A stretch of DNA of 64,000 nt from Gammaproteobacteria bacterium (lineage in GTDB: Bacteria > Pseudomonadota > Gammaproteobacteria > JAJPIJ01). The position numbers were made by a program, and so were the translations under genes. Shown here piece after piece: positions 1 to 64,000 of the stretch (position 1 is the stretch's first letter; each line of letters begins with the position of its first letter). Location: contig JAJVIQ010000014.1 in the NCBI GenBank assembly GCA_022071965.1, positions 1 to 64,000 on the forward strand, written 5' to 3'. The notes beneath the pieces were generated by a model. It had not been told where the DNA came from, did not search any database, and saw only the letters and a program-made list of their open reading frames with translations.

Positions 1-1
1 C

Positions 2-688
2 GAGGCGGCCGCGGCGGCCGCCCGGGCACAGCTGGCTGCCGCGAAGGCGGCGCTCGAGGAGGCGAAGGTCGCGGTGGAATACACGCTCATCCGCGCGCCG
101 TTCGACGGCGTCATCCTCTCCAAGCAGGCCGACATCGGCGACGTCGTGGCGCCGTTCGCCGCCACGACCTCCTCCAAGGGCGCGGTCGTGACCATGGCCG
201 ATCTCGGCACCCTGCAGGTGGAGACCGACATCGCTGAATCCAATCTCGTCGGCGTGACGGTCGGCCAGCCGTGCGAGATCGAGCTCGACGCCCTGCCCGA
301 TGTACGGCTGCGCGGCGAGGTGCACATGATCGTGCCGACGGTCGACCGCACCAAGGCCACGGTGCTCGCGAAGGTGCGATTCATCGATACCGACAGGCGC
401 ATCCTGCCGGACATGAGCGCGCGCGTGGCCTTCCTGTCGCGCGCCATCGACCCGACCGAGCAGAAGCCGCTGGTCGTGGTGCCGTCGGCGGCGCTGCGCA
501 GCGACGGCGCACGCTCCGTGGTCTTTCGCCTGGATGGCGAGCACGCGCGGGAGATCGCCGTCGGGGCGGGGGAGAAGGTGGTCGATACCGTCGTCGTCGA
601 CGGCGGACTGAAGGCCGGCGAGAAGGTCGTGCTCAATCCGCCGGCGGACCTGCGCGACGGCGCCCGCGTGCGGCTTGCGCGACCGTGA
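2..688 (+). CDS. HlyD-family periplasmic adaptor of an ABC exporter (C-terminal part)
   Basis: The reading frame is open from the first bases, so the N-terminus lies outside the window. The first residues visible are an Ala/Glu/Lys-rich helix, the end of the coiled-coil hairpin. Next come the motif YTLIRAPFDGVI, where the chain re-enters the lipoyl half-motif, then a beta-barrel and a C-terminal membrane-proximal domain. This is the usual end of MacA/HlyD membrane-fusion proteins, which link an inner-membrane ABC transporter to the outer envelope. An ABC ATPase gene follows after 35 bp and two FtsX-like permease genes after that, so the four form one exporter operon. The substrate cannot be read from the sequence. 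Confidence 0.85.
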   Translation, partial: EAAAAAARAQLAAAKAALEEAKVAVEYTLIRAPFDGVILSKQADIGDVVAPFAATTSSKGAVVTMADLGTLQVETDIAESNLVGVTVGQPCEIELDALPDVRLRGEVHMIVPTVDRTKATVLAKVRFIDTDRRILPDMSARVAFLSRAIDPTEQKPLVVVPSAALRSDGARSVVFRLDGEHAREIAVGAGEKVVDTVVVDGGLKAGEKVVLNPPADLRDGARVRLARP

Positions 689-723
689 GCGGCACGCCGC
701 GCTGATCCGGGAGCGGTGAGAGG

Positions 724-1440
724 ATGACGGCGGTCGTCGAGATCGAGCATCTGAGCAAGGCCTACCAGCGCGGAGGTCAGGTGGTTCCGGTGCTTCAGGA
801 CATCACGCTCACCCTGCAAATCGGCGACTTCGTCGCGCTCATGGGGCCGTCGGGATCCGGCAAGTCCACGCTGCTCAATCTCATCGCGGGCATCGACGCG
901 CCGGACAGTGGACTGCTGCGGGTAGCCGGCGTGGACATCACCGAGTTCGGCGAGTCGGAACTCGCGCAATGGCGTGCCGAGCACGTCGGCTTCATCTTCC
1001 AGTTCTACAACCTGATGCCGGTGCTGACGGCCTACGAGAACGTCGAGCTGCCGCTGACGCTGACGCACCTGTCGCGCCGCCAGCGCCGCGAGCATGCACG
1101 GCTGGCGCTCGACCTCGTGAGCCTCTCCGACCGCGCCGATCACTACCCCTCGCAGCTCTCCGGCGGCCAGCAGCAGCGCGTGGCGATCGCGCGGGCGCTG
1201 GTGACCGACCCGACGCTCATCGTCGCCGACGAGCCCACCGGCGATCTCGATCGGGTCTCGGCGCGCGAGATCCTCGATCTGCTGGAGTCGCTGAACGAAT
1301 CGTTGCGCAAGACCATCATCATGGTCACCCACGATCACCTCGCCGCCGAGCGCGCGCACATCGTCCGCCATCTCGACAAGGGCGTGCTCACCGAGCAGGT
1401 CGACCGCCCGCGGCCGCGCGGCGCCGGGGCGACGGCGTGA
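724..1440 (+). CDS. ABC transporter ATP-binding protein, MacB/LolD type
   Basis: The 238-aa protein has every nucleotide-binding motif: Walker A GPSGSGKST near residue 42, Q-loop FQFYNL, signature LSGGQQQRVAIARAL, Walker B LIVADEPTGDLD and the H-loop MVTHDH. The Q-loop sequence and the D-loop ending PTGDLD are typical of the MacB/LolD branch, which works with FtsX-like permeases in export or lipoprotein extraction. It lies between the adaptor gene and two FtsX-like permease genes with short gaps, so it should power that complex from the cytoplasmic face. Confidence 0.93.
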   Translation: MTAVVEIEHLSKAYQRGGQVVPVLQDITLTLQIGDFVALMGPSGSGKSTLLNLIAGIDAPDSGLLRVAGVDITEFGESELAQWRAEHVGFIFQFYNLMPVLTAYENVELPLTLTHLSRRQRREHARLALDLVSLSDRADHYPSQLSGGQQQRVAIARALVTDPTLIVADEPTGDLDRVSAREILDLLESLNESLRKTIIMVTHDHLAAERAHIVRHLDKGVLTEQVDRPRPRGAGATA

Positions 1441-1450
1441 GGCGGCGCGG

Positions 1451-2611
1451 ATGAACTATGTTCTCAAGCTCATCGCGCGCAACACGCTGCGGCATCCGCT
1501 GCGCACGCTGCTGACCGTGCTCGGCATCGTCGTGGCGATCACCGCCTTCGGGCTGCTGCGCACCACCGTCGATGCCTGGTACGCGGGCGCCGAGGCGTCC
1601 TCGGCCTCGAGGCTCGTCGTCCGCAACAAGAACTCGCTCACCTTCCCCCTGCCGCTATACTACGGTCCCAAGATCCGCCTGATCGAGGGCGTGGAATCCG
1701 TGAGCGCGGCGCAATGGTTCGCCGGCATCTACATCGACAAGAAGAACTTCTTCCCGCAGTTCGCCGTCGATCCGCACACCTACTTCGCGCTGTTTCCGGA
1801 GTTCGTGATCCCGCCGGAGCAGATGAAGGCGTTCCAGCTCGATCGGCGGGGCGCCATCGCCGGGCGCAAGATCGTCGAGAAATTCGGCTGGAAGCTGGGC
1901 GACCAGATCCCGCTCATCGGCACGATCTACCCCGGCACCTGGAGCTTCGTGCTGCGCGGCGTCTACACCGGCGCGAACTCCAGGACCGACGAGACCCAGT
2001 TCTTCCTGCACTGGGACAACCTCAACGAGACGCTGAAGAAGGTCGCGCCCGACTCCGCCAACCAGGTCGGCATCTTTCTCGTGGGCCTGAAGAACGCCCG
2101 CGAGGCGCCGCTGGTCGCGCAACGCATCGACGCGCAGTTCCGCAACTCGCGCGCCGAGACGCTGACGGAGACCGAGAAGGCGTTTCAGCTCAGCTTCGTC
2201 GCCATGACCGAGGCGATCCTGCTCGTCATCCAGGCGGTCTCGTTCCTGGTCATCGCCATCATCATGGCGGTGATGGCCAACACCATGGCGATGACCGCCC
2301 GCGAGCGCCGCCGCGAGTACGCCACGCTCAAGGCCCTGGGCTTCCCGGTGCGGTTCATCGCCGCGCTCATCATCGGCGAGTCTCTGTTCATAGCCTGTGC
2401 GGCCGGCGCGCTCGGCACCTGGCTCATCTATCCGGCCGCCGCCTACGTCGGCCGCCGGTTCGGCACCATCTTTCCGGTCTTCAACGTCTCCGACAACACG
2501 GTGATCATGGCGCTCGCCGCGACCCTGCTGGTGGGGCTGGTCGCCGCCGCCGGCCCGGCCCTGCAGGCCAGCACCGTCAAGGTGAGCGAAGGCTTCCGCG
2601 CGGTGGGCTGA
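1451..2611 (+). CDS. FtsX-like ABC transporter permease, first of two
   Basis: The 386-aa membrane protein starts with one transmembrane helix after the motif NTLRHPLRTLLTVLG. A large periplasmic MacB-PCD-like domain follows (about residues 45-250), then three C-terminal helices with the FtsX-type motif RRREYATLKALG. That topology is the FtsX/MacB permease fold. The gene starts 10 bp after the ATPase stop and is followed 6 bp later by a second, different permease, so the exporter probably has a heterodimeric membrane core rather than a MacB-like homodimer. Confidence 0.9.
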   Translation: MNYVLKLIARNTLRHPLRTLLTVLGIVVAITAFGLLRTTVDAWYAGAEASSASRLVVRNKNSLTFPLPLYYGPKIRLIEGVESVSAAQWFAGIYIDKKNFFPQFAVDPHTYFALFPEFVIPPEQMKAFQLDRRGAIAGRKIVEKFGWKLGDQIPLIGTIYPGTWSFVLRGVYTGANSRTDETQFFLHWDNLNETLKKVAPDSANQVGIFLVGLKNAREAPLVAQRIDAQFRNSRAETLTETEKAFQLSFVAMTEAILLVIQAVSFLVIAIIMAVMANTMAMTARERRREYATLKALGFPVRFIAALIIGESLFIACAAGALGTWLIYPAAAYVGRRFGTIFPVFNVSDNTVIMALAATLLVGLVAAAGPALQASTVKVSEGFRAVG

Positions 2612-2617
2612 GCAAGG

Positions 2618-3784
2618 ATGGGCATCCCCTTCTCATACATCGTCCGCAATCTCTGGGTGCGCAAGGTCACCACGCTGCTGACCGCGGGCGGCATGGCGCT
2701 GGTGGTGTTCGTCTTCGCCGCCGTGCTCATGCTCTCGGAGGGACTGAAGAAGACCCTGGTCGCCACCGGCAGCCCCGAGAACGTGGTCATCATCCGCCGA
2801 TCGGCGGAGACCGAGGTGCAGAGCAGCGTGTATCGCGACCAGGCGAGCCTGGTGGCGAGCATCCCCGAGATCGCCTACGGGCCGGGCGGCGCACGCATGG
2901 TCTCCAAGGAGGTGCTGGTGCTGATGGTGCTGCCCAAGCGCGGCACGGGCAGCCCGTCGAACGTCACCATACGCGGCCTCTCGGAGGCGGGCCCGGCACT
3001 GCGGCCGCAGGTGCGGCTCATCGAGGGCCGCATGTTCCGGCCCGGGACGTCCGAGATCATCGCCGGCGCGAAGATCGCCGAGGGCTTCCGGGGCGCGGGG
3101 CTCGGCGAGACCATCAAGCTCGGCATCCAGGAATGGAAGGTCGTCGGGGTCTTCGACGCCGGCAGGACCGGCTTCGCCTCGGAGATCTGGGGTGATGCCG
3201 ATCAGTTGATGCAGGCCTTCCGCAGGGACAGCTACTCCTCGGTCATCTTCCGGCTCTCCGACCCGGGGAGCTTCGCGCGGGTGAAGCAGGAACTGGAGGA
3301 CGACCGGCGCCTGACCGTGGAGGCCGAGCGCGAGCCGCAGTTCTACGCGCGGCAGTCCGAGCTCATGGCGAACTTCCTCAACGTGCTCGGGACCATACTG
3401 AGCACCATCTTCTCCATCGGCGCCATCATCGGCGCGATGATCACCATGTACGCGGCGGTCGCCAACCGTACCGCGGAGATCGGCACGCTCCGCGCGCTCG
3501 GATTCCGCCGCCACGACATCCTGACCGCCTTCCTCGTCGAGTCGCTGCTGCTGGGCCTCATCGGCGGCGTGATCGGCCTGGCGCTCGCCTCCTTCATGCA
3601 GGCCTTCACGGTCTCGACCATGAACTGGCAGACCTTCGCCGAACTCGCTTTCAGCTTCACCATGAATACGGGGGTCATCGTGCAGGGTCTGCTGTTCGCG
3701 CTCCTCATGGGCCTGGCCGGCGGCTTCCTGCCTGCCGTGCGCGCCGCGCGGCTCAACATCGTCGACGCGCTGCGCTCGAACTGA
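2618..3784 (+). CDS. FtsX-like ABC transporter permease, second of two
   Basis: The 388-aa permease has the same one-plus-three helix layout as the gene before it: an N-terminal helix after NLWVRKVTTLLTAGG, a periplasmic domain, and C-terminal helices with the coupling motif NRTAEIGTLRALGFRR. It starts 6 bp after the previous stop and ends the operon. The pairing of adaptor, one ATPase and two distinct FtsX-like permeases resembles putative peptide or lipid exporters. No substrate gene lies next to it. Confidence 0.9.
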   Translation: MGIPFSYIVRNLWVRKVTTLLTAGGMALVVFVFAAVLMLSEGLKKTLVATGSPENVVIIRRSAETEVQSSVYRDQASLVASIPEIAYGPGGARMVSKEVLVLMVLPKRGTGSPSNVTIRGLSEAGPALRPQVRLIEGRMFRPGTSEIIAGAKIAEGFRGAGLGETIKLGIQEWKVVGVFDAGRTGFASEIWGDADQLMQAFRRDSYSSVIFRLSDPGSFARVKQELEDDRRLTVEAEREPQFYARQSELMANFLNVLGTILSTIFSIGAIIGAMITMYAAVANRTAEIGTLRALGFRRHDILTAFLVESLLLGLIGGVIGLALASFMQAFTVSTMNWQTFAELAFSFTMNTGVIVQGLLFALLMGLAGGFLPAVRAARLNIVDALRSN

Positions 3785-3804
3785 GCCGCCACCGGGAAGG
3801 CGGC
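3785..3804 (+). terminator. Weak hairpin after the exporter operon
   Basis: A 6-bp GC stem (GCCGCC/GGCGGC) with an 8-nt loop directly follows the last permease stop codon. There is no T-tract, so intrinsic termination is uncertain. Confidence 0.3.
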
Positions 3805-3970
3805 CTCGAGGCAGGAACTTCGCGCGCCGGCTTCGGCCCAAGACCGCATCGACGGCGGATGTCGTGGTCTATACTCGTACTGCTTCGCCGCAACATGGGC
3901 GCCAGCCGACGGCGCACGGGCGATCGGCGGGTCACCGTCCCGTCGGCGCGGTGAACACGGAGGCAATCTC

Positions 3971-4543
3971 ATGAACGCAAGAGGCATCACGCTCGTATCC
4001 ATCGGCCTGGCGCTGCTGTGCAGTCGTGGCGCGGAGGCCGCCCAATACAAGATCGATCCCAGCCACGCGTCGATCCAGTTCCGCATCTCCCATCTTGGCT
4101 TCAGCACGATGACCGGCCGCTTCAACAAGTTCGACGGCCACCTCGAATGGGACGAGGCGCATCCGGAGACCGCCTCGGTGGAGATCACGATCGATACCTC
4201 GAGCGTCGACACCAACTGGGCGGAACGTGACAAGCATCTGCGGGAGCCGCGCTACCTCGGGGTCGATGCCTATCCGCAGGCCACGTTCAGGAGCACCTCG
4301 TACACCGGCGACGCCAGCGGCGGACAGCTGCTCGGCGAGCTGACGCTGCACGGGGTAACTCGCACGCTGGGCATCGACATCAGGCGCGTCGGCGAGGGTC
4401 ACGATCCGTGGGGCGACTATCGCGCCGGTTTCGACGGCACGGCCACGCTGCGCCGCGCCGATTTCGGCGTCGGCTACGACCTCGGTCCCACGGCGGAGTC
4501 CATGGAGTTCGACCTGCACATCGAGGGCGTCCGCGAGAAGTAG
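3971..4543 (+). CDS. YceI-family periplasmic lipid-binding-like protein
   Basis: The 190-aa product has a signal peptide of about 23 residues ending in GAEA, then the YceI/lipocalin-like pattern: YKIDPSHASIQFRISHLGFS, a central DTSSVDTNWAERDKHLR block and the TLHGVTRTL strand. YceI proteins form a beta-barrel that binds isoprenoid-like lipids in the periplasm, and several are induced by alkali or osmotic stress. The start is supported by GGAGG about 10 bases upstream. The gene stands alone on its strand. Confidence 0.92.
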   Translation: MNARGITLVSIGLALLCSRGAEAAQYKIDPSHASIQFRISHLGFSTMTGRFNKFDGHLEWDEAHPETASVEITIDTSSVDTNWAERDKHLREPRYLGVDAYPQATFRSTSYTGDASGGQLLGELTLHGVTRTLGIDIRRVGEGHDPWGDYRAGFDGTATLRRADFGVGYDLGPTAESMEFDLHIEGVREK

Positions 4544-4678
4544 CGTCCATCCCGTAAATCCCCTCCCCGGACGATCGAGCACGAACGCCGGACGAGTGGT
4601 CATTCGGGTCGCAGCAGTCCGTCGCTACACTTTCCCGCAATCCCGGACTTCCACGCGATTGCATCAGGAGCGACGTTC

Positions 4679-5101
4679 ATGGCACATACGAGCAGCTGTT
4701 TCTGCGGTGAAGTGCGATTCGAGGTGACCGGCGAGCCGGTGGCCATGGGCTATTGCCACTGCGCCTCGTGCCGGCACTGGTCGGCGGGTCCGGTCAATGC
4801 GTTCACGCTGTGGAAACCGGAGACCCTCAAGGTGACGCAAGGCGCCGCGAGCATCGGTACATACAACAGGACACCCGGAAGCTCCCGCAAGTGGTGCCAC
4901 AAGTGCGGCGGACATCTGTTCACGGATCACCCGGGCTTTGGTCTGGTGGACGTTTACGCCGCCCTGCTCCCGGAGCTGCGCTTCGAGCCCGGCGTTCACG
5001 TGAACTACGAGGAGACGGTGCTCCGCATACACGACGGCAGTCCGAAGCTCAAGGACTTCCCGAAAGAGCTGGGCGGGTCGGGGGTCAGCGTGCCGGAGTA
5101 G
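4679..5101 (+). CDS. GFA/CENP-V-fold zinc protein
   Basis: The 140-aa protein carries the cysteine clusters of the GFA family (glutathione-dependent formaldehyde-activating enzyme fold): CFCGEVRFEV near the start, YCHCASCRHW around residue 25 and WCHKCGGHLFTDHPG around residue 75. These cysteines bind structural zinc. Most members have no proven formaldehyde activity, so only the fold is safe to state. A second, shorter and diverged member lies at 54414. Confidence 0.88.
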   Translation: MAHTSSCFCGEVRFEVTGEPVAMGYCHCASCRHWSAGPVNAFTLWKPETLKVTQGAASIGTYNRTPGSSRKWCHKCGGHLFTDHPGFGLVDVYAALLPELRFEPGVHVNYEETVLRIHDGSPKLKDFPKELGGSGVSVPE

Positions 5102-5419
5102 CGCGTCCGGCGCCACCGGGCGCGCTGGCGGCCGCGGATGGACAGCCTCAAGGGGGAAGCACGGCGAATCCTGCCCCTTCGCCACGTTGCTGGCAACGAA
5201 GCCGCGGGGCCAGTCGAAGGGGCTCGCGGTCGCATCCCGCTGAACGGCTCTTCGGGGGCGCTCGGCCGGTTCGGCGGCAGACCGTTTCGGAACGACCGGA
5301 GCGCCTCGATCCGACTCGCCGTGTCGCTACACGTGTACGCGCAGGCACGTCAAGTTCATCCCGCGCTCCCGGTACGACTCCGGGTGGCGCATCGGGACGC
5401 GTCTCCGGATGAAGCCTGC
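5102..5419. other. Intergenic region without a recognisable gene
   Basis: No open frame here resembles a known protein or has a convincing ribosome binding site. I see no hairpin followed by a T-run. Confidence 0.5.
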
Positions 5420-5602
5420 CTAGCTCTCCCGCGGGCCGCGCATCTGGAGCAGCGCGTTCTCCACGCGCCGCCAGAACTTCGCCTGCGGCTCGTCGCCGGC
5501 TTTCTCGAACGACGCGGCCTTCTGCGCCGCCTCGGCGATCGCCTTGGATCCCTGCGCGTCATACATGTGACGCGCGACCGTGTATATGTCCGAAATGTTC
5601 AT
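5420..5602 (-). CDS. Small conserved-looking protein of unknown function (60 aa)
   Basis: A 60-aa frame begins with ATG at 5602, preceded by GGAGG at good spacing. The frame can be read further upstream, but that part has no protein-like character, so the short form is preferred. The product (MNISDIYTVARHMY at the N-terminus, then KAIAEAAQKAASFEKAGDE) looks like two amphipathic helices rich in Ala, Lys and Glu, with no signal peptide. I do not recognise a family. It resembles the small soluble proteins often seen in Gammaproteobacteria without known function. Confidence 0.6.
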   Translation of the reverse strand: MNISDIYTVARHMYDAQGSKAIAEAAQKAASFEKAGDEPQAKFWRRVENALLQMRGPRES

Positions 5603-6143
5603 GGGCACCTCCGTGGCGGGATCGAAAGTCTCTTCGACCCTGAATATGCCGATTTGATTCGCGTCAATCCGCAGGCTGCCGCGCCGCGAAGCCACATGCT
5701 CGGCTTCGACCGGAACGCCGGCCAGCGGCGTCATCCGGCGCCCGCGCGGCTCCACTCCCTGGTGCCCGATCAATGCCCGCCCCGAATGTCTGTCTCTTAG
5801 AATGTGGGCCACGGTCCCGGTTGACCGCCCGGGATCGAGGGCGACCCGCCGCCAGCCGGCCAGCAACGCGGGCGGGCGTTCACCGCCGGCAATCGGCGTT
5901 TGGCGGACGATCGAGCATCAGGAAAGGGCGATCGCCGGACGCTGACGAAGTGAACGGTCGCGGCTTGTCCGGTATGTCGTTTCATTGAATACTGCCGGCA
6001 GATCGTGTTACCGGTGGGTTTGTCATGGCGCCGCGGCCAACGGGTTCAGAACGCAGGTTCGATGTTGTCGGACAGCTTCCCGTCTCACCCTCCGGAAACG
6101 AGTCTTCCAGATCGGTCGGGGCGCCGCTGAAGGGAGTCGCCAA
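5603..6143. other. Intergenic region between divergent genes
   Basis: This 541-bp stretch separates the small minus-strand gene from the antiporter gene and should hold both promoters. I found no RNA gene or repeat. The antiporter frame is open back to 5985, but the region before 6144 does not encode membrane helices and looks untranslated. Confidence 0.45.
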
Positions 6144-7229
6144 GTGAACAGCAGAAGCCGGCCGGCATGGGACTGGAACGTCGTCGTGCCCGTCATCGCC
6201 TGCGCCCTTCTTGCCGCGGTCTGGGGACGCCCGCTGGGCTGGGCACTGGTTCTGCTGGCCGCTGCGGTGCTCGTGGCGGCAGTGGTGCTCGGGGTTCACC
6301 ACGCCGAGGTCGTCGCCCATCGCGTCGGCGAGCCATTCGGCACGCTCGTCCTCGCACTGGCGGTTACCGTGATCGAATTGGGCCTCATAGGGTCCATCAT
6401 GCTCTCCGGTGGCACCGGCGCCGGCACCCTGGCCCGCGACACCTTGTTTGCCACGGTAATGATCGTGTGCAACGGTGTGGTCGGGAGCTGTCTCGTCGGG
6501 GGCGCCGTTCGGCATCACGTACTCGAGTTCCGGGTGCAGGGCGCGGGCCATGCACTCGCCGCCCTCGCGCCGCTCGTCACGCTTACCCTGGTACTGCCGA
6601 ATTTCACGGCGACTACCCCCGGACCGTGGTACTCGCCCGCGCAACTCGCGTTTGCCGGTGCCTCGTCGCTGGTCCTCTATGGCGTGTTCGTGTTTGCGCA
6701 GACCGTTCGCCATCGGGATTACTTTCTTCCAGTTCTGGCCCGGGATGCGGAACAGCATGTTGCGCCGCCCTCCAACCGGGTCGCCCTGGCAAGCATGGCA
6801 TTGCTGATGCTCTGTCTCGTTGCGGTCGTCGGGCTGGCAAAGCAGCTCGCGCCGGTCATCGAGGAGGGGGTGCGGGCCATCGGCGCACCGCCGACCACGG
6901 TCGGTCTGATTATCGCGCTCATCGTGCTCGCGCCGGAATCGGCGGCCGCCCTGCGCGCCGCCGCGCGCAATCGCATGCAGACCAGCCTCAATCTGGCGCT
7001 CGGATCCGCGCTGGCCAGCATCGGGCTCACCATCCCGTCCGTCGTGGTGCTCTCCGTCGTGCTCGGGCAGCCATTGGCACTCGGTCTCGCGCCGGCGCAG
7101 ATCGTGCTGCTGGCACTGACCATGTTGCTGTCGGTAATTACCCTGGCCAGTGGCCGTGCCACGATCCTGCATGGGGCAGTGCATCTGGTCGTGTTCGCCG
7201 CGTTTCTCGTCCTGGCGTTCGTACCCTGA
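6144..7229 (+). CDS. ChaA-like calcium/cation:proton antiporter
   Basis: The 361-aa product has about eleven hydrophobic segments and the two alpha-repeat signatures of the CaCA superfamily: FGTLVLALAVTVIELGLI near residue 60 and the second repeat IVLAPESAAALRAAARNRMQTS near residue 255. Length and motifs match ChaA, an inner-membrane antiporter that expels Ca2+, Na+ or K+ in exchange for protons. The GTG at 6144 was chosen because AGGGAG lies 8-13 bases upstream and the protein then begins directly before the first helix. The gene is convergent with the DUF1989 gene. Confidence 0.85.
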   Translation: MNSRSRPAWDWNVVVPVIACALLAAVWGRPLGWALVLLAAAVLVAAVVLGVHHAEVVAHRVGEPFGTLVLALAVTVIELGLIGSIMLSGGTGAGTLARDTLFATVMIVCNGVVGSCLVGGAVRHHVLEFRVQGAGHALAALAPLVTLTLVLPNFTATTPGPWYSPAQLAFAGASSLVLYGVFVFAQTVRHRDYFLPVLARDAEQHVAPPSNRVALASMALLMLCLVAVVGLAKQLAPVIEEGVRAIGAPPTTVGLIIALIVLAPESAAALRAAARNRMQTSLNLALGSALASIGLTIPSVVVLSVVLGQPLALGLAPAQIVLLALTMLLSVITLASGRATILHGAVHLVVFAAFLVLAFVP

Positions 7230-7261
7230 GGATCGGCCCCGGTCGGCGGCCGCTGGCAGCA

Positions 7262-7282
7262 GAACGGCTGACAGGGCCGTTC
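7262..7282. terminator. Hairpin between convergent genes
   Basis: A perfect 7-bp stem (GAACGGC/GCCGTTC) with a 7-nt loop lies between the antiporter gene and the end of the minus-strand operon, touching the latter's stop codon. No T-run follows on either strand. Confidence 0.4.
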
Positions 7283-7871
7283 ACGCGACGATGAAATGCG
7301 CCTCGACCGGGTTGAAGCCGTTGATCGGGATCATGTCCTGCGGACACGCGGACATCGCGACGATGCAGTCCATCTCCGCGCGCAGCACGACGTAGTCACC
7401 GGGTCTGGACACCGCCGGCAGCCACTGGATGCCGTCGTTGTCGACGACCGGAATGTTCATCCAGAGGTTCAGCGGCGAGGGGCACTCCGGCGGCACCAGG
7501 CCCAGCTCCGCCATCGCCTCGCGCAGGTTGTCGGTGCAGTTGCGGTGATACTCCTTGCACCCCAGTCCCTCGTAACGCCAGACGTCGCAGGCCGCGATCA
7601 GCGTATCGTGCATGCCCGGCGAGGTGTCCTCGGTCAGCGTCAGGATCGGCCGCCGGTGATTGCTGGCGATTGGATCGCCGACCCTGGGCCGGATCCTGTC
7701 GAGGCATGCGCGTGCATGCTCCATCGACATGAACTCGCGCAGGTCGGCGGCATTGAAGGCCCAGGTATCGACGACCTGCGTGCCGTGGGTATTGACGATG
7801 CGAATGCTCTGGCCCCTGGCCAGGCGCGCGGCCTTCCCTTGCCGCGCCGGGATGGTGACGAGTTCACTCAT
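7281..7871 (-). CDS. DUF1989 protein, urea carboxylase-associated family
   Basis: The 196-aa protein matches the DUF1989 family, originally noted as urea-carboxylase-associated proteins. Recognisable parts are the N-terminal IPARQGKAARLARGQSIRI, the GTQVVDTWAFN motif, the conserved cysteine in CKEYHRNCTDNL and SPLNLWMNIPV. Family members sit next to urea amidolyase, guanidine carboxylase or amine catabolism genes; their biochemical role is largely unproven. Here it is the last gene of an eight-gene operon, 24 bp after an SDR gene, with a ureohydrolase at the other end. No urea carboxylase gene is in the window. Confidence 0.85.
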   Translation of the reverse strand: MSELVTIPARQGKAARLARGQSIRIVNTHGTQVVDTWAFNAADLREFMSMEHARACLDRIRPRVGDPIASNHRRPILTLTEDTSPGMHDTLIAACDVWRYEGLGCKEYHRNCTDNLREAMAELGLVPPECPSPLNLWMNIPVVDNDGIQWLPAVSRPGDYVVLRAEMDCIVAMSACPQDMIPINGFNPVEAHFIVA

Positions 7872-7895
7872 GGTCGAGGTCTCCGCGGGTGATCA

Positions 7896-8648
7896 CTAGT
7901 ACATCGCCGCCCCGCCGTTCGGACTGATGCACTGTCCTGTCATGAACGTCGCGCCGGGTCCGGCGAGGAACACCGCGACGGCGGCTATCTCCTCGACCTT
8001 CGCGATGCGACCCAGCGGGTTGCTCTCCTCCTTCTTCCTCCATTCGGAGCTCATGTGCCCGATGTCGAGCATCGGTGTGTCGGTCGGCCCCGGTGCGATG
8101 GCGTTCACCAGGATCCACGGCGCGAACTCGCGCGCCCAGGACCGGGTCATCGACAGCACCGCGCCCTTGGAGGCGCAATACGGCGAGAACTGCTCGCGGC
8201 CGAGCAGTGCGAGCTCCGAGGAGATGTTGATCACCCGTCCGTGGCGCTGAGCCGCCATGATGCGCAGCGCCTCCCGCCCCACGACGAACGTGCCGCGCAC
8301 ATTCACGGCCATGATCCGGTCGAACACCGCGAGGGGTGTGTCGAGCAGCGGACCGTCGGCGATCACGCCGGCGCAGTTGACGAGCAGATCGAGCCCACCC
8401 ATGCCCCGGGCGGCGCCGGTCACCGCCGCAACCGCCGATGCCTCGTCGGACACGTCGGCCTGCACCGCAAACGCGCTTCCGCCGGCGGCCAGGATACCCG
8501 CGACCACCGCGTCCGATGCCTCCGCCGCAGCGCGATCGACGATCGCGACATGCATGCCCTCGCGCGCCAGCGCGCAGGCGATGCCGCGCCCGATGCCGCT
8601 GGCGGCGCCGGTGACGATGGCCTTCTGTCCGGCCAGCGGCCCGCTCAC
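7896..8648 (-). CDS. SDR-family NAD(P)-dependent oxidoreductase (downstream copy)
   Basis: The 250-aa classical short-chain dehydrogenase has the cofactor motif TGAASGIG near residue 14, NCAG around residue 90 and the catalytic Ser...Tyr-x-x-x-Lys set in ISSELALLG and YCASK. The GTG start at 8648 overlaps the stop of the upstream SDR gene by 4 bp, which indicates translational coupling. Such enzymes oxidise or reduce an alcohol/ketone with NAD(P). In this operon it probably acts on a breakdown product of the imported nitrogen compound. The two SDRs are clearly different proteins, not recent duplicates. Confidence 0.88.
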   Translation of the reverse strand: MSGPLAGQKAIVTGAASGIGRGIACALAREGMHVAIVDRAAAEASDAVVAGILAAGGSAFAVQADVSDEASAVAAVTGAARGMGGLDLLVNCAGVIADGPLLDTPLAVFDRIMAVNVRGTFVVGREALRIMAAQRHGRVINISSELALLGREQFSPYCASKGAVLSMTRSWAREFAPWILVNAIAPGPTDTPMLDIGHMSSEWRKKEESNPLGRIAKVEEIAAVAVFLAGPGATFMTGQCISPNGGAAMY

Positions 8649-9421
8649 GCCATCAACTCGCCGCGGTCGACGCTGTAGGCCTGGCCGGTGATGCTGCGCG
8701 CGTGGTCCGAGGCCAGGAACAGGTACAGGGCGCTCACGTCCTCGGGCGTCATCAACCCCGGCATCGCCTGCGCCCCGGTGATCTCCTCCAGCAGGGCCTG
8801 CTCGCCGATGCCCGATCTCCGCGACATCTCCGCGAGCGAGCGCATCGAGGCCCGTGTCCGGACCCAGCCCGGGCATACCGCGTTGACGTTGATGCCATGC
8901 GGCCCGAGCTCCTTCGCCAGCGAGCGCATGAAGCCGATGTTGGCGTGCTTGCTGGCGCAGTAGGCGCCGAACCGGGCCTCGGCGGTCTTTCCCCACACCG
9001 AGGCCGTGAAGACGATCCGGCCGCCCGCCGACATGCGCGGCAGCGCCTCGCGGGTGACGTAAAAGGTGCCCATGACATTGATGTCGATGATGCGGCGGAA
9101 GATGCTTTCGACGTCGTCTCCCGGCTCGAGTATCGGCGTGATCAATTCCAGGCCGGCGTTGTTGACCAGGACGTCGATCCTGTCAATCGGCGTGAACGCG
9201 TCGCGAACGGCCTGACGGCTGGCGATGTCGCACTGGATCGAGCGCACCGGCCTTCCGAACTCGGCGCGCAACTGCATGCCAGCCTCGAGGATCTCGAGAT
9301 CGTCGGCGAGCACGGTCAACTCCGCGCCCGCGGCGGCGAAGGCGCGCGCGACGCCGAGGCCGATGCCGCGGCTGGCGCCGGTCACCAGTACCTGCCTGCC
9401 GCTGAAGTCGAACGCTCTCAT
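8645..9421 (-). CDS. SDR-family NAD(P)-dependent oxidoreductase (upstream copy)
   Basis: The 258-aa short-chain dehydrogenase has TGASRGIG near residue 14, VNNAG near residue 87 and the catalytic set in FTASVWG and YCASK, with PGWVRT after it as usual. Its ATG overlaps the stop of the transporter ATPase gene by 4 bp, and its own stop overlaps the next SDR by 4 bp. Coupling of two dehydrogenases to an importer suggests two consecutive redox steps on one pathway. The substrate is not evident from sequence. Confidence 0.88.
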   Translation of the reverse strand: MRAFDFSGRQVLVTGASRGIGLGVARAFAAAGAELTVLADDLEILEAGMQLRAEFGRPVRSIQCDIASRQAVRDAFTPIDRIDVLVNNAGLELITPILEPGDDVESIFRRIIDINVMGTFYVTREALPRMSAGGRIVFTASVWGKTAEARFGAYCASKHANIGFMRSLAKELGPHGINVNAVCPGWVRTRASMRSLAEMSRRSGIGEQALLEEITGAQAMPGLMTPEDVSALYLFLASDHARSITGQAYSVDRGELMA

Positions 9422-10245
9422 GCCGGGAACATCCCCCCCTGCAGCATGATCTTCTCGGTCTGCAGAGCCAGCCTGCGGGTGACGTCGAGTATCGAGTTGC
9501 GCAGCGCGAAGAACGCCTGTGTCGACTTCACCGCCAGCGGCCTCTGGGTTCCGATATGATCGCCGACGCGGATCTCCTGGAGCACCCGCGCGGGCCGTGC
9601 CGAGAACAGCATGATGCGGTCGGCGAGAAAGATCGCCTCCTCGACATCGTGGGTGACGAAGATGACGGTCTTTTGCTCGGACTTCTGGATGCCGACCAGC
9701 TGCTCCTGCAGAAACTCGCGATTCTGCGCATCCAGCGCGCCGAATGGCTCGTCCATCAGCAGCACGTCCGGGCCGGCGGCGAGCGTGCGCGCGATGGCCA
9801 GGCGCTGGCGCATGCCGCCGGAGATCCGGTTGACCCTGTAACCCTCGAAGCCGCGCAGGCCCACCAGTTCCAGGTAGTACTGCGCAAGCCGCTCCTTCTC
9901 CGCCGCCGATATGTCGTCGCGGAACCTCATCCCGAAACGGATGTTGCCGATCACGTCGAGCCAGGGAAACGACGAATAGGACTGGAACACCATGCCCTTC
10001 TTGCGATCCGGCCCGGTCACGGTAGCGCCGTCGAGCCGCACCTGGCCGCAACTCGCAGCCTCGAGTCCGCCGACGATGCGCATCAACGTCGTCTTGCCGC
10101 AGCCGGAAGGCCCCAGAAAAACGATGAACTCGCCCCTGCCGATCTTCATCGACACGTCGTCGATCACCCGTACCGCGGCGGACTTGCCGTGCGCGCCAAA
10201 CTCCTTGCTGACGCGATCGATGACGATGAAGCGGTCGTTGTTCAT
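9418..10245 (-). CDS. ABC importer ATPase, SsuB/TauB type
   Basis: The 275-aa ATPase has Walker A GPSGCGKTTLMR near residue 44, signature ISGGMRQRLAIARTL, Walker B VLLMDEPFGALD and H-loop FVTHDVEEA. The spacing and EAIFLADRI segment are typical of the nitrate/sulfonate/taurine importer branch. Permease and binding-protein genes follow the same pattern upstream (10-bp and 21-bp gaps). It should energise uptake of a small organic nitrogen compound degraded by the neighbouring enzymes. Confidence 0.92.
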   Translation of the reverse strand: MNNDRFIVIDRVSKEFGAHGKSAAVRVIDDVSMKIGRGEFIVFLGPSGCGKTTLMRIVGGLEAASCGQVRLDGATVTGPDRKKGMVFQSYSSFPWLDVIGNIRFGMRFRDDISAAEKERLAQYYLELVGLRGFEGYRVNRISGGMRQRLAIARTLAAGPDVLLMDEPFGALDAQNREFLQEQLVGIQKSEQKTVIFVTHDVEEAIFLADRIMLFSARPARVLQEIRVGDHIGTQRPLAVKSTQAFFALRNSILDVTRRLALQTEKIMLQGGMFPA

Positions 10246-10255
10246 GTCAGCCGGC

Positions 10256-11131
10256 TCATCGAAGGTAGGCGAAGGCGCGCCGGTGCAGCCAGCGTATGAA
10301 CTGATCGGTCAGGAAGCCGATGATGCCGATGGCGAGGATCCCGGCCATGACCTCCGGCGTCTTGACGTACCGCCGCGCGGACCAGATCACGTACCCGATC
10401 CCGGAGTCGGAGGCGACGATCTCGGCGATGATCAGGTAGGTCCAGCACCAGCCCAGTGTGATGCGAAGGTTGTCGACCATGCTCGGCAGCATCGCCGGCA
10501 GGATGATGTGGCGCAGCACCTGCGACGGCTTTGCTCCGACCGTCATGCCGACTTCGACATATTCGCGTGGCACGCGGCGGGCATCGTCGGCGATGAGCAG
10601 CACGAGCTGGAAGAACGTGCCCATCCACAGCAGGGCGATCTTGGATGCCTCGCCGATCCCCAGCCAGATAACGGTGAGCGGCACCAGTGCCGGCACCGGC
10701 AGGTAGCGAATGAAGTCGATGATGGGCTCGGTGAGTCCGTTCACGATGCGGAACGAGCTCATCAGGATGCCGAGGGGGATGGCCACGATCGCCGAGAGGA
10801 AGAAGGCGAACCACACGCGGTAGATGCTGATCCAGATGTCGTCCAGGAAATCGTACTTGGTCAGCAGCTCCCAGAGGCGGACGACGACCGCCTGCGGCGA
10901 GGCGAGGTACTGTTTGGGCACCACCTCGAACACGACCAGCCCCGACCAGATCGCCAGCAGCAGCGCGAAACCGACGGCGCCGAGCGCGATATCCGTCCCG
11001 CGCGAGCTGTTGCCGCGAAAGCTGGTCAGCTGCTGCCACACGGTGGTTTCCGGCACCGGCGCCGCGGCGTCGCTCGCCTGACCGTCCGGGCCGGAACCCT
11101 CGCGGCCGTGGGGGTCACGCTGCTCCGTCAA
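10256..11131 (-). CDS. ABC importer permease, SsuC/TauC type
   Basis: The 291-aa protein has a polar N-terminus of about 45 residues, then six hydrophobic segments of a BPD_transp_1 permease. The ATPase-contact (EAA) loop is visible as YVEVGMTVGAKPSQVLRHIILPA. It is like SsuC and TauC and would form the membrane channel as a homodimer. It sits between the genes for its binding protein and ATPase. Confidence 0.92.
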   Translation of the reverse strand: MTEQRDPHGREGSGPDGQASDAAAPVPETTVWQQLTSFRGNSSRGTDIALGAVGFALLLAIWSGLVVFEVVPKQYLASPQAVVVRLWELLTKYDFLDDIWISIYRVWFAFFLSAIVAIPLGILMSSFRIVNGLTEPIIDFIRYLPVPALVPLTVIWLGIGEASKIALLWMGTFFQLVLLIADDARRVPREYVEVGMTVGAKPSQVLRHIILPAMLPSMVDNLRITLGWCWTYLIIAEIVASDSGIGYVIWSARRYVKTPEVMAGILAIGIIGFLTDQFIRWLHRRAFAYLR

Positions 11132-11152
11132 GGGTGGGGCCTCGCGTCCCTG

Positions 11153-12160
11153 TCAGCGCTTCTTGTCCTTGAAGAGATCGGTCACGATGGAGTTGTCGAT
11201 CTGCTGATTCGAATCGAGCTTGACTTCCGCCGCGCCGTTCTCGAGGTTCAATGCCATGACCTCGTCGAAGAGATCGTGCAGTTTGCCGCGGCTGCCCGCG
11301 GTGCCGAGATAGCCGGCCGCCTCCTCGTAGGGGGTGTAGGCGAGATTCGCCAGCGTCTCCTCGAACTCCGCCGGCGTCAGCTTGAAGTGCGGCGCCATGA
11401 TCGCCACCGCCTCGGCGCGGTTCTTGTCGAAGTAGTCGACCGCGCGATAGATGCCGCGGAGGAACTTGCGGTACATCTCGGGGTTGGCGCGCAGATTCTC
11501 GGTGCGCGCGACGATGACATCCGTGATCAGGCCCGGATAATCCCTCGAGGATACGAGTATGTGGGCGCCCTCTTTCTGGCTCGCCTTGATCGCCTGCGAC
11601 AGTGTCGGCTCGTAGGTGCCGGCCGCGGCCACCGCCGGATCGGCGAACACGGCGATCGCATCGGCGGAGGCGATGTCCCTCACCTGCACGTCCTCCAGCG
11701 TAAGACCGTGCTTCTTGAGATCCATCTGCAGGATCAGCCGCGCCGGCACGTTCGGCTCCACCGCCACGACCTTGCCCTCGAGATCCGCGGAGCTCTTCGT
11801 CGCCGCATCGGCGACGACGCCGTCGCCGCCAAGGGAAACGTCGATGGTGCCGATGATCGTGCCCTGGGTCTCCGGAGTTCTCGGGCGCCCCTGGTGCTCG
11901 CCGACGGTGCGCATGTCGCACTGGATGTCGCCGCGCTCGAGGGCCGGCAGGACATTGCCGCGATCGTCGTCGAACACCTCTTCGACCTCCAGACCCTCCT
12001 CCTCGAAATAACCCAGCTCCTGCGCGAGATGCACCGGCGCGAAGCCTGGCCAGAACGGATAGGCGCACTTGATCCTGTCCGCCGCGAGCACGTTCGCGCA
12101 CGTCATCGTTGCGGACAGCATCGCCGCCGCGACCAACCCCGATCTCGTTGTGTCTTGCAT
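11153..12160 (-). CDS. ABC importer substrate-binding protein, NMT1/SsuA-like
   Basis: The 335-aa protein begins with a signal peptide ending in ANVLA-AD. It continues as an NMT1/SsuA/TauA-like periplasmic binding protein: PFWPGFAPVHLAQELGYFEEEGLEVE at the start (the ligand-site region), then VDVSLGGDG-like and LKKHGLTLEDVQ segments. It captures the substrate of the importer encoded just downstream. Relatives bind sulfonates, nitrate, pyrimidine precursors, hydantoins or riboflavin precursors, so the family alone does not fix the ligand. The operon points to a guanidino or ureido compound. Confidence 0.9.
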   Translation of the reverse strand: MQDTTRSGLVAAAMLSATMTCANVLAADRIKCAYPFWPGFAPVHLAQELGYFEEEGLEVEEVFDDDRGNVLPALERGDIQCDMRTVGEHQGRPRTPETQGTIIGTIDVSLGGDGVVADAATKSSADLEGKVVAVEPNVPARLILQMDLKKHGLTLEDVQVRDIASADAIAVFADPAVAAAGTYEPTLSQAIKASQKEGAHILVSSRDYPGLITDVIVARTENLRANPEMYRKFLRGIYRAVDYFDKNRAEAVAIMAPHFKLTPAEFEETLANLAYTPYEEAAGYLGTAGSRGKLHDLFDEVMALNLENGAAEVKLDSNQQIDNSIVTDLFKDKKR

Positions 12161-12192
12161 GGTCTCATCCTCCCGGTTGCTTCGTGGTGATT

Positions 12193-12942
12193 TCAGAATT
12201 CCCTTCTGACGGCCGCGACGATACTGTCGCGGAACTGCTCAGCCATGATCCGCCCCTTCTCCGCGGTCGCCGCCTTCGCGGAGGTCAGCGCGCCGGAGGA
12301 CGGCACCCAATGACGATGCGGCGGGAACATGTCATAAGGCGGAAAATCCGCGGAGCGGTGATCGGGGAGCCGATCGAGACGGACGTGATGCGGCTGATAA
12401 TGCAGCATCAGGGAGGTCTCGATGACGGCGGCGTGCTCCAGCGCGGCGCCGGGGTAGCCGTCCGGGAAAACCCTCTCTATCGTCGCCGGTTCGATGAAGT
12501 CCCAATACTCCAGGCGCATGATGCGCACGCCCGTGTGCCCGACCTCGCGCATCGCCAGATCGATGCCCTCGGTGACGAACCACTGGTTCTCGTAATGCCC
12601 GACGACGAAGCACAGCCTGCGCACTCCATGGCGGACCTGCTCGCGAATGAGGTCGCGGACCAGGGACGCCACCGTGCCGCCGTCGAGATTGGTGGTACCG
12701 GGAAAATGCGCGCCGCCGCCGCTCTTCGGCATCGACTTGTAGCCATAGGCGAGCGCCGGCAGCACCAGGCCGCCGACCGCCTCCGCGATGCCGGTGGAAA
12801 CCGCGCTCGCGAGGATGGCATCGGTGCCCAGCGGCAGGTGCGGTCCGTGCTGCTCCAGCGCGCCGCACGGCACCAGGACCACCGGGTCGCGGGCGACGCG
12901 CTCGGCGTACTCGGGCCAGCTCAGATCGCTAACATGTACCAT
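12193..12942 (-). CDS. Creatininase-family cyclic amide hydrolase
   Basis: The 249-aa protein has the creatininase metal-site motifs: PCGALEQHGPHLPLGTDAILA near residue 25 (Glu, His and Asp ligands), GGGAHFPGTTNLDGGT, and VVGHYENQWFVTEG with its His and Glu. The family opens cyclic amides such as creatinine or acts on formylated amine precursors in cofactor synthesis. The ATG at 12942 starts at the conserved N-terminus MVHVSDLSW; the frame is open further upstream but that part is not conserved in character. It lies 32 bp after the ureohydrolase gene and 32 bp before the binding protein gene. Confidence 0.88.
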   Translation of the reverse strand: MVHVSDLSWPEYAERVARDPVVLVPCGALEQHGPHLPLGTDAILASAVSTGIAEAVGGLVLPALAYGYKSMPKSGGGAHFPGTTNLDGGTVASLVRDLIREQVRHGVRRLCFVVGHYENQWFVTEGIDLAMREVGHTGVRIMRLEYWDFIEPATIERVFPDGYPGAALEHAAVIETSLMLHYQPHHVRLDRLPDHRSADFPPYDMFPPHRHWVPSSGALTSAKAATAEKGRIMAEQFRDSIVAAVRREF

Positions 12943-12974
12943 CGCGCCTCCCGCCCGATCGCATCGGAGTACCC

Positions 12975-13952
12975 TCAGTTCCCGCGTGTCCGCCGGCGGC
13001 GATCGACGGTATCGGCAAGCAGGCACAGCAGCTCGAACATCAGGGTCGCGGCGACCAGGGCCGTGCTGCCGCTCGGATCGAACGGCGGCGCCACCTCGAC
13101 GACGTCCGCGCCGATCAGATTCAGACCCTGGAGTCCGCGCAACACCGCCTGCGCCTCGCGCGTGGTGATGCCGCCGATCTCCGGCGTGCCCGTGCCCGGG
13201 GCGAACGCCGGGTCGAGGCCGTCGACATCGAAGCTGACATAGGTGGGGCCGTCGCCGACGACACGACGCGCCTCGGCTATCGTGCCCTCCACGCCCAGGC
13301 GGATGAACTCCTCCATGTAGACGACCCGCATCCCGCTCTGCTCGGCGAAGGTCATGTCCCCGGGACCGTACAGCGAACCGCGGATCCCGATCTGCACCGT
13401 CCGTCGTGGATCGAGCAGCCCTTCCTCGACCGCGCGACGGAACGGGGTGCCATGCGTGTAGCGGTTGTCGCCGAAATAGCGATCCCAGGTATCGGAGTGC
13501 GCGTCGAAGTGGATCATTCCGACGCGGCGCTCGCGGGCAATCGCGCGGAAGATGGGCAGCGTGATCAGGTGATCGCCACCCGCGGACAGGGGCAGACAGC
13601 CGGCCGCGTGCACGGGCCGGTAGAATCGCTCGATGATCGTGAGCGACTCCATCAGGTTGATCGGATTCACCGGCGCGTCACCCATGTCCGCGCATCGGGC
13701 AAGCCGGTACGGCGAGATCCGGCTGACGTGATGCGTGCTGCGCATGAGGCTCGACATGTTGCGGATCTCGCGCGGCCCGTGGCGGGCGCCCGCACGGTTG
13801 GTGGTGCCGCCATCCCACGGTACGCCGATGAGCGCGATGTCGAGCTGCGCGGGATCCTCGATGCAGGGCAGGCGCATGAACGTCGGGATCGCGCCAAAGC
13901 GCGGCATGAGCGCCGCATCGACCGGTTGGGGAAACTCGGTGGCTGTTGTCAT
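12975..13952 (-). CDS. Ureohydrolase (agmatinase/guanidino-acid hydrolase family)
   Basis: The 325-aa protein has the arginase-fold manganese motifs: SAGGDH (about residue 135), FDAHSDTWD and SFDVDGLDPAFAPGTGTPE. These proteins release urea from a guanidino group. N-terminal features (GTTNRAGARHGPREIR, SPYRLARCADMGDAPVNP) look closer to guanidinobutyrase and guanidinopropionase than to SpeB agmatinase, but the substrate is an inference. ATG 13952 gives the family's usual start. It is the first gene of the operon and is transcribed away from the LysR gene. Confidence 0.88.
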   Translation of the reverse strand: MTTATEFPQPVDAALMPRFGAIPTFMRLPCIEDPAQLDIALIGVPWDGGTTNRAGARHGPREIRNMSSLMRSTHHVSRISPYRLARCADMGDAPVNPINLMESLTIIERFYRPVHAAGCLPLSAGGDHLITLPIFRAIARERRVGMIHFDAHSDTWDRYFGDNRYTHGTPFRRAVEEGLLDPRRTVQIGIRGSLYGPGDMTFAEQSGMRVVYMEEFIRLGVEGTIAEARRVVGDGPTYVSFDVDGLDPAFAPGTGTPEIGGITTREAQAVLRGLQGLNLIGADVVEVAPPFDPSGSTALVAATLMFELLCLLADTVDRRRRTRGN

Positions 13953-14154
13953 GCGCTGGCAGTACGGACCGTGGTGAACGACCCCGGTGGCGGTGGCCAC
14001 CATCCCGACTCGCATCGCACCTCCGGCGCATCCCGGAGCACCTCGTCGAACGGATTGTTCGCGCCGTGGCCTAGTATAGGCGCAATATTGCAGCGATCAA
14101 TCGCCAACTTTATGATGCTCACATCGCCATCTCTCGATGTGACGGCAGGCGCCC

Positions 14155-15138
14155 ATGACCCAGGTCTCCGGATCGGAGCTGCGCAATCTGCGCGTCTTCA
14201 CCACGATCGTGCGTGCCGGCGGCATCGCCGGTGCGCAGCTGGCGCTGAACCTCAGCCAGTCGACGGTATCGACCCACCTGGCCGCATTGGAACGGCGCAT
14301 GGGCGTGCGTCTTTGCCATCGCGGCCGCGGCGGCTTCCGGCTGACCGAGGCCGGACAGGTCGTGTACGACGCCGCGAGTGAGCTTCTGAGCGCGGCCGAG
14401 CACTTCCGTGCGCGGACGGCCTCGCTGCAGGGCTCGATCTCCGGCGCGCTGCGAATCGGCATCGTCGATGCCACCGTCGGCAATCCGTATCTGCCGCTGC
14501 AAGCCATCATCCGGCGTTTTGGCGCCAACGCCCCCGAGGTCCTGCTGGATGTCGTCGTCGCGGACCCCGTCGAGCTCGAGCAGCAGTTGCTCAGCGGGCA
14601 GCGCGACATCGGCATCGGCGTCTTCTACCAGCAGGCCAAGGGGCTGAACTACGAACCGCTGTATGCCGAGGAGCAGGAGTTGTACTGCGGCCCCGGTCAC
14701 CCGTTGTTCGGGCTCTCCGGTCGGGAGATGACGGTGGAACGGGTGCGCGCCTCTCCCTTCGTCGCCCGAAGTTACATGCACCGGCTGGACATGGAACGCC
14801 TCGGCTACAGCAAGGCGGCCGCGACCGTGCAGTGCATGGAGGCGCAGGCGACGTTGATCCTGACCGGCCGCTACGTGGGCTACCTGCCCTCGCATTACGC
14901 GCAGACCTGGGTCGACACCGGCCAGATGCGCGCGCTGTTGCCGAAGCGCTTCCGCTACCACTCGCCGTTCTTCGCGGCCTATCGGCGCGGCGCCGAGGAT
15001 GGCATCCTGTTGCAGGTCTTCCTGCGTGACCTCGATGCCGAACGCACCAGCGCCGACAGCGGGCCGCTGGCCAGGCATTGGCGGTTCCGCGGTGAGGCCT
15101 CGGTCCCGCGTCTGCGCCGGCGGCGACGCGCCGGGTGA
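14155..15138 (+). CDS. LysR-type transcriptional regulator
   Basis: The 327-aa protein opens with a LysR helix-turn-helix (LRVFTTIVRAGGIAGAQLALNLSQSTVSTHLAALERRMGV, about residues 10-48), then a linker helix and a co-inducer domain beginning SGALRIGIVDA. It is divergent from the ureohydrolase gene, with about 200 bp between them, and co-oriented with the M20 hydrolase gene 60 bp downstream. This is the classical position for a LysR activator of the divergent operon. The likely inducer is the imported compound or a breakdown product. Confidence 0.92.
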   Translation: MTQVSGSELRNLRVFTTIVRAGGIAGAQLALNLSQSTVSTHLAALERRMGVRLCHRGRGGFRLTEAGQVVYDAASELLSAAEHFRARTASLQGSISGALRIGIVDATVGNPYLPLQAIIRRFGANAPEVLLDVVVADPVELEQQLLSGQRDIGIGVFYQQAKGLNYEPLYAEEQELYCGPGHPLFGLSGREMTVERVRASPFVARSYMHRLDMERLGYSKAAATVQCMEAQATLILTGRYVGYLPSHYAQTWVDTGQMRALLPKRFRYHSPFFAAYRRGAEDGILLQVFLRDLDAERTSADSGPLARHWRFRGEASVPRLRRRRRAG

Positions 15139-15197
15139 GAGCCCCCGCACCGCAACCGGTGCGCTGAATTCATGAATCCTGCACCAGGGGGTTGGTG

Positions 15198-16478
15198 ATG
15201 GCGACGTACAGCGATCTGGACGGTATCGCCGCGGCTGCCGCGATCGACGAGGCGCGCCTGTGGTCGCACCTCGTCGGATTCGGGGAGATTGGCGGGATCG
15301 GCGGCGGGGGTGTGTGCCGGCTGGCGCTCGGCGAGGAGGAACTCGCCGCCCGGCGGCACATCGCGAGCTGGGCGCAGTCACGCGGCTATCGTGTGTTCGT
15401 CGATCCCGTCGCCAACCTGTTCGTTCGTCGCGAAGGCACCGATCCCGGGGCGGCCCCCGTGATCACCGGCAGCCATATCGACACCCAGCCGCAGGGTGGA
15501 CGATTCGACGGCGCCTACGGCGTGATCGCCGCGCTCGAGGCGCTGGCGGCGCTGGATGGCGCGTCGGTGAAGACCCGCCGTCCGATCGAGGTCGTCGCCT
15601 GGACCAACGAGGAGGGCGTGCGTTTCACTCCCGGCGCGATGGGTTCCATGGTGTTCAGCGGCGCGCTGGCATTGAGCGATATCGCCGGGCGACGCGGAAG
15701 CGACGGCGTCACCCTGTCGGCCGCGCTGGCCTCGGCGCTGGCGGCGACGCCGCAGGCGACGTTCCGTCCGACCGTTCCACCGATTGCCGCATATGTCGAG
15801 GCCCACATCGAGCAGGGTCCGGAACTCGAGGCGAGGGGCATTCCGATCGGCATCGTCGAGGGCATACAGGGTGTGCGCTGGTTCGACATCGAGGTCTCCG
15901 GAAGCGGCGCGCATGCCGGCACGACGCCGCTGTCGCGGCGCCGCGATGCGTTCCAGGATGCGCTGCGCATCGTCAGCGCCCTGAATGACTGGACCTCGGA
16001 TCGAGGCGATGTTCTGCGCTTCACGGTCGGGCGCTTCGATCTCACTCCGAATTCACGCAACACCGTACCGGCGCGGGCGAGCCTCGGCATCGATCTGCGG
16101 CACCCCGATGCGAACGTCCTGCGCGAGAAGGGCGACCGCATAGCCGCAATCGCCGCCGCGGCGGCCCGGTATTGCGCGGTCTCCGTCCGCGAGGTCTTCA
16201 CCAAGGCGCCGGCAAGCTTCGATGCCGCAGTGATCGGGACCATCGAGGCAGCGACGCGCCTGCTGCGGATCCCCGCTCTGCGCATGTCCTCGGGCGCATT
16301 CCACGACGCGCTGTTTCTCAACGACGTCTGTCCAGCCGGGATGATCTTCATCCCCTGCGAGGCCGGCATCAGCCACGACCCGGCGGAGAGCATCACCTCC
16401 GTCCAGGCCGCCGCCGGCGCACGCGTGCTCGCCGCGACCCTCGTCGCACTCGCCGGTGCAGACGGCGATGTCCGTTGA
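15198..16478 (+). CDS. M20 amidohydrolase (N-carbamoyl amino acid / allantoate amidohydrolase family)
   Basis: The 426-aa M20 metallopeptidase-fold enzyme has the metal ligands in TGSHIDTQPQGGRFDGAYG and TNEEGVRF, the dimerisation-domain motif GSGAHAGTTPLSRRRDA and the C-terminal SGAFHDALFL. This pattern is that of allantoate amidohydrolase, ureidoglycolate-type enzymes and N-carbamoyl-L-amino acid hydrolases (AmaB/HyuC), which remove a carbamoyl or ureido group. ATG 15198 is chosen because a purine-rich AGGGGG precedes it. It completes a set of three different C-N hydrolases in this cluster. Confidence 0.9.
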   Translation: MATYSDLDGIAAAAAIDEARLWSHLVGFGEIGGIGGGGVCRLALGEEELAARRHIASWAQSRGYRVFVDPVANLFVRREGTDPGAAPVITGSHIDTQPQGGRFDGAYGVIAALEALAALDGASVKTRRPIEVVAWTNEEGVRFTPGAMGSMVFSGALALSDIAGRRGSDGVTLSAALASALAATPQATFRPTVPPIAAYVEAHIEQGPELEARGIPIGIVEGIQGVRWFDIEVSGSGAHAGTTPLSRRRDAFQDALRIVSALNDWTSDRGDVLRFTVGRFDLTPNSRNTVPARASLGIDLRHPDANVLREKGDRIAAIAAAAARYCAVSVREVFTKAPASFDAAVIGTIEAATRLLRIPALRMSSGAFHDALFLNDVCPAGMIFIPCEAGISHDPAESITSVQAAAGARVLAATLVALAGADGDVR

Positions 16479-16630
16479 AGGGAACATTGCGCCGCTGCGC
16501 ATCCGGTCCGTCCTCCGGACGCATTGCAGCAATGCCTGCCGCAGGCGCCACCCTTGATTGCCGGCATGACGTGAACTAGGGTCTGATCAACCGGACGTCC
16601 TTTTCCTCAAAACCATAAAAGGGGGGGATC

Positions 16631-18406
16631 ATGAAGAAGTTCACGCGAAGGATGTTCGGGCTGGCGGCGGCGGCTGGCCTGGCCATGTCGATGGGTCTCA
16701 ACGGCGCCAGTGCCGGCGACCGGGGCAGGAAGGCCGCTGCGCCGCAACGCGTTCTCATCGTGCTGTTCGATCAGATGGTCCCGAAATACGCGGACACCTT
16801 CCGCATGCCAAACTTTCGGCGCCTGCGGGATACCGGCCGCAATTTCAAGGAGGCGTACCTGGGATACATGGCGTCCGAGACGGTGATCGCGCACAACGTG
16901 ATCGTCTCGGGGAAACACCCGAAACACATGGGATGGGTGGACGAGGCGTATCGGGACGTGAACAATTATTTCGGCAAGAACGTGCCCGGTGAGCCGCCGG
17001 CCATGCACATCACCGGCGATCTCAGCCTCGCGGATTTCGGCACGATCGTGAATGCCGAGGGCTACCCGAAACTTGCGGATTACCTTCATGGAGCGTATCC
17101 CGGCACCAAGTTCATTACCGTCGGGGAGAAAGGCTACGCCGTCGAGTCCGCGACCGCGTCGTCCGGAGACATTGCGGTGCGTCTCTCGGGCCGCTCCTCC
17201 AGCTCGCTGCACAACGAATGTCGCGACGTCATCCTTGGGGGCCGCTACCGCTTCCCGGCGGGAAAGAACGTTCCAACCTACCTGACCGAGCCCTTCTGCG
17301 GCCGCTGGTACATCAACTCCGACAGCGGCAACAGCTACGGGACGACGGACGCGTTTCCGTCCTGGATCTATCCCGAAGACGGCGATCGGCTCTTCCCGGG
17401 AACCAGCCCGGCGTCCCGGGCCGGTCACGTCGGCGGTGACGTGTGGGTCGCGGACGCGGCAATCGCGATGATGGTCAACGAGAACTGGTCCGGCATGTTC
17501 GTGACCCTGGGCGGGATCGACAAGGCGGCCCACATGTGGGGCGCGCAGTACGACGCCGCCACATTCACCGGCAATTGCTACGTCGGAACGGACGCGGAGA
17601 TCGGTGCCGCTCAGACCCACGTCCGCTGCGCCGCCGAGATCGCCGACGTGCAGCTCGGCAGACTTCTTGCCCAGGTACGCCGGATCGACGCCGCGCGCGG
17701 CGGCGAGACCCTCGTGGTGCTGACCGCCGATCATGGCGCCACCTGGGGTGAGAATTTCCACGGCAAGACCACGCCCGGCGCCAGCGACAGCAACTGGTAC
17801 TTCGCGCCGTTCGGCGTCTGGGATGCGGGTTCCGGCGCGACTGCGGTAGACACCGTCACCTACACCAATCCATCGCCCGCGTTGCAGCCGTTGATCGATC
17901 TCAGGCAGGCCGATGGAGTGACAGGCAATCTCCAGTTCTCGTACCAGTCCACGGCGATCGAGGCGTGGCTGATCGATCGCTCGGTGCCGAAGATGAAGGA
18001 GGCGGCGGCCGCCATGCTCACGCTGCCGGGTGTCACGGCGGCGTACTGGCGTCACGGCGACGGCTTCCGCCTGTATGGCACCAACGCCATGACGAAGTCC
18101 GAAAAGAAGTGGTGGCAGAGACACGGTCAGGAGATCGTCGATAAGATGGCCGCCCCGAGTGGGCCGGACATCATCGCCCTGCTTCACGACAGGACGAGTT
18201 ACGGTGCGTACGGCGATCACGGCGGCGCCCAGGAGACTGTCCAGCGCGTCCCGATGGTCTTCTGGTCGCCTGGCCTCGCCAGGCGCGGCGGCCGTGCCAG
18301 CCACGGGCCGTTTCAAACCGCGGACGTCATGCCGACGGTCCTGAAGGCGATGGGCATCCCGCTCACGGCCGAGGTCGACGGCAAGGCGCGCCCGCTCGCT
18401 CCGTAG
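16631..18406 (+). CDS. Tat-exported alkaline phosphatase/phosphodiesterase-superfamily protein
   Basis: The 591-aa protein starts with a twin-arginine signal (KKFTRRMFGLAAAAG) and belongs to the alkaline phosphatase superfamily, nearest the type I phosphodiesterase/nucleotide pyrophosphatase branch. Visible metal-site elements are LIVLFDQM at the mature start, the nucleophile region ASETVIAHNVIVSG (probable catalytic Thr), GGIDKAAHMWG, TADHGATWG and YGDHGGAQE. It probably hydrolyses a phosphate ester or diester in the periplasm, with metals loaded in the cytoplasm before Tat export. A very strong A/G-rich ribosome site (AGGGGGGGA) precedes the ATG. It stands alone. Confidence 0.8.
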   Translation: MKKFTRRMFGLAAAAGLAMSMGLNGASAGDRGRKAAAPQRVLIVLFDQMVPKYADTFRMPNFRRLRDTGRNFKEAYLGYMASETVIAHNVIVSGKHPKHMGWVDEAYRDVNNYFGKNVPGEPPAMHITGDLSLADFGTIVNAEGYPKLADYLHGAYPGTKFITVGEKGYAVESATASSGDIAVRLSGRSSSSLHNECRDVILGGRYRFPAGKNVPTYLTEPFCGRWYINSDSGNSYGTTDAFPSWIYPEDGDRLFPGTSPASRAGHVGGDVWVADAAIAMMVNENWSGMFVTLGGIDKAAHMWGAQYDAATFTGNCYVGTDAEIGAAQTHVRCAAEIADVQLGRLLAQVRRIDAARGGETLVVLTADHGATWGENFHGKTTPGASDSNWYFAPFGVWDAGSGATAVDTVTYTNPSPALQPLIDLRQADGVTGNLQFSYQSTAIEAWLIDRSVPKMKEAAAAMLTLPGVTAAYWRHGDGFRLYGTNAMTKSEKKWWQRHGQEIVDKMAAPSGPDIIALLHDRTSYGAYGDHGGAQETVQRVPMVFWSPGLARRGGRASHGPFQTADVMPTVLKAMGIPLTAEVDGKARPLAP

Positions 18407-18418
18407 TTCCCGCGACGC

Positions 18419-18442
18419 GGGAGGACGAGGGACCGTCCTCCC
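18419..18442 (+). terminator. Hairpin after the phosphodiesterase gene
   Basis: A perfect 8-bp stem (GGGAGGAC/GTCCTCCC) with an 8-nt loop lies 13 bp after the stop codon. No T-run follows, so it may act as an RNA 3' end stabiliser or a weak terminator. Confidence 0.45.
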
Positions 18443-18559
18443 CGGCCTCGCGCCAGGGTCGCATCACATCCGCGCAGGGCTTGATCGGAGGCAAGCCTGC
18501 GGTGTGCGTCCACGCGTAATCTGCGGCCATCCCCGGCACATCCCCGGGAGCGTGCGGCC

Positions 18560-21232
18560 TTGAGACTCACCCACCTGACGCCCGAAGAGGCGCTCGCCAG
18601 CCTGAAGAGCGGGGCCAACGGCTTGAGCGTCGCGGAGGCGGCGCGGCGGCTCGCGGAGTTCGGCGCCAATGAGATAGAAGAGGTCGGGCGGAGATCGCTG
18701 TGGTGGCGATTCGGCCGCGAGTTCACGCATTTCTTCGCCATCATCCTGTGGGTCGCCGCCGTGCTGTGCTTTATCGCCGAGTGGTATCGGGCCGGGCAGG
18801 GCATGGCGGTGCTCGGCTACGCAATCCTCGGCGTCATCCTCATCAACGGATTGTTCTCGTTCTGGCAGGAATACCGCGCCGAGCGCGCCGTGGCCGCGCT
18901 GCGACGACTCCTGCCCCCTGCCGTTTCGGCGCTTCGCGACGGCGAACCGCTCTCGGTCCCCGCCCCTGCCCTCGTGCCAGGCGACGTGGTGCTGCTCAAG
19001 GAGGGTGACAACGTTCCCGCCGACTGCCGGATCATCGACGCCTTCGGCCTGCGCGTGAACACGGCCACCATCACCGGGGAGTCACGGCCCAAGGCGCGAA
19101 CGGTGGCGGCGGACGCGGAAGCCGCGCCGTTTCTCGCGCGCAATCTGCTGCTCGCCGGCACCACGGTCGTCGCGGGCGAGGCCAGGGCGGTCGTCTACGC
19201 CACCGGCATGCGGACCGAGTTCGGGCGCATGGCGCACCTGACCCAGACCTCGGGCGAGACCGTCTCGCCGCTGCAACGCGAGATCGCCCGCGTCAGCCGG
19301 CTGGTTGCGGGGCTCGCGACATTGCTGGGCGTCGTCTTCTTTTTTATCGGGCAACTGCTCGGCCTGCCGCCGTGGGAGAACCTGCTGTTCGCCATCGGCA
19401 TCATCGTCGCCAACGTCCCCGAGGGCCTGCTGCCGACGGTGACCCTTTCGCTTGCCATGGCTACGCAGCGCATGGCGCGGCGCCAGGCGCTGGTGCGGCA
19501 CCTGCCCGCGGTCGAGGCCCTGGGATCCACCACCGTCATCTGCTGCGACAAGACCGGCACGCTGACGAGGAACCTGATGAGCGTGCGAGCGCTGTACCTC
19601 GATGGCCGCGCACTCACGCCGGAGGCGCTGACCGAACAGCCAGGGCTCGTCGCCGCAATCCCGGACCTCTTCCTGACGCTGCGTCATTGCCACAACCTCC
19701 ATGCCGTGGAGCGCAACGGCAGGCGCGACTGGCTGGGCGACCCCATGGAGGCGGCGCTGGTGGAGTTCGCGGACCGATGCATGGCGGCGCGGCCGGCCCT
19801 TCGGCGTGTCGATGAGATCCCGTTCGACACGGATCGCAAGCGCATGTCGGTGATTGTCGACGTCGGCGCCGATCGCCGGGTGCTGTGCAAGGGCGCGCTG
19901 GAAGCCGTCCTGCCGGCATGCGGCGCGGCGCGCAGCGGACAGGCCCTACAGCCGATCACCGACGCGGTGCGGGCGGAGTACGTGGAGGCGGAACGCCGGA
20001 TGGCCGAGGCCGGTCTGCGGGTGCTCGCCATCGCAGCCACCACCCTGCGAGCGGACGAAAGGGTCAGCAGCGAAGCCAATCTGGCCCTCTGCGGCCTCGT
20101 CGGTCTCGAGGACCCCCCGCGCCCCGAGGTTGCGCCCGCCATCGCCTCGTGCCGGCGGGCGGGGATACGCGTGGTGATGGTGACCGGCGATCATCCGCAC
20201 ACGGCGCACGCCATCGCCCGCGAGATCGGCCTGGTGCGCGGCGCGGCGCCCGCCGTCATCACCGGTGAGCAGCTCCGCCACGTATCGCCGGCGCAACTGC
20301 AGCTCGCACTCGATGCGCCCGAGATCCTCTTCGCGCGCGTGACCGCCGATCAGAAGATGCACATCGTCGCGGCCATGAAACAGAAGGGCGAGACGGTGGC
20401 GGTGACCGGCGACGGGGTCAACGACGCCCCGGCCTTGAAGGCGGCGGACATAGGCATCGCGATGGGCATCTCCGGCACTGACGTGGCCAAGGAGGCGGCG
20501 GACATCGTCCTGCTGGACGACAACTTCGCCAGCATCGTCAACGCGATCGAGGAAGGCCGCTCGGTCTACGAGAACATCCGCAAGTTCCTGACCTACATCC
20601 TGACCTCGAACATCCCGGAGCTGGTGCCCTATCTCGCCTTCGTGCTACTGCGCATTCCGCTGCCGCTGACGATCATCCAGATCCTGGCCGTCGATCTCGG
20701 CACCGACATGGTCCCGGCGCTCGCGCTCGGGACCGAGCGCCCGGATCCGTCGGTCATGCAGCGCCCTCCGCGGCCACGCAAGGAGCGGCTGATGCACTGG
20801 CCGCTCATCGTGCGGGCCTATCTCTTTCTCGGCGTGCTCGAGGCGACGGCAGCGATGGCCGCATTCCTCTTCGTCCTCAACGAGAGCGGCTGGCATTATG
20901 GAGAGATGCCCGCGCACACCGATCGCGCATATCTGCAGGCGACCACCGCCTGCCTCGCCACCATCATCGTGATGCAGGTGGTCAACGTCTTCCTGTGCCG
21001 GCATCCACGCCGCTCGGCGTTCACGTTCGGCCTGTGGAGCAACCGCCTGATGTGGCTGGGCATCGCGGTGGAGGTCGCACTCATCCTGGGGATCGTCTAC
21101 ACGGCAACCGGCCAGAAGATTTTCGGCACGGCACCCCTGCCGGCGCGCGTGTGGCTCCTCGCCGCGGCTTTCGCGATCGCGATGCTGGCGATCGAGGAGC
21201 TGCGCAAATGGCTCCTGCGCAGAGGAGAATGA
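18560..21232 (+). CDS. P-type cation ATPase of the P2 group with Na,K-ATPase-like motifs
   Basis: The 890-aa pump has all P-type ATPase parts: N-terminal cation_ATPase_N domain, actuator motif TITGES, phosphorylation site CDKTGTLT, nucleotide-domain KGALE, hinge TGDGVNDAPALK and six C-terminal membrane helices. The ion-site helices read VPEGLLPTVTLSLA (M4), LTSNIPELVP (M5) and DLGTDMVPALALG (M6), which match the Na,K-ATPase alpha subunit more closely than SERCA or PMR1. The start is TTG with GGGAG 9 bases upstream. No beta-subunit-like gene is adjacent. It probably exports Na+ or a related cation. Confidence 0.88.
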   Translation: MRLTHLTPEEALASLKSGANGLSVAEAARRLAEFGANEIEEVGRRSLWWRFGREFTHFFAIILWVAAVLCFIAEWYRAGQGMAVLGYAILGVILINGLFSFWQEYRAERAVAALRRLLPPAVSALRDGEPLSVPAPALVPGDVVLLKEGDNVPADCRIIDAFGLRVNTATITGESRPKARTVAADAEAAPFLARNLLLAGTTVVAGEARAVVYATGMRTEFGRMAHLTQTSGETVSPLQREIARVSRLVAGLATLLGVVFFFIGQLLGLPPWENLLFAIGIIVANVPEGLLPTVTLSLAMATQRMARRQALVRHLPAVEALGSTTVICCDKTGTLTRNLMSVRALYLDGRALTPEALTEQPGLVAAIPDLFLTLRHCHNLHAVERNGRRDWLGDPMEAALVEFADRCMAARPALRRVDEIPFDTDRKRMSVIVDVGADRRVLCKGALEAVLPACGAARSGQALQPITDAVRAEYVEAERRMAEAGLRVLAIAATTLRADERVSSEANLALCGLVGLEDPPRPEVAPAIASCRRAGIRVVMVTGDHPHTAHAIAREIGLVRGAAPAVITGEQLRHVSPAQLQLALDAPEILFARVTADQKMHIVAAMKQKGETVAVTGDGVNDAPALKAADIGIAMGISGTDVAKEAADIVLLDDNFASIVNAIEEGRSVYENIRKFLTYILTSNIPELVPYLAFVLLRIPLPLTIIQILAVDLGTDMVPALALGTERPDPSVMQRPPRPRKERLMHWPLIVRAYLFLGVLEATAAMAAFLFVLNESGWHYGEMPAHTDRAYLQATTACLATIIVMQVVNVFLCRHPRRSAFTFGLWSNRLMWLGIAVEVALILGIVYTATGQKIFGTAPLPARVWLLAAAFAIAMLAIEELRKWLLRRGE

Positions 21233-21245
21233 CTGCAGCCCCGCA

Positions 21246-21632
21246 TTGCACGGATTTGGTCTTTTGCACGAAATTGCGATTCTTGCTCTTCAGGCGATGG
21301 ACGCGCGGGATGTGCGTATGCTGACGGAGTCCATCGATGCACACCTTCACCGGAATATCGCGCTGTCCGAGTTGGCGCAAATGGTCGATCTATCCCCAAG
21401 TCATCTCTGCCGCGCATTCAAACAGGCGACGGGCCGGCCGCCCCACCAATTCCAGATCGAAAGACGCATCGAAAGGGCAAAAGTGCTCTTGCAGCGCTCC
21501 GACCTCCGCCTCGTCGAGGTAGCGATGGAGCTGGGCTTTTCAGTACCCGGAGTCAGCGGACGTCGGCGGCGCGGGCCAGCAGGACGACAGCCAACACCTG
21601 GAGCACCACGAGTGACTTGTTCGGTGACCTGA
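21246..21632 (+). pseudogene. Truncated AraC-family regulator (DNA-binding domain only)
   Basis: About residues 25-98 form the first helix-turn-helix and connecting helix of an AraC domain (ALSELAQMVDLSPSHLCRAFKQ, then RIERAKVLLQRS and VAMELGFS). Immediately after ELGFS, where family members continue with the second recognition helix (pattern SHFSRVFRR), the sequence turns into unrelated Arg/Gly-rich text. No other frame restores the missing part. The N-terminal sensor domain is also absent. It is likely a remnant cut at about position 21545. It could still bind DNA weakly, since some stand-alone AraC domains do. Confidence 0.65.
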
Positions 21633-21822
21633 TGTCCTCCCTTCCCGGATCGGGGCACGCGCGCTCGCGGCATGCGATCTGATGACAGTACCGGGGCGGG
21701 ACTACGCCGGTCCCTGCGGCTGCCGGCCCCGATCCTTGCCGGCGGAGGTGTCTGCTAGGAGCAAGGGAGATCCGGGAGAGGGCTTCGTCGTAGAATCCCG
21801 GCTCCTGATCCCGGCCAGCTCG

Positions 21823-23361
21823 ATGTCGCGTCATGTTGCGGCCCTCGCGGGCATATCCGTCGTCATGATTCTCATTGCGCTCGACCAGACGGTCGTGGGT
21901 ACCGCGCTGCCGCGCATGGTGGCGGAACTGAAGGGTTTCGAGCTCTATCCCTGGGTGGCCGCCGCCTACCTGCTCACGAACGCGATCCTCATTCCGGTCA
22001 CCGGTCGGCTCGGCGACCTCCATGGGCGCAAACCCTTTCTCCTGACCTCCATCCTCCTGTTCACCCTGGCATCAGTGTTGTGCGGCCTCGCGCAGAGCAT
22101 GCTCCAGCTCGTGCTGGCGCGGGCCCTGCAGGGCGTCGGCGGCGGGATGCTGATCGGCTCCGCGTTCGCCTCGGTCAGCGACCTGTTCCCCGAAACCATG
22201 GAGCGGGTGCGCTGGCAGGTGATGCTGTCGGCGACATTCGGCATCGCCGCCGCGCTTGGGCCAATGCTTGGCGGCTGGATGACGGAGCACTTCGGCTGGC
22301 GAAGCGTCTTCTACGTCAATCTGCCGGTCGGGCTGCTCGCCCTGCCCATCGTCTGGCGTTACCTGCCGCGGATCGTCCATCGGCGGCAGGGCGCAAGCAA
22401 GGCCATCGACTGGATCGGCGTGCTGCTGCTTACGCTGGCCATCGGCACACTGCTGCTGACGGCGGAACTCGGTGACCGTCTCGGATTCGCGAGCGCGCGT
22501 TTCTGGGGACTGGTGGTCCTGGCCTTCGTACTCGGCGGACTCTTCGTGCGTCATCAACGCGGCACTCCGGCGCCGGTGATCCCGCCGCAACTGGTCGCCG
22601 ACGCGACGGTACGCCGCCTCGGGCTGCTGGGCGCGCTCACGGGCTTCAACCTGTTCGTGCTTCTCTTTTATTCGCCGCTGCTCCTCCAGGGCGGCTTTTC
22701 CATGTCGCCGAAACAGGCCGGTCTGATGATCACGCCAGTCCTGGTCTGCATGACATTGGGCAGCATCGCGAACGGACGACTCATCCCGCGTGTGGCGCGC
22801 CCGGAGCGATTGTTCTCCCTCGGCGCATTGCTGCTCGTCGCCGGCCTGTTCCTGTTGTGCGGCGTATCCGCTCGCTCGCCGTCATTGTTCGTGCTCGGCG
22901 TGTTCGCTCTCTGCGGCCTGAGCTTCGGTTTCCAGACGCCGAACCTGACGCTGCAGACACAGGCCGCCGTCGGCAGGGAAGACCAGGGGGCCGCCTCGGC
23001 CCTGATTCAGACCATGCGCACGCTGGGGAGCATGTTCGGCGCGAGCCTCGGCGGCCTGGTGGTCAGCCTCATCTTCGGCCACGCGGCAGCAGGCATGCTC
23101 GCGACAGAGGGCATTGGCGACGCCACGGTCTCGCACCTGTTCGAAAGTCCACAACTCCTGCTGCGGGTGCCTGATCAGGAACTGCTGACGACGCTTGCAC
23201 GCGACCAGGGATTCGACGCCGCCGCGCTGCTCGTGCAGGCCCGGGAGGGCCTGGTGAGCGGCGTCCACGCGGCCTTCGCAGGCTGCGTGGTGCTGGCGGT
23301 CGTCAGCTTTTTCCTCGGTCGACGCCTGCCACCCTTCGCCAGGCGCGTGAAGCGGCACTGA
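21823..23361 (+). CDS. DHA2-family drug:proton MFS efflux pump
   Basis: The 512-aa protein has about 14 hydrophobic segments and the DHA2 signature motifs: the D1 element LDQTVVGTALPRM in helix 1, loop motif GRLGDLHGRKPFLL and ARALQGVGGGML (motif C region). It belongs with the EmrB/QacA group that exports drugs or lipophilic compounds using the proton gradient. The ATG at 21823 sits at the usual distance from helix 1; the frame extends upstream but without a ribosome site. It is convergent with the first membrane regulator. Confidence 0.9.
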   Translation: MSRHVAALAGISVVMILIALDQTVVGTALPRMVAELKGFELYPWVAAAYLLTNAILIPVTGRLGDLHGRKPFLLTSILLFTLASVLCGLAQSMLQLVLARALQGVGGGMLIGSAFASVSDLFPETMERVRWQVMLSATFGIAAALGPMLGGWMTEHFGWRSVFYVNLPVGLLALPIVWRYLPRIVHRRQGASKAIDWIGVLLLTLAIGTLLLTAELGDRLGFASARFWGLVVLAFVLGGLFVRHQRGTPAPVIPPQLVADATVRRLGLLGALTGFNLFVLLFYSPLLLQGGFSMSPKQAGLMITPVLVCMTLGSIANGRLIPRVARPERLFSLGALLLVAGLFLLCGVSARSPSLFVLGVFALCGLSFGFQTPNLTLQTQAAVGREDQGAASALIQTMRTLGSMFGASLGGLVVSLIFGHAAAGMLATEGIGDATVSHLFESPQLLLRVPDQELLTTLARDQGFDAAALLVQAREGLVSGVHAAFAGCVVLAVVSFFLGRRLPPFARRVKRH

Positions 23362-23434
23362 TTCGGGGCGGCCGGCCGCGATGGACGGGATCATGGTGGA
23401 CCCGCCGTGCCGGGTCGCGTGGACGACGATGAGA

Positions 23435-25666
23435 TTACCAGGACGCGCTGGCGCGCTGCCGGTCGCAGGATTTGACACGGATCAGATGGGGCATGTCCTT
23501 CAGCTTGTCGGCGGGTACGCAGTCCGATAGGCCGGCCCTGCGCGCACCGTCGACAAACAGCTCGGCCTCCCTTTCCGCATAGCCGCCCGCCTCACTGAGG
23601 TATCGTTCCGCGGTCCAGCCAGGGTCCAGCGCCATCACTTTCGCGGCAGCTGCCGCCGCATCGGCCGCGCGATCCAGATACGCATAAGCCATGGCCAGGA
23701 AGGCGTGGTCGAGGGCGAGAGGCTCTTTAACCAGCAAACCGTATTTCACTGATTTCTCGAATTGCCCGCCGAAGAAGAACGCGAGACGGAGCCCTTGATT
23801 GTACCAGTCGGGATAGTGGGGGTTGAGCATCAGCGCCCGCTCCGCCAGGCTCACGGCCCTTCCCGATTCACCGAGCGCCGGGATAGTCCAGGCGATGATG
23901 AGGAGCACGTCTGCGTCAGAGGGTGCAAGAGTTTCAGCTCTGGCAATCTCGGCGGCAGCTTGATCTAGTTTTCCGTGGTATGCGTAGGTTATGCCGAGAG
24001 CCAGGTGCGTTTTGCCGTCGTCGGGATCGAGTGCCACCGCCTTCTCGGCCGCCTCCATCTGCTTTGACCGCGCCTCCTCGACGGAGGGTGCCAAGCCGAG
24101 GTCAATCAAATAGAAGTAGACATCAACCAGCCCGACGTAAGCTCGCGCCAATTGCGGATCGAGCTCAAGCGCTTTGTGGAACAGGCCCTCCGCTTCGATC
24201 AGACTTTCCTTCGTCACCTTGTGTTTTGCCTCCATGGCCAACAAGTACGTGTCGAAGGCGCTTAGGTTCGCGGGTGGCTTACGCCGGATGAGGGTTCGCT
24301 CGGCCTCGGCGACCGCCCCCTCGTAGCCGCCTAGCGTGGCGGCGATCCGCTGCGTGACATCGTTCTGCACCGCGAATAAGTCCTCAACAGGCCTGTCGTA
24401 ACGCTCAGACCATATGTTGCTGCCGGAGGCGGCTTCAATGAGCTGGACCGTAACGCGAATTTTCTCGCCCATCGACTGGATGCTGCCCTCGAGAACGTAT
24501 TTCACACCGAGGTCGCGACCGATCTGGCGAACGTCAACCGGCCTGCCCTTGTAGACCTCGGTGGAATTGCGAGCGATGACGATAAGGTCCTTGGATTGGG
24601 CGAGATCGGTAATGATGTCCTCGGTCATGCCATCCGCGAACCGCTCCCATTTTGGATCGTCGCCAATATTGTCGAACGGCAGGACGGCAATGGATGGCTC
24701 ATCGGGCAGGGGTGGACCGGTGCTTGGGTCCTTCATATCCCAGAAACGTGTCGCGACGATAAGCAGCGCAGCGGCAGCGAACGTCAGAACCCCGGCGACA
24801 ATCGTTGTCTGTCCTCGTCGGGCTGGACGCGACATCGCGGGCACGGAGGGTGTATCCAAGGATGGCATTTGCGCGGGCGAAACAGGCTGAACCTGAGAGC
24901 CGACGGTCGCAGGGACGACTTGTGTCTGCGACACCACCGGTCCGTCGAGCAGAGCGCGATGAAGCTCCTCGGTCTCAGCGCCCGGCTCGGCGTTCAACTC
25001 GCGCTTCAGCGCCGCCCGGCACTCCTGGTACTGGCGCAGCGCCGCCTCCCGCTGCCCCTGCTCCGCGTACAGCCGCATCAGCGCCCGGTGCGCCTGCTCG
25101 TTGGCCGGTTCGAGCTGGAGCAGCCGCTGCGCCGTGCCGGCGATCCGATCGGCCGCCTTGCCCTGCTCCTGATGACTCAGCAGTCTTCCCAGGGCCCGCA
25201 GCGCCGCCCCGTGCAGCCTCTGCCGCTCCACCAGCAGCCACTCCTCGTAGCCCTCGTCGCGCACGCTCAGGTCCTCGAGCAGTTCGCCGCGATACAGCGC
25301 GCAGCCATGCGCGAGATCCTCGGCGTCGCCGGAGGCGACCAGACGCTCGAACGCCGCCACGTCCGTGTCCACCGCCTCGGCATTCAGTCCGACCCGATCG
25401 CCCTCGGTGAGGAAGGGCGGCGGCCCGCTCCCGTTCAGCTCGTTGCGCACCACCGTCAGCGTCTGCCGCAGGCTGTGCCGCGCCTGCTCCTCGCTGCGAT
25501 CGCTCCACAACAGCGCCGCCAGCCTGTCGCGCGGGAAGCTCCTGCCGGGGGAAAGGGCGAGATAGGTCAGCAGCAGCTCGCCCTTGCGGGTCTTCAGATC
25601 CACAGCCGCCCCTGACTCGAGGCAGGCCTCAAATCGCCCGAGCAGCCTTAGGTCCACCCACGCCAT
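23435..25666 (-). CDS. Membrane-anchored BTAD/SARP-type regulator with TPR sensor domain, paralog 1
   Basis: The 743-aa protein has a winged-helix plus bacterial transcriptional activation domain (about residues 1-240: LRLLGRFEACL, LLWSDRSEEQARHSLRQTL, LYAEQGQREAALRQYQECR). A single transmembrane helix follows (about 287-307), then a TolB/FlgO-like domain (PSIAVLPFDNIGDDP, VKYVLEGSIQ) and TPR repeats to the end. DNA binding is thus cytoplasmic and sensing extracytoplasmic, as in CadC/ToxR one-component regulators. The ATG at 25666 has AAGGAGG upstream. It is divergent from a small secreted protein gene whose promoter carries SARP-like repeats, so that gene is the likely target. Confidence 0.85.
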   Translation of the reverse strand: MAWVDLRLLGRFEACLESGAAVDLKTRKGELLLTYLALSPGRSFPRDRLAALLWSDRSEEQARHSLRQTLTVVRNELNGSGPPPFLTEGDRVGLNAEAVDTDVAAFERLVASGDAEDLAHGCALYRGELLEDLSVRDEGYEEWLLVERQRLHGAALRALGRLLSHQEQGKAADRIAGTAQRLLQLEPANEQAHRALMRLYAEQGQREAALRQYQECRAALKRELNAEPGAETEELHRALLDGPVVSQTQVVPATVGSQVQPVSPAQMPSLDTPSVPAMSRPARRGQTTIVAGVLTFAAAALLIVATRFWDMKDPSTGPPLPDEPSIAVLPFDNIGDDPKWERFADGMTEDIITDLAQSKDLIVIARNSTEVYKGRPVDVRQIGRDLGVKYVLEGSIQSMGEKIRVTVQLIEAASGSNIWSERYDRPVEDLFAVQNDVTQRIAATLGGYEGAVAEAERTLIRRKPPANLSAFDTYLLAMEAKHKVTKESLIEAEGLFHKALELDPQLARAYVGLVDVYFYLIDLGLAPSVEEARSKQMEAAEKAVALDPDDGKTHLALGITYAYHGKLDQAAAEIARAETLAPSDADVLLIIAWTIPALGESGRAVSLAERALMLNPHYPDWYNQGLRLAFFFGGQFEKSVKYGLLVKEPLALDHAFLAMAYAYLDRAADAAAAAAKVMALDPGWTAERYLSEAGGYAEREAELFVDGARRAGLSDCVPADKLKDMPHLIRVKSCDRQRASASW

Positions 25667-25721
25667 CCGCGCGACCTCCTTGGAGCCGGACAGCTCACCA
25701 CAAGTACCGCTTGTCTTTTTA

Positions 25722-25749
25722 TTTATATCGCATTTTTGACGCCGTGCAA
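25722..25749 (-). promoter_or_regulatory. Probable promoter of regulator paralog 1
   Basis: On the minus strand, TTGCAC and TATAAA are 16 bp apart in an A/T-rich patch about 55-80 bp before the regulator ATG. The same pair with the same spacing is kept in the second unit. Confidence 0.5.
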
Positions 25750-25756
25750 TGTCTAT

Positions 25757-25810
25757 CTGACGCGCCCCTGACAGCTCCCTGACAGCACCTTGATGGCCCC
25801 CGTCTAGAAC
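25757..25810 (+). promoter_or_regulatory. SARP-type operator/promoter: four heptamers at 11-bp steps
   Basis: Heptamers CTGACGC, CTGACAG, CTGACAG and TTGATGG start at 25757, 25768, 25779 and 25790, exactly 11 bp apart. The last is followed after 8 bp by a -10-like TAGAAC (25805-25810). A fifth heptamer, TTGACGC, lies 21 bp upstream of the first. SARP activators are known to bind direct heptamer repeats one helical turn apart, with the last repeat 8 bp from the -10 and replacing the -35. The divergent BTAD regulator is the obvious binder. Confidence 0.8.
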
Positions 25811-25855
25811 TACAGCTGTGCAGGCCTCACCGGCTCCGGTGCGGCCGGCGCGGAC

Positions 25856-25885
25856 CGGGAGGGCGCTCCCGTTGACAGGGTCAAC
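25856..25885 (+). promoter_or_regulatory. Two adjoining palindromes in the leader of small-protein gene 1
   Basis: A 6-bp hairpin (CGGGAG/CTCCCG, 4-nt loop) runs straight into the perfect palindrome GTTGACAGGGTCAAC. Both lie between the predicted transcription start and the ATG, and the block is unchanged in the second unit. It may be an RNA structure or a second protein-binding site. Confidence 0.5.
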
Positions 25886-25934
25886 GCCGCCCTCCAGGCC
25901 CTCGATCACTACCACTGATCAGACGGAGGTCACC

Positions 25935-26255
25935 ATGAACACGATTCGAACCCTCGCGCACCGGCATCCGGTTACCGGATCCTCCACTTCCCCGATGTCG
26001 GGACGCATCGGCAGCACGCTGCACAAGACCATCGGGGCAGCCTCGGCGGCCGTCGTCATCGGGATCGCCCTGGCGAGCGCCGCGTATGCCGATCCGGCCA
26101 CCAGGACGCCCGCGGCGACAATCGAGCTGGCGGGGTTTGAACTGCCCCCGCGCGGCTATCAGTGCGTTCCGACATTCCACGGCAAGTACACGGGCTGGCG
26201 TTGCGAGTACCGATCTGCCGAGGGAACGGGGAAGGCGATCGCGAAGGCGCCGTAG
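25935..26255 (+). CDS. Small secreted protein of unknown function, paralog 1 (106 aa)
   Basis: ATG 25935 has GGAGG six bases upstream. The protein has an unusually long polar N-region (about 35 residues, MNTIRTLAHRHPVTG at the start), a hydrophobic segment ending ASAAYA, and a mature part of about 50 residues with the block RGYQCVPTFHGKYTGWRCEY. Two cysteines in the mature part could form a disulfide. I do not recognise a family. Its promoter is shared with a divergent membrane-bound BTAD regulator, so it is probably produced on an envelope signal. It might feed back on the sensor or act outside the cell; neither can be read from sequence. Confidence 0.75.
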   Translation: MNTIRTLAHRHPVTGSSTSPMSGRIGSTLHKTIGAASAAVVIGIALASAAYADPATRTPAATIELAGFELPPRGYQCVPTFHGKYTGWRCEYRSAEGTGKAIAKAP

Positions 26256-26397
26256 GGCGGCCGAGGTTTCGCCCGGGCGGCGGTGAAGTTGATCGCGGAG
26301 CCGGTGCATCGCCGGAAGGCACGCAGGGCGTGACAATAGCCGACGGAACCTCTCTTCGACCCTCGTCCCGCCCGGCAGGACGACACAGGATGGCGAA

Positions 26398-26425
26398 CCG
26401 GGACTTGCGGCCACGCAAGTCCCGG
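26398..26425. terminator. Strong hairpin in the 369-bp gap between duplication units
   Basis: A perfect 12-bp stem (CCGGGACTTGCG/CGCAAGTCCCGG) with a GCCA loop lies between the convergent ends of small-protein gene 1 and regulator 2. It has no T-run but could end transcription from both sides. I see no gene in the rest of 26256-26624. Confidence 0.55.
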
Positions 26426-26624
26426 TAGCCACGCCGCTCGCAGGCGGCAGCAAAGCCGGATCGTCGTTTTCTACCGGCACCGCGGATCACGCCGGTTTGT
26501 GAGAGTGTAACTCGAGATATCCGCCTCGCAGCTTAAGCATGCCACGACGGCGTCGCCGCGGCTGGCGGCGCACGCCGGAGTCATGGTGGACCCGCTGTGC
26601 CGGGTCGCGTGGATGGTGATTACA

Positions 26625-28823
26625 TTACCAAGACGCGCTGGCGCGTTGCTGGTCGCAGGATTTGACGTGGATCAGACTGGGCACGTCCTTCAGCTTGTCG
26701 CCGGGTACACAGTCCGGCAGTCCGGCCTTGCGCGCACCGTTGACAAACAATTCGGCCTCCTTTTCCGCGTAGCCGCCCGCCTCGCTGAGATATCGTTCCG
26801 CGATCCACTCAGGATCCAGTTTCTTGACGTTGGCGGCAGCCGCCTCCGCATCATCCATGCGACCGAGATATGCATTGGCCATGGCGAGAAAGGCGTAATC
26901 GAGACCGAGGGGATCCTTCACGAGCAATCGATATTTCACCGATTTCTCGTACTGCTCGCCGAAGAAGTACACCAGGCTGAGCCCCTGGTTGTACCAGTCG
27001 GGATAATGAGGGTTCAGCATCAGCGCCCGTTCCGCGAGGCCCACAGCCCGCTCCGATTGTCCGAAGGCGGGAATAGTCCAGGCGATCACGAGAAGGAGGT
27101 CTGCATCGGAGGGCGCCAGGGCCTCTGCCCTGTCGAACTCGGCAAGTGCCTTATCCGCCCTGCCCTGATAGGCGTACGCGCCGCCGAGAGCCAGGTGCGT
27201 CTTGCCGTCGTCGGGATCGAGTGCCACCGCCTTCTCGGCCGCCTCCATCATCTCTGAAAGCGCCTCGTCGACAGAAGGCGCCAGGCCGAGGTCGATCAAA
27301 TACTGTTGGACAGTGGCCAGCCCGTAGTAAGCCCGCGCCAATTGCGCATCGAGTTCGATGGCTTTGCGGAACAGGCCTTCCGCTTCGTTCAAGGATTCCT
27401 TCGTGACCTTGTGTTTGGCCTCCATGCCGAGCAGGTAGGTGTCGAAAGCGGTCAGGCTCGCGGGCGGCTTACGCCTGATGAGGCTTCGCTCGGCCTCCGC
27501 GATCGCCCCCTCTGAGCCGGCGATCGTGGCGGCGATCCTCTGCGTGACGTCGTTCTGCACCGCGAACAGGTCGCCGACCGGCCGATCGTAACGCTCAGAC
27601 CACACATGGCTGCCGGAGGCGGCCTCGATGAGCTGAGCGGTCACACGGATGCGCTCGCCCATCGACTGGATGGTGCCCTCGAGAACGTATTTCACACCGA
27701 GGTCGCGGCCTATTTGGCGGATGTCGATCGGCTTGCCCTTGTAGACCTCGGTGGAATTCCTGGCAATGACGATGAGGTCCCTGGAGTGGGAAAGATCGGT
27801 GATGACGTCCTCGGTGATCCCGTCCGCGAACCGGTCCCATTGAGGATCTCCCCCAATGCTTTCGAAGGGCAGGACGGCGATGGACGACTTGTCGGGCGGT
27901 TTAGATCTGGAGCTCCACGGCTTCGATCCCCAGAAACCTGCCGCGATGACGGCCAGCACCAGGGCCGCGATCCCTGCCTGCCAACGCACCGACGCAAACG
28001 ACAGGTGTGAGGGGGATGATGGTGCCTGCGTGGGCGGTAGCAGCTGTCTTGCACTGACGGACTGGGCGTCTGCAACGGGCACCGCTGCCGCCGTATCCAA
28101 ATTCAACAGTGTCCGATAGAGCTGCTCCGTCTCCTTCCCGGGCTCGGCGTTCAATTCGCGCTTCAGCGCCGCCCGGCACTCCTGGTACTGCCGCAGCGCC
28201 GCCTCCCGCTGCCCCTGCTCCGCGTACAGCCGCATCAGCGCCCGGTGCGCCTGCTCGTTGGCCGGTTCGAGCTGGAGCAGCCGCTGCGCCGTGCCGGCGA
28301 TCCGATCGGCCGCCTTGCCCTGCTCCTGATGACTCAGCAGTCTTCCCAGGGCCCGCAGCGCCGCCCCGTGCAGCCTCTGCCGCTCCACCAGCAGCCACTC
28401 CTCGTAGCCCTCGTCGCGCACGCTCAGGTCCTCGAGCAGTTCGCCGCGATACAGCGCGCAGCCATGCGCGAGATCCTCGGCGTCGCCGGAGGCGACCAGA
28501 CGCTCGAACGCCGCCACGTCCGTGTCCACCGCCTCGGCATTCAGTCCGACCCGATCGCCCTCGGTGAGGAAGGGCGGCGGCCCGCTCCCGTTCAGCTCGT
28601 TGCGCACCACCGTCAGCGTCTGCCGCAGGCTGTGCCGCGCCTGCTCCTCGCTGCGATCGCTCCACAACAGCGCCGCCAGCCTGTCGCGCGGGAAGCTCCT
28701 GCCGGGGGAAAGGGCGAGATAGGTCAGCAGCAGCTCGCCCTTGCGGGTCTTCAGATCCACAGCCGCCCCTGACTCGAGGCAGGCCTCAAATCGCCCGAGC
28801 AGCCTTAGGTCCACCCACGCCAT
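26625..28823 (-). CDS. Membrane-anchored BTAD/SARP-type regulator with TPR sensor domain, paralog 2
   Basis: The 732-aa protein has the same layout as its neighbour at 23435: BTAD domain (residues 1 to about 240), one transmembrane helix (region WQAGIAALVLAVIAAGFWG), TolB/FlgO-like domain (SSIAVLPFESIGGDP) and C-terminal TPRs. Residues 1-229 are the same except for synonymous changes, whereas the linker and membrane segment are very different and the sensor part differs at roughly one residue in five. Like its partner it lies divergent from a 106-aa secreted protein gene. The identical DNA-binding half predicts that it binds the operators of both units. Confidence 0.85.
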   Translation of the reverse strand: MAWVDLRLLGRFEACLESGAAVDLKTRKGELLLTYLALSPGRSFPRDRLAALLWSDRSEEQARHSLRQTLTVVRNELNGSGPPPFLTEGDRVGLNAEAVDTDVAAFERLVASGDAEDLAHGCALYRGELLEDLSVRDEGYEEWLLVERQRLHGAALRALGRLLSHQEQGKAADRIAGTAQRLLQLEPANEQAHRALMRLYAEQGQREAALRQYQECRAALKRELNAEPGKETEQLYRTLLNLDTAAAVPVADAQSVSARQLLPPTQAPSSPSHLSFASVRWQAGIAALVLAVIAAGFWGSKPWSSRSKPPDKSSIAVLPFESIGGDPQWDRFADGITEDVITDLSHSRDLIVIARNSTEVYKGKPIDIRQIGRDLGVKYVLEGTIQSMGERIRVTAQLIEAASGSHVWSERYDRPVGDLFAVQNDVTQRIAATIAGSEGAIAEAERSLIRRKPPASLTAFDTYLLGMEAKHKVTKESLNEAEGLFRKAIELDAQLARAYYGLATVQQYLIDLGLAPSVDEALSEMMEAAEKAVALDPDDGKTHLALGGAYAYQGRADKALAEFDRAEALAPSDADLLLVIAWTIPAFGQSERAVGLAERALMLNPHYPDWYNQGLSLVYFFGEQYEKSVKYRLLVKDPLGLDYAFLAMANAYLGRMDDAEAAAANVKKLDPEWIAERYLSEAGGYAEKEAELFVNGARKAGLPDCVPGDKLKDVPSLIHVKSCDQQRASASW

Positions 28824-28878
28824 CCGGGACACCTCCTTGGATCCGGAAAGCCCGGCAACCACGTGCCATGTATTTACA

Positions 28879-28906
28879 TTTATATCGCATTTCTGACGCC
28901 GTGCAA
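28879..28906 (-). promoter_or_regulatory. Probable promoter of regulator paralog 2
   Basis: The TTGCAC/TATAAA pair with a 16-bp spacer on the minus strand, as in unit 1. Confidence 0.5.
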
Positions 28907-28913
28907 TGTCGAA

Positions 28914-28967
28914 CTGACGCCTCCCTGACAGGGCCGTGACAGCCTCTTGATGGCCACCGTCTAGAAC
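28914..28967 (+). promoter_or_regulatory. SARP-type operator/promoter of unit 2
   Basis: Heptamers CTGACGC, CTGACAG, GTGACAG and TTGATGG start at 28914, 28925, 28936 and 28947, again exactly 11 bp apart. The last is 8 bp from TAGAAC at 28962. An extra CTGACGC lies 21 bp upstream, as in unit 1. The spacers between heptamers have changed while the heptamers are kept, which supports function. Confidence 0.8.
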
Positions 28968-29012
28968 TACCACTGCGAAGGCCTCACCAACCCCGGTGCG
29001 GCCGGCGCGGAC

Positions 29013-29042
29013 CGGGAGGGCGCTCCCGTTGACAGGGTCAAC
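29013..29042 (+). promoter_or_regulatory. Two adjoining palindromes in the leader of small-protein gene 2
   Basis: Same CGGGAG/CTCCCG hairpin and GTTGACAGGGTCAAC palindrome as in unit 1, at the same distance from the ATG. Confidence 0.5.
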
Positions 29043-29091
29043 GCCGCCTTCCAGGCCCTCGATCACTACCACCGATCAGATGGAGGTCACC

Positions 29092-29412
29092 ATGAACACG
29101 ATTCGATCACTCGAGCACCGGCATCCGGTCACCGGATCACCCACTTCCCCGATGTCGGGAAGCACTGGCTGCACACTGCACAAGGCCGTCGGGGCAGCCT
29201 CGACGGCCGTCGTCATCGGGATCGCCCTCGCGAGCACGGCATATGCCGATCCGGCCACCAGGGCGCCCGCGGCGACGGTCGAGCTGGCGGGCTACGAACT
29301 GCCCCCGCGCGGCTATCAGTGCGTCCCGGTATTCCACGGCAAATACACGGGCTGGCGCTGCGAGCAGGAATCCGCCGCGATAGCGAACGAAGCCGTCGCC
29401 AGGACTCCGTAG
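29092..29412 (+). CDS. Small secreted protein of unknown function, paralog 2 (106 aa)
   Basis: This protein is the same length as paralog 1 and starts with MNTIRSLEHRHPVTG, followed by a hydrophobic segment ending ASTAYA and the block RGYQCVPVFHGKYTGWRCEQ. The N-region of this copy has an extra cysteine (TGCTLHK). Differences from paralog 1 are spread through the protein, while the block around the two mature cysteines is nearly fixed. GGAGG lies seven bases before the ATG. A further secreted protein gene follows after 73 bp and may share the transcript. Confidence 0.75.
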   Translation: MNTIRSLEHRHPVTGSPTSPMSGSTGCTLHKAVGAASTAVVIGIALASTAYADPATRAPAATVELAGYELPPRGYQCVPVFHGKYTGWRCEQESAAIANEAVARTP

Positions 29413-29485
29413 CCGTGCAGTCGGCCGGCGTCGTATTCCTGCCTGTCGAAGGCAGGCCACAGACAGTTCAATCGACGAGGCAACC

Positions 29486-29959
29486 ATGAAGACAATGAAA
29501 CTGTTGGTCACGATGTCGGCGACGCTGTTGCTCATCGGGAGCAGCACCGCGGATGCCGGCAAGACCGTCGAGGAAGGCGCCCTGGTCTGCGTCAACGACA
29601 AGTGGAGCGAGTCGGAACTCGCGAAGGGGCACAAGCTGGTCGACTACGCCGGCCGCTGCGTCGCCGTCCCCGACGACGCCGCCCTGCCGAAGAGCAGCGA
29701 GGAATGCGTGGGCACCTACGAGTACCTGCCCGACGGGAGCTGGAAGGCCAGCGGGACCTGCACCCTCAGTTACCCCAATGAGCAGGAGAGGATATCCAAG
29801 AGATGGGAGGAAGGTTCACACCTCAAGGAGTCCACGTACAGCTACGCCGGCGGCACGGGGCGATTCGAAGGCATTACCGGCGGAGGCACTTATGCGCTCG
29901 ATGCCCTGACCGACACCCTCTACGGCGGCAGATACAGGGGGATAAAAGAGCAGCCTTGA
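29486..29959 (+). CDS. Secreted protein of unknown function (157 aa)
   Basis: The product has a clear signal peptide (MKTMKLLVTMSATLLLIGSS, cleavage near TADA-G) and a mature domain of about 130 residues with four cysteines (CVND, RCVAV, ECVGTY, GTCTLSY). The C-terminal segment has the pattern GGTGRFEGITGGGTY, seen in small secreted beta-rich proteins of the allene-oxide-cyclase-barrel or similar kind. I cannot assign a function. It lies just after the second duplicated small protein gene on the same strand with no terminator between them, so it may belong to the same regulated output. Confidence 0.7.
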   Translation: MKTMKLLVTMSATLLLIGSSTADAGKTVEEGALVCVNDKWSESELAKGHKLVDYAGRCVAVPDDAALPKSSEECVGTYEYLPDGSWKASGTCTLSYPNEQERISKRWEEGSHLKESTYSYAGGTGRFEGITGGGTYALDALTDTLYGGRYRGIKEQP

Positions 29960-30005
29960 GGCCGCCTCGACGCCCGCGGCCAACGGCAATCCCTGCCCGC
30001 CTGCT

Positions 30006-30054
30006 CACTCCCCGCCGCGCACGAGCGCACACCCGCCGGGCGCGGCGGGGAGTG
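30006..30054 (+). terminator. Large hairpin after the secreted-protein operon
   Basis: A perfect 14-bp GC-rich stem (CACTCCCCGCCGCG and its complement) closes a 21-nt loop 46 bp after the 29486 gene. There is no T-run, but the stem is long enough to mark a transcript end. Confidence 0.55.
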
Positions 30055-30121
30055 GCGGCGGGTCTGCAATGAACAGGCGAGGACTACGGGCGGATGCTAC
30101 TGCCGGAACAGCAAGTGGCGC

Positions 30122-30346
30122 TCACGCTTGGCCGGATTGGCACTGGCTGGCGGCCGGATCACTCGGCGCGGATGGCGGACGCTGCTCGCGCTTGATGATC
30201 TGTTCGACCCGGGCATTGGCGGCCCTGGTTCGTTCGCACATATGACGAAGCTCGATGAACAGGAGCAGTTCCTGGTCACTGAGCGCGGCGGTATCGATCA
30301 TGGCAATCACCCGTAGGGCGGTATCGCGGCGCGATTCTGGACCCAT
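30122..30346 (-). CDS. Possible small protein (74 aa), uncertain
   Basis: A 74-aa frame from ATG 30346 encodes a plausible helical peptide (segment DQELLLFIELRHMCERTRAANARVEQI) with a polar tail. No strong ribosome site is visible, and an internal ATG (MIDTAALSD) is an alternative start. It precedes no other gene and I do not recognise it. Confidence 0.3.
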   Translation of the reverse strand: MGPESRRDTALRVIAMIDTAALSDQELLLFIELRHMCERTRAANARVEQIIKREQRPPSAPSDPAASQCQSGQA

Positions 30347-30437
30347 TTCCGGCCCGGGGAAAGGGCTGTCGCGTTTCGCGACATGGCAAGGTGGTGATAA
30401 TCCAATGTAGGTAGAAGCATTACACGAGGCGCCTGGC

Positions 30438-31697
30438 CTATCGCGGGAATCGAGCGAGCGGGCAGGCGGGCGGGCTGGTAGCCTTTTTTCTCGCGATAAT
30501 TTGCTCAGTACATTTGTGGAGGTAGTGGACAATTGTTTCGATCCGGATCTTCACCGAACCGGCCGGCTTGGTGGAGTCCAGGTCCTGGAACGAGAAGAAC
30601 AAGGTTCCCGATCGTTCAACGATTTGCTGCAGCGGTGAGTAGGTCGGCTGGTCCATGCCGCATTCATAGCTCGAGAGGCGAACCGCGCAGGCGATCCAGG
30701 GCATTCTTGCCGCGAACTTCGCACCCCAGATGATTTCATTCGTATTGGCACTATAGGAAGAAGGCCACACGTCGGCAATGTCGAATGGCGATCGGATACG
30801 GCCTGCCTCGATGTCCGGGCCGAACATCCACAGCAGCAAGTCGGGGTCAATCGGCAGGTATTGCGACCACAGCAGCGGATAACCGTGGATCTGCAGATCC
30901 GCGTCGATCTCGTGCCCGATGCCGGGGTCCATATGGTACGGACGCCCTAGAACCAAGAGGCAGGGTCTGTTCTCGCGCGCACACAGTTCCAGGATCTCCC
31001 GCCCTTTCCTGCGCAGGCTACGGTCGAAGGTTTCGAGGACCTTGAAGCCCTCGTCAACTGCGAGTTTCGTCTCTTCGCGATTGAGGTTGGGAATGGCGTG
31101 CCGCAAACACTCAAAAAGCTGCCTTGCGACAAGCGGCTGGTCGCCAAATGACACCAGCGGCGCCACGTAACGGATAGAGCGCTCGGCGAAGACATTGTTT
31201 TCCTTGAGAAAACCCGCCTTGATATTCTCCGAGGCCGCCATAACGCGCGGACAGGCAAGAGATACCTTCACATGCCCATTGAGGAAGGATGGCAATGATT
31301 CGATCATCGGCGAAAACAGAATATCGATCTTCCTGTGCTTGTCGCGGCCAATGAGTTCCCCGAGGTGACCAGACATGCATTTGACCGGATAACAACAGTC
31401 GACACTACCCCGTCCCCTTCCGTATTCACGCGTTTGCTCTTCCGATGTCTCGGAGGAAAACTCGATATGGCGCGGGTCGATTCCAAGTGCACCGAAGAAA
31501 CCCATCCAGAATTGGTGGGTCGACCATATGTTGAGAACCCGCGGGATCCCGATTCGCAGGTCGGCACGCGACTTGGCAATCGCCGGAACCGCCTCCCCCG
31601 CGAACCTCCCTGGAGCGGCTGTGCCAGTGTCAGGCTGCGCTATGAGTCCGCCTGAACGCACCGTGCCGAACCATGTCAGCAATGTTCGGGTAGACAT
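30438..31697 (-). CDS. DUF2229-type component of a CoA-enzyme activase/reductase system
   Basis: The 419-aa protein matches the DUF2229 segment of large activase-related proteins: RIGIPRVLNIWSTHQFWMGFF near residue 45, conserved cysteines in CCYPVKCMSGH, and LGRPYHMDPGIGHEID followed by LLWSQYLPID. The ATG at 31697 has GGAGGAG ten bases upstream and overlaps the end of the BadF gene by 68 bp. A later GTG at 31661 is possible. In many bacteria this domain is fused behind two BadF domains in one giant protein; here the parts are separate, overlapping genes. The role is probably electron transfer or scaffold in an Fe-S reductase. Confidence 0.75.
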   Translation of the reverse strand: MSTRTLLTWFGTVRSGGLIAQPDTGTAAPGRFAGEAVPAIAKSRADLRIGIPRVLNIWSTHQFWMGFFGALGIDPRHIEFSSETSEEQTREYGRGRGSVDCCYPVKCMSGHLGELIGRDKHRKIDILFSPMIESLPSFLNGHVKVSLACPRVMAASENIKAGFLKENNVFAERSIRYVAPLVSFGDQPLVARQLFECLRHAIPNLNREETKLAVDEGFKVLETFDRSLRRKGREILELCARENRPCLLVLGRPYHMDPGIGHEIDADLQIHGYPLLWSQYLPIDPDLLLWMFGPDIEAGRIRSPFDIADVWPSSYSANTNEIIWGAKFAARMPWIACAVRLSSYECGMDQPTYSPLQQIVERSGTLFFSFQDLDSTKPAGSVKIRIETIVHYLHKCTEQIIARKKATSPPACPLARFPR

Positions 31698-33804
31698 TCT
31701 TCAGCTCCTCCAGCCGGGCCTTTACCCCTCGCATTTCGTTGGCATCCTCGAGCAAGCCTTTGGGACACGAGTTGCCGCTGATAACCCGCTCCCAACCCTC
31801 CGGGAGAGCAACCTTGCTCCACTCGCGCCCCCTGCCTCCGCGCAGGCGTACGTCTATGAATGTCCGCTTGCAGTTCACCGGACACCATTTACAGGTCGTG
31901 TGCTCGTTTGTCGTGCTCGTGTATACCAACGATTCAATAGCATCGTAGCCGCGGAAGCGACTCGGCCGGCCCTGCGCTGTCCATTCGCCGGCGCAGAGCG
32001 CCGCACCGATTGCGCCTGCCTCCCCGGGGTACGGATGCACCACTATCTCCGCATCCGGAACCTTGTCGCGGATGAAATCCACCTGCGCCTTTACGACAGC
32101 GAGATTGCGGTGTGTCCCCCCCTGCAGCACGAACTTGTGTCCTGCCGCCGCCAGATTCTGCAGCTGCCCGGCGTACACCCACACGTTCAGCGGCAGCACC
32201 GAGGCCAGCCCGGCCATGATCTCCTCGGCCGACCACCCTTTGCGCTGCTGACTGACGATGTCCGACTGCAAGAACACGCCGCAACCCATGGCAAGGGAGG
32301 GTATGGATTGGGCCCGGAATGCATGGTCGGCGTACTCTTCCAGGGAAATGCCGTAGCGTTCCGCCACGCCCTGCAGAAATGCGCCATTGCCCGAAGAACA
32401 TTGGGAATTGAGCCGAAAATCCGATACCGTCCCCTGCCGCAGAATCATGATCTTCACATCACAGCCGCCCACGTCGCAGATGACGTCGGCATCGGGAAAA
32501 AAATGCAGCGCTCCGGTGGCATGCGCCACCGTCTCGACGACCGCGACATCGGCTCCGACAATGTCCGTCAACAGGTCTTTGCCGTATCCCGTGATTGCCA
32601 CTGCGGCTATCGACTCGAAGCCCGCCTCGCGGATTTTTCGTACGATCGCTTTCAAGTCCTCGATCGGATTTCCATTGGAAGGCACATAGCAGCTCGACAG
32701 CAGTTCCTTGCCCGTTGAAAGAACGACCGCCTTTGCCGTAGTGCTGCCGACGTCACAGCCCACCAGAACCGGGGTCGGCTCGTGGGAGGCGGACGCCCTG
32801 TCATCCGAAACTTTCTCTGCGCGCGGCCCGCCGTACTTGCTGAGGAACTCCTCAAATTCCTTCTCGTCCCGCAGAAGTCCTCTCGTGCCGGTCTTCGCTT
32901 TGACCTCCCACTGACCCTCCGCTATCCACCAACTGAGTTTGTCGCGCCCAGCGTAGACCCCTAGGGCCTGCTCCTCGTCTTCACCAATCGCAATGCAACC
33001 AAGACACCCATAGTAAAGTGCATCTGTCGGCACCTCTATCAGTGACAGCGGCGTGCCACTGTCCGGCAGCGCGACGTGCCTTTCGGCCCAGAGCTTGCGA
33101 AGATGGTGCTGCCATGCCTGCTGCAGGCCCTTGAAGAACAAGTTCGGTCCGCCGAGAAGCAGCGCCTTGGGAAGGGGCGTGTTGCCCTTGGTGAGGGTTG
33201 CCAGGTTCTGGTAGACGACGGCCTCAAACAGGCTTGCCATGATCTCCTCTACGGGAACGCCGGACTTGACCAGCGAATTCGCGTCGGCTTCGGCAAAAAT
33301 GCCGCATTTGGCGCTGACTTTGTGCAGCGTGACCCCGATGTATTCCATCTGCGCCAGGCGTTCGCCGGGAACTTGGAGCTTGCGCGCCGTTTTTTCAATA
33401 AACGTACCGGTGCCGCCACTGCACGCCGACTGCATGTAGACCTGCTTCGACTTGCCGTTCCCGGTCGTCGAGAAAAACAGCGTCTTCATGTCCTCGCCAC
33501 CGATCTCGGAGACGAAGTTGACGTCAGGATGCAGTTTTTCGACTGCCGCGGAAACAGCGACCACCTCCTGGATGAATCTGCCGCCAAGCAGCGGCGCGAG
33601 AACTCCGCCACCCGAGCCAGTGACATAGACGCGATCGCGCCCAGGGGTTAGCCCGCAATCCGACTCCAGGCACTGAAGGAACGAAAGCACCGTTTCCGCC
33701 TGCTTCGTATTGTGACGCTGGTAGTCCTTCCAGCGCGTAGCGCCGTCGGCAGCCACCGCGGCCTTGACGGTCGTGGAGCCGACATCCAGGCCGACTGTCA
33801 ACAT
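31630..33804 (-). CDS. Double BadF/BcrA-type ATPase (CoA-dehydratase activase family)
   Basis: The 724-aa protein contains two ASKHA-type activase domains. The first starts GLDVGSTTVKAAV and has its cluster cysteines in SACSGGTGTF and KCGIFAEAD. The second starts GCDVGSTTAKAVV near residue 345 and has QCSSGNGAF and MGCGVFLQSD. The C-terminus has a further Cys cluster, CKWCPVNC plus NSCPKG. Activases use ATP to push an electron from a [4Fe-4S] cluster to a low-potential partner such as 2-hydroxyacyl-CoA dehydratase. The start codon overlaps the stop of the HgdB-like gene by 7 bp. Confidence 0.85.
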   Translation of the reverse strand: MLTVGLDVGSTTVKAAVAADGATRWKDYQRHNTKQAETVLSFLQCLESDCGLTPGRDRVYVTGSGGGVLAPLLGGRFIQEVVAVSAAVEKLHPDVNFVSEIGGEDMKTLFFSTTGNGKSKQVYMQSACSGGTGTFIEKTARKLQVPGERLAQMEYIGVTLHKVSAKCGIFAEADANSLVKSGVPVEEIMASLFEAVVYQNLATLTKGNTPLPKALLLGGPNLFFKGLQQAWQHHLRKLWAERHVALPDSGTPLSLIEVPTDALYYGCLGCIAIGEDEEQALGVYAGRDKLSWWIAEGQWEVKAKTGTRGLLRDEKEFEEFLSKYGGPRAEKVSDDRASASHEPTPVLVGCDVGSTTAKAVVLSTGKELLSSCYVPSNGNPIEDLKAIVRKIREAGFESIAAVAITGYGKDLLTDIVGADVAVVETVAHATGALHFFPDADVICDVGGCDVKIMILRQGTVSDFRLNSQCSSGNGAFLQGVAERYGISLEEYADHAFRAQSIPSLAMGCGVFLQSDIVSQQRKGWSAEEIMAGLASVLPLNVWVYAGQLQNLAAAGHKFVLQGGTHRNLAVVKAQVDFIRDKVPDAEIVVHPYPGEAGAIGAALCAGEWTAQGRPSRFRGYDAIESLVYTSTTNEHTTCKWCPVNCKRTFIDVRLRGGRGREWSKVALPEGWERVISGNSCPKGLLEDANEMRGVKARLEELKNVYPNIADMVRHGAFRRTHSAA

Positions 33805-35456
33805 GATTGTCTGTTGGCGGCAATGTACAGCACGAGGTTCGCTGCACTGCCCGCAACGACGCCGTAGTGCGGAATACGATACGCGGCTCGTCTCAACTGC
33901 GGACTCTGCTCGAGCGCAGACCGAACCTGGGCATCTGAAAGCCCGGTACTCTCCAGTGCGTCCTCATACTCCTGTTGCGCGCGCTTCCTGGCTTCGGCGA
34001 GGACCATTTGACAGCGCGAGAGCGCATGCACTTCCGCGTCGCCCGTGATCTCGATTGGCGCGTATAGCAGGTCCGGATACCGGCCACGCACGGCTGCCAT
34101 GGCGCCGATGCTCATGGTGTTTGGCATACAGGAATACGGGGACAGTTCGCACGTCATATGCGCCTTCTTGCGATGGTAGGCCCATAATGCCTTGCCAATA
34201 AGCATATCCCCTTCGCCGCCGGTCAGCCGCGAGTTGTAATAAGGGGCCGCGAGGCGTGCCAGATCGTACTGGTCCGGCAATGCGCGAGGTACATCGCCGA
34301 GCGCCTTGCGCATCCTGCCGTATGTCCATCGCAACGCGGATTGAATGACGCGCACGGCACCAAGCTTGAGGCGCGCGTGCCGTTGGATCCCAATGTGATC
34401 CTCGAGCTTCTGTCTGGTCAGTCGCAAGAGGTAGTCCAGCCAGAGCGTAACTGCCGCGGGATAGACCTCCGCACCCTCGGTCTCCAGCCAGCGGTGAATG
34501 TCGTGATTCGGCACGCCTTCGACCGTCTGCAGATAGAACTCGCCGGTAATTTTTACTATTGGCCTTACACGCAGCCGATCGACCTCAATGGAATGGAAGC
34601 GCTCCCGCACCTCACGCAACGCATTTGCGAAATACCGGGTACCGAAGTGCCACAACACGGCGTCCCACTTCTTTCCCCGATACGGTCGCCTACGAAATAC
34701 CTCATAGAGGTAATCCACGCTCTCGCGCACTACGCGCTCGGTCTCGCCGGCTTTCGTCTCGTACGGGCGCACCTGATACTCCAGGTCCTGAATCACGTCG
34801 GTGACGATGAGGGCCCACACGGCACCCGCAATGAACGGCACGCTCAGGTCGAGCCCGCCGTCGGCCGAACCCTGATTGAGATTGCGCTGATCCAGGAGGA
34901 AAATGCGGAAAGCCTCCATTCCGATATTACGCAGCGCGAGTTCATAGCTTTGGTGGTATTGGCCAAAGCGGCATGAACCGCATGCACCTGCCGTGAGATA
35001 CACGTACTCGTTCGCGACATTGTCGGCGCCGATTCGATCTGCCTCGGCACGCAGGAAGTTGGCGAGGTTGCCGGTAGTAAAGCTGGTGGGGCAACACTGC
35101 CCGATGTCGGCAAGTTCCCGTCCGACCTGCAGGTCCCGGGTGGAGGGAGCCGGCAGGATCCGGGCCCGGTAACCCATGTTTTCCATGACGCCCTGGATGA
35201 CACGCTCGGCTCGCCAGTGCAGACCCCCGAACAGAATTGTCACCCGGTCCCGATCCGCACGAGTAAAGGGTCTAGGCTTGTAGGCCTGGTAGTGATGACC
35301 GTCGACACCGAAGGTGCCCTTGGCAGCTGGTCTCAAACCGCCATTCGGTGCCGGTATCCGGCGACTTGGTCGCGCTGACAGAGACGCCGAGGTAACAAAA
35401 GGCTCCTCGCGCAGCATGATCCGGCGTGACAAGAGATCGGAGGTCGCCATCGTCAT
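33798..35456 (-). CDS. HgdB-like Fe-S component of activase/reductase system
   Basis: The 552-aa protein resembles the HgdB/2-hydroxyacyl-CoA dehydratase D-like part of activase-related proteins. The cluster cysteines appear in IGQCCPTSFTTGNL and GACGSCRFGQYHQSYE, and a late pair in MTCELSPYSCMPNT. It would receive the electron from the BadF ATPase encoded next. The substrate is unknown; the same fold includes dehydratases, benzoyl-CoA reductases and double-cubane-cluster reductases. ATG 35456 is preceded by AAAGGGGA. The frame also offers an ATG at 35582, which would add 42 residues. It is the first gene of the three-gene operon. Confidence 0.75.
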   Translation of the reverse strand: MTMATSDLLSRRIMLREEPFVTSASLSARPSRRIPAPNGGLRPAAKGTFGVDGHHYQAYKPRPFTRADRDRVTILFGGLHWRAERVIQGVMENMGYRARILPAPSTRDLQVGRELADIGQCCPTSFTTGNLANFLRAEADRIGADNVANEYVYLTAGACGSCRFGQYHQSYELALRNIGMEAFRIFLLDQRNLNQGSADGGLDLSVPFIAGAVWALIVTDVIQDLEYQVRPYETKAGETERVVRESVDYLYEVFRRRPYRGKKWDAVLWHFGTRYFANALREVRERFHSIEVDRLRVRPIVKITGEFYLQTVEGVPNHDIHRWLETEGAEVYPAAVTLWLDYLLRLTRQKLEDHIGIQRHARLKLGAVRVIQSALRWTYGRMRKALGDVPRALPDQYDLARLAAPYYNSRLTGGEGDMLIGKALWAYHRKKAHMTCELSPYSCMPNTMSIGAMAAVRGRYPDLLYAPIEITGDAEVHALSRCQMVLAEARKRAQQEYEDALESTGLSDAQVRSALEQSPQLRRAAYRIPHYGVVAGSAANLVLYIAANRQSC

Positions 35457-35724
35457 ACGCTCATCCCCTTTGCCAGTTGATCGCGTCGATACAATCCTTG
35501 TGGTATCGAACCGCTCGCGGCGCCCGAACTCGTCTGCGAGCGCCGTCCTTATGGCATTCAGGCAAGACCTGAGTCGTCGCATCCAAAGTTGTGGCCTCGG
35601 CCGCGAGAATCGCCGTTGTCCTGCAATGCAGTAACATCATCGGCGCTCGGGTCGGCTCGGCTCCGAGTTCCGATAGCATGACCTGCTGTTGTTCTAAGTA
35701 ACGTGCTTCCTCGAGTGGCGGGCA

Positions 35725-35753
35725 ACTTACAGGTCGCTTACCGTGCGGTTACG
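35725..35753 (-). promoter_or_regulatory. SARP-like operator upstream of the activase operon: GTAA-core repeats at 11-bp steps
   Basis: Read on the minus strand, towards the activase genes, heptamers CGTAACC, GGTAAGC and TGTAAGT lie exactly 11 bp apart. The same GTAA core, spacing and number of repeats occur upstream of the TRAP operon at 42236. A short downstream element GCACGTTACTTAGA resembles GCACTTACTAGA at the TRAP promoter and may hold the -10. The rest of the 492-bp gap 35457-35948 holds the kinase promoter and no clear gene. Confidence 0.65.
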
Positions 35754-35858
35754 ACTTGGTCCAGGACGTCCCAGGCCGGCCGTCTGAAGCAGCAATCGGT
35801 GCCCACTGGTTTGCGGTCGCTTCCTGGCGTCAAGAGTCGGCCGCCGGGGCGGCCCGCC

Positions 35859-35886
35859 TTGACCGGCGACAACCGCTCCCTATCCT
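35859..35886 (+). promoter_or_regulatory. Probable sigma-70 promoter of the kinase gene
   Basis: TTGACC and TATCCT are 16 bp apart, about 65 bp before the kinase ATG. Confidence 0.5.
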
Positions 35887-35948
35887 TTACATATAGGATG
35901 CTGTGTGCTTCGGGGTCCCACGTCCCTAGGCAGCAGAGACGGTTGCCC

Positions 35949-38063
35949 ATGACCGACAAAGTCCGTCGCGACGCCTTGAAACCAGGGCAGTTGGTGCACT
36001 GGTACGAGATCAAGCGTGTCCTGGGTCAGGGTGGCTTCGGTATCACCTATCTGGCACACGACACCAACCTGCACCAGCTTGTCGCCATCAAGGAGTATCT
36101 ACCCACAGAGTTTGCAGTCCGCGAGGCAGACGGCACGGTGCAGCCGCGCTCCGACGCCGATCTCGAGCGTTATCGATTCGGACTCAGCCGGTTCATCGGA
36201 GAGGCACGCACGCTTGCCCGATTTGACCACCCCAATATCGTCCGCGTGATGTCGATATTCGAGGCACGCAATACTGCCTACATGGCGATGCAATATGAGG
36301 ACGGCGAAAATCTACGCGACATACTGGACAGGCGGAAAACACTAAGCGAAGCGGAATTGTTGCAGATCCTGCTGCCGCTGCTGGATGGGCTCGCGCTCGT
36401 ACACGCAGCCGGATTCATCCATCGCGACATACAGCCCGCGAACATATACGTGCGCAACGACGGCAGCCCGGTCCTGCTCGACTTCGGTGCCGCGCGGCAA
36501 TCAGTCGGGCGTACACAAACCATTACCATTCTCGTCTCGCCAGGGTACGCGCCCCTGGAACAGTATTACGCGAGCGGCGGACAGCAGGGACCGTGGACTG
36601 ATATCTACGCCCTTGGCGCCACCATGTATAGAGCGGTGGCGGGAATACCTCCTATCGATGCCATCGAGCGAAGCCAGGGCATACTGGGCAGCACCCGCGA
36701 CATTCTCGTTCCCGCGACCGTGATCGGAAGGAGTCGCTACTCCGCTCGATTTCTCGCTGCCATCGATCACGCTTTGAGATTCGCAGAGAAGGACCGACCA
36801 CAGTCAGTACTGGAATGGCGCAGGGAGCTTTGCGACGATGCCGCCCCCGTCAGGAACTCGGCGACAATGGGTGCGGGCGAAGCCGAAGGGGTTCAGGCCT
36901 CGAAGAGTTCCATAGCACCGGCGAATGGCAGCGCGGGCCGCAGGAAAGCGCTCGGTCTTGCAGCCGCGCTTGTCGGCCTCATCGCCGCATTCACCGCAGG
37001 GACTTTCCTCCGGCGCCCTATTCCGACGGATCACGGATCAGCTACGACTTCGGGCGTCATCATGGAGCTGCGTGCGGAGATTTCACGGCTGCGCGATCGG
37101 GTGGATGAGCTGGACAGGCCGTCGCCAGCAGCTCAGCACCTGCCTCCCACCCCGACTGTTGCAAAAAGGCCGGCGTCCTCCGAGACTGTGGCGGCAGCGA
37201 ACGCCACTCCCGGCGTTCCGACTACCACTGCGGCTACCCTGCCGGGCGGCCGAAGGGCGATTACGCCCAAGGCCCTCGAGGTAGTCTCGACCGCATCGCG
37301 ACAATCCGAGGCTTCCACCGCCGTCTCGCCCTCCGCCGACACGAAAAGCGCCATGGATTTGGAGTCCGCTGACCGCCAGACACCCCCCGCCCGGCCGCAA
37401 GAGATCCCTCTGCCGCCGACGTCGTCCCGGTCAACGTTAGTGCGCTCGGCGTCATCGGCCGCAACGCGGCAAACGGCCAAACGACAGGAGCCTCCTGCGG
37501 AGGTCGCTACCGAATCGGCAGAACCTCCGCAGGCTAGCGCCAGTACCGTGGCATCCCCTGCGGGACGAACGCAGGCATCGGCGTTGACACCCGCGCATGA
37601 ACCGGAGAACTCGAGCGTCGAACCGGAGGCTCCGCCTGCATCACCGGACTCGCAGTTGCAGGGGGCGAAAACTGCATACAAGCGCGGCGACTACCCGCAC
37701 GCATTTGCCACCATGGAACCGCTTGCCCGCAACGGTCAACCCGAAGCCCAGTATTATTTGAGCTTGATGTATGAGACCGGGAGCGGCACGAGCCGCGACA
37801 CCGACCGAGCGACCAGCCTGTTACGCCAGGCTGCGAATGGCGGCATTGTCGAGGCGCAGATGAAACTCGCGCACATGTACGCCGCTGGCCAAGGTGTCCC
37901 AAAGGACCCGTTTTATGCCTACGTCTGGTACGCTGTGGCTGCCTCCACCGGCAGCGCCGCCGCCACTCAGCAACGCGACGCTGCGGCCGACGCCCTGCAA
38001 CCGATGGAACGCCGGCAGGCGGAAGCATTGAGCAGCTCCATACGCGCGCGTATTGATCGCTGA
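35949..38063 (+). CDS. Membrane-anchored Ser/Thr protein kinase with Sel1 repeats
   Basis: The 704-aa protein begins with a Hanks-type kinase domain (about 15-285): glycine loop GQGGFG, VAIKEY lysine, catalytic loop HRDIQPAN and LLDFGAAR. One transmembrane helix follows (LGLAAALVGLIAAFTAG, about residue 330), then a long Pro/Thr/Ala-rich linker and C-terminal Sel1/TPR repeats (AQYYLSLMYETGSG, AQMKLAHMYAAGQG). The usual Lys of the catalytic loop (HRDxKPxN) is Gln here, so activity may be altered. It lies between the activase operon and a lipoprotein gene and could relay an envelope signal. Confidence 0.85.
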   Translation: MTDKVRRDALKPGQLVHWYEIKRVLGQGGFGITYLAHDTNLHQLVAIKEYLPTEFAVREADGTVQPRSDADLERYRFGLSRFIGEARTLARFDHPNIVRVMSIFEARNTAYMAMQYEDGENLRDILDRRKTLSEAELLQILLPLLDGLALVHAAGFIHRDIQPANIYVRNDGSPVLLDFGAARQSVGRTQTITILVSPGYAPLEQYYASGGQQGPWTDIYALGATMYRAVAGIPPIDAIERSQGILGSTRDILVPATVIGRSRYSARFLAAIDHALRFAEKDRPQSVLEWRRELCDDAAPVRNSATMGAGEAEGVQASKSSIAPANGSAGRRKALGLAAALVGLIAAFTAGTFLRRPIPTDHGSATTSGVIMELRAEISRLRDRVDELDRPSPAAQHLPPTPTVAKRPASSETVAAANATPGVPTTTAATLPGGRRAITPKALEVVSTASRQSEASTAVSPSADTKSAMDLESADRQTPPARPQEIPLPPTSSRSTLVRSASSAATRQTAKRQEPPAEVATESAEPPQASASTVASPAGRTQASALTPAHEPENSSVEPEAPPASPDSQLQGAKTAYKRGDYPHAFATMEPLARNGQPEAQYYLSLMYETGSGTSRDTDRATSLLRQAANGGIVEAQMKLAHMYAAGQGVPKDPFYAYVWYAVAASTGSAAATQQRDAAADALQPMERRQAEALSSSIRARIDR

Positions 38064-38172
38064 CCGAACGAAGCATGTCGCCAGACACGGCCAGGTCGCC
38101 GGCGCGACGCGTATGGTCGTTGGGAAGCGTCTATTCTTTTGATGTGCAGTAGATCACGCCGCGAGGACGACC

Positions 38173-38796
38173 ATGGCAGCAACTGGACGGCTCTCCGCTT
38201 CCTGCATCGGCCATTTTGTGGCTGTTTTCTGCCTGTTTACGCTTCCCGGCTGCGCCGGCAGACAACTGGTCAACGATGCTGTTGCCGCCGTGAACGAGGA
38301 GTTTCGGAAGGGCTATGAGGAGGCTCTCGCCACCTCCGGGACCCGAACGTTCCGGACAAATACCCAAAGCGGCATTGCGGCGCTCCGCAGTTGTCTGACG
38401 GGAATGGGTATGCACGTGGTGGATGAGGATGCAGAAGCCGGGTATCTGCGCACATCCGGCCCGGCGCCGTCTCCCCTGGACACGCAAGATTGGCAGAAAG
38501 CCGTCCGCATCGACCAACCTCGCTTCCGGAAGATCCTCGCGGACCATGTGGGATTGCTGGCGTATCTTGTCGGCCTGGAGCCCGAGGGACTCGACGTGAT
38601 CATCAACGGCACCGCCGTACAGAAGCCTTCCGGCGTTGAACTCTCGCTCACGATGCGCACAGCCGAGACGAAGCCTCCTCCGTCAGGCATGCCGCGTCGG
38701 CAGTACCCACCACCATCTGCGGTGCGCATCGGCCTGGACAAGATCTGGAAATGCGTTGACCAGCACATCTCGTCGTCGGCCCGTTCCATACCATGA
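38173..38796 (+). CDS. Lipoprotein of unknown function (207 aa)
   Basis: A signal sequence with lipobox LPGC at about residue 27 marks a lipoprotein. The mature part has no family I recognise; it includes a segment with LRSCLTGMGMHVVDED and a C-terminal cysteine (IWKCVDQHI). It starts about 110 bp after the kinase stop on the same strand and could be co-transcribed with it. Its C-terminal end lies 37 bp from the convergent regulator gene. Confidence 0.65.
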   Translation: MAATGRLSASCIGHFVAVFCLFTLPGCAGRQLVNDAVAAVNEEFRKGYEEALATSGTRTFRTNTQSGIAALRSCLTGMGMHVVDEDAEAGYLRTSGPAPSPLDTQDWQKAVRIDQPRFRKILADHVGLLAYLVGLEPEGLDVIINGTAVQKPSGVELSLTMRTAETKPPPSGMPRRQYPPPSAVRIGLDKIWKCVDQHISSSARSIP

Positions 38797-38833
38797 CTCG
38801 CTGCGACCAGAAAGCGCAAGGCGACAATTCCGG

Positions 38834-41800
38834 CTACGGCGAAGGAGAATTGCGAACGAGGGTCTCATAAATCGCCTGGATCTGCGGTGAAAGCGTACCA
38901 TGCCGTAGCGAACTCTCGTTGCGGCAACGTTCATAGACATTGAGGGCATCGTCCGGCCGCCCCAGCTTTCGGTAGGCAAGCATAAGCGCCCGGTATGGGC
39001 CCTCTGCCTCGCGGTCACGCGCGATAGCCCGTTCGTAACAATCAACAACGCTTTCCGAGTGCCCGGCGCGGTCCAAGAACGAGACGATCTCGGTCAGGCA
39101 TTGCAGAAGCCGGCCACGGAAGCTGTCTCGGCACGTAACAACGCATGGAAAGTCAGATTCGTCTTTCAGAAACGGGCCGGTGTAGCAATCGAACAATTCA
39201 TCGGCGAGTCTCTCGACGAATTGCGGCTCTATCGTCTGTAAAGGGCGGCGGACCAGGGCCTCTATCGCGTTCGCTATCTGCTCGAACTGCCAGGTATCGA
39301 CATGGCATTGTCGCTGGTTGAGGCTCACCCTGCCCTCAGCCAGCAGCACCGCATCCTCGGTACCAAGCATCTTGCGCAATCGATGAAGCGTGATCGTGAA
39401 TGACTTGCGGGCGTACTCTTCATCCACGCGCGGCCAGAGTGTCTCGGCGAGCAGGTCGGCACGTACGTTTCTGCCACCCATGGCAATGAGGACCTTGAGC
39501 AACTCCAGAGGGCGACCCTGCGTTTTTGCAGGCGGCGCCTGAATCTCCTCTCCTACCATCAATCGGAAGTCGCCCAGCGTCGCGATCCGGATCTGCCACG
39601 GCCACCCGGCGACCCTGAGTGGCGGTGACTCCGGAAACAGCTTTCGCGTACGTATGAGGAGGCGCGCGTAGTCAGGGTCAATATCTTCTTCCAGCGCCTC
39701 CAGACACAAGCGTGCCATGACTGCGGGCTGCCACCACAGCACAGGCAAGAAACCGTGCTCACGCCCCAATCCGAAGGCATAACGCAGCGAATTGAGGCCG
39801 GACCGTCTGCGTCCCTCCTCGATGGCAACCGCAGCATAGCTGAGCAGAGTCATGAACTCGAAGAGGGGATTGCCCAGATCACGGGTCAGGCTGTGTAGCC
39901 GCCGCCCCTGCGCAGCCCCTTGGCGCCGGTCACCGCATTCGAACAGTACCTGGACCATTGCCGAGCGACACAGAACCTCCAGGAAAGGGATCCCAAGCTC
40001 TATTGCCACCTCCAGTGCCTCTTTCAGCTCGCGGTAGGCCGTGATGAGATCGCGACGAAGTGCGGCAGTCCAGGCGCAGAGGTAGTGATAGAAGCATTGG
40101 TCGATTCGACGACCGCGCGAAACAACATCATGCCATTGTTCGCATAGCTGTGCGGCCCCTGCGAGATCCCCAGCCGCTAACGCGGCGCTCATGCCGCTGG
40201 CGAGGAGTTGAGTCCGCCACGCCTTGATCTCATGCGTTTGGCACTGGCCAAGCCCATCGCGCACGGAGGCGAGACAAGCCTCGTAACGGCCCGAGAGGGC
40301 GTGGTGCATGGCTTCGGCGGCGCGGAACACCACCACCGCAACGGGAGAAAGCCCGGGACGCGCGATCACCTCGCGCAGTGCGTCTATGACATTTCGCGCG
40401 CGGTCAAGCTCCCCCGTCAGCATCAATCCGATGGCCACCATCGGCTCGATCAAACCGCGCTGGCGCGCGGCGTCGCTCGCCCCGCGCGCAAGCTGCGAAG
40501 CGCGTACCAGCCACACATCCAGGTCGGGATTCGAAGGCTGGCGAAGTATCTGCGACATGAACATGCAATAGCATATTCGTGCCTCCTCGGCACTCAAGAC
40601 ATCCGGGCAGGCCTTCAGGAGGCGGTCGAGTTCGGCGATCCATCTATCTAGCGGAGTCAGGTCATCGAGTTCCGCAAGCAACGTGTTCATCACTCCCACG
40701 CAACTCAGGATCGCCCCCTTGGGATCCACCATATTCGCGGCGACAAACGAGGAGTAGGCCTTCTCGAACCAGCGCCGGCCTGCCCGTGGCGCGCTGCGGG
40801 CGCTCGCGGCACCGGACCAGTACTGCAACCACGGATCTCCCGACACCAATTCTGGTGGCAGATCATCCAGCCAGCGACCCAGCACCTCGTCGCGTCCAGA
40901 ATCAAGCATCGATTCGGAATAGTCCCTCACTGCTGACGCCAGGCGGTCCCATGCCGCGATCTCCGCGAACAAGGCGACGGCGTCCTCGATCCGCCCCGCG
41001 GCCAGGAGTACCTCCGCAGCAGTGCGTTGCTCGTCGGCCAGCTCGCGCGCGTTTCGAGTATCCCTGGCTCGCCTCAACAAGAACTCGCGGAATAGTATGT
41101 GCATTTGATATTCGTGCTCACGGCCATTCTGCTTCTCGGTGACGAAATAGTTGTTCAGCGTGAGGTTTGCCAGCAGGCGTGCGGCATCGGCTTGCCCTGA
41201 TACCGCCTCAGCCATCGGGGCAGTCATCCTCGACAAGTGCGCCGCGCGCAGGAGAAACTCCTGGGTAGTCGGTTCGAAACGATCGAAGATCTCACCGGCC
41301 AGATAATCGAATACTGTCTGGGGCACTTGCGCCATACACCCCTCCGGGGGAAGTGCGCCGTGCCTCCGGCTTTCCAGCATCAGCACCAGCCCCGCGGCCC
41401 ACCCGTCGCTATCCGCACAAAGCCGATTGCAGTTGTCCTCGGTGAGCTTGACCCCGCGCAATGCGGCGAGGTCCGCGATCTCGCTGCCTGTGAAGCGCAA
41501 GTCCGACCAGTCCACGATCTCCAATCGGGTCTGCGCCCGATAACGCGCCATCTGCGCCGGCGGCTCGGACCGCGACAGGATCATCGCGCAGACGCCCGGC
41601 GGCATTTCGTCCAGGCCCGCCATGATGGCTTCCTGCGAGTCGGAATGCGGCGGAAGCTCGTGATAGTTGTCGAACACCAGCACAAATGGGCTCTGTACCC
41701 GATGGTAGAGGTTGCGGAAGAACCGCTTGGCGAAGGCCCCGACACTTTGCACATACTCCGGCGTAAACAGGGGGAGCGGCCGGCCACGCAGGTGCCGATG

Positions 41801-42064
41801 CTTCTCCGCTGTTCGTCCCAGGTAGTGAAACAATGTCGCGGCGTCGATATCCGCTTGGTCGAGCTGATACCAGAGGTAATCGATATCGCGATGCTCCAGA
41901 TAGCTCGAAACCAATGTCGTCTTTCCCGCACCAGCCGGCCCGGAGATCCAGACGACGCCGTGAACGGCTGCCTCATCGAGTCTCTCGAACAGCCGCTCGC
42001 GCATGGCTACCCTGGCCAGCTTGGGCCGAGTTATCTTTGCGAGACTTAGGGTCGTGTCCGACAT
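38834..42064 (-). CDS. MalT-like STAND ATPase regulator with C-terminal BTAD/SARP DNA-binding domain
   Basis: The 1076-aa regulator opens with a MalT-type NTPase: Walker A SGPAGAGKTTL at 41-51, then FVLVFDNYHELPP as Walker B. A long helical TPR-like region follows. The C-terminus (about 820-1076) is not a LuxR helix-turn-helix but a winged-helix plus BTAD domain (IRIATLGDFRLMVG, LLAETLWPRVDEEYARKSFTITLHRLRKML). This suggests ATP-dependent, ligand-gated activation and SARP-style DNA binding. Start MSDTTLSLAKITRPKL is the family's usual beginning. It is divergent from the TRAP operon, whose promoter has GTAA repeats at 11-bp steps. Confidence 0.85.
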   Translation of the reverse strand: MSDTTLSLAKITRPKLARVAMRERLFERLDEAAVHGVVWISGPAGAGKTTLVSSYLEHRDIDYLWYQLDQADIDAATLFHYLGRTAEKHRHLRGRPLPLFTPEYVQSVGAFAKRFFRNLYHRVQSPFVLVFDNYHELPPHSDSQEAIMAGLDEMPPGVCAMILSRSEPPAQMARYRAQTRLEIVDWSDLRFTGSEIADLAALRGVKLTEDNCNRLCADSDGWAAGLVLMLESRRHGALPPEGCMAQVPQTVFDYLAGEIFDRFEPTTQEFLLRAAHLSRMTAPMAEAVSGQADAARLLANLTLNNYFVTEKQNGREHEYQMHILFREFLLRRARDTRNARELADEQRTAAEVLLAAGRIEDAVALFAEIAAWDRLASAVRDYSESMLDSGRDEVLGRWLDDLPPELVSGDPWLQYWSGAASARSAPRAGRRWFEKAYSSFVAANMVDPKGAILSCVGVMNTLLAELDDLTPLDRWIAELDRLLKACPDVLSAEEARICYCMFMSQILRQPSNPDLDVWLVRASQLARGASDAARQRGLIEPMVAIGLMLTGELDRARNVIDALREVIARPGLSPVAVVVFRAAEAMHHALSGRYEACLASVRDGLGQCQTHEIKAWRTQLLASGMSAALAAGDLAGAAQLCEQWHDVVSRGRRIDQCFYHYLCAWTAALRRDLITAYRELKEALEVAIELGIPFLEVLCRSAMVQVLFECGDRRQGAAQGRRLHSLTRDLGNPLFEFMTLLSYAAVAIEEGRRRSGLNSLRYAFGLGREHGFLPVLWWQPAVMARLCLEALEEDIDPDYARLLIRTRKLFPESPPLRVAGWPWQIRIATLGDFRLMVGEEIQAPPAKTQGRPLELLKVLIAMGGRNVRADLLAETLWPRVDEEYARKSFTITLHRLRKMLGTEDAVLLAEGRVSLNQRQCHVDTWQFEQIANAIEALVRRPLQTIEPQFVERLADELFDCYTGPFLKDESDFPCVVTCRDSFRGRLLQCLTEIVSFLDRAGHSESVVDCYERAIARDREAEGPYRALMLAYRKLGRPDDALNVYERCRNESSLRHGTLSPQIQAIYETLVRNSPSP

Positions 42065-42235
42065 GACAACTTTTGCCTTACCCTGAAATAAGAATAGACC
42101 ATGCGGCTGCATGCAAAGGGCCAGTGCCGGCGGCACTTTCCCACGTCCCGCGAGTAACGGCATCCATGCCGTGTTCCGTAGCGCGCCGCCCGCTCGGTAT
42201 CGCGTGGCCCGCCTGGTCTGAGCGGCGATGCTGAC

Positions 42236-42289
42236 CGTAACTCCCCTGTAAGCGTTTCGTAACTACCCTTCCCATGCCGCACTTACTAG
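42236..42289 (+). promoter_or_regulatory. SARP-like operator/promoter of the TRAP operon
   Basis: Heptamers CGTAACT, TGTAAGC and CGTAACT start at 42236, 42247 and 42258, exactly 11 bp apart. A -10-like TACTAG lies at 42284-42289. The neighbouring BTAD regulator is the natural binder. The same repeats occur upstream of the activase operon at 35725. Confidence 0.7.
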
Positions 42290-42334
42290 AGTTCCCGATA
42301 CATGCACATTCGAGCGCTCGATATCCGAGCGACC

Positions 42335-43291
42335 ATGCCAGTGAACGTCAAAGGACTCGTTGACCGTCAAAGGGCCCGCCGCAGGCCGGGTATCGCGACA
42401 GCGCTTGCGGTAGCACTACTCCTTGCTGGTAGTGGCTGTTCGGTCCGTAACTTCGTCAGTGCCCGCCTCGCCGACTCGCTGGCGGACAGCGGAGAGGTTT
42501 ACGCCCAAGACGATGACATAGAACTGGTCGGCGCGGCGACCCCGTTCGGGTTGAAGACCATCGAATCGCTGCTCCTCGCGCAGCCCCAACACCGCGGACT
42601 ACTACTTGCCGCCGCCCGGGGTTTTGCGCAGTACGCCTATATCTATGTCGCGACCCCCGCGGATACAGCGGAGGAGCGCGATATCGGGGCAGCCTATGCG
42701 CAACGTGAACGGGCCAGGCGACTCTACCTGCGGGCCCGCAACTATGGGTTGCGTGGGCTTGAAGTCACGCATCCCGGATTGGGACAGATGCTCCGCCAGG
42801 ACCCAACGGGTGCGGTTGCGCGCGTGGATGCCCATGACGTGGATCTCCTGTACTGGTGTGCCGTCTCATGGGCAGCCGCGATCGCTTTGGCGAAAGACGA
42901 CGCGTTCCTGATCGCCGATCTTCCGCAGACGGATGCACTCATAGACCGGGCGCTGGTGCTGGACGAAGCATTCGATGATGGCGCAATCCACGTCTTCCTC
43001 ATTGGTTACGAGATGGCACGCAAGACTCGTGGCGGCGATGCGGCCGCCACGGCCCGCAAACACTTCGAGCGTGCGGTCGAGCTGTCAGATGGTCTGCGTG
43101 CGGCACCGTACGTCGCACTTGCCGAGTCTGTGGCTGTCGCTGAGCAGAAGCGCGAGGAATTCGAAGAGCTGCTCGAGCGCGCTCTTGCCGTCGATCCTGA
43201 CGCGCGTCCGGAGTGGCGGCTTGCCAATCTCGTGATGCAGCAGCGTGCCCGCTGGCTTTTGGCACGGATCGGGGAACGGTTCGGTGGGTGA
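42335..43291 (+). CDS. TatT-like TPR lipoprotein of a TPAT TRAP transporter
   Basis: The product is a lipoprotein (LLLAGSGC lipobox) followed by an all-helical domain with TPR-like repeats, matching the TatT family (TRAP-associated T component). Known TatT proteins form a trimer that binds the TRAP periplasmic binding protein and may pass hydrophobic ligands to it. The gene order T, P, QM here is that of the Treponema pallidum TPAT locus. ATG 42335 is preferred over ATG 42302 because the latter would start almost at the predicted transcription start. The end overlaps the DctP gene. Confidence 0.82.
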   Translation: MPVNVKGLVDRQRARRRPGIATALAVALLLAGSGCSVRNFVSARLADSLADSGEVYAQDDDIELVGAATPFGLKTIESLLLAQPQHRGLLLAAARGFAQYAYIYVATPADTAEERDIGAAYAQRERARRLYLRARNYGLRGLEVTHPGLGQMLRQDPTGAVARVDAHDVDLLYWCAVSWAAAIALAKDDAFLIADLPQTDALIDRALVLDEAFDDGAIHVFLIGYEMARKTRGGDAAATARKHFERAVELSDGLRAAPYVALAESVAVAEQKREEFEELLERALAVDPDARPEWRLANLVMQQRARWLLARIGERFGG

Positions 43292-44336
43292 TCGTGCCGG
43301 CCTTTTGAAGGTGATATCGAGCGGCCGGTTCCGACTGGCCGCGGCCGCTTTATTTCTCCTTTTCCACATATCCGATTCGGCAACAGCAGAACGGTCACTT
43401 GTCATCAAAGTCGCAACTATGGCCCCGAGAGGCTCGCTGTACCACCGCGTGGTCCAGGAGATTGGCGAAAAGTGGACCCGGGCGCAGGGGCCAGACGGGA
43501 ATTTCATCGTGTACCCGGACAGCAGCCAGGGCACTGAGTTCGACGTATTGCGACGGATGCGTGTCGGACAAATACAGGCTGCCATGTTGACCGTCGCGGG
43601 TCTGCGTGAGATCGAACCACGCGTCACTGCGCTGCAGCAGGTGCCTTTGATGTTTCGCTCGTGGGAGGAGTTCGACTATGTCGCCGCACGCCTGCAGCCG
43701 GAGCTCGAGCGGCGCATCCTTGCAAAAGGCTATGTAGTGCTCTTCTGGGGTGAAGGCGGCTGGATCCAGTTCTTCAGCAAGACTCCTCTCATGATGCCGG
43801 CTGACTTCAAAGGTCAGCGCATTTTTGCCGGAGCCGGCGACCCGTCGCAGCTGCATATCTTCAAGACGTTTGGCTACCGGCCGGTGGTAATCAAGGTAAC
43901 CGATGTGCCGCAAGCGCTGCAGAGCGGGATGATCGATGCAGTGCTACTGCCAACCATGTGGTCGCTCGGTTATCAAATCGATCGCGCCGCACCGTATATG
44001 CTGCACGTGAACTGGGCACCGGTCGTGGGCGCCACAATCATGACTCTAGACAGCTGGAACGCCATGACACCCGAAGTGCAGGAGGTTCTTCGGGCGGCGT
44101 CCATGGACGCCGCCCGCAAGCTGCATGAGCATCGTCGCAGACTGGACGACGATGCGATCAGCGCGATGCGGTCCCGCGGGCTTCACGTACATGACACGAC
44201 TCCGGAGGTCGACCGTGCGTGGCGCGAACTCGCACAAACGGCATGGACGCATATTCGTGGAAATACCGTCCCGGCCGAGGCGTTCGATCGCGTGCAGGAG
44301 CTTCTTGGCGAGTTTCGCAGCAGAGCCACCCCATGA
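43284..44336 (+). CDS. TRAP transporter periplasmic binding protein (DctP family)
   Basis: The protein has a signal peptide (LAAAALFLLFHISDSATA) and a DctP-fold mature domain: VIKVATMAPRGSLYHRVVQEIGEKW at the start, MFRSWEEFDYV, and the ligand-site region GMIDAVLLPTMW. DctP proteins usually bind a carboxylate through a conserved Arg; members in TPAT systems may instead bind larger or more hydrophobic ligands. The start is either GTG 43284, which overlaps the TatT gene end by 8 bp, or GTG 43311. The stop overlaps the permease start by 4 bp. Confidence 0.85.
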   Translation: MGDRAGLLKVISSGRFRLAAAALFLLFHISDSATAERSLVIKVATMAPRGSLYHRVVQEIGEKWTRAQGPDGNFIVYPDSSQGTEFDVLRRMRVGQIQAAMLTVAGLREIEPRVTALQQVPLMFRSWEEFDYVAARLQPELERRILAKGYVVLFWGEGGWIQFFSKTPLMMPADFKGQRIFAGAGDPSQLHIFKTFGYRPVVIKVTDVPQALQSGMIDAVLLPTMWSLGYQIDRAAPYMLHVNWAPVVGATIMTLDSWNAMTPEVQEVLRAASMDAARKLHEHRRRLDDDAISAMRSRGLHVHDTTPEVDRAWRELAQTAWTHIRGNTVPAEAFDRVQELLGEFRSRATP

Positions 44337-46186
44337 CTGCCCCTGCGGAATCGGGGACTGCTCGCGCGCCCGCCTCCACTGCCAGCAGGTTTAGCCGAGC
44401 GGTCATTGTCACCGAGGACGTGACGCTCGCGGGACTGCTCGCTGTCATGGTCTTGCTCCCGATCGCCGAGATCTTCCTTCGGGCCACGTTGGATACCGGC
44501 ATTAGGGGCGTCATACAGATTGTCCACCATCTCACCCTTGTGGCAGCGATGCTCGGGGCGGCGGTTGCTGCACGCGAGGGACGCCTACTCACGTTTGTGA
44601 CGCCCGGATCGCTCCACAAACATGTGCGACGGCGCGTCACGCTCCTGGCTTCGACCGTCTCCGTCGCAGTGATTTCCGCACTGCTCCTTTCGGCCATGGA
44701 ATTCGCGCGGGCCGAACTGGCCATGCCAACTCAACTCGCATTCGGCCTGATGTCGTGGCTGACAATTGCAGCGCTCCCTCTCGGCTATGCCCTAATTCTG
44801 CTGCGCACGGTCATACGTTCGACTGCAATGCCGACCGAGCGGTTGCTGACGACGCTGGGTGGTATAGCCCTGGCCGCAATATGGAGATATGCCCCGGTCG
44901 ATCCACAGGCATGGTTGATTCCCGGACTGATACTCATAGGTCTCGCGACTATCGCCGGTCTCCCGATCTTCATAGTACTCGGCGGGGTGACGCTGCTCCT
45001 GCTCGCCTCGAGCGGGATTCCACTCGCGTCAATGGCTATTGATCATCTTGGCCTCGTCAGCAATGCACTACTGCCAGCGATCCCGATGTTCACTCTGGCC
45101 GGCTATCTTCTTGCCGAGAGTCGCGCGCCCACGCGTCTGATCGACGTATTCAATGCCCTGTTCGGACGCTACCGCGTCGGAGCAGCATTAGTTACGATCC
45201 TGACCTGCTCTCTCTTCACCTGTGTTACCGGCGCCTCCGGCGTGACGGTCGTGGCGCTCGGTGCGCTGCTGCTGCCCCTACTGCGGTCAAGTGGCTACGA
45301 CGAGCGGAGTGCTGTGGCTCTGGTTACCGGGGGTGGGCTGCCCGGGACCATCTTGCTGCCAGCACTGCCGCTCATGCTGTACGCGATTGTTGCCAATGTC
45401 GGGATCCGCGAAATGTTCCTCGGCGGTATATTGCCTGCATTGCTCATGCTCGTAGCACTAATCGGATGGGGGGCTAGGCGACCGCCAAGGCCCGACGAGC
45501 CTTACCCTCCCGGTATCGATTGGCACAGGGTCTTGCAGGCGCTCTGGACAGCAAAATGGGACATTGCGGTGCCCGCCGTGGCGGTCGCAATGCTGTTCGG
45601 CGGTTTGGCCACTCCTGTCGAGGCTGCAGCAGTCACCGCCTTTTGCGCGTTCCTGGTTAGTACCGTCCTGCACCACGACCTTTCACTCCGCCATGACCTG
45701 TTACGGGTAATGTCTCACTGTGGGCTGCTGGTCGGCGGGATCCTCATCATCCTCGGCACATCGCTGGGGCTAGGCAATCTGCTTGTGGATACCCAAGTGC
45801 CAGTCCGCGCCGTGGAGTTGGTCACCGCTGTTGTCGACAGCCGTTGGGCATTCCTGCTCCTCCTGAATGTCTTCCTGCTGCTGGCGGGATGCGTCATGGA
45901 CATGTACTCCGCCATCATTGTCATGGCGCCTCTCGTCGTACCGATCGGTCTCGCTTACGGAGTGCATCCGGTGCATCTCGGGGTCATCTTTCTGGCCAAT
46001 CTGGAGCTCGGCTACTTGACTCCGCCGGTTGGGATCAACCTGTTTTATGCCTCGGCTCGCTTCAACAGACCGCTGCTTGAGGTATGTCGCGCAGTACTGC
46101 CACTGATAGCTGTTCTCGGTGCATGCGTGCTGTTTGTCACTTATGTGCCACTTCTGAGCACCGCGCTGCTGCCATTACTTCGCTAG
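44333..46186 (+). CDS. Fused TRAP permease (DctQ-DctM)
   Basis: The 617-aa protein joins a four-helix DctQ-like small subunit (about residues 20-170, with EIFLRATLDTGIRG and IVHHLTLV) to the DctM large subunit, which fills the rest with about twelve helices. Recognisable DctM motifs are IPMFTLAGYLLAES, FTCVTGASGVTVVALG and LELGYLTPPVGINLF. The complex imports its substrate with a sodium or proton gradient. ATG 44333 overlaps the DctP stop (ATGA). Q-M fusion together with TatT is characteristic of TPAT systems. Confidence 0.88.
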   Translation: MTAPAESGTARAPASTASRFSRAVIVTEDVTLAGLLAVMVLLPIAEIFLRATLDTGIRGVIQIVHHLTLVAAMLGAAVAAREGRLLTFVTPGSLHKHVRRRVTLLASTVSVAVISALLLSAMEFARAELAMPTQLAFGLMSWLTIAALPLGYALILLRTVIRSTAMPTERLLTTLGGIALAAIWRYAPVDPQAWLIPGLILIGLATIAGLPIFIVLGGVTLLLLASSGIPLASMAIDHLGLVSNALLPAIPMFTLAGYLLAESRAPTRLIDVFNALFGRYRVGAALVTILTCSLFTCVTGASGVTVVALGALLLPLLRSSGYDERSAVALVTGGGLPGTILLPALPLMLYAIVANVGIREMFLGGILPALLMLVALIGWGARRPPRPDEPYPPGIDWHRVLQALWTAKWDIAVPAVAVAMLFGGLATPVEAAAVTAFCAFLVSTVLHHDLSLRHDLLRVMSHCGLLVGGILIILGTSLGLGNLLVDTQVPVRAVELVTAVVDSRWAFLLLLNVFLLLAGCVMDMYSAIIVMAPLVVPIGLAYGVHPVHLGVIFLANLELGYLTPPVGINLFYASARFNRPLLEVCRAVLPLIAVLGACVLFVTYVPLLSTALLPLLR

Positions 46187-46604
46187 TCGGACAAGCTTCA
46201 TTATGCGAAGTCGTACGCCCCCCAGAATAGTGACCCTGGCAGAAGCCGTCCTGGTGGCCGACCGCGCAGCGGCGCCCAGGCATGCCATTCAGCTTGCGGA
46301 AAACCGTTTGCGCCGGCACTCGGGCGTCGTAGCCGTCGAAGGGCACGTTTCGCACGGCGTGCGTGCGTCCAGCCCACCGCTTCCTCCGGGCCAGCCAATG
46401 CTGGTGCGCCAGCATCGATTAAATCCGCCGCGGAAACGGTCGCGACTGCCGGGGTCATGGATGTCTTATGACTGACCACAAGGATCGCTCTAGCCCCTAT
46501 AGGGGCCGTTGCCGCCACCTTCGCCGCATACTCCCGGAGAAAGGTGTGGCCGGCCGGCACGGATGCCGCTGATGTGCCGATCAATACAAACTCAGCGACG
46601 GCAG
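46187..46604. other. Intergenic region, possible gene remnant on the minus strand
   Basis: No intact gene is supported. A minus-strand frame running through 46201-46650 contains EFVLIGTSAASVPAGHTF and AAKVAATAPIGARAILVVSH, which loosely recalls the C-terminal strand-loop of universal stress proteins (VIGT...AEKV..HAP..VLVV). It may be the decayed end of such a gene. Confidence 0.25.
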
Positions 46605-47057
46605 ATGCGTGCGTTCCATCGGCACGTCCTGACTGCTCTTCTTTGCACAACGATTGGAATGGCGCCTGGCTGCGCCATTCCTAGTGGTAACGTGCTGTCC
46701 GGTCGAAGGCCGCCGCCAGAGCAAATCGCAATGATCCGACCGCATGTCACCACCAACCATGAGGTACTGTCAGCGCTTGGCGTGCCAAGCATGACGTCCG
46801 TTCAACACGCGGTCTTTGCATACCGGTGGAATGAAAGCGCCACGAATTACCTCATTGGAGCTTTCGCCGTGTTCGGTCTCATTTGCTGCGGCGCGATCGA
46901 TACCAGGCTGGATCCCACGACCGAGATCCAATACATGCTTCTCATCCAGTTTGATGATCGCGACACGGTGGCGCGCATTGAGCGCGTCACGCTCATGAAA
47001 TGGCAGAACTCCGCCCGTCGCATCAAAGAATGGGCAGATCGACCAGCTGACAGGTGA
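46605..47057 (+). CDS. Lipoprotein of unknown function (150 aa)
   Basis: ATG 46605 begins a signal sequence (RHVLTALLCTTIGMAPGC) with a lipobox cysteine at about residue 20. The mature part (TTNHEVLSALGVPSMTS, AVFAYRWNES) recalls the small BamE/SmpA-like fold but not strongly. A hydrophobic stretch (YLIGAFAVFGLICCGAI) in the middle is unusual for that fold. The gene is isolated; neighbours on both sides are gaps of several hundred bases. Confidence 0.6.
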   Translation: MRAFHRHVLTALLCTTIGMAPGCAIPSGNVLSGRRPPPEQIAMIRPHVTTNHEVLSALGVPSMTSVQHAVFAYRWNESATNYLIGAFAVFGLICCGAIDTRLDPTTEIQYMLLIQFDDRDTVARIERVTLMKWQNSARRIKEWADRPADR

Positions 47058-47678
47058 TGCTGGTTTACCGGATATGCAATCCCGAAGTGGGTCGTAGCGA
47101 GGCGATTTTTTTGGCCACGCTACCGATCCTGGCATTCCGCAGGCACTCGCGCGACCACTGACTATCCTGAGGTCAGGTTCATTCCCACTCGTCGCCGAGA
47201 ACGCCAACCGTATCGCTTGCCGCGGCCATCCTGCCGGCGCAGGACATTTGCTCGCCGGCCGAACCGCCAATCAGAAGGTACCCTGCACGCCGCCCGCTCG
47301 TGACTTGCCGGTGCCGCCCCTGAAATCCCGCTGCGATGAATCCGATCCTGCGGTCGATTGCACGAGACCGCGTACCGATCATTCCGCGAAGGTGATCGGC
47401 GCCCCGATCCGTATGCATGCTGTAAGACGAGTGTAGGTTTCCCGCCTACTCGGGCAGATCAATGCTTGTAACTACCGGAGCGTGCGCTTCACAGCGTTAT
47501 GCCACGGCGCCCACATGCTCTGGTGCGATACCACCGTGTGCGCATGAGACCGACGTACCGGACAGCAGATGTGGGCGTTGGGTTGGGCGACGTACCGCTC
47601 GACTCACAGAGCGAGAGCTCTACATCTCATGCTGACCATATTCATCACTGACACTGTACAGAGTACAAGGAGGCCGAA
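47058..47678. other. 621-bp region without a recognisable gene
   Basis: Short frames on both strands look like chance openings. An imperfect inverted repeat GTAGCG...CGCTAC with a T-run inside lies near 47094-47123. The end of the region holds the hydrolase promoter and a palindrome. Confidence 0.45.
47655..47667. promoter_or_regulatory. Perfect palindrome just before the hydrolase ribosome site
   Basis: TGTACAGAGTACA (5-bp arms, 3-bp centre) directly abuts the AAGGAGG ribosome site. It could be a repressor operator or a small leader hairpin. Confidence 0.4.
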
Positions 47679-48398
47679 ATGCTACGCATGATTTCCGTTA
47701 CCGCTACTGCCCTGTTTGCCTTCTTCTTCGCCCTCCTGGCGCGTGCCGAGCAACCATGGACCTTTGCAAACAACACCCGCTATCTGGCCGTGGGTGACAG
47801 TCTTTCGGCGGGCGTCGGAGCAATTCCGGCAACCCGGGGCTTCCCCTACCTCCTTTACGAACAGGGGGTTTACGATTCGATGTCCAACACACGGTTCGCG
47901 AACGCGGCGATCCCCGGCGCGACGAGCCAGCAGGTTCTCAGCTACCAGGTTCCCCTGGCGACACAAACGCCATTTCGGCCCCAGGTCATTACCATGACTG
48001 TGGGCGGCAACGACCTTCTTACAATCCTGAACGGAGCCAGTTTCCAGGGGGCCCTGCAGACGTTTCAGGTCAACCTGAACCTGATCTTGGCTCAACTTTG
48101 CACCCAACTGCCGGGAACGCGTATCTACGTCGGCAACCTCTACAGCATTCAGAACTTCCCGGTGCCCACGGACCAAGTCGTGAATGCCTTCAACCAGGTC
48201 TTGGCGGGCGTTGTCGGATCCGTCAATGCAATCCAGATGTGCGCCGGCAGAATTCGCGTTGCGGACATCCATGCCGCCTTTTCTGGATCGCAAGTGGGGC
48301 TTCTGCTCATCAACAGAAACGGGGCGGGACAGTTTGAAGTACACCCGAGCAATGCCGGGCATCGGGCCATTGCTCAGGCGTTTGTCGCAGCTCAATAA
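47679..48398 (+). CDS. Secreted SGNH/GDSL-family esterase or lipase-like hydrolase
   Basis: The 239-aa protein has a signal peptide ending LARA-EQ and the SGNH blocks in order: block I YLAVGDSLSAGVGA (nucleophile Ser), block II glycine in NAAIPGATS, block III TVGGNDLL (Asn) and block V FEVHPSNAGHRAIA, where the catalytic His follows the usual HPNxxGH pattern. Such enzymes hydrolyse acyl esters outside the cytoplasm. AAGGAGG lies six bases before the ATG. Confidence 0.88.
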   Translation: MLRMISVTATALFAFFFALLARAEQPWTFANNTRYLAVGDSLSAGVGAIPATRGFPYLLYEQGVYDSMSNTRFANAAIPGATSQQVLSYQVPLATQTPFRPQVITMTVGGNDLLTILNGASFQGALQTFQVNLNLILAQLCTQLPGTRIYVGNLYSIQNFPVPTDQVVNAFNQVLAGVVGSVNAIQMCAGRIRVADIHAAFSGSQVGLLLINRNGAGQFEVHPSNAGHRAIAQAFVAAQ

Positions 48399-48425
48399 CG
48401 AATTGGCGGCTTCAGCAGCAAGAAC

Positions 48426-48451
48426 GGCGGGCCGAGACTGTTCAGCCCGCC
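48426..48451. terminator. Hairpin between convergent genes
   Basis: A 7-bp GC stem (GGCGGGC/GCCCGCC) with a 12-nt loop lies between the hydrolase gene and the end of the DUF411 gene. Confidence 0.5.
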
Positions 48452-48498
48452 TATTGCGGACAATCACTGCTCGGTTGTCCTGGACTACGCGGGCCCGT

Positions 48499-49122
48499 CT
48501 AGGGCGCCTGATCGGCGGGCGAACCGACGAACGCGTATCTTGCCGCGCTGCCGTCCGTCTTCAGCAGCAGGACCTCGTAGGGCATGAAGGTGTCGCCGAC
48601 CTCCATGCCCGGGCTGCCGGCCGGCATGCCGGGCACGGCGAGGCCGATGGCGCCTTCGGGCTTCTCGGCCAGGAACCGGTGGATGAATTTCGCCGGCACG
48701 TGCCCTTCGAACACGTAGCCCTCCTTCGTCACCGCGGTGTGGCAGGAGCGGTAGGCGGGCAGCACGCCCAGCCTGTCCTTCGTGGTGTCGAGATCGGCAG
48801 GATGCAGGACCGACGTGCGGAAGCCCTGCGCGTGCACATGGTCGATCCACTTCTCGCAGCACCGGCAGGTGGGACTCTTGTAGACATCCATGATCGCCGC
48901 GCTGGCGGCCGCCGTGGAGGCCGCGCCCGGCGCTTGCGACTGCGCCGGCAGCCGCTCGTCCGGCTGCGTCGCGGCGTCGGCGGGTGCCTCCACCCCGGCC
49001 TGTATGTCCGGCAGTGCATCCGCCGTCGAGGCGGGCGCGGCGGGCTGCTTGCCACACGCGGAAGCACTGGCGAGCAACAGCGTGGCGAGGAGCACGCGGG
49101 TACGAATGAACATGTTTGTCAT
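48499..49122 (-). CDS. DUF411 metal-binding lipoprotein
   Basis: The 207-aa product has a lipoprotein signal (LLASASAC), an Ala/Pro-rich linker of about 55 residues, and a DUF411 domain: MDVYKSPTCRCCEKWIDH, RSCHTAVTKEGYVFEGHVPA and the Met-rich VPGMPAGSPGMEVG. DUF411 proteins occur in copper-resistance loci and probably bind copper through the Cys and Met motifs. No other copper gene is adjacent. The first motif is CRCC rather than the more usual CGCC. Confidence 0.85.
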   Translation of the reverse strand: MTNMFIRTRVLLATLLLASASACGKQPAAPASTADALPDIQAGVEAPADAATQPDERLPAQSQAPGAASTAAASAAIMDVYKSPTCRCCEKWIDHVHAQGFRTSVLHPADLDTTKDRLGVLPAYRSCHTAVTKEGYVFEGHVPAKFIHRFLAEKPEGAIGLAVPGMPAGSPGMEVGDTFMPYEVLLLKTDGSAARYAFVGSPADQAP

Positions 49123-49386
49123 GACCTTCTCCGATGGCGGGCGCTGCGACCGCGGACACGCAACCTTAGCAGATATCCCCGCGGCAGGGGCCGCGCAAGG
49201 GATGAGAGGAGGAGGTCCGCCGGGAGTTCCGCGCCTTGCGTCCGACGGCGGCCATCAGTGCCTCGATAGCAGCGGCCCTCGTCGGGAACATCTGGCCGCA
49301 GGATCTATACTCTTCATTTATCCGCGTGGTATGCGCGCCGCCCGCGTCCACCCTGAAGCCGCGGGCCGGCTGGAGGGAATGCCGCC

Positions 49387-51285
49387 ATGGCCGATGAAGA
49401 AGTCCTGCCGCCGCCGCTGGAGATCCCCTGGAAGCTCGCCTCGACCACGCAGCCGCTCTCGGCGGGCGAGCCCGACGAGACCGCGATCGCCCTCTTCACC
49501 TTCGAGCCCGATGACGAGGAGATCACCGGCCGCTTCCCCGACCAGCGGCTGGTGTACCTGAAGTTCACGACCTCGATCTCCCCGGCCGCGTTTCCCGCGA
49601 ACATCCCGCCGGTGGCCGGCGCCGCGCTGGGCGAGGGTGTGCCGTGCTTCTTCGTACAGCTGGATCTGAAGGTGCGCAACCCCTCCGGCGCCGTCGGCAC
49701 GATCCGTCCTTACTTCCACGCCGCCGCGCCGCTGCATCGGCGGATGATCCAGACCGGCGTGGTCGGCAGCGAGATCTACGAGGGCGAGGCCGACGGGCAG
49801 TTCATGGGCAAGAGCGGCAGCCAGATGTACGAGACCTCGAGCAGCCGCTCGCGCACCACCTCCCTCGGCGCCAGCGCCGGCATCGGCATCGGCCCGGTGT
49901 CGATCGGCGGGTCCGCGCGGCGCACCTCCACCGACGTGAGCGCCGAGCGCGCGGTCTCCCAGGTCGTGGACACCACCTCGCGCGAAGCCTCGCAGGAGCG
50001 GCGCGAGCTGGTCAGCCACCACACCCGTATCGAGAACGTGCTGACGCTGCTCAACGCGAAGTACGTCGGCACGCCGCACCTGCGCTACTCGCTCTCCCCG
50101 CAGCCGCTGCAGCTGCTCTCGCTCGACCCGGCGGATCCGAATCTCTGGTACACCCAGCTCCTGGCGCGGCGCTCCTCCGGCATCGAGGGCGTGCAGGAGT
50201 TCACCGCCGTGGTGCTGGTGCCGCGCGACGAGAACTTCTGCGTCAACGCGCGGCTGCGGCGCGTGTGCGTGCTCGACAACCCGCCCGGCCCCTTCACGCT
50301 GGACGACCCGTTCAACTTCAACACCGACCTCGTGCGCGCCCTCGTGTACCTGGATCGCGTCTATCCGCCGGGCACGCCGCTGGAGGAGTTCGACGTGGAC
50401 CTCATCGGCGCGCTTCCCACCCCGGACGATTTCACGCGGCCGGTGCTCGAGCAATGGGTGATCGCCGGCAGCGGACTCATGCTCGTCGATGTCGTCTCGC
50501 CGACACCGCTGCCGTTCGCAGGCTCCGTGAAGCGGGCCACGATCAACTACAAGCATCTGCTCGAGATCTGGCTCGAGACCCTGCGCGACGAATACGATCG
50601 CGAGGTGCAGCGCTCGCCGCTGGAGCGCGGCGTGCTGCTCGGCGAGGAGCGCGTGCTCGACACCTGTTTCACCTTCGCGGCCGCCGGCGGACCGGCGGTG
50701 AGCGGCAGCTCGGCCTCGGTCACTCCGCTGTTTCCCATCGACATCGATCCGGGCGAGTTCGACCTGGGCGGCGTCACGGCGACGGCAAGCTCGGCGCGCG
50801 CGGCGGCGCGCGAGCGTGCCTGGGAGAGCGTGACGAGGTGGAACCTGCTCGAGAACCGCCTCGCCACGCTGCTCGCCAACCGCCGAACGCTGGGGAAGCG
50901 ACCGCTCGGCCTGGACGACCCGCGCATCGTCGACGCTTTTATCGAGGCCTGGGCGGGGCTGCGCGCCGGCGATCCGCGCAACCTGGATTTCGCCGCGGCG
51001 ACGAAGGCGCTGCACCTGGGCGAGGCGCACCGCCGCGCGCTGAAGGCCGCCGGCGCGAGCGATCTGCGCGGCATCGCCAGGGCCATCAAGCACGCCCCGG
51101 ACATCGATCGCTACAACGAGCGGCTGCGGCAGCGCCGTGCCCTGCACAAGGGCGAGCGCGCCAAGGCCGCGGCCGCCGCCGACCCGGTCAAGCTCGCGCT
51201 CTCGGTCCGCGAGGCCGCGGAGATGCGAAAGGCGATCGGTGCCGGCCTCGCCGGCGAGATGGCCAAAGGATCCTCCCGGAAATAG
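49387..51285 (+). CDS. Unknown 632-aa protein coupled to a PhoD-like phosphatase
   Basis: I do not recognise a family. The protein has no signal peptide. An N-terminal half (to about residue 390) is beta-rich, with a Ser/Gly/Thr-rich stretch (TTSLGASAGIGIGPVSIGG at 158-176) that could be a flexible or membrane-inserting hairpin. The C-terminal third is helical with Ala/Arg-rich segments. ATG 49387 follows GAGGGA. The stop is 2 bp before the phosphatase ATG, so the two are translated together and may act on one substrate or form one complex. Confidence 0.7.
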   Translation: MADEEVLPPPLEIPWKLASTTQPLSAGEPDETAIALFTFEPDDEEITGRFPDQRLVYLKFTTSISPAAFPANIPPVAGAALGEGVPCFFVQLDLKVRNPSGAVGTIRPYFHAAAPLHRRMIQTGVVGSEIYEGEADGQFMGKSGSQMYETSSSRSRTTSLGASAGIGIGPVSIGGSARRTSTDVSAERAVSQVVDTTSREASQERRELVSHHTRIENVLTLLNAKYVGTPHLRYSLSPQPLQLLSLDPADPNLWYTQLLARRSSGIEGVQEFTAVVLVPRDENFCVNARLRRVCVLDNPPGPFTLDDPFNFNTDLVRALVYLDRVYPPGTPLEEFDVDLIGALPTPDDFTRPVLEQWVIAGSGLMLVDVVSPTPLPFAGSVKRATINYKHLLEIWLETLRDEYDREVQRSPLERGVLLGEERVLDTCFTFAAAGGPAVSGSSASVTPLFPIDIDPGEFDLGGVTATASSARAAARERAWESVTRWNLLENRLATLLANRRTLGKRPLGLDDPRIVDAFIEAWAGLRAGDPRNLDFAAATKALHLGEAHRRALKAAGASDLRGIARAIKHAPDIDRYNERLRQRRALHKGERAKAAAAADPVKLALSVREAAEMRKAIGAGLAGEMAKGSSRK

Positions 51286-51287
51286 CC

Positions 51288-52916
51288 ATGCGCCGGCAGC
51301 GGGTCATCAGCCGGCTGCAGCTCGGTCCCATCGTCGGCCACACCGACGAGGCGAGCGCGCGGATCTGGATCCGCGTATTCGACGACCCGATCAACTACAA
51401 GCTGCGGATCCAGGGCGCGGGTCTGTTCGACTTCGCGAGCACGGAGACTCAGCCCGAGTTCCGCACCGCCATCGCCACGGCCACGGGCCTGCGCCCGGAC
51501 TGGCGCTATCGCTACAGCGTCCTGCGCCGGGGGCGAGTCGTCGCCCGCTCGCGCGGGACCTTCCGCACCATGCCGGCGCCGGGTTCCATGGCCAACCTGC
51601 TCTTCTGCGTCATCTCCTGCAGCGCGACACACTACGACGGCCTGTGGGAGATGTTCAGCACATTCGTCGAGAAGGCGAAGCCGCACTTCGTGCTCATGGT
51701 GGGCGATCAGGTGTACATCGACGAGGACGAGCCCAACGTCTTCGCGGATCACTTCGAGTCCGGGCCCGTGGCGCGGCGCAAGGCGCTCGTCGACGCCTAC
51801 CAGGCCAACTGGTCGCGCGAGCCGGTGCGAAAGGTGATGGCGAGCGTGCCCGTCTACATGATGTGGGATGACCACGAGATCCGCGACGGCTGGGGCTCGC
51901 TCGCCTCCGACAGCCCGACGATGGCGGCGAAGTATCCGCGCGGCACGGAGATCTTCCGGAAGTGCAACGCCTACTTCGAGGACTGCCGCGACGTCTACTG
52001 GCACTTCCAGGCCTGCCGCAATCCGATGGCGCTGCCGGGTCAGACATTGCCCAACTACATCGAGACGGCACCGCTGCCCGGACAACGGCGCGCCATGCCC
52101 TACGTCTTCCAGTGCGGGCGGCTGGTTGTGCTGGTGCTGGACAGCCGCGGCGAGCGCGACGTGTTTCGCAAGGACTTCCCCATCCTCGGCGCCGAGCAGT
52201 GGGGTTTCATCAATCAGGTGTTCGACACGCTGCCGGCGGATGTGGAGGCGCTGGCGGTGGTGACGCCCACGCCGATCGCATCGATGGACCCCGACGGCCA
52301 GGTGCAGAGGCTGCTCGGGGACCGCACCGACGACATCGTCGCCTTCCGCCGTGGCGATCTGGACGGCGTGCTGCGCCCGCATACTTCCGGCGATGAAAAG
52401 GACATCCCGCTCGCCGTGGCGAACGTGCACCTCTCGCGTCTATTCGGGACGCCGCTCAACCTCGGCAACTACAAGGTCTCGAACATCGACGAGGCCCGCG
52501 ACCAGTGGTCGCACAAGTACGCCCGCGCCGAGCAGGCCGCCCTGTTGCGCTGGGCCGGGAAGGCGCGGGTCGCCAGCACGAGCGCCGGCCCGGCGCGCAG
52601 ACTCCTCTTTCTCTCCGGCGACATCCACGTCGGCTGCATCTTCGACATCGAGGCCTCGGACCCGGACTTCACCGCCGCCTCCCTCACCTCCTCCGGCATC
52701 AGCGTGCTGCAGGACGAGGTGCTGGTGGGCGTGTACGCAGACGAGAGCTTCACGGTCGCGCCGGGCATCCGCTCCACCCTGCGGGAGGTGGTGAAGGAGT
52801 TCAATTTCGGCGTGGTGCAGATCCTGCCGACCGGCGCGGGCGCGGAGATCACGCCCCTGCTCGCGCACGAGGGCAGCTCCACGGTGTGGGGGCTGGACGT
52901 AAAGGACCTGCTCTAG
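51288..52916 (+). CDS. PhoD-like metallophosphatase
   Basis: The 542-aa protein has an N-terminal fibronectin-like domain (GPIVGHTDEASARIWIR) and the PhoD-type metal-site motifs: CVISCSATHYDG, MVGDQVYIDEDEP, MWDDHEIRDGWGS and FLSGDIHVGCIF. PhoD enzymes use Fe and Ca to hydrolyse phosphomono- or diesters. No Tat or Sec signal is visible at the N-terminus, unlike classical PhoD, which suggests a cytoplasmic role or export by another route. It is coupled to the unknown gene upstream by a 2-bp gap. Confidence 0.85.
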   Translation: MRRQRVISRLQLGPIVGHTDEASARIWIRVFDDPINYKLRIQGAGLFDFASTETQPEFRTAIATATGLRPDWRYRYSVLRRGRVVARSRGTFRTMPAPGSMANLLFCVISCSATHYDGLWEMFSTFVEKAKPHFVLMVGDQVYIDEDEPNVFADHFESGPVARRKALVDAYQANWSREPVRKVMASVPVYMMWDDHEIRDGWGSLASDSPTMAAKYPRGTEIFRKCNAYFEDCRDVYWHFQACRNPMALPGQTLPNYIETAPLPGQRRAMPYVFQCGRLVVLVLDSRGERDVFRKDFPILGAEQWGFINQVFDTLPADVEALAVVTPTPIASMDPDGQVQRLLGDRTDDIVAFRRGDLDGVLRPHTSGDEKDIPLAVANVHLSRLFGTPLNLGNYKVSNIDEARDQWSHKYARAEQAALLRWAGKARVASTSAGPARRLLFLSGDIHVGCIFDIEASDPDFTAASLTSSGISVLQDEVLVGVYADESFTVAPGIRSTLREVVKEFNFGVVQILPTGAGAEITPLLAHEGSSTVWGLDVKDLL

Positions 52917-53252
52917 AGCGGCCGGGGGCAGTGGCCAGCCGCCCGTCAGCGGCGAAATGCCTGCCCGGGGGAGCCCTTCCCGGCCGTCGATTGGTGTCGG
53001 CCGGCGCCGGCATTCAAGGCCGGGGCCGCCGCGCCGCTAAACGTCATACCGCCCGGCCCCTTTCGCCCTGACTCTCCTCGCCTGCTCGCAGGGATGCGAA
53101 CGGGCCGGGCGGACCGGTTCTGCGACTTCGTTCACCGCTCCAGCGAGCGCGTCTTGGCCAGGAACCGGCATTCGCGGAGTCTTTCGATATCGCAGATGCC
53201 GCATCGCGCCGCTGAATGCGGTGCCAGTGGCACGTTGGACCAGGATCCGCAT
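52917..53252. other. Intergenic region without a recognisable gene
   Basis: This 336-bp GC-rich stretch shows no protein-like frame. A frame open to the next gene from 53094 has no ribosome site. Confidence 0.45.
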
Positions 53253-53837
53253 ATGACCCGTTTTTCGACAGACTTGAAGGCGGCGGCACGGATCAGCGGC
53301 GAGATCCGCCACGCCATCCAGGCATCGGGCGGACCGCTGCCCCCTGCCTTCATCGTTCAATTCCTGCTGGGCGACTGGTGCAGGTACCTGACCCTGACCC
53401 TGGACACCCACGGCGAGGAGAGCGAAGAGGTCCGCTCGGCCATGGAGACGACCGCCCTGCTGCTGTGGAGCGTGAGTCCGGTGCCCACGGAGGAGGAGAA
53501 GGCGGAGCTGGTCGAGCGCGCTCCGGAACTCATTGCCGGACTGAAGGACGGCATGAGGGCTGCGGGTTTCGGCAGGGATGAACAGGACGCCTTCCTGCTG
53601 CAGTTGCGGGACTGGCACGTCGATCTCATGGCCAGGCGCAAAGGCTACGAAGCGGCCGGCCGGGCCTTCGATCCGACTCGCAAGCCGTGTGGCGACGATA
53701 CCATCCAGCTCGATGCCCAGGACATCCGCTGCCGTGAGCTGATGGACATGCTCGACAACGCGGAGGCCGAGTACATCGAGCTCGTCGCCGAGGAGCTGCC
53801 CGGGCGTCGTGATACGCGGGGACCGGCCCGGCGCTGA
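53253..53837 (+). CDS. DUF1631-like protein, short form (194 aa)
   Basis: The product resembles the C-terminal region of DUF1631 proteins: LPPAFIVQFLLGDWCRYLTLTL, TTALLLWSVSP with PTEEEKAEL, and LIAGLKDGMRAAGF followed by DAFLLQLRDWHVDLM. DUF1631 proteins of Gammaproteobacteria are usually 700-800 residues, so this is a short stand-alone version or a relic that kept only one domain. No signal peptide or membrane helix is present. Function is unknown. Confidence 0.55.
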   Translation: MTRFSTDLKAAARISGEIRHAIQASGGPLPPAFIVQFLLGDWCRYLTLTLDTHGEESEEVRSAMETTALLLWSVSPVPTEEEKAELVERAPELIAGLKDGMRAAGFGRDEQDAFLLQLRDWHVDLMARRKGYEAAGRAFDPTRKPCGDDTIQLDAQDIRCRELMDMLDNAEAEYIELVAEELPGRRDTRGPARR

Positions 53838-53929
53838 CGGGACCCCCGGGTCTCGGCGACAGGGAGCCGGACCGCGGCCGGCGTCGCCCCACGACCGATG
53901 CTGCGCCCGTGCGCGCGCCGTGCGGCAGT

Positions 53930-54112
53930 TCAGCTCGACGGGTTCGATTTCTCCTGCAGGAGCTTCTCGTAGATCTCTTCGCGATGCACGGTCACCTCCT
54001 TCGGGGCATCGACCCCGATCCTGACCTGGTTGCCCTTCACGTTCAGGACCGTGACGGTGATACCGTCACCGATGTTCAGCGTTTCTCCTACGCGGCGGGT
54101 GAGGATGAGCAT
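53930..54112 (-). CDS. csrA: CsrA, post-transcriptional regulator
   Basis: The 60-aa protein starts [18 protein letters not shown] and has the RNA-binding region [19 protein letters not shown], both hallmarks of CsrA/RsmA. It binds GGA motifs in mRNA leaders as a dimer and controls carbon storage, motility and biofilm genes. The frame is open further upstream, but the short start gives the conserved N-terminus. The flanking genes are unrelated, unlike the common alaS-csrA arrangement. Confidence 0.95.
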
Positions 54113-54413
54113 GGAGGAGCCTTTCGCGGTACACGTTTTTTCGACACGCAAATGATATTGAAGCCGCCGGACCATGGGAACGCCGGAAACACGACGGGTA
54201 CCACACTCATCCATTCAGGAAAAACCTTCCACCGGACGGACTCCTGGCCCGGCGCACAGCATCGAGAAACATTCATTTCCGCGCCTCGCCAGGAGACCGG
54301 ATCGATCGGGACGCGTGCTCGCGGACTGGATCTCCGCCGCCGCTTGGCTGATCGTGCGAACGGTGCAAAGCTGTGCGGCAATCGTACCGTGGTATTGAAC
54401 GCGGAGAGACGGC

Positions 54414-54761
54414 ATGAAATTCCTGGGCAGCTGCCACTGCGGCAGCGTGGCGTTCGAGGTCGAGGGCACGCTGGACAAGGTCGTGTCCTGCAATTGCTCG
54501 ATCTGCCAGCGCCGGGGCTCCCTCCTGTGGTTCGTGCCGCGGGAACGGCTGCGCCTCATCACCCCTGAGAAGAACGCGAGCACGTACTCGTTCCACAGGC
54601 ACCTCATCAGGCACCGCTTCTGCCCGAACTGCGGCATCCATCCCTACGCCGAGGGCCGCGACGCGAACGGCGCCCGCACGGCGGCCATCAACGTCCGCTG
54701 CCTGGAGGGGATCGATCTCGCCTCGATACCCGTGACCGAGTTCGACGGCAGTTCGCTGTGA
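54414..54761 (+). CDS. GFA-family zinc protein, short form (115 aa)
   Basis: Cysteine motifs SCHCGSVAFEV, SCNCSICQRRG and FCPNCGIHPYAEG place this protein in the GFA/CENP-V fold. It is only distantly like the member at 4679. The family contains formaldehyde-related enzymes and many proteins of unknown activity. The ATG follows the purine-rich GCGGAGAGACGGC, a plausible ribosome site. Confidence 0.88.
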   Translation: MKFLGSCHCGSVAFEVEGTLDKVVSCNCSICQRRGSLLWFVPRERLRLITPEKNASTYSFHRHLIRHRFCPNCGIHPYAEGRDANGARTAAINVRCLEGIDLASIPVTEFDGSSL

Positions 54762-55115
54762 GCGAGGCGACGGACCCGCGAGGTTCCAGAGGGAGGTGCG
54801 ACCTCCCGATCGTCGTTCCGCCGGCAGACGGCGAATCGCCGCCCCGGACGCGATGGTTGCGCAGCCGCGGGCGATCCGGCACGTCGTTCTCCGCGCTGCG
54901 ACGGGAGGCATGGCGCATCCTCGCCGCATGATCCGCTGGCCAGCGCCCGACGGAGCGCGGCCTTCCAATGTCGGGCCGGCGGTGCTTTAATTGCCTCGTG
55001 CACGCGCTCCTCGCCGCGATCAGTAACCGTCGCGACGCGTCTGCAGTAACCGTGGCTCGGCGGCGCAACCGCCGCAGTACCCAGACCAACGACACCCCGG
55101 GATGGATTGCAGGCA
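54762..55115. other. Intergenic region without a recognisable gene
   Basis: This 354-bp stretch has no protein-like frame and no long repeat. A small inverted repeat around GCCGGCAGACGGCGAATCGC is the only structure noted. Confidence 0.4.
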
Positions 55116-55922
55116 ATGACCAGCGTTTTCGAGAGGCATCGCGCCGATTTGCAGACGTTGTCCGACAGCGGCACGCTGATGCTGAGCGATCTGCACCTGC
55201 GCCTTCTGGCGCAGGACGGGAAGCTGAGCGATCCGTCATCCGAGAAGGTGGCGCGCCGGATCAGGGGAACCTTCGAGCGCCGGTACCAGGCATGGTTCAG
55301 CGAGGCCGCCGCGCTGATTCGGCAGCTGCTGCCCGAGCGTCACGCGGAATTCGTCGAGCTTTACCACAGCGACAATGGCAGCGGCGTGACGACCGTGGCC
55401 AACTATTGCATTCGCGATTGGCTCCGGGGTGTGCGGATCAGCACCCGGCGGGACGCGCGCCAGGACGGCGATCTGCACGATCTGGCCACCGTTTCAAATC
55501 GCTTCACGCTCCAGCTGGCGATACTCCGCGCCGCCTCACGGCGCTTCGAGAGCGGGTTGTTCGACATCTGGCGCAGCGTGCAGTCCGACGTGCTCAGCTC
55601 GGAGCTGCAGACCGCGCGGTCGCTTGCCGAGCGTGGCTTCCCGCGCGCCGCCGGTGCGGTGGCGGGTGTCGTGCTCGTGAAGCACCTGGGCGAGCTCGCG
55701 CAGAGCCACGACGTGGATGTGCCCGAGGCCTGCGCGGAGATCGAAACGCTCGGCGACGTCCTGAAGAAAGAGAACGTCATCGACATGAGGGCCTGGCAGG
55801 ACGTACGACGGCTCGGCGACATCAGGCGGTTGTGCGATCACGTCCGGGAGCGGGATCCAACCGCGGCGGAGGTCGAGGAGCTCATCTCCGGCGTCGAGCG
55901 GATCACCCGTACCGTGCGCTGA
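55116..55922 (+). CDS. Helical protein with C-terminal HEPN/DUF4145-like region (268 aa)
   Basis: The protein is largely helical and has no signal peptide. The C-terminal part (from about residue 175: TARSLAERGFPRAAGAVAG, then VLVKHLGELA, LKKENVIDMRAWQ and RRLGDIRRLCDH) has the order of helices of DUF4145/HEPN-like domains, which occur in nucleases, abortive infection and restriction-linked proteins. The catalytic RxxxxH motif of HEPN RNases is not clearly present. The gene is isolated, so the role is open. Confidence 0.6.
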   Translation: MTSVFERHRADLQTLSDSGTLMLSDLHLRLLAQDGKLSDPSSEKVARRIRGTFERRYQAWFSEAAALIRQLLPERHAEFVELYHSDNGSGVTTVANYCIRDWLRGVRISTRRDARQDGDLHDLATVSNRFTLQLAILRAASRRFESGLFDIWRSVQSDVLSSELQTARSLAERGFPRAAGAVAGVVLVKHLGELAQSHDVDVPEACAEIETLGDVLKKENVIDMRAWQDVRRLGDIRRLCDHVRERDPTAAEVEELISGVERITRTVR

Positions 55923-56091
55923 CCGCATGAGCCGGGCCGCATCGCGTCTTGCGGCAACCGGAAACGCGCCGCCCGCACGATCGGCGCGCCAGAGATCGGC
56001 CCATTCATCAACCGGGACGAGAGAGGCGGGAGAGCACGGCAACGATCCACCTGCAGTGACCACGCCACGCAAGTCCGGAAAGGAGCTCGCC

Positions 56092-57294
56092 ATGGCCGCA
56101 CGCCCCGCCGCACGCCGCCACACCCGGCAGCGGGTTACAGCCCGGTCCCCCGTGCCCCCCAGCGCCACGATCGCGTTGCGCGATAATCTCGCCGCCATCG
56201 ACGTCCACGTGACCGCTGTCCAGAAACCCGTCCGTGCGGTGCAGGACCTCATCGGCGAGGTCAAGGCGCCGCTCGCGTTTCCCCGCAGCCTGCACCAGGA
56301 CCTGACCGACCTGCACCGGCTGCTCGCCTCGCTTCGCGTCACGGTCACGCCCCTGTCACTTCTCCCGGGTCCGATCGGTCCGGCATCTCGTGCCCTGAAG
56401 CAGACGCTGGAGGCGCTCGCCGGACCACCGCAGAGCGGCTCGATCGGACGCGCGCGCGATCTCGTCGGCCGGATCGGCACGGAGATCGAGCCGCTGCGCA
56501 GGCTGGTCGAGAGGATCGAGACCCCGGTGGCGGACGCCGTTGCGGCGGTCGATGCGATCGAATCGAACGTCGCCTATCTGCGCGACATGGTTGCCAGCGT
56601 CATCGCCTACTACGGCTCACAGCCGCCGAAAGACGTCGAGGCGTGCGCCGCCCGGCTCAACACACCGGTCGCGGCCGTGCGAGCGGTGCTCGACGAGACC
56701 GCCGCCCGCGTAGCGGGTTTCTTCGCGATGATCGAGAAGACGCTGCGTTCAGCGCTCGCCGTACTGAAGCCGATTGGCGACGTCGTGCGTGCGGGGCAGA
56801 GCCTGCTCAGCGTCTTCCGCGGCAAGGCCATGAAGGCGATTCTGGGCGTTCTAACCCGGTTCTCGAACGGCATCAAGCCATACGTGAACAAGGTCGAGAT
56901 CGTGGTGCGGGTGGCGATAAATCGCCTGCTCAGGAAGATCGGCCTCAGCATGGACACCTTTACCGGCTACATTCGCAAGGTGATCAATGCGCTCAATCCG
57001 ATGAAGCCAATCGAGCGGGCCGTGAACGCCGCGCTGGCGTCGGTCCGGAAGTTCATCGCACAGCTCATCGACGTCAGCGCGATCGACGAGCTGCTCGAGA
57101 TCCTTTCGGACCTCGAGCGCCAGCTTACACGAGCCGTGGAGGCGTTCCTCCGAAGCCGGTGCAAGGCGGTGCTGGACCCGGCTCCCGGCCGGTTCGCCCG
57201 GGGGCACGGCCCACGGAGGACTCGCCGGATCCACTCGCAGAAGACCCGGTCGCCCGCAATCCGGCAATCCCGGCTCCTGGCTAGGCCCGCTTGA
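56092..57294 (+). CDS. Unknown long helical protein (400 aa)
   Basis: AAGGAG precedes ATG 56092. After a basic N-terminus the protein consists of long amphipathic helices (ALRDNLAAIDVHVTAVQKPV, TEIEPLRRLVERIETPV, RFSNGIKPYVNKVEIVVRVA) with few aromatic residues, and ends in an Arg-rich tail. It looks like a coiled-coil or apolipoprotein-like structural protein. There is no signal peptide or strong membrane helix. Its 3' end overlaps the convergent GlsB gene by 14 bp. No family is recognised. Confidence 0.6.
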   Translation: MAARPAARRHTRQRVTARSPVPPSATIALRDNLAAIDVHVTAVQKPVRAVQDLIGEVKAPLAFPRSLHQDLTDLHRLLASLRVTVTPLSLLPGPIGPASRALKQTLEALAGPPQSGSIGRARDLVGRIGTEIEPLRRLVERIETPVADAVAAVDAIESNVAYLRDMVASVIAYYGSQPPKDVEACAARLNTPVAAVRAVLDETAARVAGFFAMIEKTLRSALAVLKPIGDVVRAGQSLLSVFRGKAMKAILGVLTRFSNGIKPYVNKVEIVVRVAINRLLRKIGLSMDTFTGYIRKVINALNPMKPIERAVNAALASVRKFIAQLIDVSAIDELLEILSDLERQLTRAVEAFLRSRCKAVLDPAPGRFARGHGPRRTRRIHSQKTRSPAIRQSRLLARPA

Positions 57295-57526
57295 TGATGC
57301 GCAGGATGACGATCAGGATGATCGCGCCGATGGCCGCCACGATGATGCTGCCCAGCAGCCCGTACCCCTGAGCCAGGCCCAGGCTGCGGAACACGTAGCC
57401 GCCGACGAGCGCACCGAGTATGCCGACGACCATGTCGCCCACCACGCCGTAGCCGCCGCCCTGGACGATCCGCCCCGCCAGCCACCCGGCGATCAGGCCC
57501 ACCAGCAGCAACCAGACGATATCCAT
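57281..57526 (-). CDS. GlsB/YeaQ/YmgE-family small membrane protein
   Basis: The 81-aa product has three hydrophobic helices with Gly-rich motifs (LLVGLIAGWLAGRIVQGGGYG, VVGILGALVGGYVF, IIVAAIGAIILIVILRII). This is the transglycosylase-associated/GlsB family of small inner-membrane stress proteins. GGGGGGAA lies upstream of the ATG. The family is often induced by general or osmotic stress; the exact function is unknown. Confidence 0.92.
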   Translation of the reverse strand: MDIVWLLLVGLIAGWLAGRIVQGGGYGVVGDMVVGILGALVGGYVFRSLGLAQGYGLLGSIIVAAIGAIILIVILRIIKRA

Positions 57527-57804
57527 ACGTTCCCCCCCAAACCTCATGCATGCAGGCACATCGTTGCGCGGGCAGGGTTCGCCTGCCGCCCGCCTCGCAT
57601 GCTCGCTCGCGCCGCGTCTTCAGCATCGTCGGGCGCCATGCCGCCAGCAGCGCCGTCCCAGCGAACGCCGGAGGCCGTCTTGTTCGGCCGGAAAGCGCGG
57701 GCCCGCCGTCGTGCGCATGGCGGTCGTAGTTTTCGGCGCCCCACGACCTGCGCCAGCGGACTCTACCACCTTTGGCGGCCGATCGTGACGCCTGCCCCAC
57801 AGGT

Positions 57805-58245
57805 TCAGGGAACCGGGCGGCGATGCAAATGGGGAGCGCCGAAGATGAGCGGGTAGGCCGGCGCTGGCGGCCGATATCCGGTGCCATGCACGCGCAGCGA
57901 TCTGCCGTCCGCCGCCGCGCCGCCGGCAAGCTGCGTCACGACGAGGTCCTGGTCGCGATCGACGGTCACGGTCGCGCACTCGCCCGCCGCCAGGCGCGGC
58001 ACCATGTCGCGGATGGTGCGCAGGCTCGGCCGGTCACGCACGGAAACGCTCACGGCGGCCGCGCTCCGCGGACTCGTGCAGATCTGATAGGTCTCCGGCC
58101 ACGACGGCCACGCGAGCACCGCCGCGCCCCCGTAACGGTCGGTACGCCACGGGCTCCCTTCGGCGAGGACCCGCTGCGCATCCACCGGCTCGGTCGCGCA
58201 GCCCGCGAGCAACAGGGGCGCCAGGAAGTATGCTGCAATGCGCAT
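57805..58245 (-). CDS. Lipoprotein of unknown function (146 aa)
   Basis: The product starts MRIAAYFLAPLLLAGCATEP, a clear lipoprotein signal with lipobox LAGC. The mature part has two cysteines (YQICTSPRS, GECATVTV) and a basic C-terminus; no family is recognised. It is divergent from the 58450 gene. Confidence 0.65.
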   Translation of the reverse strand: MRIAAYFLAPLLLAGCATEPVDAQRVLAEGSPWRTDRYGGAAVLAWPSWPETYQICTSPRSAAAVSVSVRDRPSLRTIRDMVPRLAAGECATVTVDRDQDLVVTQLAGGAAADGRSLRVHGTGYRPPAPAYPLIFGAPHLHRRPVP

Positions 58246-58449
58246 ATGCACGCTCTTCTCTCCTGCGACCGGCCCGCGGCGGCCAAGTTCACGCGGCTTC
58301 ACTCCGATTCCCGGGCGCATGGACTCTGCCACGTCCTGAAAACGGCGGCCATCGATCCACGAGGACAGCGCGAGGTTGTGCGTTTAGAATGCCCGGGAGG
58401 AATATCAGGACCATCAACGCAGTATCGAATCGACCGAGGACGACCCATC

Positions 58450-58839
58450 ATGCATCGCAGGATCCCCGCACTCGTCTTGACGGCAACGCTGACGGCGATC
58501 GCCGCGCCTGCATCGGCGTTCTTCACGGAGTTTCTGGACCGGTCCCCCCTGGCGTATTTCACGGACAGGGACAGGGAGATGCTCAACGCAGCCAGCAGAG
58601 ACGCACTGAACGGCGCGGACGGGGCGACCACGGAGTGGACGAACAGCGATACGGGTCATGGCGGCAGCGTCACGCCCCTGAACTCCTACGAGCGTGGCGG
58701 CAGGCCGTGTCGCGCCGTGAAGTATCACAACGAGGCGGAAGGCTACACGAGCGATGGAATCTTCGAGATGTGCAAGGCGGGCGACGAGGGGCCCATGGGC
58801 GGCTGGAAGTTCACCGGCGACAAACCGCGTTCCAGGTAG
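58450..58839 (+). CDS. Secreted protein like the 17-kDa surface antigen C-terminal region (129 aa)
   Basis: A signal peptide ends near PASA-FF. The mature part carries the pattern REMLNAASRDALNGADGATTEW followed by GSVTPLNSY, RPCRAVKYHNEAEG and FEMCKAGDEG. This pattern resembles the C-terminal portion of rickettsial 17-kDa surface antigen-type proteins, where a short repeat region precedes a domain with two cysteines. The glycine-zipper part usually found before it is missing. It probably works at the cell envelope. Confidence 0.65.
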   Translation: MHRRIPALVLTATLTAIAAPASAFFTEFLDRSPLAYFTDRDREMLNAASRDALNGADGATTEWTNSDTGHGGSVTPLNSYERGGRPCRAVKYHNEAEGYTSDGIFEMCKAGDEGPMGGWKFTGDKPRSR

Positions 58840-58939
58840 TCGTGAGGGCTTTTCGTCTCCAGCCGGCCGCGGCGCCTGTGCGGGGTGAAGAAATACAAGG
58901 GGCCATGACTGGTGTCCGTCGCTCCTCACCGGCCCGTTT

Positions 58940-59929
58940 TCATGTCGCCGCGCCGGCATAAGCGGATCCCGCCTGCCTCCGCCGCCAGGTCGCCGGGGCG
59001 ACGCCGACGACCTTCTTGAAGGCGCGGCTGAACGCCGCCTCGGAGTCGTAACCCACCTCGGTCGCCACGCCGGCGACGGTCGACGTCCCGCGTACGAGCA
59101 GTCCGGCTGCAACCTGCATGCGCCAGTGCGTGAGATAGTGCATCGGCGGCTGGCCGACGAAATGCTGGAACCGCTCCGCGAGCACGGACCGCGAGGTCCC
59201 CGCCTGCCGGGCAAGCCCGTCCAGCGTCCAGGAGTGCGCCGGGCGCTCGTGCAGCAGCGACAGCGCCCGGCCCACGTGCCGATCGCGCAGACCCGCCAGC
59301 CACCCCGTCTGATCCGGCGGCAGCGAATTCAGATAGCGCCGCACCACCTCCACGAACATCAGCTCGCTCATGCGCGCGAGCATGCACTCCCCGCCGGCGC
59401 TCTGCTGATTCGCCTCGCGCAATGCGAAGCGGACGAAATGGCTCAGCCAATCCTCCCCGGGCTGCTCGCTCACGTGCAGCACGCGCGGCAGTGTCGCGAG
59501 CAGCGGATTGAATGGCCGCGCGTCGCAGCCCAGGAAGCCGCAGATCACGCGCGATCCGTCGGGCCCGCCGCCACCCTGGCGGATCTTGATCGGCAGCGGC
59601 GGATGCGGCGGCCTGGGCATCGTATTGGCGTCGGGCGGCGCGCGCATCCCCGGCGCGCTCGACATGACGTGGGCGTCGCCGTGCGGAAAGACGATCACGT
59701 CGCCGGCCTCGAGCCGCGCCGGCGGTTCGTCGATGAGTCCGGCCCAGCAAGAACCCCTGGTGAGTACGTGGTACTCGATGAGGTGCTGCGCGCCGGGCAT
59801 GACGTGAGGCGCGAGCAGCCGGCCCGGCGGCGCCTCGGCCACCCACGGCGAGGAGGCGTCGATGTCGAAAAACACCGCGCCGGTCAGTCTTACGGTACGC
59901 AGCACGTCCGACAGCGTGTCAGCACCCAT
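58940..59929 (-). CDS. AraC-family regulator with cupin sensor domain
   Basis: The 329-aa protein has an N-terminal AraC-binding cupin domain (LIEYHVLTRGSCWAGL, LEAGDVIVFPHGDAHV) and a complete C-terminal double helix-turn-helix (WTLDGLARQAGTSRSVLAERFQ, then VATEVGYDSEAAFSRAFKK). This is the cupin_6 subfamily, which often controls a divergent oxidoreductase or methyltransferase. A SAM-dependent methyltransferase gene is divergent, 231 bp away, and is the likely target. Confidence 0.9.
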   Translation of the reverse strand: MGADTLSDVLRTVRLTGAVFFDIDASSPWVAEAPPGRLLAPHVMPGAQHLIEYHVLTRGSCWAGLIDEPPARLEAGDVIVFPHGDAHVMSSAPGMRAPPDANTMPRPPHPPLPIKIRQGGGGPDGSRVICGFLGCDARPFNPLLATLPRVLHVSEQPGEDWLSHFVRFALREANQQSAGGECMLARMSELMFVEVVRRYLNSLPPDQTGWLAGLRDRHVGRALSLLHERPAHSWTLDGLARQAGTSRSVLAERFQHFVGQPPMHYLTHWRMQVAAGLLVRGTSTVAGVATEVGYDSEAAFSRAFKKVVGVAPATWRRRQAGSAYAGAAT

Positions 59930-60160
59930 GGTCCCGCCTCCCGTGGACACATGAACCAGCCTGGCGGTCGCGCCTGCGGAAATGCCGGACTGTCCGGCAA
60001 GAACCGCGGACGGCAGGTCATGGAGGTACCTGTGCCGCGTTCCTAGAATGCGCGCCGCAGGGTGGCAATTGTACGTGATGGCGGCACCGAGCGGTCTCGC
60101 CCATCCGACCTCACGCGCGCCACCCGGCGACAGTGTTCAACAATGGCTTGGAGAGAAATC

Positions 60161-61030
60161 ATGGCTATGGCAATACCTCATGCAGTGAAGAGTTTCCTCA
60201 ACACCGGTGTCAGCATCACCGCCGCGCCGGTCGATCTGAAGGCGGTGAAGGCGAAGCAGCAGGCGACCTGGGCCTCGGGGGATTACTCGGTGGTGGGCGC
60301 GACGCTGAACATCGTCGCCGAATCCCTGTGCGAGACGGTCGACCTGCGCGCCGGCGATTGCGTTCTGGACGTGGCCTGCGGCAGCGGCAACGTGGCGCTG
60401 GCCGCGGCGCGGCGGTGGTGCGACGTCGTCGGCATCGACTACGTCCCTTCGCTGGTCACCCGGGCGCAGCAGCGCGCCGCCGCCGAGCGCCTGCCCGTGA
60501 CGTTCAAGGCGGGCGACGCCGAGCAACTCGAGTTCGCCGACTCGTCCTTCGACGTGGTGATGTCGGTGGTCGGCGTGATGTTCGCCGCGGATCAGGAGCG
60601 GGCCGCGGGCGAGCTGCTGCGCGTGTGCCGCTCGGGCGGCAGGATCGCGCTGGCGAACTGGACGCCGGAAGGATTCCTCGGGCAGCTCTTCAGGACCGTC
60701 GGCAGGCACGTGCCGCCGCCCCCGGGCGTGAAGTCGCCGATGCTGTGGGGTACGGAGCCTCGCCTCGCGGAATTGTTCGGCCACGAGGCCGCCGACATCC
60801 GTGTTGCGCGCCGACATTTCGTCTTCCGCTATCGCTCGCCGGCGCACTGGCTGGAGGTGTTCCGCACCTACTATGGACCGATGCAGCGCGCCTTCGCGGC
60901 CCTCGACGAGAATGGGCGCGCGGGCCTCACGCGCGATCTGCTGGGGCTGCTCGACCGCATGAACCGCTCCGCCGACGAGACGCTCGTCCTGCCGGGCGAG
61001 TATCTCGAGGTCGTGATCACGCGCCGTTGA
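60161..61030 (+). CDS. Class I SAM-dependent methyltransferase
   Basis: The 289-aa protein has the SAM-binding motif VLDVACGSGNVALAAA near residue 68, the acidic VGIDYVPS after it, AGDAEQLEFADSSFD and GRIALANWTPEG. This is the UbiE-like/Methyltransf_11 group. The acceptor is unknown. GGAGAGAA precedes ATG 60161. The AraC gene transcribed the other way suggests control by an inducer. Confidence 0.88.
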   Translation: MAMAIPHAVKSFLNTGVSITAAPVDLKAVKAKQQATWASGDYSVVGATLNIVAESLCETVDLRAGDCVLDVACGSGNVALAAARRWCDVVGIDYVPSLVTRAQQRAAAERLPVTFKAGDAEQLEFADSSFDVVMSVVGVMFAADQERAAGELLRVCRSGGRIALANWTPEGFLGQLFRTVGRHVPPPPGVKSPMLWGTEPRLAELFGHEAADIRVARRHFVFRYRSPAHWLEVFRTYYGPMQRAFAALDENGRAGLTRDLLGLLDRMNRSADETLVLPGEYLEVVITRR

Positions 61031-61099
61031 GCCGCGCGGGCGCGGCACGATCGTCGTCCCTGACCGCTCCATGCGGCACTGAAGTGCCCATCACACCCG

Positions 61100-61134
61100 G
61101 GCCGGTGACCTGCGGGTCCCGAGGGTCACCGGCC
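61100..61134. terminator. Hairpin between convergent genes
   Basis: A perfect 11-bp stem (GGCCGGTGACC/GGTCACCGGCC) with a 13-nt loop lies between the methyltransferase and EF-hand genes. Confidence 0.55.
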
Positions 61135-61180
61135 TCGCGGAAGGCCGCTCAAGCGTGGCAGCGGCGGGATTCGGCAAGTC

Positions 61181-61684
61181 TCATTGCGGGTTCATGCGCC
61201 GCATGCCTCCCATGCCCATCATCTCCAAGGCATCGATCTGACCGTCGCCGTTCGTGTCCAGCGCCTTCATCATCCATTCCTGATGCCTGGCCATCTCTTC
61301 CTTCGAGATCTTGCCGTCCTGGTCCGTATCCATCATTCGCATCATGCCCATTCCACCCATCATCCCGCCGCCCATCATCCCGCCGCACGTGGTCCCGTCT
61401 CCCATCATCCCGCCTCCCATCATGGGACCGCCCATCATGCCGCCACGCATCCCCGACATGCCCGCGCCGCAATTCATGCCGCCGTAGCCGCCCTGCCAGC
61501 CCGGCATGCCGCCGCAATAACCCTGCGCCAGCATCGTCTGCCCGGCACCCCGATCCTGCGTGTCTCCTTGCACGCGCTCCTCCGTCCGGAAAGGGTTCTC
61601 CCCGGTGCCGACGGCCGCGGCATGGCCGGCAATCGGGATGAGGCTGCCGACCACGAGCGCTATGCCGTGTCTTGCCTTGCTCAT
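61181..61684 (-). CDS. Secreted EF-hand protein with Met/Gly-rich repeats
   Basis: The 167-aa product has a signal peptide (region IALVVGSLIPIAGHAAA), a Met/Gly-rich tract of MMGG-type repeats (about residues 65-115) and two EF-hand loops at the C-terminus (DTDQDGKISKEE and DTNGDGQIDALE). It should bind calcium outside the cytoplasm. The Met-rich tract could bind Cu(I), as in copper-handling proteins. GGAG precedes ATG 61684. Confidence 0.85.
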   Translation of the reverse strand: MSKARHGIALVVGSLIPIAGHAAAVGTGENPFRTEERVQGDTQDRGAGQTMLAQGYCGGMPGWQGGYGGMNCGAGMSGMRGGMMGGPMMGGGMMGDGTTCGGMMGGGMMGGMGMMRMMDTDQDGKISKEEMARHQEWMMKALDTNGDGQIDALEMMGMGGMRRMNPQ

Positions 61685-61919
61685 GGGAATCTCCTCGTTG
61701 AAAGCGAACAACCAGTCTGCGCAACGGAAGTAAAGGCCCCGGGCCCGGAAGGTGTTGACCTTGCCATGTCCCGTTATGAAAGATTAGCCGCTGATCCCCT
61801 TTTTTGCTCGCCCGCCGCCGATTGCGGCGGGCGATGACCGGGAAGAACCACGAAACCCCTGTGAAGCCTTCGCGATCGCGGTGCCGACGGCAACGGAAGC
61901 AGCAGCCCGCGAGGGCGCG

Positions 61920-62960
61920 TTACGGCTCGGCGCCGGTCCTGACCGGGTAGCCCGCATCGCGCCAGGCGGCCATGCCACCATCCAGGGCCACCGCGCGCTG
62001 GAAACCCATCTCGCGCAGGGTCGCCGCCGCCAGCGTGGAGATGAGGCCGAGCGCGCAATAGGTGAGCACGTGCTGGGTGGGGTCGGGGAGCTCCTCGTTC
62101 ACGCGCAGTTCGAGCTGGCCCCGCGGCAGCAGGCGCGCCCCGGGGATGTGCCCCTGCTCGTAGGCGTCGCGTTCTCGCACGTCGAGCACGGCGAGCGCGC
62201 CGCCGCCCGCCTCGACGCGGTAGCTCAGTTCCGCCAGCGACATGAACGGCACCTTCGCGGCGGCCTCGGAGAGCAGCTGGTCGGCGGTCTTGCCGCCGCT
62301 CATGTTGGTGCGCAGCGCCTCGGTGAGATGGGCGGGCATGGTGAGATTGAGATTACGCATGTTCTCCACGAACGCCGCGCGCTCCCGATGTTTCAGGCGC
62401 GGATTGGCGGCCAGCTCCTGACCGAGCGTCGTGGGACCGCTACCCTGGTGATCGTGCGCGGGGTAGACCCTGCACGCCGGATCGAGTCGCAGGATGCCGT
62501 TGAACAGGCTGTCGTAGAGCGCATCCGCGTCACCCGTGGGGAGGTCCGTACGGCCCGTGGCGCCAGCCATCAGCGTGTCGCCGGTGAACAGGCAATCGCC
62601 GACCCGCACGCACATCGAATCGCGCGTGTGCCCTGGCGTGTACATCGCCTGCAGGCGCAGCCGGCCCACCGCGAGCAGCTCGCCGTCCTCCATGCGCATG
62701 TCGACGAACGGCGCCGGACTGTGCCGGTGCATGACCACGGGCACCTCGAGCCGGCGCGCCATCTCCCTGCTCGCCGAGAAGTGATCCGCGTGCGTGTGGG
62801 TGTCGATGAGGAACCGGATGCGCAGGCTGTTGCGCGCCGCCAGCCCGAGGTAGCGGTCGATCCGGCTGAGCTCCGGATCGATCAGCGCCGCCGCACTCGT
62901 GTCGGGACAACCGACCAGGTAAGACCTGCAGCCGCCCGTGGCGATGGTGTCGAGTATCAT
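61920..62960 (-). CDS. Persulfide dioxygenase-rhodanese fusion
   Basis: The 346-aa protein has an ETHE1-type metallo-beta-lactamase domain (THTHADHFSASREMA, TPGHTRDSMCV, FTGDTLMAGATGRTD, YPAHDHQG) and, from about residue 240, a rhodanese domain with active-site Cys in TYCALGLIS. This is the PRF-type arrangement that oxidises glutathione persulfide to sulfite with O2 and handles sulfane sulfur by rhodanese transfer. It protects against H2S in the cytoplasm. The Fe site residues (His, His, Asp) are in place. Confidence 0.9.
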   Translation of the reverse strand: MILDTIATGGCRSYLVGCPDTSAAALIDPELSRIDRYLGLAARNSLRIRFLIDTHTHADHFSASREMARRLEVPVVMHRHSPAPFVDMRMEDGELLAVGRLRLQAMYTPGHTRDSMCVRVGDCLFTGDTLMAGATGRTDLPTGDADALYDSLFNGILRLDPACRVYPAHDHQGSGPTTLGQELAANPRLKHRERAAFVENMRNLNLTMPAHLTEALRTNMSGGKTADQLLSEAAAKVPFMSLAELSYRVEAGGGALAVLDVRERDAYEQGHIPGARLLPRGQLELRVNEELPDPTQHVLTYCALGLISTLAAATLREMGFQRAVALDGGMAAWRDAGYPVRTGAEP

Positions 62961-63168
62961 CCCTCCCCCCCCCGGCCGGAGCGGACAACCCGATCGGACC
63001 GGGCAATCATCCTACCCGCCGACCAGCGGCGTGCACAACCGCGCTGCCGCTCGCCCCGCAGCGCAATGCCATGCGCTTCCACGCGAGGCGTGGGGGATGG
63101 CCGGCACGCGCGCGCCGGGGTGTATCATCCCTGCTCGCCCGCCCACGGATTCAAGGAGGCCCCTCAGC

Positions 63169-63501
63169 ATGTCGAAGTGGCTAATTCTCTCCGCTGCGAT
63201 CGTTGCCGAGGTCACCGGCACCAGCTTTCTGAAGGCCTCGGAGGGCTTCACGCGGCTGGGGCCTTCGGTGATCGTCGTCGCGGGTTACGCGGCGGCGTTC
63301 TATCTGCTGTCGCTCACCCTAGAGGTGATCCCGATCGGCGTGGCGTATGCCGTCTGGTCCGGTGTGGGCATCGCGCTGATAGCCGTCATCGGGTGGCTGT
63401 TCTTCGGCCAGCGGCTCGATGCGCCGGCGATCCTCGGAATGGCGATGATCGTCGCCGGGGTCGTCGTGCTCAACGTCTTTTCTTCGAGCGTCGCCCACTG
63501 A
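63169..63501 (+). CDS. Small multidrug resistance (SMR) transporter
   Basis: The 110-aa protein has four helices and the EmrE-like pattern: IVAEVTGTSFLKASEGF with the essential Glu in helix 1, LEVIPIGVAYAVWSGVGIALI and GQRLDAPAILGMAMIVAGVVVLN split over helices 3-4. SMR proteins exchange cationic drugs for protons as dimers. GGAGG lies about 12 bases before ATG. The helix 3 VAYAVWSG motif fits the EmrE/Qac drug branch better than the guanidinium exporter branch. Confidence 0.92.
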   Translation: MSKWLILSAAIVAEVTGTSFLKASEGFTRLGPSVIVVAGYAAAFYLLSLTLEVIPIGVAYAVWSGVGIALIAVIGWLFFGQRLDAPAILGMAMIVAGVVVLNVFSSSVAH

Positions 63502-63702
63502 CTCCGCCTGCACGCGCCGATCGCGACCGCACGCCTCGCCGCGCCGGGGGATCGCCACATGGCACCCACGCGATACTGCGGCAGCAGGGAACCGCAATGC
63601 GCGCGTTGCGGCATGCCGCGCCTGCCGGAGCCACGATGCGGGCGGCGGCGAGGCGGATGGTCGAATTTCCCCGGTTCGAATTTTGGTATGCTGACACGCA
63701 TC

Positions 63703-64000
63703 ATGACCACTCACTCGATTGAAACGATCTGTGCGCACCTCGGCTCCGATCACGCGGGCGCGGAACTGGGCCCGTTCCAGGCGCCCATCATCCAGAGCAC
63801 GCTCTTTCATCTCGGGACCTCGGCACAGGCCGAGGAACTTTTCGCCGGCAGGCGCAAGGGCTATGCCTACTCGCGCTTCGGCAATCCCACGGTCGACGTC
63901 CTGGCGCAGGCGTATGCCGCGCTCGAGGGCGGCGCCGAGGCGCTCGTCACCAGCTCGGGCAATGCGGCGGTGCATTGCGCGCTGTCGATCGCGCTGCGCG
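63703..64000 (+). CDS. Cys/Met-metabolism PLP-dependent enzyme (N-terminal part)
   Basis: The frame runs off the window end. The 99 visible residues have the start of the MetB/MetC/MetY family: THSIETICAHLGSD, GPFQAPIIQSTLFHL, YAYSRFGNPTVDVLAQAYAALEGG and VTSSGNAAVHCALSIAL. It could be a methionine gamma-lyase, a cystathionine enzyme or an O-acylhomoserine sulfhydrylase; the part needed to tell them apart lies outside. An ATG at 63688 is an alternative start. Confidence 0.85.
   Translation, partial: MTTHSIETICAHLGSDHAGAELGPFQAPIIQSTLFHLGTSAQAEELFAGRRKGYAYSRFGNPTVDVLAQAYAALEGGAEALVTSSGNAAVHCALSIALR

Follow-up and report, generated by a model that had tools for sequence, protein, structure and literature searches.

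Direct repeats spaced 11 bp apart lie beside BTAD regulator genes in the window (the whole 64,000-nucleotide stretch of DNA that was analysed), and we consider it likely, from sequence comparison, that these arrays are candidate operators of the adjacent regulators, which would work like the operators of SARPs and probably activate the divergently transcribed gene. The pattern itself is real, is common to a family and matches the SARP rule, in which direct repeats stand 11 or 22 bp apart and the 3' repeat lies 8 bp from the -10 element (PMC10936776). A first reading of this DNA, made from the sequence alone, had quoted that geometry correctly, and its proposal that SARP-type activation extends beyond actinobacteria is supported by the periodicity found in homologues and by a SARP-like profile and predicted fold. 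Binding of the array by the BTAD proteins, with activation of the divergent gene, would be the best explanation of what we describe below. The two duplicated loci contain the following features:

25757-25796, plus strand: operator 1, with heptamers CTGACGC at 25757, CTGACAG at 25768, CTGACAG at 25779 and TTGATGG at 25790
25805-25810, plus strand: proposed -10 element TAGAAC of divergent promoter 1, from the sequence and from distance statistics in homologous arrays
25735-25741, plus strand: a fifth repeat unit standing apart from the array, TTTGACG (minus strand: CGTCAAA), from the sequence
28914-28953, plus strand: operator 2, with heptamers CTGACGC at 28914, CTGACAG at 28925, GTGACAG at 28936 and TTGATGG at 28947, spaced 11 bp
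28962-28967, plus strand: proposed -10 element TAGAAC of divergent promoter 2, from the sequence
23435-25666, minus strand: regulator 1 (743 aa), with a winged helix, BTAD, a hydrophobic segment and TolB_N/TPR
26625-28823, minus strand: regulator 2 (732 aa), a paralogue of regulator 1
25935-26255, plus strand: divergent gene 1, a proposed target encoding a 106-aa protein with a signal-peptide-like N-terminus
29092-29412, plus strand: divergent gene 2, small, a proposed target encoding a 106-aa protein

As the sequence-only reading had described for positions 25757-25810, the four heptamers of operator 1 follow each other at exactly 11, 11 and 11 bp, and the heptamer at 25790 is separated from TAGAAC by 8 bp (25797-25804). 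On the minus strand the heptamers read CCATCAA, CTGTCAG, CTGTCAG and GCGTCAG. The 8-bp gap is exact in both window copies; for the second unit (28914-28967) the reading was right about the two distances and about the differing spacers, but the heptamers were not kept entirely, one base having changed (C to G, relative to the heptamer at 25779). Heptamers, 4-bp spacers, an 11-bp period and 8 bp to the -10 element also make up the operators of SARPs (PMC10936776, PMC7040171, PMC5930380). The fifth unit at 25735 lies 21 bp off operator 1, on the side away from the -10 element, with an AT-rich TATAAA adjoining it on the regulator side; operator 2 likewise has a fifth unit (TCTGACG at 28892) 21 bp further from the -10 element. 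A search around the operator site for an ordinary sigma-70 promoter detected none.

The operator had been said to be kept in two copies. Two sites do exist, but they come from one tandem duplication, partly homogenised: the regulator gene and the small divergent gene form a duplicated unit of 3157 bp that carries both operators, and operators 1 and 2 are therefore not independent witnesses. The part encoding the DNA-binding domain (25001-25600) has 99-100% DNA identity with the matching part of copy 2, against about 80% for the sensor halves of the two paralogues, a contrast that suggests, as the simplest account, that gene conversion has recently acted on the DNA-binding part and that the sensors are diverging. 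In spite of the duplication, the intergenic part has diverged far enough to be informative. Only 1 of 28 heptamer bases differs between the copies, as compared with 6 of the 12 bases in the spacers between heptamers (Fisher p=0.0014) and with 7 of 26 when all non-heptamer positions of 25757-25810 are counted (p=0.022).

Throughout the whole 3.56-Mb genome, three exact TGAC units at 11-bp spacing occur at operators 1 and 2 only. On the opposite strand, three YGTNA units at 11 bp are found at exactly three sites, namely operators 1 and 2 and a third one at 42236, all of them upstream of BTAD regulator genes and within the window, while the reversed pattern, used as a control, gave 0 matches in the genome. 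Because the homologues were already known when the YGTNA pattern was drawn up, its match to the window is in part a matter of choice; this choice does not explain why the only further site that it finds lies at a third BTAD gene. The third array, absent from the sequence-only reading, sits between its regulator and a divergent gene:

42236-42264, plus strand: third array, CGTAACT CCCC TGTAAGC GTTT CGTAACT, from the genome pattern search and from homologues
38834-42163, minus strand: third regulator, a MalT-like ATPase whose C-terminus carries a winged helix and BTAD, from the domain search
42302-43291, plus strand: divergent gene for a TRAP-transporter T-component (TAtT)

This regulator belongs to a different subfamily from regulators 1 and 2. 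Its homologues have TTACR repeats at 11 bp, arranged as pairs in five loci and, like the array in the window, as triples in two others (L162 and L163); strict CGTNA pairs were found in none of the subfamily loci, TTACR being there instead. In the third array and its TTACR homologues the motif runs the opposite way relative to the regulator gene, and no 8-bp -10 geometry was evident at this array or in the subfamily.

In order to evaluate the periodicity outside this genome we turned to distant homologues, since the genus and family genomes searched yielded no close orthologues; the closest named relatives come from gammaproteobacterial MAGs and from Alphaproteobacteria. On the regulator strand upstream of BTAD homologues, 17 of 52 regions had CGTNA pairs at lag 11 and 12 of 52 had them at lag 22, compared with 0-3 at lags 7-10 and 12-20; at lag 11, the opposite strand and the coding controls of this first set both gave 0. 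The CGTNA motif was fixed after this set and before two hold-out sets were scored. A fresh alphaproteobacterial sample had lag-11 pairs in 10 of 22 regions and a second fresh sample in 11 of 18, again with 0 on the opposite strand and 0 in coding sequence in each case. With all loci pooled, the regions upstream of regulators (27.6 strand-kb) contained 50 lag-11 pairs, and the remainder of these loci (681 strand-kb) contained 15. After removal of similar sequences, a strict CGTNA pair was present in 27 of 64 regions, and fewer than half of the homologous regions have one. Several homologues carry at least three repeats in register (for instance L089, L095, L103 and L122), and the upstream repeats of two loci from genomes of the same class (L038 and L054) are very like those of gammaproteobacterial loci L067-L069, which makes a gammaproteobacterial origin of the window the most likely one. 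Direct repeats of seven bases, set 11 or 22 bp apart as in SARP operators, are thus found in the window and in the homologues, and conservation of heptamers and spacing in related loci, the check that the sequence-only reading had set for itself, was obtained in three region sets, two of them hold-outs. The CTGAC type that it had assigned to the heptamers is present in the window, but the family as a whole has the consensus TNACG, read in the direction of the divergent gene, or CGTNA on the strand of the regulator, and not CTGAC specifically.

We then scored the distance from the repeats to -10-like hexamers in 31 homologous arrays, which exclude the window loci, although a few of these loci had been looked at by eye before the test. 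On the divergent-gene side, such a hexamer lies 8 bp past a heptamer in 11 of the 31 arrays; the shuffled null gives 1.7 +/- 1.2, and 0 of 400 shuffles reach 11. The peak has echoes at 20, 32 and 43 bp, which stacking of the repeats at intervals of 11-12 bp would produce. A profile anchored on the outermost strict pair alone had been unclear, since the outermost repeat is often degenerate; the peak became clear once every site in a cluster was scored. The second fresh set comprised 11 arrays and favoured 8 bp only weakly, with 4 of 11 under a lenient threshold, tied with 20 bp, and 1 of 11 under a stricter one. The 8-bp distance is therefore less secure than the periodicity.

These distances bear on whether the BTAD regulators bind the arrays mainly to regulate themselves, by repression or activation, and not to activate the divergent gene. 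We think this unlikely. It would agree with the position of the arrays 30-250 bp upstream of the regulator start, with CGTNA reading towards the regulator on one strand only, and with four alphaproteobacterial loci (L088, L091, L094 and L102) in which a repeat overlaps a TAGNAT-like -10 element that lies near the start codon and faces the regulator gene. A -10 element at 7 bp in the regulator direction was nevertheless rejected: the count observed (13, with a null mean of 7.6) is largely the next repeat scored as a -10, whereas the signal in the divergent direction is sharp at the SARP distance (11 vs 1.7). Autoregulation and divergent activation can, besides, coexist.

The orientation of the arrays relative to AfsR sites is uncertain, as the array motif can be aligned to those sites in either direction. 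The AfsR repeat is CGTT(T/C)ATCGNN (PMC10972967). Matching CGTNA with CGTTCA makes the motif point in the direction opposite to the divergent promoter, which is not the AfsR arrangement. Matching TTNACG with TTCA instead lets the motif and the divergent promoter point the same way, at a distance of exactly 8 bp, and this alignment would be favoured by the -10 statistics. The PapR2 consensus GTCAGSS (PMC7040171) corresponds to GTCAGGG on the minus strand of the array.

The regulators themselves have the domain architecture and fold of SARPs, with an N-terminal OmpR-type winged helix followed by BTAD. In the domain search, BTAD scored well above its cut-off in regulators 1 and 2, and the preceding Trans_reg_C match was weak, below the cut-off. 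An AlphaFold model built on 13 related sequences (mean pLDDT 93.7) predicts that the N-terminus folds like AfsR and EmbR: in the PDB the N-terminal model is closest to AfsR, as solved within transcription initiation complexes (8k60, 8hvr), and to EmbR, with E of about 1e-11 to 1e-9, and both proteins were also retrieved by a profile search. AfsR contacts DNA through W74, Q81, R87 and R94 and reads bases with T88 and R92 (PMC10936776). In the alignment, the four contacts correspond to W54, Q61, R67 and R74 of the regulator, and the base-reading T88 and R92 to Q68 and V72; S65, R67 and Q68 are invariant among the homologues. The altered recognition residue would fit the altered motif. The C-termini of both regulators are TolB_N-like with TPR. 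Regulator 1 contains one strongly hydrophobic segment at about residue 288, and a similar segment was recognised by eye in regulator 2, which suggests that the window regulators may be membrane-anchored one-component regulators. Anchoring would be confined to some members of the family, because most homologues lack the segment.

PhoB, a two-component receiver protein with an OmpR-type winged helix, also binds repeats of this format, and we weighed whether the window arrays are PHO boxes for its phosphorylated form, placed beside BTAD genes as part of the phosphate response. The PHO box consists of two CTGTCAT units with an A/T-rich 4-nt spacer (PMC3131613). Its CTGTCA core is found in both window copies within the same format of 7+4-bp direct repeats (PMC3131613), and the minus strand of the arrays reads exactly CTGTCA-N5-CTGTCA, a sequence that the genome has without mismatch at the two window sites alone. 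The array, however, has four conserved units rather than two, and its spacers are G+C-rich. The homologous arrays read CGTNA and not TGTCA, with the fourth base free and C where the PHO box has T, and arrays track BTAD genes, including the third regulator with its TGTAA/CGTAA units. Moreover, the sites by the Pho-type genes of this genome read CTGTCAC-N4-CTGTAA. Taken together, these points make a PHO-box origin improbable. Cross-binding of PhoB at the window sites is possible; at afsS of Streptomyces, the sites of PhoP and AfsR overlap (PMC10972967). The one-mismatch PHO-like sites CTGTCAC-N4-CTGTAA are located at about 1631 in L159 and about 1881 in L160 (contigs C8 and C11 of the genome, G000), one immediately preceding the gene of a PhoB-like response regulator and the other near a PiT-type phosphate transporter, as judged from translations read by eye.

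That the arrays are functionless repeats, due to chance and seemingly conserved through the recent duplication, is very unlikely in spite of the recent common ancestry of the two copies, given the uniqueness of the arrays in the genome, the heptamers kept while spacers changed, the recurrence in all three region sets from homologues, and the 11-bp arrays that another regulator subfamily has of its own.

Regulation by the adjacent BTAD proteins, the reading that we prefer, places the system beside the SARPs (AfsR/afsS, PapR2, PimR, ActII-ORF4, DnrI), which combine a winged helix with BTAD and whose AfsR/EmbR fold is also predicted here. It differs from them in several respects: the host is a member of the Pseudomonadota, the family motif is CGTNA/TNACG, an invariant Gln takes the place of T88 of AfsR and no Arg that of R92, and the C-terminus is TolB_N/TPR, with a hydrophobic segment in the window copies. 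In the narrow sense, SARPs are actinomycete proteins encoded within biosynthetic gene clusters; the neighbours here are a small secreted-type protein and transport and metabolic genes, and among the targets no antibiotic cluster is evident. HilA/EilA and CadC-type one-component regulators, like the regulators described here, join a winged helix to a TPR/TolB-like C-terminus, and HilA boxes are direct repeats about 11 bp apart. Here, by contrast, BTAD is above its cut-off, and the HilA/EilA family of NCBIfam gave weak matches of 37 and 34 bits in the C-terminal part, against a curated cut-off of 589.

We envisage that regulator protomers would sit side by side on one face of the DNA, one per 11-bp repeat. 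At a promoter that has no good -35, and whose proposed -10 element begins 8 bp after the last heptamer, the bound regulator would recruit RNA polymerase and so switch on the divergent gene, in the way known for the AfsR dimer at afsS; this step is proposed on the strength of the geometry and of the solved structure of the AfsR complex. A promoter architecture familiar from the antibiotic regulators of Streptomyces thus appears, from the comparison of upstream regions, to be in wide use across Alpha- and Gammaproteobacteria. We lean slightly towards a broader proposal, that Pseudomonadota contain a widespread class of one-component regulators, with winged helix-BTAD and diverse sensor C-termini, that activate divergent targets via 11-bp CGTNA arrays through sigma adaptation in the AfsR mode. 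If this were true, many uncharacterised genes could be assigned to regulators by reading intergenic arrays, and such assignments would become testable from sequence alone. The arrays define a consensus operator and a rule for promoters in a regulator group outside actinomycetes, and offer Gram-negative systems for testing the AfsR-type activation mechanism. In the literature that we searched, the coverage of which is incomplete, no described operator for Pseudomonadota BTAD regulators was found.

As for the genes that would be controlled, the small secreted-type 106-aa proteins match no family in Pfam or NCBIfam, and a search of 36 related genomes returned no ortholog outside this genome and weak matches only (best E 8e-4). 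In homologous loci where the divergent gene is recognisable, it is often an enzyme gene: a methyltransferase in four cases (L041, L043, L116 and L121), and elsewhere an alpha/beta hydrolase (L114), a homocysteine S-methyltransferase (L131) or a FAD-binding oxidoreductase (L087). For this reason the system looks like a regulator placed beside its own target, with the array in between. Just past the duplicated unit, at 30438-35582, there are consecutive minus-strand ORFs that by eye resemble a 2-hydroxyacyl-CoA dehydratase activase and related proteins.
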